From: an uncultured Alphaproteobacteria bacterium
GTDB lineage: Bacteria; Pseudomonadota; Alphaproteobacteria; RF32; CAG-239
Length of the DNA stretch: 32,021 nt
Assembly (NCBI GenBank): GCA_944393235.1
Contig: CALXZJ010000016.1
Span: 1 to 32,021, forward strand
Reading direction: 5' to 3'
Under the pieces are notes generated by a model. That model saw only the letters and a list, made by a program, of their open reading frames with translations. It did no database searches and was not told the DNA's origin. A program made the translations under genes and the position numbers. Within the stretch, counting starts at the first letter, position 1, and each line of letters opens with the position of its first letter. This document shows positions 1-32,021 of the stretch, piece by piece.

Positions 1-32
1 TGTATGCAAAATAAATGCGGAAAAAAGGAAAA

Positions 33-76
33 AGACGCCTAACCTCGAGTGCTAAAGCACTCTTGAGCGCGTGACA
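33..76 (-). repeat. Palindromic intergenic repeat, module B (left copy)
   Basis: This stretch holds a strong hairpin: GAGTGCT at 47-53, a two-base loop, and AGCACTC at 56-62, extended by CTC (44-46) pairing with GAG (65-67). It begins with GACGCC and ends with GTGACA. Its reverse complement resembles two units at the right end of the window (about 31741-31785 and 31801-31846), which share the pattern CGTCAC, hairpin, TAAGGCGTC. That similarity suggests a dispersed intergenic repeat family rather than a terminator private to rnhA. No open frame of note runs through it. Confidence 0.5.
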
Positions 77-84
77 GCACGAAA

Positions 85-166
85 CATCATACCACGAGCC
101 AACAACGTCCCCACACCTCGTCATCTCACGAGCCGACAACGTCGGCGAGTTTAGGGATCTCATCTC
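85..166 (+). repeat. Palindromic intergenic repeat, module A (left copy, with a partial extra unit)
   Basis: The core hairpin is GCCGAC (132-137), loop AAC, GTCGGC (141-146), inside a longer conserved string that continues to about 166. A degenerate partial unit precedes it at 85-112 (CCACGAGCC then AACAACGTCC). The same module appears in inverted orientation at 31851-31896. With module B it fills most of the non-coding 1-249 stretch; the rest (about 167-249) is A-rich and I see nothing else in it. Confidence 0.5.
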
Positions 167-249
167 ATACAAGTAACAGACGTTTCAAAGTAAAAGAAAA
201 CGCCGAAAATCATGAATCCAAAAATAAAGAAAAAAAAACTAAATTTATT

Positions 250-699
250 TTATAAAGAATTTTTGATTTTTTGCACTTCAGCCCGAGCCAAAGCATCCAC
301 CCGTTCGTTTTCAGGGTGTCCGTTATGACCTTTGACCCACACCCAGCGGATTTCATGCCGTTTGATCAATTCATCAAGTTTTAGCCACAAATCAACATTT
401 TTCACACCATCTTTTTTATTGGAAACTTTCCAGTTATTGCGTTTCCAGTTCGGCATCCATTCGGTAATGCCGCTCATCACATATTTACTATCAGTATAAA
501 GGGTAATGTTACAGTTAGTCTTGAGAGCCTGCAAAGCTTCAATAACTGCCGTTAATTCCATACGATTGTTAGTGGTTTGAGTTTCGCCGCCGCTTAATTC
601 TTTTTCAATATCTTTATAACGCAGCAATACGCCCCATCCGCCAACGCCGGGGTTTCCCGAACAAGCGCCATCCGTAAATATTTCAACTCTTGCCGTCAT
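250..699 (-). CDS. rnhA: Ribonuclease HI
   Basis: RNase HI cleaves the RNA strand of RNA-DNA hybrids, removing Okazaki primers and R-loops in the cytoplasm. The 149-residue length is normal for the bacterial enzyme. The acidic active site is intact: Asp10 in [11 protein letters not shown], Glu48 in NNRMELTAV, Asp70 in YTDSKYV and Asp135 in NERVDALA, with the flexible-loop histidine in KGHNGH just before. The ATG lies 3 bases after the stop of the AlbA_2-domain gene, so the two are almost certainly translated from one message. Downstream the sequence is A/T-rich without a clear hairpin before the intergenic repeats. Identification is secure; the only unusual thing is the upstream partner. Confidence 0.97.
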
Positions 700-702
700 G
701 GT

Positions 703-1767
703 TTAAGCACTCTGTAAATAAGTCCCGAAAAACTCGTTCAAAAGTGTTTCATTTTCATCTTCTTCGCGCAAAGCTTTAGCAACAAACGAGCGCAACTGGT
801 TTTTCGGAATATAAAACCTGAAATCTTTCGGCGCAGCCCCTTCGGCACCGATAACGCCGTTTAGGCAAAAATCTTCTTCAACATAAGGCGATAAAATAAT
901 CTGCACTTGCGTAAAACGCAACATTCCCCTCGGCGGCAAGCGGAGCTCCGGTTTTGTAATCAAATTCAAATGCCCGCTGATACCGGTCAAAGCATCCATC
1001 TGGTTGTAATTTAGAAACCGCACTTTGTTATATTCGCCGCCCGTCGATTCGGTCGTACAAGATAAATAAAGCTCGCGGCCGATGGCGTTGCTTTCATTGT
1101 GTGCCTGAATGTCAAAATTGATTTTAACATATTTTTCCGGCGGATTATCAATCGTGTTTGGATACAAAATATCTTCATCGGCATTTTCCAAAATTTCCAA
1201 GCTTTTATCTTCAATGACAAGCTCAATATTCGGTTGCGGCCGTTTGCCGAACATACCGGCAATCACCGCATACGGGGCAGGGACATTATTAGACCCTGAA
1301 CGAATGTAAATCGTGCTGTTGGTGGTGGTCATCAATGGAGTGATTTCCGATTTCGGGATATAGGTTGCAATAAAACCGTCGCCGTTTTTATCACAACTGA
1401 TGATATGGTTGCGCACCCCGTTGTGGCTCGGAATGGTACAACCGGAGATTGCCCCTTCCAACCAACTCAAAAACCGGTGTACATTCTGCACTTTAACCTT
1501 GGCTTGCGCCACATCGCCAACCTCGGCATCACGCGCGCATTCCACGCCCCAGACCACAACGCCGCCTTCGGAATTGCCAAAACCCGATATGGCTTTGGCA
1601 AGGTTTTTCCGATCATCGCGATGCAGGGTGTTAAAATTCTTTCCGGTTGAAACCGCTTGCTTAAAATCCAAAAACAATTCTTCGGTTTGTCCGTTGACAA
1701 TAAACTCGTCAATCGCATCTTCCCCGAAATAAACCAACCTTTGAAAGATGTCTTCTGCACGCGACAT
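703..1767 (-). CDS. AlbA_2 (Schlafen-like) domain protein
   Basis: The N-terminal half carries the AlbA_2 pattern: an acidic ELFLDFKQA segment (about residues 30-38), then NLAKAISGFGNSEGGVVVWGVE (in two blocks, about 55-76), and a TIYIRSGSNN block near 150-160 like the segment that closes this domain in other members. AlbA_2 domains occur in putative transcriptional regulators, ATP-binding proteins and Schlafen RNases; which activity applies here cannot be read from sequence. Residues beyond about 185 are a separate beta-rich region that I do not recognise. No signal peptide or membrane segment is visible. The start has GCGGAG about nine bases upstream. A hairpin with a T-rich tail separates it from the M16 gene, while rnhA follows after 3 bases, hinting at a nucleic-acid role. 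Confidence 0.8.
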   Translation of the reverse strand: MSRAEDIFQRLVYFGEDAIDEFIVNGQTEELFLDFKQAVSTGKNFNTLHRDDRKNLAKAISGFGNSEGGVVVWGVECARDAEVGDVAQAKVKVQNVHRFLSWLEGAISGCTIPSHNGVRNHIISCDKNGDGFIATYIPKSEITPLMTTTNSTIYIRSGSNNVPAPYAVIAGMFGKRPQPNIELVIEDKSLEILENADEDILYPNTIDNPPEKYVKINFDIQAHNESNAIGRELYLSCTTESTGGEYNKVRFLNYNQMDALTGISGHLNLITKPELRLPPRGMLRFTQVQIILSPYVEEDFCLNGVIGAEGAAPKDFRFYIPKNQLRSFVAKALREEDENETLLNEFFGTYLQSA

Positions 1768-1783
1768 GGCAAATTTCTCCGCT

Positions 1784-1814
1784 AAAATAAAACCGTATAT
1801 TTTTACATATACGG
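1784..1814 (-). terminator. Probable intrinsic terminator after the M16 peptidase gene
   Basis: Read on the minus strand, CCGTATAT (1814-1807), a six-base loop and ATATACGG (1800-1793) form an 8-bp stem followed by TTTTATTTT. It sits between the M16 stop and the start of the AlbA_2 gene. The stem is AT-rich, so it may be leaky or act as an attenuator. Confidence 0.5.
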
Positions 1815-1833
1815 CAGGATTAATAAAAAAATC

Positions 1834-3096
1834 TTAAAATTGCAGCATTTTTTGTACTTCATCATAAGTCGGATATGTTTTGAGATCACCCAAAAGCGTA
1901 TATGTCGGCTTTGATGAAAACAACATCTGCGCGGCTTTTTGTACATCATCGGCCGTAACCGCCTCAATCCGTTCCACGATTTCATCGGTCGGGATAACCC
2001 GATTATATAAAAGCATTTGCCTTGCAATAACTTCTGCGGTTGCCGAAGAACTTTCCAAGGCCATCAGCATGCTGGCTTTTAATTGAATTTTGGCACGCTC
2101 AAGCTCTTTGTCTGAAACTTTTTCCTGCACGGTTTTCTTGATTTCATCAACCACGACCGGCACAAGTTTATTGATTTCCTCGCCCGATGTTCCGGCATAA
2201 ATACCGAACAAACCGCTTTTCGTATGTGAGTTGGTAAAGCTGTAAACCGAATAAACCAAGCCGCGTTTTTCTCTGATTTCCTGAAACAAACGCGATGACA
2301 TTCCCCCGCCAAACAAAGTTGAAAAAACCGATACGGCATAATACGCCGGATTATTGTATTCCACGCCTTGAAAACCCAACAACACATGAGCTTGCTCAAT
2401 CGGACGTCTTTCTTCATAAAACCCGCCTTGATAAGTTTGCGGGGCAACGGCAAAAGATGTGTTTGGGCGATATTCTTTCATCCTTGCCTCAACCATTTTA
2501 ACAAAAGATTCATGCTTGAGATTGCCGACCGCCACCACAACAGTGTTTTGCGCCGCGTAATTATGCCGCATGTATTGATGTAGCTTTTCAGCCGTGAAAG
2601 AGCGCACGGTTTCAGCCGGTCCCAAAATGGTGCGGCCGAGCGGCTGATTGGGAAATGCATATTCTTGAAAATAATCAAAAACCACGTCATCGGGCGTATC
2701 AATGCCTTGTTTAATTTCCTGAACCACCACTTCTTTTTCTTTTTTCATTTCATCTTCGGGAAATAAAGGCGCCATAACAAAATCGGCAATCACATCCAAA
2801 GCCAGCTCCACATCGTTTTTCAGCATTTTGGCATAAAAAGCCGTAAACTCACGAGAGGTATAAGCATTGTTTTGCCCGCCGACATTTTCAATTTCTTCCG
2901 AAATCTGCAAAGAAGTGCGTTTTTGGGTGCCTTTAAACACCATATGTTCCACAAAATGTGAGATGCCGTTAATGTCTTCCGTTTCATAAGCCGCACCGGT
3001 ATTAACCCAAATGCCTAGTGAAACCGTTTCATTCTGCGGCCGTTCGGACGTAACAACACGTAAACCGTTAGGTAAAATAGTTTGTTTGATTTCCAT
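1834..3096 (-). CDS. M16 family zinc metallopeptidase (processing-peptidase-like)
   Basis: A 420-residue protein with the inverted zinc motif HFVEH (His47, Glu50, His51) in GISHFVEHMVFKGT, the hallmark of the M16 family. The opening TILPNGLRVVTSE and the later GGGMSSRLFQEIREKRGLVYSVYSF in two blocks are typical of the M16B group that includes the mitochondrial processing peptidase beta subunit and its alphaproteobacterial relatives. The length matches a single M16B protein with two related halves. No signal peptide is seen, so it is probably cytoplasmic; the physiological substrate is unknown. GGGGTG precedes the ATG. A perfect TATAAT promoter lies upstream, interleaved with that of elbB. Confidence 0.93.
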   Translation of the reverse strand: MEIKQTILPNGLRVVTSERPQNETVSLGIWVNTGAAYETEDINGISHFVEHMVFKGTQKRTSLQISEEIENVGGQNNAYTSREFTAFYAKMLKNDVELALDVIADFVMAPLFPEDEMKKEKEVVVQEIKQGIDTPDDVVFDYFQEYAFPNQPLGRTILGPAETVRSFTAEKLHQYMRHNYAAQNTVVVAVGNLKHESFVKMVEARMKEYRPNTSFAVAPQTYQGGFYEERRPIEQAHVLLGFQGVEYNNPAYYAVSVFSTLFGGGMSSRLFQEIREKRGLVYSVYSFTNSHTKSGLFGIYAGTSGEEINKLVPVVVDEIKKTVQEKVSDKELERAKIQLKASMLMALESSSATAEVIARQMLLYNRVIPTDEIVERIEAVTADDVQKAAQMLFSSKPTYTLLGDLKTYPTYDEVQKMLQF

Positions 3097-3121
3097 TTTA
3101 TCACCCCGTTTAATTTCAAAA

Positions 3122-3157
3122 TTGACAGCATTATATCGTGCGTATAAGATAAATCAA
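3122..3157. promoter_or_regulatory. Interleaved divergent promoters for the M16 gene (minus) and elbB (plus)
   Basis: On the plus strand TTGACA (3122-3127) and TAAGAT (3145-3150), 17-bp spacer, point at elbB. On the minus strand TTGATT (3157-3152) and TATAAT (3135-3130), 16-bp spacer, point at the M16 gene. The two promoters occupy the same 36 bp, so RNA polymerase should not be able to occupy both at once. These are consensus matches by eye only. Confidence 0.55.
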
Positions 3158-3185
3158 CAGCAAACAACAGAAAGGATAAATTAAA

Positions 3186-3839
3186 ATGAAAAAATTTGCG
3201 GTAATACTTTCCGGCTGCGGCCGCGCCGACGGCTCGGAAATCCATGAAGCGACCTGCGCCTTGTTGGCAATTGACCGATTGGGCGGAACATATCAATGTT
3301 TTGCCCCTGATATGCCGCAAGCCGCCGTTATCAACATCTTAACCGGCGAAAAAATGCCGGAAACGCGCAATGTTTTAACCGAGTCTGCCCGTATTTGCCG
3401 CGGCGATGCCAAAGATATCAAAGAATATAATCCGGCTGATTTTGATGCAATCATCTTTCCGGGCGGTTTTGGCGCCGTTACCAACTGGTGCGATTTTGCC
3501 GCCAAAGGGGTTGATTGCCATGTTGAGCCGGAAATTCGCCGCGCCGCATGGGACAGTTACAAACAAGGTCTTGTCATCGGCGCCATGTGCATTGCACCGG
3601 TTGTCATGGCAAAAATTTTGGGCGGTGAGGGCGTGCATTTAACCATCGGTACAGACAAAGCCACGGCTGCCGCGGTTGAACAAATGGGTGCCGTACACGA
3701 AAACCGTGCCTCAACCGAAGTTTGCGTAGATGAAAAACACCGTTTGGTTACCACGCCGGCTTATATGCTGGCAACCTCCGTCAAAGAAGTTGCCGCCGGC
3801 GCGGAAGAAATGGTCAAGGCGATGTTAAAGCTTTTATAA
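3186..3839 (+). CDS. elbB: Isoprenoid-biosynthesis-associated glyoxalase ElbB (DJ-1/PfpI superfamily)
   Basis: The 217 residues match the ElbB family in length and motifs: VILSGCGRADGSEIHEA at the N terminus, IIFPGGFGAVTNWCDFA near residue 90-105 and the nucleophile elbow GLVIGAMCIAP with Cys135. E. coli ElbB has been described as a glyoxalase and was linked to isoprenoid synthesis, but the true role is unsettled; here it is probably a cytoplasmic class I glutamine-amidotransferase-like enzyme. The Shine-Dalgarno AAAGGA lies before the ATG. It stands alone between the divergent M16 gene and the tatD-hyd operon; a long AT-rich inverted repeat surrounds its stop codon. Confidence 0.92.
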   Translation: MKKFAVILSGCGRADGSEIHEATCALLAIDRLGGTYQCFAPDMPQAAVINILTGEKMPETRNVLTESARICRGDAKDIKEYNPADFDAIIFPGGFGAVTNWCDFAAKGVDCHVEPEIRRAAWDSYKQGLVIGAMCIAPVVMAKILGGEGVHLTIGTDKATAAAVEQMGAVHENRASTEVCVDEKHRLVTTPAYMLATSVKEVAAGAEEMVKAMLKLL

Positions 3840-3873
3840 AGATAAATGTTTCAATAAACATTCATAAAAGCTT
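3829..3873 (+). repeat. Nested inverted repeat around the elbB stop codon
   Basis: AAGCTTTTAT (3829-3838) pairs with ATAAAAGCTT (3864-3873), and inside it AATGTTT and AAACATT pair across a CAAT loop. Both arms are AT-rich and no T-run follows, so it is not a classical intrinsic terminator; an mRNA 3'-end stabiliser is possible. Confidence 0.4.
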
Positions 3874-3899
3874 GTCAAATATGTAAAATTTGCTAATAT
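3872..3899 (+). promoter_or_regulatory. Candidate promoter of the tatD-tcdA-hydF-hydF-hydG operon
   Basis: TTGTCA (3872-3877), a 16-bp spacer and TAATAT (3894-3899) give a good sigma-70-like match about 20 bases before the tatD start codon at 3920. The start has AGAAGG at 3906-3911 as ribosome-binding site. No oxygen- or redox-responsive operator is obvious by eye. Confidence 0.5.
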
Positions 3900-3919
3900 T
3901 CCGGCAGAAGGATAATAAA

Positions 3920-4648
3920 ATGTATTTTTGCGACACGCACATTCATCTGTCGGAAATTAAAACGCAAAGCCTGCAAACTTTTTTGCAAACGGCTGAAAAA
4001 ATCGGCATTGTCCGTTTCATCAGTGTCTCGGCCAAACCGGAAGATTGGCCGGCAACGGCAAACGTGGCGACAAAATACCCCGAAAAAGTCACACCGGCTT
4101 TTGCTGTTCATCCGTGGTATGTCAATAACTTGCCGGATAATTGGCAGGAAAAACTTGAACAAATGATTGCGCAACATCCGCAAGCTTTGATTGGCGAATG
4201 CGGTTTTGACCGTTTGCATGACAATAATCGGGAACGTCAACAAGAAGTTTTTGATTTTCATATTCAAATGTCTCAAAAACATCACCGCGCGCTGCTGCTG
4301 CATATGGTCAAAGCCGATGCATGGCTGGAAGCGTATTGGCAGCGTCTGCCCGAAAAATTTGTTTTTCACTCTTTCGGCGGCAATCCGGAACTGTTAAAAA
4401 AGATTGTTAAATACGGCGGTTATGTGGCGCTTAATGCCAAAATTCTAAACAAAAATAAGGCTGAAGAAATTTTGCGCGCATTGCCGCCCGAACGCTTGTT
4501 GTTAGAAAGCGATGCGCCGTACCAAACGAGGGTTGAAACCATACCGGATTTATGCAAAAAAATCGCGTTGATTCAAGGGATAAAAGTTGAAGTGTTGGCT
4601 CAACAAATATATGCCAACACCTTGGAGATAATGAACAATGACAGATGA
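3920..4648 (+). CDS. TatD family metal-dependent hydrolase (first paralogue)
   Basis: TatD proteins are TIM-barrel metal-dependent hydrolases with DNase or related phosphodiesterase activity. Family features are CDTHIHLS (the HxH metal site) right after the start, AVHPWYV, GECGFDR (metal-bridging Glu), LLLHMVKAD, VFHSFGGN and LLLESDAPY (final Asp). An upstream in-frame ATG-like start at 3890 exists, but I place the start at 3920: it puts the HxH motif where the family has it, has AGAAGG eight bases upstream, and the longer version would begin inside the promoter. The 242-residue product is short and divergent compared with the second TatD at 25735-26511. Its last 11 bases overlap tcdA, so it belongs to the hyd operon transcriptionally; no functional link is evident. 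Confidence 0.88.
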   Translation: MYFCDTHIHLSEIKTQSLQTFLQTAEKIGIVRFISVSAKPEDWPATANVATKYPEKVTPAFAVHPWYVNNLPDNWQEKLEQMIAQHPQALIGECGFDRLHDNNRERQQEVFDFHIQMSQKHHRALLLHMVKADAWLEAYWQRLPEKFVFHSFGGNPELLKKIVKYGGYVALNAKILNKNKAEEILRALPPERLLLESDAPYQTRVETIPDLCKKIALIQGIKVEVLAQQIYANTLEIMNNDR

Positions 4649-5384
4649 CAGATTTATGCGCACCCATCTTCTTTTAGGCGATGACGGAATGGAAAATTTG
4701 AGCAAAGCAACGGTAATGATTGCCGGCCTCGGCGCCGTCGGCGGTTATGCTTTGGAAGCCGTTGCCCGAGCCGGGGTGGGGCGCTTGTTGCTGGTCGATT
4801 TTGACAGCTTTGATATCACCAACATCAACCGCCAGATTTTAGCCTTAAATTCCACCGTCGGCCTGAAAAAAACGGATGTCGCCGCCGCACGTGTGCGTGA
4901 AATCAACCCGTCGTGTCAGGTTGTCATAAAAGATATGTTCATCAATAAGGAAAGCTTGAACGAACTTTTAGCCGAAACGCCGGATTATGTGATTGATGCT
5001 ATTGATACGTTAGGTCCGAAATGTGATTTGATGGAGACCTTGCAAAACCGCAATATACCGTTTATATCTTCCATGGGCGCGGCCTTAAAGACCGATGTTT
5101 CTGCCGTAAGATTAGCCAAACTTTCGCAAACGCGAAACTGCTCTTTAGCAAAACACGTCCGTCAAAACTTGAAAAAACGCGGTGTAAAGATTGAAGATAT
5201 TGATTGTGTTTTTTCCGCCGAACAATGTAAAATAAAACATCAGGCAATCATTACCGGTCAAGACGGAAAGAAAAGCACACTCGGCTCGCTACCGACCATT
5301 ACCGCCATTTTTGGGTTGATGATGGCCAACGAAGTCATATTAAAACTGGCAAAAGGAAAACAAAATGCAACAGACAAATGCTGA
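4638..5384 (+). CDS. tcdA: tRNA threonylcarbamoyladenosine dehydratase (ThiF/E1-like)
   Basis: TcdA uses ATP to cyclise t6A37 of ANN-decoding tRNAs to ct6A. The sequence shows the E1/ThiF fold: nucleotide-binding GLGAVGGYALEAVARAGVG (about 31-49), the aspartate-rich LLLVDFDSFDITNINRQ that follows, and DYVIDAIDTLGPK near residue 115. RFMRTHLLLGDDGM at the N terminus and SSMGAALKTD with a C-terminal LGSLPTITAIFG are characteristic of the TcdA/YgdL branch rather than MoeB or ThiF. Length (248) is normal. The start codon overlaps the tatD end and the last 20 bases overlap hydF1, so translation is probably coupled. I see no obvious reason for a tRNA-modification gene to travel with hydrogenase maturases. 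Confidence 0.92.
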   Translation: MTDDRFMRTHLLLGDDGMENLSKATVMIAGLGAVGGYALEAVARAGVGRLLLVDFDSFDITNINRQILALNSTVGLKKTDVAAARVREINPSCQVVIKDMFINKESLNELLAETPDYVIDAIDTLGPKCDLMETLQNRNIPFISSMGAALKTDVSAVRLAKLSQTRNCSLAKHVRQNLKKRGVKIEDIDCVFSAEQCKIKHQAIITGQDGKKSTLGSLPTITAIFGLMMANEVILKLAKGKQNATDKC

Positions 5385-6606
5385 ACCAAAAATCAAAATT
5401 GTGCTGCTGGGGCGCAAAAATTCCGGCAAAAGCAGTTTTTTGAACTTGCTGTTGAATCATGACGCGTCAGCGACGGCAACGCCGTCTTTGGATGTTGTCG
5501 GGGTTGAGGAAGTCAGACAGGAAATGCACCCGTTCGGTTCGGTATTATGGTTTGACGTTCCGGGGTTTTCAAATGATGACACGTCCAATCAGTTAAAAAC
5601 AATCGCGCCGGTCTTACACAAGGCCGATGTGGCGGTGTTGGTTTGTGAAGGCGATGAAATCGGCACGATAGAGCGCGATATCATCACGCATCTGGAATTA
5701 AAACGAATACCGCGGATTGTGGTGTTCAACAAAGCCGACACGCACGCCATCGGCGATCCGGAAGGAGCGATTGTCGCCAATTCTCTGGATAAGTCGTCAA
5801 GAACTCAAGTTTTGACCGAACTCAAAGCGGCGCTTATCCGTGTTTGTCCGGAAGATTTGCTCGTTCCGCCGGTGTTCATCGGCGATTTGGCACCACGTGG
5901 CGGCACGGTTATTATGATGGTTCCCAATGATTATGATTACGTCAAAGGTCGTCTTCCTTTGCCGCAGGCGCAGGTGATTCGCGACTGCTTGGACCACAAT
6001 CAAATGATTATGACCGTCAAAGAAAGCGAATATGCTAAAGTGTTGCAAAATCTTAAAACCCCGCCGGATTTGGTGATTTGCGATTCTTCACTGGTTTCGC
6101 AAATGGTGGTGCAAACCCCAAACGGCATCAAATGCACGAGTTTTTCGGTTTTAACCGCCCGCATGCTGGGCGATTTGCAGCAAATGACCGACGGCGCCTT
6201 GGCCGTGTGGCGCTTAAAAGACGGCGACAAAGTTTTGATTGCCGAGCCGATTTTGCCCGAAAACCTGCAAGATGACATCAGTACGGTCAAAATTCCGCGC
6301 TGGCTGTCGGAAAAAACCGGAAAAGACTTGCTGATTGAACATATGTACGGTTCCAGTTGTCCGCTCGGATTGGAAAATTACAGTCTGGTTATCCACCGCG
6401 GGCTTCATCAGCAAAGCCGTAAAGACTTTTTGGAAGAACAGAGCCGCTGTCTGGCCGCCGGCGTCCCGCTGACCAATTACAGCGTCTGCGCCTCGGAATT
6501 GCATGGTTTGCTGGCCAAAATTTTGGAACCTTTTCCTAACACGTTGGAACGCTACCAAAGACGCCGCGAAGAGATTATTCAGACCGTGCCGAACAAAAAA
6601 TTTTAG
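5365..6606 (+). CDS. Degenerate HydF paralogue (GTPase retained, Fe-S ligands lost)
   Basis: This 413-residue protein aligns along its whole length with the following HydF, with no gap over the first 64 residues. The GTPase domain keeps the P-loop GRKNSGKS (16-23), DVPG (64-67) and NKAD (122-125). Two parts have decayed. The switch-I GTTTD (42-46) has become LDVVG, losing the threonines. In the C-terminal domain the CTHH cluster motif is replaced by PILPE (295-299), and CGGC by RGLH (345-348), so the cysteines that hold the [4Fe-4S] cluster are gone; the His of HCxxC is present (His344). The frame is intact and other blocks (DDIS.VKIP, AAGVPLTNY, HGLLAKILEPFP) are kept, so it is probably a functional protein, not a pseudogene. 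HydF is known to dimerise, so a heterodimer with HydF2 is a natural hypothesis. AAGGA inside the tcdA end serves as its ribosome-binding site. Confidence 0.85.
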   Translation: MQQTNAEPKIKIVLLGRKNSGKSSFLNLLLNHDASATATPSLDVVGVEEVRQEMHPFGSVLWFDVPGFSNDDTSNQLKTIAPVLHKADVAVLVCEGDEIGTIERDIITHLELKRIPRIVVFNKADTHAIGDPEGAIVANSLDKSSRTQVLTELKAALIRVCPEDLLVPPVFIGDLAPRGGTVIMMVPNDYDYVKGRLPLPQAQVIRDCLDHNQMIMTVKESEYAKVLQNLKTPPDLVICDSSLVSQMVVQTPNGIKCTSFSVLTARMLGDLQQMTDGALAVWRLKDGDKVLIAEPILPENLQDDISTVKIPRWLSEKTGKDLLIEHMYGSSCPLGLENYSLVIHRGLHQQSRKDFLEEQSRCLAAGVPLTNYSVCASELHGLLAKILEPFPNTLERYQRRREEIIQTVPNKKF

Positions 6607-6631
6607 TTAATGGACGATAAGAGATAAATCA

Positions 6632-7840
6632 ATGTTGCAAACACCTAAAGGATTACGGTTGCAGATTGCATTGTTAGGACGCGTCAATGCCGGAAAATCA
6701 AGTTTTTTGAATCTGGTAACCGGGCAAAACATCGCCATAACTTCTGATGTGCCGGGCACCACCACCGATGTCGTGGAAAAAGCTCAGGAATTGTTGCCGA
6801 TAGGCCCGGTATTGTGGCTGGATACTGCCGGTTTTGGCGACAAAACCAGGCTGTCTGCTTCAAGGCTTGAAAAAACACAGAAAGTCTTAAACCGTGCCGA
6901 TGTTGCCGTTTTGGTCTGCGAAGGGGATAAAATCGGCAAAATCGAACGCGATGTGATAGCTTTGGTTGAGCAAAAGAAAATTCCGTTGATTGTGGTCTTT
7001 AACAAAGCCGATTTGTATAAAATCAAAAATCCGGAAGGGGCGATAGTCGTCAATTCGCTTGATAAAGATTCCCGCAACCAAGTGTTAAACGAGCTCAAAG
7101 CCACACTCATCCGCTTGTGTCCGGATGAAATTTTCAATCCGCCACCGCTTTTGGCCGACTTGGCACCCGAGCACGGAACAATCGTGATGATTGTGCCGAT
7201 TGATTATGAAGCGCCGAAAGGGCGGATTATTTTGCCGCAGGTGCAAGCCATCCGCAACTGCCTTGACAACAATCAAATCATCACGGTTGTTAAAGAAAAC
7301 GATTATTTAAATGTGCTGCAAAACTTGAAAAAAGCACCGGATTTGGTGGTTTGCGACTCGCAGGTTGTCCGCCAGATGGTGGAACAAACGCCAAAAAATA
7401 TCAAGTGTACAACATTTTCAATATTAATGGCGCGCTTAAAAGGCGATTTGCCGAAGCTGGTAGAAGGGGCGGAGGCAATCTGGCGCTTGCAAGACGGCGA
7501 CAGGGTTTTGATTGCCGAATCATGCACGCACCATGCCATAGAAGATGATATCGGCCGGGTAAAAATTCCTAAGCTCCTGGCTGAAAAAACCGGCCGGCAA
7601 CTGATTGTTGACCACGTCGCCGGATGCGAATTTCCGGGCGGTTTGGCTAAATACGACTTGGTTATTCAATGCGGCGGCTGCATGCAAAACCGCAAAGAAA
7701 TTTTATCAAGAATCAATCAATGTGAAACCGCGGGCGTGCCGATTACCAATTACGGCATCTGTTTATCGGCACTAAACGGTGTGTTGGAAAGGGTGTTGGA
7801 ACCTTTTTCTCTTGAATATAAAAAGAAAGGAAGAAAATGA
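6632..7840 (+). CDS. hydF: [FeFe]-hydrogenase H-cluster maturation GTPase HydF
   Basis: HydF is the GTPase scaffold that receives the 2Fe precursor from HydE and HydG and delivers it to apo-HydA. All hallmarks are here in 402 residues: P-loop GRVNAGKS (16-23), switch-I GTTTD (42-46), DTAG (64-67), NKAD (124-127), a middle dimerisation domain, and a C-terminal cluster domain with ESCTHH (Cys298, His300) and CGGC (Cys347, Cys350), giving CxH-x46-xCxxC. The usual His before the first Cys of CGGC is Gln346; this fourth position is known to vary among HydFs. It lies 25 bases after the degenerate copy and its stop overlaps the hydG start (ATGA). This is presumably the catalytically competent copy. 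Confidence 0.96.
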   Translation: MLQTPKGLRLQIALLGRVNAGKSSFLNLVTGQNIAITSDVPGTTTDVVEKAQELLPIGPVLWLDTAGFGDKTRLSASRLEKTQKVLNRADVAVLVCEGDKIGKIERDVIALVEQKKIPLIVVFNKADLYKIKNPEGAIVVNSLDKDSRNQVLNELKATLIRLCPDEIFNPPPLLADLAPEHGTIVMIVPIDYEAPKGRIILPQVQAIRNCLDNNQIITVVKENDYLNVLQNLKKAPDLVVCDSQVVRQMVEQTPKNIKCTTFSILMARLKGDLPKLVEGAEAIWRLQDGDRVLIAESCTHHAIEDDIGRVKIPKLLAEKTGRQLIVDHVAGCEFPGGLAKYDLVIQCGGCMQNRKEILSRINQCETAGVPITNYGICLSALNGVLERVLEPFSLEYKKKGRK

Positions 7841-9264
7841 CGAGAGGACTACCTAAAATAGACGTTGAAGGTCTAAAATCATTCATTGATGAAGAAAAAA
7901 TTGAAAATCTTATTGCAAAAAAAGAAAACGATAAAGGAAAAATCAGGGAAATTATTGCCAAATCACTGGCTAAAAACCGCTTGGAACTTGAAGAAATGGC
8001 AGCGCTTTTAAACGCCGAAGATCCGGATTTGGTCGCCGAAATCAAAGAAGGCGCGCGCGAATTAAAACGCCGTATATATGGCAACCGCATAGTTTTATTT
8101 GCCCCGCTTTATGTCGGTAATGATTGTATCAACAACTGCTCCTATTGCGGTTTCAGAGCGTCAAATCTGGAACTTGTCCGCCGCACGTTGAGCTTAAAAG
8201 AGCTTGAAAAAGAAGTCCGCACGCTGGAAAGCCGCGGCCACAAACGTTTAATTTTGGTTTACGGCGAACATCCGCGCTACGATGCCGATTTTATTTATGA
8301 AACAACGCGCAAAGTTTATGAAACCAAAGAAGGAAAGGGGGAAATCCGTCGTGTCAATATCAACGCCGCGCCGTTTGACGTTGAAGGTTTCAAAAAAATC
8401 AAATCCGCCGGCATCGGCACGTTTCAGGTTTTTCAGGAAACATATCATCAAAAGACATACGCCTCGGTGCACCCGAGCGGCTTAAAGAGTAATTATTTGT
8501 GGCGTTTGTTTGCTTTTGACCGCGCCATGGAAGCCGGTATTGATGATGTCGGCATGGGCGCGCTGATTGGTCTTTATAATCACAAATTTGAAGCTTTGGC
8601 CATGTTGCAGCATACCATTCATTTGGAAGAAAAGTTCGGCGTCGGCCCGCACACGATTTCTTTTCCGCGCATAGAACCGGCCATCGGCACCAAATTTGCC
8701 GACCGTCCGCCGTATCAAGCCTCGGATGAAGATTTTATGAAGATGATTGCCGTCATCAGGCTTGCCGTGCCGTATACCGGTATGATTCTGACCGCACGCG
8801 AACCGGTTGCCCTACGCAACGAAGCCATATCATACGGCGTCAGCCAGATTGATGCCGGTTCGGATATCGGCGTCGGTGCTTACGCCAAAGAAGACGAAGT
8901 GGAAAGTGCCAAAAAAAGCCAGTTTGTTTTAAGCGACAACCGCAGCCTTGATGATGTTATCGGTCAACTGTGTGAACACGGGTTTTTACCGTCATTTTGC
9001 ACTGGTTGTTATCGTTTGGGAAGGACAGGGGAACATTTCATGGAATTTGCCATTCCGGGTTTTGTTAAAAAATTCTGTACGCCAAACGCCATATTGACCT
9101 TAACCGAATATTTGCTGGATTATGCGTCACCAGAAACTAAAGAAAAAGGGTTGAAACGGATTAAGGAAGAATTGGCAGACATTCCGCAAACAAATCCGAT
9201 AAAACAACAGCTGCTGGAAAAACTGTCCGAAGTGGAAAACGGCAAACGCGATTTGTTTTTTTAA
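7837..9264 (+). CDS. hydG: [FeFe]-hydrogenase radical SAM maturase HydG
   Basis: HydG is the radical SAM tyrosine lyase that makes the CO and CN ligands of the H-cluster via an Fe(CO)2(CN)-cysteine synthon. The radical SAM motif CX3CX2C is exact (Cys97, Cys101, Cys104 in NDCINNCSYCGF), and the C-terminal auxiliary cluster motif CX2CX22C is exact too (Cys388, Cys391, Cys414), which separates HydG from the related ThiH. The length of 475 is typical. The ATG overlaps the hydF stop by 4 bases and AAGGAAG lies just upstream. A bidirectional hairpin terminator begins about 30 bases after the stop, making hydG the last gene of the operon. Confidence 0.97.
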   Translation: MTRGLPKIDVEGLKSFIDEEKIENLIAKKENDKGKIREIIAKSLAKNRLELEEMAALLNAEDPDLVAEIKEGARELKRRIYGNRIVLFAPLYVGNDCINNCSYCGFRASNLELVRRTLSLKELEKEVRTLESRGHKRLILVYGEHPRYDADFIYETTRKVYETKEGKGEIRRVNINAAPFDVEGFKKIKSAGIGTFQVFQETYHQKTYASVHPSGLKSNYLWRLFAFDRAMEAGIDDVGMGALIGLYNHKFEALAMLQHTIHLEEKFGVGPHTISFPRIEPAIGTKFADRPPYQASDEDFMKMIAVIRLAVPYTGMILTAREPVALRNEAISYGVSQIDAGSDIGVGAYAKEDEVESAKKSQFVLSDNRSLDDVIGQLCEHGFLPSFCTGCYRLGRTGEHFMEFAIPGFVKKFCTPNAILTLTEYLLDYASPETKEKGLKRIKEELADIPQTNPIKQQLLEKLSEVENGKRDLFF

Positions 9265-9294
9265 AATCCATAAAAACGAAAAGAGCTTGCAGAC

Positions 9295-9320
9295 AAAAAG
9301 GCAAGGGCTCTTGCCTTTTT
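9295..9320 (+). terminator. Bidirectional intrinsic terminator after hydG
   Basis: AAAAAGGCAAG (9295-9305), a four-base loop and CTTGCCTTTTT (9310-9320) form an 11-bp stem with a T-run on either strand. It ends the hydG transcript and could also stop readthrough from the tRNA side. Confidence 0.8.
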
Positions 9321-9360
9321 GCTTAGCGCTCCTTTCGGTTCGAGTCCTGTACGCTTACAT

Positions 9361-9385
9361 AAAAAAAAGAGCGCTTGAAGCGCTC
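9361..9385 (-). terminator. Duplicated tRNA terminator hairpin without an intact tRNA (copy 1)
   Basis: GAGCGCTT/AAGCGCTC stem (9369-9385) with eight As on the plus strand (Ts on the minus strand). It is the duplicate of the functional tRNA-Ser terminator 210 bp away and here follows only a 19-base tRNA remnant. Confidence 0.6.
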
Positions 9386-9489
9386 CAAACTGGCGGAGAG
9401 TACAGGACTACGCCGTTTCACGGCTCTTTCTCTTTGGCATCTAAATTCGCCGCGGTCGCTGTCGCTTCCCTTGCTCATTAAGATGTTGC

Positions 9490-9619
9490 AAAGAGCTTGC
9501 AGACAAAAAGGCAAGGGGTCTTGCCTTTTTGCTTAGCGCTCCTTTCGGTTCGAGTCCTGTACGCTTACATAAAAAAAAGAGCGCTTGAAGCGCTCCAAAC
9601 TGGCGGAGAGTACAGGACT
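9490..9619. repeat. 130-bp direct repeat, copy 2 (overlaps the tRNA-Ser 3' end)
   Basis: The second copy, offset by exactly 210 bp, merges with the intact tRNA-Ser gene: its last 19 bases are the tRNA 3' end including CCA. A duplicated tRNA 3' end is what is left at attachment sites of integrated elements, but the repeat extends far outside the tRNA, so a local tandem duplication is equally possible. It contains another bidirectional hairpin at 9505-9530. Confidence 0.9.
9571..9595 (-). terminator. Intrinsic terminator of tRNA-Ser
   Basis: On the minus strand, directly after the tRNA, GAGCGCTT and AAGCGCTC (9595-9579) pair in a compact hairpin followed by eight Ts (9578-9571). Textbook intrinsic terminator placed five bases past the CCA end. 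Confidence 0.85.
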
Positions 9620-9689
9620 CGAACCTGTGCATCGCTTTAACACGATGACGGATTAGCAATCCGCTGCATTACCACTCTGCCAACTCTCC
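9601..9689 (-). tRNA. tRNA-Ser (anticodon GCU)
   Basis: The acceptor stem GGAGAGT (9689-9683) pairs perfectly with ACTCTCC (9611-9605), followed by discriminator G and an encoded CCA (9603-9601). The anticodon GCT is at 9657-9655 in the loop TTGCTAA, the T-arm is ACAGG-TTCGAGT-CCTGT, and a long variable arm (CATCG/CGATG stem) marks it as a class II tRNA, as expected for serine. It reads AGC and AGU codons. Confidence 0.97.
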
Positions 9690-9708
9690 GTGGTAAATAA
9701 CGTTGATA

Positions 9709-9737
9709 TATTTATATTATCTTTTCTTTGCCGTCAA
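9709..9737 (-). promoter_or_regulatory. Candidate promoter of tRNA-Ser
   Basis: TTGACG (9737-9732) is followed by an AT-rich -10 region, TATAAA (9716-9711) at 15 bp or TAAATA (9714-9709) at 17 bp. The -10 lies about 20 bases before the mature tRNA 5' end. The -35 box overlaps the stop codon of the NUDIX gene. Confidence 0.5.
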
Positions 9738-10330
9738 CTGGTTTTTTGTGTTTTTTGCATAATTCGTTGATAACAAGCAAAAGCCTGATCATCGCGACAG
9801 TATTTTTCCACTTCGGCAAGTGTCAACCATTGTACGCCGGCGTTTTCATCTGCTTTTGCTTTTAGAGGCTGATTTTCATCAGCTTCAAACCAATAAGTCA
9901 GATTATAATGTAAATGATTTAGCACAAATTTCCCGTTTTTATAATGTTCAGCCACGCTCAAAACCGCCAAATCAATGGGTAAGGGCGACAACAACCGGAA
10001 ATTTTGCAAAGAACTCTCTTCCTTGATTTCCCGAACAATAACTTCAAATAAATCCTGGTTTTCGTCCGCATGACCGCCGAGCCACGTCCAAAACTTATAT
10101 AAATTATGAAACGCCATCAAAACTTTGTTATGCTTTAGATTAACAATCCACGCCGAAACCGTTATATGGCCGACAAGATTATCCCGAACATAAGCAAAAC
10201 CGCCAAAAGCCTCAAGAAATTGCAAAAAGGAGAGGCGCTCAAATTCTTCTTTTTCATCAGAGACATCATAGGTAGATAAAAATGCCGATAATTCAGTAAA
10301 GTTATTTAATAAATTTTTCTGAGCTTTCAT
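9734..10330 (-). CDS. NUDIX hydrolase
   Basis: NUDIX enzymes hydrolyse nucleoside diphosphates linked to another moiety. The box in this 198-residue protein is G-HADEN-Q-DLFEVIV-REIKEESSL: the metal-binding REIKEE core is intact, but the first Glu of the consensus is Gln and the late Gly is Ser. Flanking segments (TVSAWIVN, VLMAFHNLYKFWTWLGGH, and a late GVQWLTLAEVEKY) match a common subgroup of uncharacterised bacterial NUDIX proteins. The substrate cannot be predicted. I prefer the ATG at 10330; an in-frame TTG at 10339 is nearer to an AGGG and cannot be excluded. A TTGACG-17-TATTTT promoter lies just upstream. Confidence 0.88.
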   Translation of the reverse strand: MKAQKNLLNNFTELSAFLSTYDVSDEKEEFERLSFLQFLEAFGGFAYVRDNLVGHITVSAWIVNLKHNKVLMAFHNLYKFWTWLGGHADENQDLFEVIVREIKEESSLQNFRLLSPLPIDLAVLSVAEHYKNGKFVLNHLHYNLTYWFEADENQPLKAKADENAGVQWLTLAEVEKYCRDDQAFACYQRIMQKTQKTS

Positions 10331-10362
10331 CAAAACCAAACCCTATATTTTAAAACAATAAA

Positions 10363-10391
10363 AAAATATCCGGCAGATGGTTAGACGTCAA
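10363..10391 (-). promoter_or_regulatory. Candidate promoter of the NUDIX gene
   Basis: TTGACG (10391-10386), 17-bp spacer, TATTTT (10368-10363), ending about 32 bases before the ATG at 10330. By-eye consensus match. Confidence 0.5.
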
Positions 10392-10680
10392 GTAAAAACG
10401 CCGCCAAAGTCAAAAGTTAACATTTTGACAAACAATGCCTTGCACTTGCAACACATTGAAATAAATAAATAAATTAAGAAAAGAGAGCTTGTTGCACCAT
10501 ATAAATTTGTCGCATAATGTTTATTATGTATACAAAATACAATCCAAACCGAGTATACTTTATTGCTGCATTATTTTTCCGTCCGGACATTATTATCTGA
10601 ATTATTCTGACATTATTATGTTTGAGCGCTCATGCCGAGCAAAATACTTTTCAAGATGATTTTATACGCTCATCTCGTTT
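10392..10680. other. AT-rich intergenic stretch between NUDIX and iminopeptidase genes
   Basis: Together with the promoter region this is about 350 bases without a gene. I see an 11-base direct repeat GACATTATTAT (10586-10596 and 10609-10619), a CATAAT-GTTT-ATTATG palindrome (10513-10528) and two GTATAC elements nearby. A 27-codon frame starting inside the palindrome has no convincing ribosome-binding site. Possible operators or decayed sequence; nothing is assignable. Confidence 0.4.
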
Positions 10681-11613
10681 TTAACGTTCCAGAAATTTAC
10701 GAAATTCAATCTTTGCAATTTTATAAAGCATCTTTCCGACATGACCGCGTTCCGGAATAATTATCAGTTTTGATTTCGGTAAACCTTTATGAAGCCGATA
10801 CGCACCTTTGAGCGGACAAACAAAATCCAACCGGTTATGAACGATTATTGTCGGAATATTTTTTATTTTTCCGACATTTTTAATGATTTCATCATCTTTA
10901 AGCATAAAATTTTGCGCCGCATAATGCATATATACCCGATTTGCTGCTAATTCTTTATCTTCAACCACTATCTGATTGTTCCATTTTGGCGACAAACTGC
11001 CGCAAACACGCTCGTACCAACCGTAATAATTGATGGCATCCAATTGTTTTTTCTTGCTTTTTGAGTTGATTTCTGTGTCAAAATAAGTTGGAATATCCGT
11101 TTTTCCGGCTTTATTTTTAAGTGTTTCCACAAAATCCGGATAAAAATACGAATTTCCTTCAAATTCCCAAAAACGTGCGTCTTTGTCGGCTAAAAATATC
11201 TGTGACAATAAAAGTTTTTCCACCATTTGCGGATGTTTTTCTGCAAAAAGCAAGGCCAGCGTCGAACCCCATGAGGCACCGCGCAAAATTATTTTTTCTT
11301 TTATTTTCAAAAATTTAATAAGATTTTCTACATCTTTGAGTAAACTTTGCGTATCATTGTTTTTCAAACTTCCCATCGGCAGCGATTTGCCGCAGCCGCG
11401 TTGGTCAAAAACAATCACCCGATACTTTTTCAAATCAAAAGCCGTTGTGTATTTTGCTTTACAGCAGCCGCCCGGACCGCCATGAAACATCAACACAGGC
11501 TTTCCCTGAGGGTTGCCAAACTCCATAAAAAACACTTGATGCCCTTCTCTTTCCGGTAAATATCCTTGATAAAAAGGCTTTGGCTCGAACCATTTTTTCC
11601 ACCAGTCAAACAT
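10681..11613 (-). CDS. pip: Prolyl iminopeptidase-like alpha/beta hydrolase
   Basis: Prolyl iminopeptidase (S33) removes N-terminal proline from peptides in the cytoplasm. The 310-residue length, oxyanion motif MFHGGPGG (42-49), VIVFDQRGCGKS (67-77) and nucleophile elbow GASWGSTLAL with Ser114 follow the family; the usual elbow is GGSWGS, so one Gly is Ala here. The catalytic Asp is probably in HNRLDFVCPL and the His in PERGHVGK near the C terminus. Specificity for proline is inferred from family resemblance only, so another S33 hydrolase activity is possible. The ATG has AAAGGA upstream and a perfect TATAAT lies in the short intergenic region shared with the divergent DGHHR gene. Confidence 0.85.
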   Translation of the reverse strand: MFDWWKKWFEPKPFYQGYLPEREGHQVFFMEFGNPQGKPVLMFHGGPGGCCKAKYTTAFDLKKYRVIVFDQRGCGKSLPMGSLKNNDTQSLLKDVENLIKFLKIKEKIILRGASWGSTLALLFAEKHPQMVEKLLLSQIFLADKDARFWEFEGNSYFYPDFVETLKNKAGKTDIPTYFDTEINSKSKKKQLDAINYYGWYERVCGSLSPKWNNQIVVEDKELAANRVYMHYAAQNFMLKDDEIIKNVGKIKNIPTIIVHNRLDFVCPLKGAYRLHKGLPKSKLIIIPERGHVGKMLYKIAKIEFRKFLER

Positions 11614-11689
11614 GATTTTTTCCTTTAGTATTTGCTTTTTGCTTCTTGTTTCAATATATTATATTAAAATAATACGATAGGAATATTTA
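11614..11689. promoter_or_regulatory. Divergent AT-rich promoter region, pip and DGHHR protein
   Basis: The 76-bp gap holds TATAAT on the minus strand toward pip (no good -35 seen) and a cluster of TATATT/ATAATA candidates toward the plus-strand gene, plus TAGGAA as ribosome-binding site for the latter. Exact promoter boxes cannot be chosen by eye. Confidence 0.4.
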
Positions 11690-12385
11690 ATGTCAACAAC
11701 TCTCGGCTATTCATCAGAGCTTTATTTTCTTGATCCGGCAGATATTGCGGTTTTGGCCGATACACCGCCGGAAAAAACTGCTTTTGTCGCCTGTCCGGAT
11801 AAGGTGATTATCTTTATGGGCAACGCCGCCTTATCTGAAGCCGACACACTTGTTTGCGGCCGTGAAATCGTACAACAGGCTCTTAAAGAAAAAACAGACT
11901 ATATTCCCGTAAGATTTGTTTTTGCTTCATCCATACAGACCTGGAATATTTTGCCGATATTTTTTAAGAAGCTGCGGCAGCCGTATAAATTTACCAGCCA
12001 CAATGTTTATCACACCACTTTATCACATTTGCGGGCTTTGCATATTGAACGAGGTTTTCGCAACGCACAGAATGCTTACATCATGTCAAAACGTTGGCAG
12101 ATATCGCCGGAAGAACGTATTCGCCGCTATCAGGAACTTAGTCGTTCCCTGCAAGAAAACGGCTTTGATGATAAATTTCCGCTTGCCGTTATGTTATGCC
12201 GCCGCTGTGGTATAAAAGATTGTGTTGATGACGGACACCACCGTATCGGCATTTGCGCCGAATACAATATTGAGCGCATAGCCGTTAAAATCAATGCAGC
12301 CGGTGCTTTGCCGCATATATTCCAAAAAACATTTTTACCGATTTTTAATCTGTTATCAAAACGTCAATCAAATAAATCACTCTGA
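11690..12385 (+). CDS. Uncharacterised protein with a C-terminal ParB-like DGHHR motif
   Basis: I do not recognise this 231-residue protein as a named family. The C-terminal part reads VDDGHHRIGICAEYNIERIAVKI (in two blocks; DGHHR is 181-185), the signature of the ParB/Srx fold, preceded by a helix with EERIRRYQELSRSLQENGF (141-159) and a small Cys-rich stretch LCRRCGIKDC (169-178). The N-terminal 130 residues have no motif I know. There is no signal peptide or membrane segment and no helix-turn-helix, so it is unlikely to be a chromosome-partition ParB; proteins with a lone ParB-like motif include CTPases, nucleases and kinases. It is monocistronic, divergent from pip, and its last 9 bases overlap the end of yejF on the other strand. 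Confidence 0.7.
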   Translation: MSTTLGYSSELYFLDPADIAVLADTPPEKTAFVACPDKVIIFMGNAALSEADTLVCGREIVQQALKEKTDYIPVRFVFASSIQTWNILPIFFKKLRQPYKFTSHNVYHTTLSHLRALHIERGFRNAQNAYIMSKRWQISPEERIRRYQELSRSLQENGFDDKFPLAVMLCRRCGIKDCVDDGHHRIGICAEYNIERIAVKINAAGALPHIFQKTFLPIFNLLSKRQSNKSL

Positions 12386-13954
12386 TAAAGACGCCTTTAT
12401 AAGACTTTGCGTATAAGCATTTTGCGGATGCTTGAAAATTTTTTCAGCGGAGTTGATTTCTACAATTTTTCCGTCTTTCATCACCGCTATATCATCTGCA
12501 ATAGCTTTAATTGCTCGCATATCATGAGAAATAAACATGTACGCCGTGCCGGATTTTTGTTGCAGTTTTTTCAAAAGCTCTAATATTTGCGCCTGAACAG
12601 TCACATCTAGTGCCGAAGTCGGTTCGTCCAGCACAACAATTTCAGGATTAAGAACAAGTGCTCGGGCTATGGCAATCCGTTGCCGTTGCCCGCCGGAAAA
12701 TTCATGAGGATATTTATATAAATCCGCCGCCGATAATCCAACCTCATTCAGCATTTTTGCCACCTTGTCTTTAACATCCGCATTATGCATTTCAGGAAAA
12801 TGCACCCTCAACCCCTCACCCACGATTTGCAGCACATTCAAACGTGGATTGAGCGAATTGTAAGGATCCTGAAACACAATTTGCACATTTTGGCGAAAAT
12901 CCTTATGATTATAAGCTTTGCGCCAAACAAATCGTCCCTCATACTTGATAAGATTTGCAAGAGCCATTCCTAAAGTGGTTTTGCCGGAACCGCTTTCTCC
13001 AACCACCCCCAACGTCTGACCGCGATAAATATTAAAAGACGCATGATTAACCGCATAAATATTTTGTGTTACTCTGCCCAAAAATGTTTTCTTCAGCGGG
13101 TATGAGACCGTAACGTCTTGTGCCGAGACCAAAACATCATCATTGCTTTTATGACATTTTTTCAACGGGAAATATGATTTTATTAAAGATTTTGTATAAT
13201 TCTTGCTCGGATGAGTAAATATGCTTTCAACCGCCCCTTGTTCTATAATTTTTCCTTGATACATCACCAATATCCTATCCGCAATGCGTCTGATTAAATG
13301 CAAATCGTGACTGATAAAAATGATAGACATATCAAGCTGTTTTTTTAATTCAGCCAACAAAGTAATAATTTGTTCTTGTATGGTAACATCAAGCGCCGTT
13401 GTTGGTTCATCGGCGATCAGAATTTCCGGATTATTGGCAATTGCCATAGCAATCATCACCCGCTGCCGCTGCCCGCCGGACAATTCAAACGGGAACGCCC
13501 GATACCGCCGTGCCGGATTTTTAATGCCGACTATTTTTAAGAGCCTTAATGTTTTTGCCCGGGCCTTTTTAAGTGATAATTTCTGATGGACACAGATTGT
13601 TTCTGCAATCTGATTGCCGACACGATGCAATGGATTAAGTGACGACATGGGCTCTTGAAACACAAAGCCGATTTTTCCACCTCGAACAATACGCATAGTT
13701 GCCTCATCTGCCCCCACAAGCTCTTTATCACCCAATTTAATGGAGGCGTCCTTGTTATGAAAAGCTTTAGGATACGATAATAATCCTAAAATAGATAATG
13801 CCGTTACCGATTTGCCCGAGCCGCTTTCGCCGACAATACCCAGCACTTCTTTAGATTTTAATGTAAAAGAAACATTTTCAGCGGCGGTAAAAACATTTTC
13901 TCCGTTTTTAAAACAAACCGACAGATCGGTAACTTCCAGTAAATTTTCTGTCAT
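12377..13954 (-). CDS. yejF: Peptide ABC transporter ATPase, duplicated domain (YejF-like)
   Basis: A 525-residue fusion of two ABC ATPase domains, as in YejF, which powers the YejABEF oligopeptide/microcin C importer. Domain 1 has Walker A GESGSGKS (42-49), [16 protein letters not shown] and Walker [13 protein letters not shown]; domain 2 (from about residue 275) repeats these with [23 protein letters not shown] and [12 protein letters not shown]. Both domains look catalytically complete and each is followed by the oligopeptide-type C-terminal segment ([10 protein letters not shown] and [10 protein letters not shown]). The start overlaps the yejE stop by 4 bases. The convergent DGHHR gene overlaps its 3' end. 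The single-chain double ATPase distinguishes it from separate OppD/OppF. Confidence 0.93.
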
Positions 13955-14967
13955 TGGTTTTTCCTTGTATCAAAAGCATCGCGCACCCCCTCACCAATAA
14001 AAATAAGCGTGGTAAGCAAACCGGACAAAACAATAAATATGGTTATGCCGATCCAGGGCGCCTGCAGGTTATCTTTGCCTTGACGTACCAAATCACCCAA
14101 AGACGGGTATTCGCCGGACAATCCCAAACCCAAAAAATCTAACGACGTCAGTGCAACAATAGATTCTGAAAGAATAAACGGAATAAATGTGATACTTGTT
14201 ACCAAAGCATTCGGTAAAATATGTCGAAAAATAATTCTAAAATTACCGACACCCAAAGCTTTAGCTGCCATAACATATTCAAAATTACGAGCTCTTAAAA
14301 ATTCGGCACGCACCATAGTTGTCAGAGATGTCCATGAAAACAACATCAAAATCAATAAAATTGTCCAAAACGTCGGCAAAAAAACGCTGGCGACAATAAT
14401 CAAAATAAACAACTGTGGCAAAGATTCCCAAATTTCAATAAAACGTTGCAAGATAATATCGATTTTACCGCCAAAATATCCTTGTATCGCGCCAACAACA
14501 ATCCCGATAATTGAAGAGCACAAAGTCAAAAGAAAGGCAAAAACAACCGATAAGCGAATACCATACAATATTCTGGCGGCAATATCTCGTCCCTCATCAT
14601 CAGTACCGAGCCAATGGCGTTTGTCAGGTGCCGATGGTGCCGGTGTATCAATTTCATAATCAACCGTATTATATGAAAATGGGATAAGAGGCATAACCAT
14701 CCACCCGTCTTGTTTAATTTTTTGAATAATATACGGATCTTTATAATCCGCCGGCGTCGGGAAATCGCCGCCCCAAAATTCATCGGTATAAGTTTTAAAA
14801 ATCGGAAAATAAAACTCATTTTTATATTTGATGACAAGCGGTTTATCGTTAGCCAAAAATTCTGAAAACAACGAAACAATAAAAATGCTCAAAAAAAGCA
14901 CCGCTGCCGCCATAGCCCGACGGTTTTTTGCAAATGACATCCGGCGTTTTTCCCAAACCGGATTCAT
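13951..14967 (-). CDS. yejE: Peptide ABC transporter permease YejE
   Basis: This 338-residue inner-membrane permease has one N-terminal membrane segment (about 19-35), a long periplasmic stretch with the WGGDFPTPADYKDPYI region typical of YejE, then five further membrane segments. The HWLGTDDEGRDIAARILYGIR block and the cytoplasmic EAA loop (MAAKALGVGNFRIIFRHILPNA) mark the DppC/OppC superfamily; the insertion before HWLGTDDEGRD and the length fit YejE. It overlaps yejF and the upstream membrane-protein gene by 4 bases each. YejE normally pairs with YejB and receives peptide from YejA, but neither is in this operon; they must lie elsewhere or be replaced. Confidence 0.92.
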   Translation of the reverse strand: MNPVWEKRRMSFAKNRRAMAAAVLFLSIFIVSLFSEFLANDKPLVIKYKNEFYFPIFKTYTDEFWGGDFPTPADYKDPYIIQKIKQDGWMVMPLIPFSYNTVDYEIDTPAPSAPDKRHWLGTDDEGRDIAARILYGIRLSVVFAFLLTLCSSIIGIVVGAIQGYFGGKIDIILQRFIEIWESLPQLFILIIVASVFLPTFWTILLILMLFSWTSLTTMVRAEFLRARNFEYVMAAKALGVGNFRIIFRHILPNALVTSITFIPFILSESIVALTSLDFLGLGLSGEYPSLGDLVRQGKDNLQAPWIGITIFIVLSGLLTTLIFIGEGVRDAFDTRKNQ

Positions 14968-16964
14968 TGATTTTCCTTATTTTGCTGCAACATTTCATTT
15001 TGCAGGTCCGGTGTGTTTATATCATGCGATTCAATTTTTTCGGTTTTATGTCCTTTTTTAACAACATCAACCGGTTCTAACAGCTTCATATTATTAATTG
15101 CATACCACTGCGCATACCAAGTGTCAAAAGCTGTAAGATTATTTGCCGCTTGTTCTTCAGAAATATCCAAATCTGCCAAAGTTTCCACTAAATTTGTTTT
15201 TAGGCTTTGATGAATATTAATTTCATCTAACCCGTTACATACTTTATCTTTATATAAATAATGTCTGATAATGCCATTTGCTTCACAAATATTGTCATTA
15301 AAAACCACTGAATCATTAACGGGAGATTTAATAGCCAGTGTTGTAAGTTTTCTGTAAATAAAATCATCTACAAAATTATCATAGGGCTTAGAGCTAAAGT
15401 TGTTAACACTTGACATACCTTCTAAAATAATAACAGTCTTTTCGAGCAGATCATTACTCTGTAACTGGTCAAGAAATTCCTGTAATTTACCGTACAAGCA
15501 TTTTGTTTGCTCATAATAAGCTCGTTGTTTCAGTTGGGTATTATTGGTTTTAACCCAGGGCATGTTTTCCATATTAATCCATTCGTGCCGCGGTTTAATT
15601 TGGCAAAATTCATCATAAATAAACATGTCTGAAGGAATATCGGCATAAACAAAATAAGCTTGTCGACCTTTGTCTTGGATAATATTTTCAACCAAAACAT
15701 TAAACGTTTCTATTGAATTTATCACATACAGATTGTTATAGTTAACGCCAACCAATGGTAAAGAATCCGGCTTGCCGAACAAGCTTAAAAATTGATAAAC
15801 TTTAGACATATCACGAAACAATTTCATGCTGGAAAACCATTCCAACATAAGCATTTGAGCCCGATCAAAAGAGCTCAGATTCATACTGTACAAATTAATT
15901 GGCCGATTAACTTTTTCTGTACAACGGTCAACATTAAACATATGATTTTTATGACACAAATCAAACCCGCGTGATTTATAAGCCGAAATTTTATACCCGG
16001 CTTTGCGAAAAGTATCAAACATTTGGTTATCTTTTAAGAAAACATATTCATCGTTAACATTAAAAAACTTCCAATATTTATAAACCAGCATTGTGTTCAT
16101 AATATGATTTTGCGGAAGATCATCACTAAATAAATTAACGGAACGAACCATATTCATAAAACAAGTATCATCTTGGGTGTATGCATTTCCAAAGACCTCA
16201 AACTTGTTTTTGGTATAAAAACCATTCATCAACTCTCCAATCTGTGAAGCACCTCCGGTACTTATTTTATTAAAATATTTATACGAAGGCAGATTAGGCA
16301 GCATGATATAAACAAATTTCTCGCCGTGTTCATCGGCATTGTTTTTAATATGAGATTGATACAATTCAATAAAATCATGTTGATCGCGGATATTATTAAA
16401 TCCATAGCGAAGAATACCGGCAAAAGCGATAACAAAAAGCAAAACATACACGGCAAGAAAGATCACATGAGCACTAAACAAAAACCACAAAACCAGCAAA
16501 GAAAGCACAACAGCAACGATAACAGACGAATGAGTATATAAAAATTGCGGAACAATTGAACCTAAAAACGACTTCAGATAATCCCCCAAAAAGCTATTAT
16601 AATCAAATTGTGCAAATTGGTTAAACAGAACATATATAAACCAACATGTAAAAAGAGCGCATAAAATATTTTGTACCCATTGTGAAAAAGCTGTCAAAAT
16701 CATAACCAGCGAAGAAAAAGCAAGCAATGCACCTAAAAGTCCAAGCAGTTCCGGTGATAAAAAGTGTTCTCCGCCATAAATGTTTAAGTTGCCGGAATCT
16801 GTAAACAGAACCAAGTCAATTGCCATAAGCGTAAAAATATAAATAATTTTTAAAATTGTAGCCGCGACCAAAGTTGAAATTGTAAATTTTTTAGAAGTTC
16901 TATATCCGCGAAAAAAGCGGTTGCTTTCAAACGTTAAAGGCGCTCTAAAATGACGATTATACAT
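14964..16964 (-). CDS. Inner-membrane protein with five TM segments and a degenerate sulfatase-like domain
   Basis: A 666-residue protein I cannot name with confidence. The N-terminal 190 residues contain five predicted membrane segments (about 27-54, 72-93, 96-117, 143-164, 166-187), followed by a large soluble domain, presumably periplasmic. This topology is that of YejM/PbgA, LtaS and EptA. The start of the soluble domain (KFVYIMLPNLPSYKYF, about 216-231), VFGNAYTQDDTCF (257-269, Thr267 at the nucleophile-like position) and a late TVIILEGMSS (about residue 520) recall alkaline-phosphatase/sulfatase blocks, but the expected metal-binding Asp/Glu/His residues are missing, so it may be a pseudo-enzyme like YejM. 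The C-terminal tail is polar. It shares 4 bases with yejE. Its own promoter is visible and AAAGG precedes the ATG. Confidence 0.65.
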   Translation of the reverse strand: MYNRHFRAPLTFESNRFFRGYRTSKKFTISTLVAATILKIIYIFTLMAIDLVLFTDSGNLNIYGGEHFLSPELLGLLGALLAFSSLVMILTAFSQWVQNILCALFTCWFIYVLFNQFAQFDYNSFLGDYLKSFLGSIVPQFLYTHSSVIVAVVLSLLVLWFLFSAHVIFLAVYVLLFVIAFAGILRYGFNNIRDQHDFIELYQSHIKNNADEHGEKFVYIMLPNLPSYKYFNKISTGGASQIGELMNGFYTKNKFEVFGNAYTQDDTCFMNMVRSVNLFSDDLPQNHIMNTMLVYKYWKFFNVNDEYVFLKDNQMFDTFRKAGYKISAYKSRGFDLCHKNHMFNVDRCTEKVNRPINLYSMNLSSFDRAQMLMLEWFSSMKLFRDMSKVYQFLSLFGKPDSLPLVGVNYNNLYVINSIETFNVLVENIIQDKGRQAYFVYADIPSDMFIYDEFCQIKPRHEWINMENMPWVKTNNTQLKQRAYYEQTKCLYGKLQEFLDQLQSNDLLEKTVIILEGMSSVNNFSSKPYDNFVDDFIYRKLTTLAIKSPVNDSVVFNDNICEANGIIRHYLYKDKVCNGLDEINIHQSLKTNLVETLADLDISEEQAANNLTAFDTWYAQWYAINNMKLLEPVDVVKKGHKTEKIESHDINTPDLQNEMLQQNKENQ

Positions 16965-16998
16965 AACTTAAACCTTTTAAGAACCACATGATTAAACA

Positions 16999-17027
16999 TT
17001 TATAAAAAGATTATTTAAAAGTAACAA
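16999..17027 (-). promoter_or_regulatory. Candidate promoter of the membrane protein-yejE-yejF operon
   Basis: TTGTTA (17027-17022), 17-bp spacer and TATAAA (17004-16999) lie about 35 bases before the ATG at 16964 and downstream of the rpsD terminator, making this an independent transcription unit. Confidence 0.55.
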
Positions 17028-17140
17028 AGATAACAAGCATTTCACCCAACCTATCCACATCTAAAATAGCTTAAACGATGTAAAATACACGATTGTAAAT
17101 ATACTCAGATTCTGCAGCTGACAAAGGATTTTCATAACAC

Positions 17141-17164
17141 AAAAAAGCAGGGAAACAACCCTGC
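17141..17164 (-). terminator. Intrinsic terminator of rpsD
   Basis: On the minus strand GCAGGG (17164-17159), loop TTGTTT, CCCTGC (17152-17147) and six Ts form a clear terminator about 25 bases past the rpsD stop. Confidence 0.85.
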
Positions 17165-17188
17165 CTTTCAAATAGAATGTTAAAACGA

Positions 17189-17803
17189 CTATCTGGAGTA
17201 AAACTCGATAACCAAATTCGGTTCCATCAAAGCCGCATACGGAACATCATCATACTTCGGCACAAAAGTATATTTAGCCGACATTTTTTTGTTATCAACT
17301 TCCAAATAAGCAGGCGTTTCGCGAGTTTGAGATTCAAGAGCGGCAACAACCATTGCCATAGACTTTGATTTTTCCCGAACTTCAATCACATCACCGACTT
17401 TAACCATATATGAAGGAATATTTACTTTTTTGCCGTTGACCGTAACATGACCATGATTAACAAACTGACGCGCGGCAAAAACCGTCGGCACAAACTTTGA
17501 TTTGTAAACCAGATTATCCAAGCGGGATTCCAAAAGACCGACCAGGTTTTCGGCAGCATCGCCCGAACGACGAATAGCTTCAACATAGTATTTATGAAAC
17601 TGTTTTTCCGAAATGTTGCCATAATAGGTCTTCAACTTTTGCTTAGCAATCAATTGCTCGCCATAGTCAGTCGTTTTCTTTCTTCTCTGACCATGTTGAC
17701 CGGGAGCATAATTTCTCTTTTCAATCGGGCTGTTGGCATCACCCCATAAATTAACACCGTAACGACGGCTTGGTTTTTTCTTTGCAGAAACAATACTTTT
17801 CAT
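17189..17803 (-). CDS. rpsD: 30S ribosomal protein S4
   Basis: S4 is a primary 16S rRNA-binding protein that nucleates small-subunit assembly. The 204-residue product has the N-terminal domain with [10 protein letters not shown] and [14 protein letters not shown], the S4 RNA-binding domain beginning [13 protein letters not shown] (about 89-101) with [21 protein letters not shown], and the usual C-terminal VIEFYSR. The N-terminal region lacks the zinc-type cysteines, which is common. The gene stands alone, as often seen for alphaproteobacterial rpsD, instead of in the alpha operon. It has its own terminator and a long upstream leader with several alternative base pairings that could support autoregulation. 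Confidence 0.98.
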
Positions 17804-17924
17804 TAAATCAATCCTTTATTAAGTTAATACATTATTGTCCCGGTAGTCTTAAACCGTCAATGAATAAGACCGGACGGTTAACCATCATGTTAATTAAGAT
17901 AACCCGTCCCCTTCCCCGGAAGTA
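17804..17924 (-). promoter_or_regulatory. Structured rpsD 5' leader, possible S4 autoregulatory element
   Basis: In the RNA sense, TAACCGTCC (around 17880-17872) can pair either with the upstream GGACGGGTTA (17909-17900) or with the downstream GACGGTT (17858-17852), and GTCTTA (17870-17865) can pair with TAAGAC (17851-17846), extended by CGG/CCG across a bulge. The interleaved order implies mutually exclusive hairpins or a pseudoknot-like fold 35-75 bases before the ATG. S4 regulates translation through a pseudoknot in E. coli, but there in the alpha operon. Function here is inference. Confidence 0.35.
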
Positions 17925-17929
17925 GCGCC

Positions 17930-17958
17930 AACATATTACAAAACAAAATAAATTTCAA
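17930..17958 (-). promoter_or_regulatory. Candidate rpsD promoter
   Basis: TTGAAA (17958-17953), 17-bp spacer, TATGTT (17935-17930); a TAATAT overlaps but at a 14-bp spacing. Transcription from here would give the roughly 120-base leader described for rpsD. Confidence 0.35.
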
Positions 17959-18021
17959 GTAATTTTTTAAATAAAGCTGGATTTTATTTAAAATAACCGT
18001 AAAATAGCCGCAGAGGAAAAC

Positions 18022-19746
18022 ATGTCGTACGATTTTTTGTTTCAAAAAGCCAATCAATTATATACAGAAGGCGCGTTAAACCAAGCCGAACAACTTTATC
18101 GGACAATATTGGAAAGCATGCCTGAAAACCCTGATGTTTTAAATATGCTTGGACTCATTGCCGAAGCCAAAGGCCTGCCAAATGAAGCGGTTGACTATTT
18201 TTACAAAGCTCTAAAATCAGCGCCAAACCATTTGCCGATTTGTTTTAATCTGGCGGTTTCTCTGGCTTCTGCCGAACATTTGCGCGAAGCTGTCGACGCA
18301 TATCAAAAAGTTTTAGCCATAAAACCGGATCTCAAAGAAGCGCACAATAACTTAGGCGGTTTGTATGAAAGACTCGGCAAGACGGCAAAAGCGCGTTCAG
18401 AATACCAAGAAGCGCTGAATATTAATAAAAATTATCTGGAAGCCGCTGTTAATCTTGCTGCGATTGATCAAGACAAAAACCAACTAACCCGATTGGCACA
18501 AGACAACCCTCAGACAGCCCTGCCCTTATATTACCTTGCCAAACTTGAGTTGAAAAACCAAAATCCGGAATCGGCTCTTCGTCACATTAAAGAAGCTCTT
18601 TCTAAAACAGACGCATCTGCTGAAATTTTCCTTTTAGCCGGCGAAATTTTTCTGCAAACCGGCGACGAAGTTTCCGCCGCCGAAGCTTTTCGCCGTACGC
18701 TAAAATTTAATCCAAAATCAGTTCCGGCGCTCATCAACCTCGGCGTTTATGAAAACAACGAAAATTTGCTGAAAGAAGCCTTAAATATTGAGCCGGACAA
18801 TGCCGAAGCCCACGCCAACTATGCCAACCTGCTATATAAACAAAAACGCCCTTTGGAAGCATTGGAAGAATACCGCAAAGCCGTCGTCCTAAAACCTGAT
18901 TTGCCGGAACTGTCCAACAACTTGGGACTCATCTTAAAAGACATTGGTGAATATGAACAAGCTCTGGATTTGTTTTTAGACGCTTTTATGAAAAACAAAC
19001 AAACTGTTGATTATTCGATAAATCTGGCAGAAACGCTCGTATTGTTCCATCAACAATCTCCCGAGCGCGCAGCACAAATAGCGCAAATCTGGGCAAATGC
19101 CGCACCGGACAATCCCTTTGCCGCACACACGCTTAATGCTTTTCGAAAATCATCTACTGCCGAAGTCGATAAAAAATATGCAAAAGCTCTGTTTGATGCG
19201 TTTGCGTCGTCTTATGACAAAACCATGGATAACATCAAATATAATGTTATAAATAAAATCAAAGACTTAAAAATTCATCTTCAAGGGAATATACTTGATT
19301 TGGGTTGCGGAACAGGTATTGCCGGAAAAACTTTTTACAATAACTTAACTGTTTTTACCGGTATAGACATTTCACGAAAAATGCTTGATATTGCTCATTC
19401 AACCGGTGCATATAAATATTTATATCAGCAAGATATAACGGAATACTTGCAAGAAAACAGCTTAAAGTACGACTTTATTCTAGCTCTAGATGTTGTTGAT
19501 TATATTGAAAATTTTGAAAAAATTGCAAAGCTCGCAAAATGCACGCCGTTTCTTTTTACGATTGAAAACGCCGATAGCAGCGTCAAAACTTTAACCTTAA
19601 TGCCAAACGGACGATATAAACATAATCCGACTTATATCGAAAATATATTGAAGGCTGCCGGCTATCACGACATAAAAAAATACGAGTTGACATTGCGTCA
19701 GGAAAACACTCAAGACGTTGCCGGAACACTTTTCTATGCTATTTAA
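18022..19746 (+). CDS. TPR-repeat protein with C-terminal SAM-dependent methyltransferase domain
   Basis: Of 574 residues, about the first 390 are tetratricopeptide repeats: a run such as LNQAEQLYRTILESMPENPD, LPNEAVDYFYKALKSAPNHL, LREAVDAYQKVLAIKPDLKE and KTAKARSEYQEALNIN recurs with 34-residue spacing and a break around 155-170. Near residue 385 comes the linker KKYAKALFDAFASSYDKTM, then a class I methyltransferase with motif I ILDLGCGTGIAGK (about 425-437), an acidic GIDISRKML and YDFILALDVVDYIENF. Such fusions are common in Alphaproteobacteria; the substrate is unknown. No signal peptide is present, so it is cytoplasmic. GAGGA precedes the ATG. Its stop region overlaps the hydE stop by 4 bases on the opposite strand, with no terminator between. 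Confidence 0.9.
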   Translation: MSYDFLFQKANQLYTEGALNQAEQLYRTILESMPENPDVLNMLGLIAEAKGLPNEAVDYFYKALKSAPNHLPICFNLAVSLASAEHLREAVDAYQKVLAIKPDLKEAHNNLGGLYERLGKTAKARSEYQEALNINKNYLEAAVNLAAIDQDKNQLTRLAQDNPQTALPLYYLAKLELKNQNPESALRHIKEALSKTDASAEIFLLAGEIFLQTGDEVSAAEAFRRTLKFNPKSVPALINLGVYENNENLLKEALNIEPDNAEAHANYANLLYKQKRPLEALEEYRKAVVLKPDLPELSNNLGLILKDIGEYEQALDLFLDAFMKNKQTVDYSINLAETLVLFHQQSPERAAQIAQIWANAAPDNPFAAHTLNAFRKSSTAEVDKKYAKALFDAFASSYDKTMDNIKYNVINKIKDLKIHLQGNILDLGCGTGIAGKTFYNNLTVFTGIDISRKMLDIAHSTGAYKYLYQQDITEYLQENSLKYDFILALDVVDYIENFEKIAKLAKCTPFLFTIENADSSVKTLTLMPNGRYKHNPTYIENILKAAGYHDIKKYELTLRQENTQDVAGTLFYAI

Positions 19747-20780
19747 ATATGTTTAACTTTTTGATGAAAACCTTTATCTGTCGCAACATACCGACCGATA
19801 GCCGCAATTTTGGCGCGCAATTGAGCCAATGTATTATCTGCGGCACAGTTGGTGGCAGATTTTCCGGGGTACAATTCATAGTATTTTCGACATTCATTTA
19901 AGGTAACATTAGGCATAATAACGTTGGCGCCGGCTTGTAAAGCCCTTATCTGTCCGTTTGGCGCCAAAGTCTCCATGGCTGTTGTCGCCGGAATATTAAT
20001 ATCCGGCAACAAAAGTCTGGTTAACGCCATAACTTTCAATGCAAGGTCAAAATTTCCTTTTTCGGCATTGCCCAACGGCGTATCCGGATGAGGAATAAAC
20101 GGACCGATACCGATCATATCTGCTTTAATTTGCTTAAAAAATAAAATATCGTCTGCCAAACTTTCAAGAGTTTGCCCCGGCAGCCCCACCAAGCACCCTG
20201 AACCGACTTCCATACCTGAACGGGAAATATCATCCAAACACTTCCGCCGCCGCGCCCAACTCATACCGGGATCATGACGTTCGTAAAGAATTTTGTCAGT
20301 CGTTTCTATCCGAAGCAAAAATCGGTCGCATCCGGCATCTTTATAGGCTTGATATTCTTCAGCCGATTTTTCACCAACACTTAAGGTTAGTGCCGCATCT
20401 AAAGTTTTAATCCGGCGGATAAGTGCACACATTTTCTGACAATCAAACCACATATCTTCACCCGATTGCAACACAATTGTCTTCAATCCCATTTGTGTCA
20501 CGGCATATTCCGCCAACTTAAAAATGGCATCTTCATCCAACCGATAACGATGAATTTTGACATTATCGCGCCTCAAACCGCAATAGCAGCAATTATTTTT
20601 GCAAATATTAGAAAACTCAATCAGCCCGCGCAAATGAATTCCGTCACCGACATATTTCTGTCGCACCCGATCCGCGGCAGCACAAATTTCCGGCAAAAGA
20701 GAGACTTCAGAAAGAAGGCAAATAAGCTCATCTCGGCTTAAAACATGCTTATCTTCAGCCTTTTCAATTAAAGAAAGCAT
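19743..20780 (-). CDS. hydE: [FeFe]-hydrogenase radical SAM maturase HydE
   Basis: HydE is the radical SAM enzyme that processes the HydG-derived Fe(CO)2(CN)-cysteine synthon on the way to the H-cluster dithiomethylamine bridge. The radical SAM CX3CX2C is exact (Cys60, Cys64, Cys67 in SNICKNNCCYCGLRRDN), and MGLKTIVLQSGED, CLVGLPGQTLESL, IGPFIPHPDTPL and the late RKYYELYPGK are HydE blocks that separate it from BioB and PylB. A second C-terminal CX7CX2C cluster motif, known in some HydEs and non-essential, is absent. I take the ATG at 20780 with AAAGG nine bases upstream rather than the in-frame GTG at 20789. It follows lolD after 11 bases and lies about 10.5 kb from hydG. Confidence 0.95.
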   Translation of the reverse strand: MLSLIEKAEDKHVLSRDELICLLSEVSLLPEICAAADRVRQKYVGDGIHLRGLIEFSNICKNNCCYCGLRRDNVKIHRYRLDEDAIFKLAEYAVTQMGLKTIVLQSGEDMWFDCQKMCALIRRIKTLDAALTLSVGEKSAEEYQAYKDAGCDRFLLRIETTDKILYERHDPGMSWARRRKCLDDISRSGMEVGSGCLVGLPGQTLESLADDILFFKQIKADMIGIGPFIPHPDTPLGNAEKGNFDLALKVMALTRLLLPDINIPATTAMETLAPNGQIRALQAGANVIMPNVTLNECRKYYELYPGKSATNCAADNTLAQLRAKIAAIGRYVATDKGFHQKVKHI

Positions 20781-20791
20781 AAAAAACACCT

Positions 20792-21520
20792 TTAGTAAAA
20801 ATTCTTGCTTTCTTTGATACGCTTACTCGGACGCAAATCAATCAATTTACCGTCTTTTAGCAACAATTGTCGATCCATTTTACCGGCAAGCTCCATGTTA
20901 TGCGTCGCAATCAGAGCCGACAGTCCGGTTTCTTTTACAATATCGAGCAAAGCCAAAAAGACGTTATCCGATGTGTGCGGGTCCAAATTTCCCGTCGGCT
21001 CATCTGCCAACAGCAATTTAGGCGTATTGGCAAGCGAGCGTGCGATAGCAACGCGTTGTTGTTCGCCGCCGGAAAGTTCAGCCGGTCGGTGGAAAATCCG
21101 CTCTTTCAAGCCCAAACGTCCCAAAAGCCATTCTGCTTTTTCTTTAGCTGCGGTATATTTAACTCCAGCAATCAGCTGCGGCAACATAACATTTTCCAAG
21201 GCATTAAAATCAGACAACAAGTTATGGTATTGATACACAAAGCCCAAATAATCCCGCCGCAGCGCCGTACGAATCCCGTCGTTTGCCGCGCTGCAATCTT
21301 CACCGTCTAAAATGACCTTCCCTTTATTAGGATGATCCAAAAGCCCGGTAATTTGCAGTAAAGTCGATTTTCCCGCCCCCGAAGGACCGATAAGCGCCAC
21401 CACTTCATGCGAAGCAATTGCCAAGTCAACCCCTTGCAAAACATCAAGTTTTTGTTCACCTTGATAATAGTGCTTATAAACCTGTTTTAACTCCAAAACG
21501 GATTTAATTTTGCTATTCAT
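20792..21520 (-). CDS. lolD: Lipoprotein-releasing ABC transporter ATPase LolD
   Basis: LolD drives release of outer-membrane lipoproteins from the inner membrane to LolA. The 242-residue protein has Walker A GPSGAGKS (45-52), the Q-loop YQYHNLLSDFNALENVMLPQL, signature LSGGEQQRVAIARSL and Walker B LLLADEPTGNLD, all typical of the MacB/LolD group. An in-frame TTG at 21544 would lengthen it, but the ATG at 21520 has GGAGG nine bases upstream (inside the lolC end) and is the natural start. It overlaps lolC by 8 bases and is followed after 11 bases by hydE. Confidence 0.95.
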   Translation of the reverse strand: MNSKIKSVLELKQVYKHYYQGEQKLDVLQGVDLAIASHEVVALIGPSGAGKSTLLQITGLLDHPNKGKVILDGEDCSAANDGIRTALRRDYLGFVYQYHNLLSDFNALENVMLPQLIAGVKYTAAKEKAEWLLGRLGLKERIFHRPAELSGGEQQRVAIARSLANTPKLLLADEPTGNLDPHTSDNVFLALLDIVKETGLSALIATHNMELAGKMDRQLLLKDGKLIDLRPSKRIKESKNFY

Positions 21521-22760
21521 AACGCAAGGCCTCCACCGGATCAAATTTTGCCGCCCGATAAGCCGGATACAAAGTCGCCAAAAACGATAACAGCAAAGAA
21601 ACCACTGCCACCACGCTGACTTCCGTCCAATTTATTTCCGCCGGCAATTGTGACAGAAAATAAATTTCGGCTGAAAACAATTCCCGGCCGGAAAGCATTT
21701 CCAAAAATTGACGAACCGATTCAATATTTTCACAAAATAAAATACCAATGCCCAAACCGATAAGTGTACCAACCACACCGATAAAAGCACCGTCAATAAA
21801 GAAAACACGCATAACCATACCTTTTGTCGCCCCCATGGTGCGTAACACGGCAATATCCCGTCCCTTATCTTTGACCAGCATAATTAAGCCGGTGATGATA
21901 TTAAACGCTGCCACCAGAATAATCAGGGTTAAAATCAAAAACATCACATTGCGTTCGACATCTATGGCATTAAAAAATGCAGAATTGCTTTGCTTCCAAT
22001 CATAAACATAGGCATCAAGCCCCACACTTTGAGCAATCAACTCACGCATGAGCGGCAAATCATCATCATTTTTTAATGTAACATCTATTTGCCCGACGGC
22101 ATCATGCAAACCAAAATATGTTTGAGCGGTTTCCAAAGGCATAAACAAATGCGTTGAATCATATTCATACATACCGACATCAAAAGTTCCCAAAACTTGG
22201 TAACTTTTCATTCTCGGCACTGTCCCGAAAGCCGTAATTTTGCCATTAGGCGAAATCAGCGTCACCTTATCACCGGGAATAACCCCCAAACGGTCAGCCA
22301 ACCTCTTGCCGATAACAACCACATCATCTTCAAAACGATCCACATCAACACCGGCAACACCATTGCGCAATACTTGCTTTTTCAACAAATCTTCTTTGGC
22401 AATGCCTCGAACCATGGCACCTTCGGCAGTGCTGCCGGTTGAAATCAAAATTTGTTTTTCAATCATCGGTACAGCCAGTTCAACACCGGCAATTTTTTGT
22501 AAGTCTTGCACGGCAGTTTTATAATTGGTAAACGGGAACCCCGGTGCCGCCACAATCATAATATGACCGTTTATGCCTAAAATCCGTGATAATAACTCAC
22601 TTTTAAACCCGTTCATCACCGACATGACAATAATAAGCGTTGCCACACCCAAAGCTATGCCGGTAAAGGCAAAGCCGGTAATAACCGATATAAAACCTTC
22701 CTTACGCTTGGCTCGAAGATAACGCCCGGCAACCATACGTTCAAATTTTGAAAATATCAT
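21513..22760 (-). CDS. lolC: Lipoprotein-releasing ABC transporter permease (LolC/LolE type)
   Basis: This 415-residue protein has the classical start FERMVAGRYLRAKRKEGFISVITGFAFTGIALGVATLIIVMSVMNGF (blocks within residues 6-52), which includes the first membrane segment, a periplasmic domain of about 200 residues, then three C-terminal membrane segments beginning NVMFLILTLIILVAAFNII. The family conserved AVLRTMGATKGMVMRVFFIDGA and the end FDPVEALRYE are present. Only one permease gene adjoins lolD, as in many Alphaproteobacteria, where a single LolC/E-like protein probably acts as a homodimer. GAGAGG precedes the ATG and a candidate promoter lies just upstream. Confidence 0.95.
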   Translation of the reverse strand: MIFSKFERMVAGRYLRAKRKEGFISVITGFAFTGIALGVATLIIVMSVMNGFKSELLSRILGINGHIMIVAAPGFPFTNYKTAVQDLQKIAGVELAVPMIEKQILISTGSTAEGAMVRGIAKEDLLKKQVLRNGVAGVDVDRFEDDVVVIGKRLADRLGVIPGDKVTLISPNGKITAFGTVPRMKSYQVLGTFDVGMYEYDSTHLFMPLETAQTYFGLHDAVGQIDVTLKNDDDLPLMRELIAQSVGLDAYVYDWKQSNSAFFNAIDVERNVMFLILTLIILVAAFNIITGLIMLVKDKGRDIAVLRTMGATKGMVMRVFFIDGAFIGVVGTLIGLGIGILFCENIESVRQFLEMLSGRELFSAEIYFLSQLPAEINWTEVSVVAVVSLLLSFLATLYPAYRAAKFDPVEALRYE

Positions 22761-22781
22761 TTCAACCTCTCTTAGAGCATT

Positions 22782-22809
22782 ATTTTAATAAAAAATGCTG
22801 CGTTTTCAA
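22782..22809 (-). promoter_or_regulatory. Candidate promoter of lolC-lolD-hydE
   Basis: TTGAAA (22809-22804), 16-bp spacer and TAAAAT (22787-22782) precede the lolC ATG by about 20 bases. The 104-bp gap after dnaJ, the largest in this minus-strand run apart from that between mltB and rlpA, supports a new start site here. Confidence 0.5.
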
Positions 22810-22864
22810 CTCAAGCCTTCCAAGATGTGCATAAAACATATTTTATCGGCAGCCTTAATATCAT

Positions 22865-24001
22865 TTATTTAAACAAATCCTTTATTTTATCAACAAAGCT
22901 CTTGATTTCCGGCTGACAACCGTCATCTTTGCTTAAAGACCGAAATTCTTCAAGCAGCTCCTTTTGGCGTGCGGAAAGATTCGTTGGAATAACCACATTT
23001 AAAATCACAAACAAATCTCCCCGCTTTTCCGAGTTCATAATCTGCATTCCCTCACCTTTAACACGCAGCTTGCTGCCGGTTTGTGTACCGGCCGGAACAT
23101 TAATTTCGACCTTATGACCATCAATACCGGGAATTTCAACCTTACCGCCCAAAGCGGCGCAAACCATGGAAATCGGCACGGAAGTATACAGATCTTTGCC
23201 TTCACGTTCATAAAGCTTGTGTTCTTTAATTGAAACAAAAACATACAAATCACCTTTTCCGCCGCCGCGTTTACCGGCTTCACCCGCGCCGTTGATGCGC
23301 ATACGTACATTGTCTTCAATACCGGCAGGTATCTTCACTTTCAAAGATTTTTCAACCCGAATTGTTCCTTGACCGCCGCAATCTTTACACTTATTCTTAA
23401 TCACCCAACCTTCGCCGCGGCATGACGGACATACTGTTTCAAAAACAAAAAATCCACCCTGTTGCCGTCTGACCTTGCCGGTACCATGGCACATATCGCA
23501 AATCGGGGCTTCTTTACCGTCAGCTGTACCAAAACCGTGACAAGTCTCACAAGGTTCTCTGGTTCTGATTTTAATTTCTTTTTCCGTACCGGTAAAAGCC
23601 TCTTCCAACGAAATGGACAAATTATACCTCAAATCATCGCCGCGTACCGGACCATTTCGATTTTGCGCGCGCCCGCCGCCCATAAAATCAGAAAACATAT
23701 TAGAAAACAAATCTGACAAATCCTCGGCATTAAAACCAAAACCACCGCCAAACGGATTGCCGCCGCCAAAGCCGCCTTGAAAAGCCTGATGACCGTAACG
23801 ATCATAAGCGGCGCGTTTTTGTTCGTCTTTTAAAACCTCGTACGCTTCATTGATTTCTTTAAAATGCTGTTCGGCTTCTTTGTTTCCCGGGTTGCGATCC
23901 GGATGATATTTCATTGCCAGCTTCCGAAAAGCTCGTTTAATTTCATCTCCGCTTGCATCTTTACTGACTTCTAAAACTTCGTAATAATCTTTTTCCGTCA
24001 T
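22865..24001 (-). CDS. dnaJ: Molecular chaperone DnaJ
   Basis: DnaJ is the co-chaperone that delivers clients to DnaK and stimulates its ATPase. The 378-residue protein has the full type I layout: J domain with KDYYEVLEVSKDAS and YHPDRNPGN (HPD motif, about 33-35), a Gly/Phe-rich linker (FQGGFGGGNPFGGGFGF), four zinc-binding repeats CETCHGFG, CDMCHGTG, CPSCRGEG and CKDCGGQG, then the substrate-binding C-terminal domains. All eight cysteines are intact. dnaK is not beside it, unlike the common dnaK-dnaJ pair. It starts 10 bases after the DHH gene and is probably cotranscribed with it; the ribosome-binding site is weak. Confidence 0.97.
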   Translation of the reverse strand: MTEKDYYEVLEVSKDASGDEIKRAFRKLAMKYHPDRNPGNKEAEQHFKEINEAYEVLKDEQKRAAYDRYGHQAFQGGFGGGNPFGGGFGFNAEDLSDLFSNMFSDFMGGGRAQNRNGPVRGDDLRYNLSISLEEAFTGTEKEIKIRTREPCETCHGFGTADGKEAPICDMCHGTGKVRRQQGGFFVFETVCPSCRGEGWVIKNKCKDCGGQGTIRVEKSLKVKIPAGIEDNVRMRINGAGEAGKRGGGKGDLYVFVSIKEHKLYEREGKDLYTSVPISMVCAALGGKVEIPGIDGHKVEINVPAGTQTGSKLRVKGEGMQIMNSEKRGDLFVILNVVIPTNLSARQKELLEEFRSLSKDDGCQPEIKSFVDKIKDLFK

Positions 24002-24011
24002 CTTTTTTACT

Positions 24012-24911
24012 CTATTCAGATTTTGTTTGATTCAAAAGCTTTGGACTAACCCACATTTTACCCTGCTGCAAAAATTCCGGAAGTTCTTTTAAGGACGAGG
24101 CACCGGCTGCTTTGGCATGACCGCCGCCACCGAACTTTTCCGCAATTTTAGAAACATCGACATTGTCTTTTGCCGTGTAAAACGACAAATTCCACCGGTT
24201 TTTTTTGTTCATAAAAAAATTAACCATCATATCATAGTCTTTGATATTATCCAAAGAATCATAAAATTCCGAATACCCTTGGGCAATATTGGCGCAAATG
24301 CATTTCAGTCCTTCAAATTCGCTTTCGAAAGCCTCAGCACGCACAAGCCGGAAATTACGATTCCTGATATAAGATAAAATGGCTTTTCCTTTTTCCACCA
24401 TCACATCAATATCCATTGTATCTTCAATCAGCTCATGCCAAATTTTATCTGTCGGACGATTAACACCCAACGCCTGCATGGCATATTCAAAAGCCCGCAC
24501 GCGTTTATCGCGCAAATCAAACACATCATTTAAGCCCAAAAGTTTAATTCCAAGCGGTAAAGGACGATTGGGATAAAAATATTCCCATGTCAGAACGATG
24601 GCTGCCGTTCCAACCTTCCGAATTCCTTTGATTGGTTCACATCCCTTTGCTGCCAAAGCTTTTTCATATTGTTCTATAACCGAGACATGATGATCTATCC
24701 AAACAAAATCAATCTTTTGGCTCAATTCGAACATAAATTCGACCGGAAGAGAAATATCGCAAACAACAACCTTATCGTGCTTTAAAATCTCATCATAAGG
24801 AATTTCCATATCATGATTCAAGCCCATCAATTCCATATCCGGATACACGCTTTTAACAATTGCCGCCGACCCTTTCCCGTCATGATCGGCTATGTGGTAA
24901 ATACATAACAT
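24012..24911 (-). CDS. DHH/DHHA1 family phosphoesterase
   Basis: The protein (299 residues) has the DHH-type first motif HIADHDGKGSAAIV at the N terminus, the DHH motif in VWIDHHVSV (around residue 73-75), and the DHHA1 substrate motif GGGGHAKAAG (about 263-272). It therefore belongs with the NrnA-like and related phosphoesterases that hydrolyse short oligonucleotides or nucleotide second messengers. The opening motif HDGKGSA is closer to a divergent subgroup than to NrnA, and the exact substrate is open. AAGGACTGAG precedes the ATG. It sits between the MBL hydrolase and dnaJ with small gaps, so it is part of the long minus-strand operon. Confidence 0.9.
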   Translation of the reverse strand: MLCIYHIADHDGKGSAAIVKSVYPDMELMGLNHDMEIPYDEILKHDKVVVCDISLPVEFMFELSQKIDFVWIDHHVSVIEQYEKALAAKGCEPIKGIRKVGTAAIVLTWEYFYPNRPLPLGIKLLGLNDVFDLRDKRVRAFEYAMQALGVNRPTDKIWHELIEDTMDIDVMVEKGKAILSYIRNRNFRLVRAEAFESEFEGLKCICANIAQGYSEFYDSLDNIKDYDMMVNFFMNKKNRWNLSFYTAKDNVDVSKIAEKFGGGGHAKAAGASSLKELPEFLQQGKMWVSPKLLNQTKSE

Positions 24912-24928
24912 TTCTCAGTCCTTCGTCC

Positions 24929-25714
24929 TTAAATTTCTATCACCATATTATCATATGCCGGCACGACATTTGCAGGTGTCAGTGCATCAATGGCGTCATA
25001 ATCGCATTCCGATGCCATATGATTAATAATTGTGCGGTACGGTTTTATGATATTGACATATTCTAAAAGCTTGTCAAGCCCCATATGTGTTGCTTGTCCT
25101 GCCGGGGTTGTCAAAGGCAGAACCAAAATTTCAGGACGTTTTTGTATCATAGCCAGCCCCTTTTCGGAAATAGAACGGCAATCAGCTATAAAAACGATTT
25201 CTCCGTCATTAAAAACATATCCTGTGGAATGAACCGGATGTCCGCTTAAAGCAATCGGAACAATTTTTAAATCTTTGATAAAGAAAGCTTGTTCTTCTGT
25301 AATTTCATTAATAATCATGCTTGGGCAAAACATTGGATTATGAACACAATTTTTATCCACCACCAAATAAGGAAAACGCTGCCTGATTACTTCTGCAGTT
25401 TCAGCATTTGCATAAATATTCAGCGGCTTGCCGCTCAAGCGGTTTAAATCGCGTAAATCATCAATCCCATGCAAATGGTCGGCATGGCTGTGTGTATAAA
25501 GAACGGCGTCTATATAACGGATTGAATTATCCAAGAGCTGCGTTCTTATATCCGGCGATGTATCAATCAAAAGTTTTGCTCCAGCAGCTTCCAGATAGAC
25601 ACCTGCCCTCCTGCGAACATTTTTCGGATTGTTCGGATTACAAGCGCCCCATCCGGCAGCAACCGACGGCACGCCGGGAGCAGCACCGCATCCCATAATA
25701 ACGAGCTTATTCAT
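24929..25714 (-). CDS. MBL-fold metallo-hydrolase (PhnP/RNase Z-like)
   Basis: A 261-residue metallo-beta-lactamase-fold protein with THSHADHLHGIDDLRDL (HxHxDH metal site, about 75-91), a second metal site His in LSGHPVHSTGYVF, the bridging Asp in IVFIADCRS, and a final His in TIINHMASECD. The N-terminal MGCGAAPGVPSV and the LIDTSPDIRTQLL segment match the PhnP-like phosphodiesterase group found beside tatD in many Alphaproteobacteria. Without the phn genes its substrate is probably a cyclic or nucleotide phosphodiester rather than phosphonate-pathway intermediates; this is inference. It follows tatD after 20 bases. Confidence 0.9.
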   Translation of the reverse strand: MNKLVIMGCGAAPGVPSVAAGWGACNPNNPKNVRRRAGVYLEAAGAKLLIDTSPDIRTQLLDNSIRYIDAVLYTHSHADHLHGIDDLRDLNRLSGKPLNIYANAETAEVIRQRFPYLVVDKNCVHNPMFCPSMIINEITEEQAFFIKDLKIVPIALSGHPVHSTGYVFNDGEIVFIADCRSISEKGLAMIQKRPEILVLPLTTPAGQATHMGLDKLLEYVNIIKPYRTIINHMASECDYDAIDALTPANVVPAYDNMVIEI

Positions 25715-25734
25715 TTTCTCACTTACTTCTTTCT

Positions 25735-26511
25735 TTATCTTTGTGCTTTTGTAAACAAATTAAAAAAGTTATCTGATGTTATAACCGATATTTTTGCCAA
25801 ATCAAGACTTTTTATTGCCGCTAAACATTTTGCCGTATGCACCACATATGACGGTTCATTAACCTTGCCGCGCAGCGGAACAGGCGCCAGATACGGGCTA
25901 TCTGTTTCTACCAAAAGCCTCTCTGTCGGAATTTTGTAAAACGCCTGTCTTAAATCCTCGAATTTATTAAAAGTTATCATCCCCGAAGCTGAAATATAAA
26001 ACCCGATTTCCAAAGCTGCCTCAGCCAGTTTCCAGACCGACGAATAGCAGTGTATCACGCCTTTGAAAGATTTTTGTTTATAAGCATCTGCCAACAACTC
26101 AATCGTATCATCTTCAGCATCACGCGTATGCACCACCAACGGCAGACCGCTTTCTTGTGAAGCTTGTATCATTTTTCTAAAAACTTTAATTTGTACATCG
26201 CGCGGGCTAAAATCATAATAATAATCCAAACCGCACTCACCAATACCGATAACCTTTTGATTTTTTGTATTGCTTAGCACATCTTCAACCGACACATCAA
26301 CATAAGCATTGGCATCATGCGGATGCACGCCGGTCAAAGTAAACACATTCGGATATTTACGGCAAATTTCAAGTTGCATCGGCAGCGCATCAAACAAACC
26401 GCCCGCATTAAGCATATAGCCCACGCCGGCTTTTTTTGCCCTTTCCATAACCGCCTCAAGCTGAGAATATATTTCTTCCGAGCTCAAATGACAGTGACTA
26501 TCAACCAACAT
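25735..26511 (-). CDS. tatD: TatD family hydrolase (second paralogue, canonical)
   Basis: TatD-type Mg-dependent 3'-5' DNase or related hydrolase. All metal ligands are visible in the 258-residue protein: VDSHCHLS at the start, TGVHPHDA, GIGECGLDYYYD, PLVVHTRDAEDD, IHCYSSV and LVETDSPYLAPVP. The ATG at 26511 is chosen over an upstream TTG/ATT-like extension to 26547 because the HxH motif then lies four residues from the start as in the family. The start overlaps the holB end by 11 bases, implying translational coupling. The holB-tatD-MBL order is typical of Alphaproteobacteria and this copy, not the one at 3920, is likely the orthologue of standard tatD. Confidence 0.95.
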   Translation of the reverse strand: MLVDSHCHLSSEEIYSQLEAVMERAKKAGVGYMLNAGGLFDALPMQLEICRKYPNVFTLTGVHPHDANAYVDVSVEDVLSNTKNQKVIGIGECGLDYYYDFSPRDVQIKVFRKMIQASQESGLPLVVHTRDAEDDTIELLADAYKQKSFKGVIHCYSSVWKLAEAALEIGFYISASGMITFNKFEDLRQAFYKIPTERLLVETDSPYLAPVPLRGKVNEPSYVVHTAKCLAAIKSLDLAKISVITSDNFFNLFTKAQR

Positions 26512-27556
26512 CGACCACTGCCCCGCATATTGTTGAAAAAATATCAAGCATTGCCTGCCTTTTATCCATATTTAACGCCGTCGTTTCATTTAAAATTTGT
26601 AAAGTTAATGCCCACGCCTCTCCGACTTTTTGAACATTCTCACAACCTTTAACATAATCGGAAAGAAACTTCAAAACAAGTTCAACCGTCAAATCCCACA
26701 CATTTTCATCAGCCGCGGCGGCATCGCTTAAATCAAGCGCCAAGCTCAAATCAAAATTTTTACCGGCAAAAAACAATTTCTCCAAATTAGCATAAAGCGC
26801 CAAACCATCGTGTTGGGCATAAGTTAAAGCTTTACCGATACTGCCCGAACTGATTTTGGCAATCCCCGTAACCGCAGCTTCTGACAAATCCGGTGCATAA
26901 CGCCTTAATAATGAAGCTACCGTATCCGGTGCCAGCGGCTGTAAATTAAGTTTGGCACAACGTGATTTAATGGTAGGAAGCAACCTGTTCGGATTATGAC
27001 AAACCAAAAGGAGCAAACTCTTTGCCGGCGGTTCTTCCAAAATTTTTAATATAGCATTAGCACTAGCTGTATTTAAATCATCGGCACTATCTACAATAAC
27101 AATCCGCCAGTTGCCGTCAAAAGATTTTTTATTCAAAAATTCGTTAATTGTACGCACTTCATCCACTTTGATAACCGACGACTTTTTCAAATCCTGCAAT
27201 TCTTCGTCATTTAACGCTTCGCCGCTGCGGATGGCTTTAATAATTTTCTTTTTATCACCTTCAATAAAATCCCGTTCCAAAACCTTTAAATCCGGATGCG
27301 AACCGTTAGCCACCAAACGAAACGCCGGGTTGTTTTCAGAAACATTAAGCGACGTATATTCTTGCCGTCGGTTTTCATCTGCCGATAATAAAAAACGAGC
27401 AATTCGATAAGATAAAGTCGCTTTTCCGATACCCTCAACCCCCGTAATCAACCAAGAATGATGTAAAGCGCCGGCTTTCCATGCATTTAAAAACACAGAT
27501 TCTGCTTCTTCATGACCACTCAAAAATGGATTATTTGGGGGCAATAGCGCACTCAT
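26501..27556 (-). CDS. holB: DNA polymerase III subunit delta prime
   Basis: The delta prime subunit is part of the clamp-loader complex that places the beta clamp on DNA. The 351-residue protein has the AAA+ start HHSWLITGVEGIGKATLSYRIARFLL (blocks within residues 32-57; GVEGIGKAT in the P-loop position), VDSADDLNTASANAILKILEEPP (sensor/Walker B-like region) and LPTIKSRCAKLNL, the SRC motif of clamp-loader subunits. No zinc-binding cysteine cluster is visible, as in many alphaproteobacterial delta prime proteins. AGAGGAAAG precedes the ATG; tmk ends 9 bases upstream. The tmk-holB-tatD order supports the assignment. Confidence 0.95.
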   Translation of the reverse strand: MSALLPPNNPFLSGHEEAESVFLNAWKAGALHHSWLITGVEGIGKATLSYRIARFLLSADENRRQEYTSLNVSENNPAFRLVANGSHPDLKVLERDFIEGDKKKIIKAIRSGEALNDEELQDLKKSSVIKVDEVRTINEFLNKKSFDGNWRIVIVDSADDLNTASANAILKILEEPPAKSLLLLVCHNPNRLLPTIKSRCAKLNLQPLAPDTVASLLRRYAPDLSEAAVTGIAKISSGSIGKALTYAQHDGLALYANLEKLFFAGKNFDLSLALDLSDAAAADENVWDLTVELVLKFLSDYVKGCENVQKVGEAWALTLQILNETTALNMDKRQAMLDIFSTICGAVVDVG

Positions 27557-27565
27557 AACTTTCCT

Positions 27566-28210
27566 CTACAACCCAAAACGTTGAGAAACAAGACCAACAA
27601 TATCATTATGCAAATCATCAATTGATTTATTTGCATCAAGTACCACGCACCTGTCCGGATTATCTTCGGCAATTTTAAGAAAACCGTGCCGTAAACGCTC
27701 ATGCCAAGCCAACCCTTGTTTTTCAATGCGGGTTTCTTTGTTAATCATACCCTCGGCTTTTTTAAATGAACGAGCCAGCCCGATTTTCGGATCTATATCC
27801 AAAATAATCGTCAAATCCGGCTTAAAATCACCGACGGCAAATTGATATAAAGCCTGAATATCTTCTTTAGCCAAACGCTTATCATAAGCATAATATTGGT
27901 AAGCCATGGTCGAATCGGCAAAGCGATCGCTTAAAACCCAAACATTCTTTTCAAGCGCCGGCCACACTTTTTGCACCATATGCAGCCGCCTGTCGGCAAA
28001 AAACAACAAAGCTTCGGCGTTGGCATCTAATTTACTGACTTCTCCCTCGGTTAAAATTCGCCGCAATTCAAGCCCGACTTCTGTTCCACCTGGCTCTTTG
28101 GTTAATAAAACTTCTTTACCTTTTTTCTTAAGAAAATCGTTTAACAATTTGATTTGAGTTGATTTTCCTGTACCTTCTCCGCCTTCAAAAGTGATAAATT
28201 TTCCCGACAT
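27566..28210 (-). CDS. tmk: Thymidylate kinase
   Basis: Tmk phosphorylates dTMP to dTDP. The 214 residues include the P-loop GGEGTGKS (10-17), the DR motif in LSDRFADSTMAYQYYA, and the LID region after LARSFKKAEGMINKETRIEKQG. Length and motifs are standard. The ATG directly abuts the stop of dacA (TAAATG), so expression is coupled to the cell-wall genes upstream; it precedes holB by 9 bases. Confidence 0.97.
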   Translation of the reverse strand: MSGKFITFEGGEGTGKSTQIKLLNDFLKKKGKEVLLTKEPGGTEVGLELRRILTEGEVSKLDANAEALLFFADRRLHMVQKVWPALEKNVWVLSDRFADSTMAYQYYAYDKRLAKEDIQALYQFAVGDFKPDLTIILDIDPKIGLARSFKKAEGMINKETRIEKQGLAWHERLRHGFLKIAEDNPDRCVVLDANKSIDDLHNDIVGLVSQRFGL

Positions 28211-29356
28211 TTATTTGTTTCCCAACACCAGATATTTGAGATTGGCAACAAATTTGCCCCATAACCCAAGTTCGGCGACATCTGCACCTGCTGCCAAATC
28301 AATCTTGCGAACATTACCATCCGGATCGCTTAATTCGGCATAACCGATAACCGCACCTTTCTTTATCGGAGCTTTAACCGGTTCATCATAAACAACTTTC
28401 ATACCATACTGATTGCGCAAGCTGCGTCGAATGGTTTCCACCACATTATCCGGAACCACCAGAGGAACAGCTTTTTCAACGCCATACCAAACAGGAACTT
28501 CTGCCAACACTTGTCCGGCTGATAAGATCTGATAATTATCAAATTCTCTAAAACCATAATTCATCAAACGCTCTGCTTCTTCTGAACGCTCTTTATTACT
28601 ATTCATCCCGGCCATAACTTCAATCAACCGGCGGCCGTTTTTTGCAACCGAAGCGGTCAAACAAAAGCCGGCTTCTTCAGTGTGACCGGTTTTCAAGCCG
28701 TCTGCCCCCGGCATACTGTATAATAAAGGATTGCGGTTACCTTGTTTAATGTTATTATGTGTAAATTCTTTTTCTGAAAAAATATAATAAAATTCCGGAA
28801 ATTCTTTGATAATGCGACGTGCCAACAAAGCCAAATCTTCCACCGACATTTTTTGATCCGGATGCGGCAACCCCGTTGAATTGGCAAAAGTGCTGTTTTT
28901 AAGCCCGATATTTTCAGCCGTTTCATTCATCAAAACCGCAAAATCTTCCTCCGTTCCTGATATATTTTCCGCAGCAACAATGCAGGCATCATTACCGGAT
29001 TGAACAATAATCCCCTGCAGCAAATCTTCTACCGGCACTTTTTCACCGATTTCTAAAAACATGGTAGAACCACCGCTGGCAGCACCTCCTTTACGCCACG
29101 CATTTTCGCTGACGGTAAAAGTATCCTCCAAAGAAAGAGAACCTGTACGCAATTTATCAAAAATTATATAAATCGTCATCAGCTTGCTCATGGAAGCCGG
29201 AGCCATTTGAACATCATGATTTTTGGTATAAATATAAGCACCGGTATCATAATCAATTAAAATAGCATTGCGTGCGGTCGTTTCAAAAGCACCGGCATTA
29301 AAGGCAATGCTGCTGCATAACAATGCCGTCAGAACGATTTTTTTTGCATTTACCAT
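28211..29356 (-). CDS. dacA: D-alanyl-D-alanine carboxypeptidase (PBP5/6 class)
   Basis: A low-molecular-mass penicillin-binding protein that trims the terminal D-Ala of peptidoglycan pentapeptides. The three active-site motifs are in place: SMSK (55-58), SGN (120-122) and KTG (222-224). A signal peptide with cleavage near AGAFETT (about residue 23) precedes the mature protein, and a C-terminal domain (about 265-381) follows as in PBP5; the very end lacks a strong amphipathic anchor by eye. I use the ATG at 29356 with AAGGAG eight bases upstream instead of the TTG just before it. It is 12 bases from rlpA and touches tmk. Confidence 0.96.
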   Translation of the reverse strand: MVNAKKIVLTALLCSSIAFNAGAFETTARNAILIDYDTGAYIYTKNHDVQMAPASMSKLMTIYIIFDKLRTGSLSLEDTFTVSENAWRKGGAASGGSTMFLEIGEKVPVEDLLQGIIVQSGNDACIVAAENISGTEEDFAVLMNETAENIGLKNSTFANSTGLPHPDQKMSVEDLALLARRIIKEFPEFYYIFSEKEFTHNNIKQGNRNPLLYSMPGADGLKTGHTEEAGFCLTASVAKNGRRLIEVMAGMNSNKERSEEAERLMNYGFREFDNYQILSAGQVLAEVPVWYGVEKAVPLVVPDNVVETIRRSLRNQYGMKVVYDEPVKAPIKKGAVIGYAELSDPDGNVRKIDLAAGADVAELGLWGKFVANLKYLVLGNK

Positions 29357-29368
29357 CAAAATATCTCC

Positions 29369-30181
29369 TTATTCCCTAACAATTCTGGCATCATAAACGC
29401 CATAATTTCTCACTTTATTAAGAGTAACCTCTGCTTCTTCCTCATGCGAGAAAGGACCCAAGCGCACCCGATAAAAAGGAGCTCCCGAAACATAGGCTTC
29501 AAAAACCTTGCTGCGCCCAAAACGGGAAAGCCTTGCATTTAAGTTATCAGCCAAATCTCTTTGTGAAAAAGAGCCGGCTTGAACATAAAACACGAGATTG
29601 TCATTATCATAACTTGAAACTGTCGAAGAAGCAAATGTTGTCGTTTGTGCTTTTCCCAACATAGCAGCTTTCAAAGCCTTACTTTCTTCCGGCAAAATTT
29701 CCACCCGAACTTTGGTAACACCTTTGGTTTGATAACCCAAAAGCTGCGCACCACGTTTTGAAATATCAATGATTCTGTCTTTGGCATACGGGCCACGATC
29801 ATTAACACGTAACACCAGCGAACGACCGTTTTCAAGATTCGTGACTCGTACAATGGACGGCAAAGGCAGCGTTCGATGTGCCGCTGTCAAAGTATTCATA
29901 TCATAACGTTCGCCGTTGGCGGTTTTTTTGGCATGAAAATCATCACCATACCAACTAGCCATACCAACTTCTGAATAATCATAATCTTCAGCCGGATAAT
30001 ACCACTTGCCCATAATTTTATACGGACTACCGATTTTATAAACCCCGCCATATTGTTTAATAGCCAAAGCTTGTGCTTGTGGCGACAATCCGGTTAGTTC
30101 AGGCGTACCGCGTGAAGAACAGGCGCTTAACAATGCAAAGCCACACAAAATTAAAAAATATTTTTTAAAGTAGTTCATCAT
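29369..30181 (-). CDS. rlpA: Septal ring lytic transglycosylase RlpA family lipoprotein with SPOR domain
   Basis: RlpA is an outer-membrane lipoprotein with a double-psi beta barrel that cleaves or binds denuded glycans. Starting at the ATG at 30181 the product is 270 residues with a lipoprotein signal and lipobox LLSAC, so the Cys is acylated. The RlpA domain (about 75-165) shows GMASWYGDDFHAKKTANGERYD, AHRTLPLPSIVRV, VNDRGPYAKDRIIDIS, and the SPOR domain (about 195-270) has FYVQAGSFSQRDLADNLNARL, which targets septal glycan. An upstream TTG at 30205 would spoil the signal peptide. The gap to mltB is about 95 bases and contains a 10-codon mini-frame. The mltB-rlpA-dacA order is a known alphaproteobacterial arrangement. 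Confidence 0.94.
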   Translation of the reverse strand: MMNYFKKYFLILCGFALLSACSSRGTPELTGLSPQAQALAIKQYGGVYKIGSPYKIMGKWYYPAEDYDYSEVGMASWYGDDFHAKKTANGERYDMNTLTAAHRTLPLPSIVRVTNLENGRSLVLRVNDRGPYAKDRIIDISKRGAQLLGYQTKGVTKVRVEILPEESKALKAAMLGKAQTTTFASSTVSSYDNDNLVFYVQAGSFSQRDLADNLNARLSRFGRSKVFEAYVSGAPFYRVRLGPFSHEEEAEVTLNKVRNYGVYDARIVRE

Positions 30182-30276
30182 TTTTTGTTCATTGTATTGT
30201 TTCAATTAGCCATAATTTAACTTGTTTTTTTCCATTCGTCCAGCTTCATTTTACCCCTGTGCATTCTTAAAAAGCA

Positions 30277-31554
30277 TCATTTCAATTTCTTTCTTGGTTG
30301 TACCGGAACAGCAAAGCCTATTTCAGAATCATAATTGTTGATTTTGTTTAACAGCCGATAATCAGGATACCCGTCTTGGTGCAAATGCGCCTTTGCCTGC
30401 AAACGTTTAACAGCTTCTTTTGTCTGAGTCCCTAAAATACCGTCTTCTTTAAGCCCGGTTTTAAGAATTTTATTAGCAAAAGCCTGCACTTTTCGCACCT
30501 CTTTATCCGTCAAAACATATTGTTGATTTGCTTCAACAGATTCATATTTTTCATCATTTCTAATATAATCTGCCAAAATACTAATCGCCAAAGCATAATT
30601 TTCAGACCTGTTCCAAATCATAATCCGCTTAAAATTGCCAAAAACGATATAAGCAGAACCCTTATGCCCATCCGGAATAATGATTGAAGCTTTTAGGTTA
30701 TCCGGATAAGGGAGTTTCTTCCCATCTGCCGTCAACACGCCGATGTTTTGCCATTCATCAACCGTTTTGCTGACATTCCTACCAGCCAAACGATAGTCAA
30801 AACTCCAAGGCAGCCGAACTTCACCGCCCCATGGTTCATCATATTTCCAACCTAAAGTATTTAAATAGTTTGCAGCTGACGCGATGGCATCATCCAAATT
30901 GTCCCAAATATCAATCATCCCGTCTTTATCATAATCAACAGCATAAGCATTATAAGTCGACGGCATAAACTGGAAATGTCCCATGGCGCCGGCCCAAGAG
31001 CCCATCATTTTATCATTATCCAAATTATATTTTTCCATAATTTTCAAAACATTATATAATTCATTTTTAAAAAAGGCTGAACGGCGGTTGTTATAGCTCA
31101 AATTGGTCAACCCGTCGATTATATGATATTTTCCTTTATTTTGCCCAAAATTGGTTTCAAGCGCCCATAAAGCCGTTAAATAATTAAGCGGTACTTGATA
31201 TTCATCTTCCAGATTCGGATATTTTTCTTGTAGCTCATGATAATACTGCCTGGAAAGTTTAACTCTTTGGGGTGTAATCATTCTGTTTAAGTAATTTTTG
31301 CAAGTCAAAACAAATTCTGCTTGATTTTTATCTTGTTTAACAACTTCCGGCTGTTCATGATAATATGTATTTTCACCATAAGCCTTGTTGATGGTTTTTT
31401 TTGAGATCCCGCGCGCTATCATTTCTTCTTTCAAGTCTTCAAGCCAAACAAGCCATGCCTCGGGAACTTCTGTTTGTCCTTTTGCTTGTGTACTGATCGG
31501 TAACAACGTCACCAGCAACACCACTAAAGCTATTGTCTGTTTAATCTGATACAT
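30277..31554 (-). CDS. mltB: Lytic murein transglycosylase (MltB family) with peptidoglycan-binding domain
   Basis: MltB-type enzymes cleave the MurNAc-GlcNAc bond with formation of 1,6-anhydroMurNAc. The 425-residue protein has a Sec signal peptide (about residues 1-24, no lipobox), the catalytic Glu133 in TALWALETNFGQNKG, the GSWAGAMGHFQFMPSTY block and the following DKDGMIDIWDNLDDAIASAANYL segment, all characteristic of the family. Residues about 355-415 form a peptidoglycan-binding type 1 domain (KVQAFANKILKTGLKEDGILGTQTKEAVKRLQ in blocks). It is the first gene of the minus-strand run. CAGGG lies about nine bases before the ATG; I could not pick a clear promoter. Confidence 0.94.
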   Translation of the reverse strand: MYQIKQTIALVVLLVTLLPISTQAKGQTEVPEAWLVWLEDLKEEMIARGISKKTINKAYGENTYYHEQPEVVKQDKNQAEFVLTCKNYLNRMITPQRVKLSRQYYHELQEKYPNLEDEYQVPLNYLTALWALETNFGQNKGKYHIIDGLTNLSYNNRRSAFFKNELYNVLKIMEKYNLDNDKMMGSWAGAMGHFQFMPSTYNAYAVDYDKDGMIDIWDNLDDAIASAANYLNTLGWKYDEPWGGEVRLPWSFDYRLAGRNVSKTVDEWQNIGVLTADGKKLPYPDNLKASIIIPDGHKGSAYIVFGNFKRIMIWNRSENYALAISILADYIRNDEKYESVEANQQYVLTDKEVRKVQAFANKILKTGLKEDGILGTQTKEAVKRLQAKAHLHQDGYPDYRLLNKINNYDSEIGFAVPVQPRKKLK

Positions 31555-31740
31555 ATTTTGAACCCTGCACTTTTTTTGAGCTTAAAATATTTTTACAAAA
31601 TATGCAATTGAGAGTTAAGGTTATAAAGAAATTATTTTCATCTGCCATACAATTTCAGTTATACTCTGAAGACGCACCCTTTTTTTATCACACCTGAAAG
31701 AGTGCTCCTTTTTCTGTTACCACCGCGCGATTTACCCTTC

Positions 31741-31846
31741 CTCGTCACACTCTGCAGGAGCGTAAGCACTCGAGGTAAGGCGTCTGTCGCCCTATCCTTT
31801 CCCCGTCACGCCACCGACGCGCGTTAGTGCGGCGGTTAAGGCGTCC
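31741..31846 (+). repeat. Palindromic intergenic repeat, module B (two tandem units)
   Basis: Two related units, 31741-31785 and 31801-31846, share CGTCAC at their left end and TAAGGCGTC at their right with a GC-rich hairpin between (GAGCG/CACTC in the first, CCGACGC/GCGGCGG in the second). The left-end copy at 33-76 matches in reverse complement. The region 31555-31740, AT-rich, holds no gene that I can support. Confidence 0.45.
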
Positions 31847-31850
31847 TTTG

Positions 31851-31896
31851 AGAGAACCCTAAAACTCGCCGACGCTGTCGGCTCGTGGGATGACGG
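31851..31896 (-). repeat. Palindromic intergenic repeat, module A (right copy)
   Basis: Contains the hairpin GCCGAC (31868-31873), loop GCT, GTCGGC (31877-31882) and matches the left-end module at 118-166 in reverse complement. The remaining sequence to 32021 is AT-rich with a 12-A run (31973-31984) and no recognisable gene. Confidence 0.5.
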
Positions 31897-32021
31897 GATG
31901 TAGGGTTGTCGGCAGTGGCATGGCAGTAAATAATAAGTAGAAACTTATCCCCACCAGACTCTTTAAAATTGCAAAAAAAAAAAACGGTTTAGAATGACGT
32001 GAAAACAGGTATTTTTTGCAA

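Follow-up and report, generated by a model that had tools for sequence, protein, structure and literature searches.

Downstream of the tRNA-Ser(GCU) gene of an uncultured alphaproteobacterium two copies stand in tandem, one complete and one truncated, of what we regard as a noncoding integrative cassette, non-autonomous and about 210 bp long. Its insertion point would be the T-loop, between positions 57 and 58 of the tRNA, and its attachment site, folded in single-stranded DNA, would be exchanged in trans. We give this reading of the feature a probability of roughly 0.6. The insertion of noncoding cassettes at tRNA T-loops is well supported; the enzyme and the mechanism of insertion we infer. 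The window, the whole stretch of DNA that was analysed, is an entire contig of 32,021 nucleotides, and its host group is CAG-239/RF32 in GTDB. The genomes examined closely are fragmented MAGs.

The initial annotation described a 130-bp direct repeat with one differing base, which was borne out by a repeat search of the window and by base-by-base comparison. The copies, 9280-9409 and 9490-9619, have a spacing of 210, and their sole mismatch is C/G at 9308/9518. The 19-mer AGTCCTGTACTCTCCGCCA occurs exactly on the minus strand at the 3' end of the tRNA gene and again in the displaced copy, and had no further match at up to three mismatches in the whole window. In canonical numbering the displaced 19 nt are A58-A76 of tRNA-Ser(GCU), and because the copy begins at A58 it starts in the T-loop. 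The earlier description of a first copy carrying the last 19 bases of the tRNA and stopping abruptly was therefore exact, with the stop at 57/58. Each copy of the repeat also holds an inverted T-arm, which was absent from that description.

Read on the minus strand, the tRNA gene is followed by a terminator, the inverted T-arm, hairpin A, hairpin B, a small hairpin and the 19-nt copy, which complete one full cassette unit of 210 bp (Table 1). Distal to 9391 a second unit runs through terminator, inverted T-arm and hairpin A and ends at 9280; the neighbouring gene has its stop codon 15 bases away. No ORF of at least 90 aa was found in 9265-9733. Elsewhere in the window two adjoining, similar GTPase ORFs (5365-6606 and 6632-7840) precede a radical-SAM ORF (7837-9264), and another radical-SAM ORF (19743-20789) lies 10 kb away; these resemble the hydrogenase maturation genes, in order HydF (twice), HydG and HydE.

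Table 1. Features of the repeat region at the tRNA-Ser(GCU) gene, in window coordinates
Feature	Position	Strand	Basis
tRNA-Ser(GCU), intact, CCA encoded; 3' end A58-A76 at 9601-9619	9601..9689	-	ARAGORN; Rfam RF00005
Terminator 1 (GGAGCGCTTCAAGCGCTC + T8), start of cassette unit 1	9571..9596	-	direct reading
Inverted T-arm of unit 1 (reverse complement of tRNA-Ser T-arm)	9547..9562	+	inverted-repeat pair
Hairpin A of unit 1: covarying 3-bp outer stem, conserved internal loop TTGCAGA/CTTAGC, A5/T5 inner stem	9494..9540	+	alignment/covariation; R1
Hairpin B of unit 1: long covarying stem, conserved loop ATTCGCCGCGGTCGCTGTCGCTTCCCTTGCTCATT	9430..9495	+	alignment/covariation; R1
Small hairpin GCCGT-TTC-ACGGC, between body and displaced tRNA end	9412..9424	+	direct reading; predicted fold
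Displaced 19-nt copy of tRNA-Ser 3' end (A58-A76)	9391..9409	-	direct reading; exact match
Terminator of truncated distal unit 2, identical to terminator 1	9361..9386	-	direct reading
Inverted T-arm of unit 2	9337..9352	+	inverted-repeat pair
Hairpin A of truncated unit 2 (unit ends at 9280, within B)	9284..9330	+	repeat search; weak partial R1 match 9247-9332

The cassette body, here called BA, consists of the two covarying hairpins B and A, and the general cassette order is terminator, inverted T-arm, BA and 19-nt tRNA end. A covariance model, R1, was built from 12 aligned instances of the core, and it matched the body of unit 1 at 9430-9542 with 127.7 bits. In the 12-instance alignment 94.0% of cells were paired, against 79.3% after shuffling and at most 50.0% in slid controls, and 21 of the 31 pairs showed compensatory double changes; the structure was drawn from the same alignment that was used to score covariation, which favours the structure. 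On one strand G-U cells outnumber A-C cells by 139 to 32, and pair 8-79 alone contributes 79 of the G-U cells. A clean call of the functional strand was dropped, since the excess comes mainly from this one pair. BA corresponds to no family in Rfam 15, in which only the tRNA scored above the gathering threshold.

Matches to R1 were found in all three genomes of the genus, in 103 of 126 genomes of the family (E <= 0.01; at most 28 matches per genome) and in 125 of 153 genomes of the order (E <= 1e-4), with all 17 sampled genera represented and most genomes of genus g4 giving no BA match. Among the matches listed for a pattern of the A hairpin, 78 of 80 bear proteobacterial names, from uncultured gut Alphaproteobacteria including Azospirillum sp. 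CAG:239, and these named records are mostly MAGs. The pattern was also seen in a Sulfurimonas MAG contig (L158) and in Ruminococcus albus (L191), which may be chance.

A search of the window's own genome with 9265-9700 as query, of the kind first proposed for the spacer between the repeat copies, found the spacer on other contigs, mostly at contig ends, including behind tRNA-Val(CAC) and tRNA-Arg(CCG). Two other genomes of the genus carry BA at tRNA-Ser, tRNA-Gly(CCC), tRNA-Ala(CGC), tRNA-Pro(GGG) and tRNA-Phe. The initial annotation held that recurrence in many places unconnected to tRNA-Ser would speak against an attachment site; the unit does recur in this literal sense, but most of its other sites are again tRNA genes, where the tRNA end is that of the local gene. 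For a wider view, 103 BA rows were kept from 114 R1 matches in 84 loci after short matches and three repeated loci were set aside. In this collection of best matches and loci of our own choice, which is not a random sample, 53 rows are found within 320 nt on the 3' side of a tRNA, 6 on the 5' side of one, and 44 are without a tRNA. None of the 26 sampled rows from genus g6 is within 320 nt of a tRNA, and as all 26 are among the 44 tRNA-less rows, 59 of the 77 rows from outside g6 lie beside a tRNA, 53 of them downstream. BA occurred at 19 different tRNA types and matched the respective tRNA ends where these were read. Downstream of tRNAs hairpin A is proximal in 29 rows and hairpin B in 24, and the use of either orientation argues against a read-through RNA product.

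Some copies follow other patterns. In genomes G047 and G021 of genus g6, about 20 similar BA copies (L079-L097) lie in intergenic mosaics without a nearby tRNA and adjoin other palindromes rich in CTAAG/CTTAG. The outer inverted arms of some of these copies are variable, TAAAAACTGCG/CGCAGTTTTTA versus TAAAAAACGCG/CGCGTTTTTTA. The intergenic copies of g6 may occupy a second, non-tRNA niche. At the tRNA-Ala(CGC) of G001 (L016:1371-1768) BA lies 5' of the tRNA as a mirror image of the T-loop insertions, and the tandem units each carry about the first 20 nt of this tRNA, ending in the D-loop.

An unbiased census was made of the tRNA genes of G000, G002 and G081, in which all tRNAs were listed by Rfam, 115 genes were identified by ARAGORN and the downstream flanks were analysed. 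An exact copy of the tRNA's own 3' end, at least 12 nt long and at most 600 nt downstream, was found for 24 of the 115 tRNAs (10 in G081, 7 in G002 and 7 in G000); one of them, tRNA-Val(GAC) in G000, shares the copy of the adjoining tRNA-Val(CAC). A decoy test with the ends of other tRNAs gave 1 in 10,846. The 30 exact copies measured 13 (1), 15 (2), 16 (6), 17 (4), 18 (1), 19 (15) and 21 (1) nt. A rigid 19-nt rule was dropped, as copies of 13-18 nt also occur; B-proximal copies at Arg, Pro and Ser-CGA tRNAs share only 14-17 nt. Contig ends lie within 350 nt on the 3' side of 22 of the 115 tRNAs versus the 5' side of 2, an excess expected because repeats break assembly, and flanks that run off a contig hide further displaced copies. 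From the tRNA, or the previous copy, to the next copy the cassettes span 128-349 nt, most of them 130-250 nt, and are noncoding; a single span of 763 nt covers degraded copies.

At least four further body families, told apart by eye, occupy the same relative site of other tRNAs. Family C (GTTYGACTAC...AGGCG...CGCCGGT) occurs at Pro, Gly, Trp, Ser, Met, Arg and Lys tRNAs, and an alignment of 16 rows has 9 consensus pairs, 5 with double changes. By the same visual distinction, family D is found at Glu tRNAs, family E at Asn, Glu, Thr and Arg tRNAs, and family G at Glu, with a displaced end of only about CACCA. Family F, of about 245 nt with 16-nt tRNA-end copies, was located at tRNA-Ala in G002:C2 (GGC, in tandem) and in G000:C7 and C57. 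The loci with bodies C to F (19 and 2 loci) had no Rfam match except tRNA. In the tRNA-Ser(GGA) array of G002 (L355:633-902, plus strand) copies of the tRNA 3' end flank an ORF of 89 aa, and this segment of the array may therefore contain a gene; the ORF had no Pfam match and no phage match.

Comparison of relatives indicates that the sites change their contents. At the tRNA-Glu(UUC) locus of genus g7 the upstream flank is conserved among the compared genomes. In G063 the tRNA is followed by a terminator, a BA cassette, AATCCCGTTGGGATCACCA, a second terminator and the flank; G008 has a family D cassette instead, with tRNA, 19 nt, second terminator and flank as in G063; and G086 and G078 have the tRNA without a cassette. 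At tRNA-Glu(CTC) of G002, D and E stand one behind the other, and after the last 19 nt comes ATACAAACGGCAGG, which resembles the TTTCAAACGGCAGG that follows the bare tRNA in G086. Within the genus of the window, G000 has BA cassettes in tandem at tRNA-Val(CAC), where G001 has none. Such swapped and empty sites imply that cassettes come and go at a fixed junction; the direction of change at these tRNA sites, gain or loss, we infer. At the window's own tRNA the copy number also differs among relatives, as the first description anticipated, with G001 carrying two identical 209-bp units and a degraded third. At other tRNAs, empty and differently occupied sites occur.

The two G001 units show 0 differences in 209, and G000 and G001 units are identical at 196 of 210 positions; judged from these sequences, cassette units are homogenised within a genome. 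In a poorly resolved BA tree (103 rows, 115 columns) the tRNA-Arg(CCG) rows, which come from five genera, group in a single clade. The tree requires 27 changes of tRNA target, against 41.9 on average, and never fewer than 37, over 200 shuffles, and cassettes therefore mostly keep their tRNA and sometimes switch.

Every BA cassette that was read closely has an inverted, often imperfect, copy of the T-arm after the terminator, and in family C the inverted T-arm precedes a short stretch that repeats about positions 46-57 in direct orientation. At loci with a 3' copy, the cassette's own tRNA was the best T-arm fit over all decoys in 18 of 25 cases and in the top 5% in 22 of 25; at loci without a 3' copy, some of them degraded or at contig ends, the own tRNA was best in 17 of 82. 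The predicted DNA fold of the unit has z = -4.5 and forms the stem between inverted T-arm and T-arm. Within one strand the inverted T-arm is thus predicted to pair with the 19-nt end and to close a stem around the terminator, and from this pairing we propose a folded att site, by analogy with attC and CTX phage.

On our preferred reading, the cassettes are non-autonomous mini-elements that were integrated at tRNA T-loops, probably by an enzyme working in trans on an att site folded from single-stranded DNA. Because each cassette carries the final 19 nt of its tRNA, the gene remains whole, and the displaced 19 nt come to lie at the far end. In a single-stranded cassette the inverted T-arm would pair with this end; several families would add a pairing with the short copy of positions 46-57. 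Such pairing would rebuild a double-stranded tRNA target from which the body bulges out at 57/58. A recombinase in trans, either host XerC/XerD or the enzyme of another element, might then exchange the folded site with the tRNA gene; tandem units could arise from repeated insertion or unequal recombination, followed by homogenisation. The presence of the same body at 19 tRNA types, hard for an ordinary integrase, counts against this model, as do the copies of 13-18 nt, the g6 copies away from tRNAs, the six 5' copies and the fact that all genomes are MAGs.

G002 and G021 each encode two PF00589 tyrosine recombinases, best named XerD and XerC (NCBIfam; partial sequence, scores below the curated cut-offs), and other genomes have more than two PF00589 proteins. 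A dedicated tyrosine integrase was rejected on the grounds of G002 and G021. The Y1 transposase (PF01797) occurs in 5 of 16 genomes and is absent from 11, including element-rich G021, G047 and G054 and also G081; its presence does not track the element, and an origin from RAYT/REP was discarded. The reverse transcriptase RVT_1 was found in 5 of 12 genomes, with no match in the other 7 (G000, G001, G002, G021, G047, G063 and G008). These searches of the genome assemblies for tyrosine recombinases, Y1 transposase and reverse transcriptase tied no recombinase to the cassettes, and the partner enzyme may be on a plasmid or phage absent from the assemblies. A phage origin was also set aside: the body pattern gave one contig in IMG/VR (L219), taken from its ORF content by eye as host DNA beside a Mu-like prophage.

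Most alternatives to the folded att site invoke another mechanism for the same finding, cassettes inserted at T-loops. Casposons target tRNA genes and duplicate the site. A Cas1- or casposase-like integrase might likewise make the 19 nt at insertion by a staggered cut, at A58 on one strand and behind CCA on the other, with arrays growing CRISPR-like and the tRNA serving as leader. One body family at many tRNAs, each with its own 3' end where read, the commonest copy length of exactly 19 nt and the junction shared by two different cassettes all fit such a duplication. We nevertheless consider it unlikely, as by itself it does not explain an inverted T-arm matching the local tRNA, BA mostly keeps its target across genera, and copies of 14-17 nt occur. 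Somewhat less credible is descent without mobility, in which tRNA 3' untranslated regions contain structured RNA elements, such as ones for processing or regulation, that spread by local tandem duplication and vertical descent. The compensatory changes in BA, the G-U excess on one strand (largely from pair 8-79) and the clades keeping one tRNA across genera would all agree with such elements, but BA stands in both orientations to the tRNA, unrelated bodies share one junction with a recurring 19-nt boundary, and relatives lack a cassette at the same tRNA.

The initial annotation offered two further readings, a collapsed integrated element and a simple tandem duplication. Tandem duplication accounts for the second unit in the window and fails for the same body at other tRNAs. 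Displaced tRNA 3' ends do mark integrated islands, as set out in PMC4383910, and the attachment-site idea stands in so far as the feature is a product of integration at a tRNA 3' end; the 210-bp unit is itself the element. That it is the scar of a collapsed large island or prophage is very improbable, as its conserved, covarying body recurs order-wide, different tiny cassettes replace each other at one locus, and the regions behind tRNAs in G081 and G002, examined as 20 stretches 5-20 kb long, contained no distal fragment beyond 0.8 kb save isolated 14-mers. We see hardly any chance for SINE-like, RNA-mediated insertion by a reverse transcriptase with the tRNA 3' end as primer or template. The elements are structured and the copied A58-CCA stretch resembles the part of a tRNA that serves as retroviral primer, yet RVT_1 was unmatched in 7 of 12 genomes and a reverse transcriptase would be needed in trans from plasmids or phages.

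The preferred reading, a cassette with a folded att site, has parallels among known systems. As in the tRNA and tmRNA islands of PMC4383910, an intact tRNA stands at one end and a displaced 3' fragment in the same orientation at the other, the crossover is in the T-loop and tandem arrays occur occasionally; in the cassettes, too, the tRNA is restored by the element and the 3' fragment lies downstream in the same orientation. The islands described there have 2-200 kb and an integrase, whereas the cassettes have 0.13-0.25 kb, no integrase gene and as a rule no genes at all; one body family serves many isoacceptors, and the inverted T-arm is inside the element. Islander, according to the same text, demands at least 2 kb and an integrase, and would thus discard elements like these, which fall short in length and contain no integrase ORF. 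Integron cassettes and attC sites (PMC4792948) resemble them in outline, with a tandem of small cassettes behind a fixed site, different cassettes at one site and an imperfect inverted repeat, which in the cassettes described here is predicted to fold. The fixed site here is a tRNA T-loop, the cassettes are noncoding save for the 89-aa exception, G002 and G021 have no integron integrase (best names XerC/XerD, from partial sequence), and no attC consensus was seen.

CTX-phi uses a folded single-stranded att site with host XerC/XerD, and by analogy inverted att-core copies in one strand of a cassette could fold into a recombination site for host enzymes. Unlike in CTX-phi, the target is not dif-like, phage genes are absent and the fold is a predicted one. 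REP/BIME elements, which are moved by RAYT, are likewise dispersed, short, palindromic and intergenic, but the cassettes have a fixed insertion at tRNA T-loops and the Y1 transposase is absent from 11 of 16 genomes.

A more far-reaching interpretation would see in these loci a categorically new, order-wide 'tRNA integron', in which T-loops are landing sites for many structured cassette families, noncoding and rarely coding. The folded strand would rebuild the T-arm as a double-stranded site for recombination, a general host recombinase such as XerC/XerD would insert, stack and exchange cassettes at many isoacceptors, and the cassettes would supply the tRNA 3' end and a terminator; this we regard as doubtful, though conceivable.

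Literature searches, including CAG-239 together with tRNA, found no publication describing such cassettes, and this large set at the tRNA genes of uncultured gut bacteria is apparently undescribed. The repeats also account for contig breaks just downstream of tRNA genes in these MAG assemblies. The finding raises the question of which enzyme moves a noncoding cassette among many tRNA genes, and whether it acts on a folded single-stranded att site. If our reading is true, the cassettes would form a class of mobile elements that, with about 0.2 kb and no genes, marks the lower limit of size, leaves unbroken the essential tRNA genes in which it resides and escapes published tRNA-island searches because their filters are designed to remove it; such cassettes would shape roughly one in five tRNA 3' ends of the three surveyed genomes.
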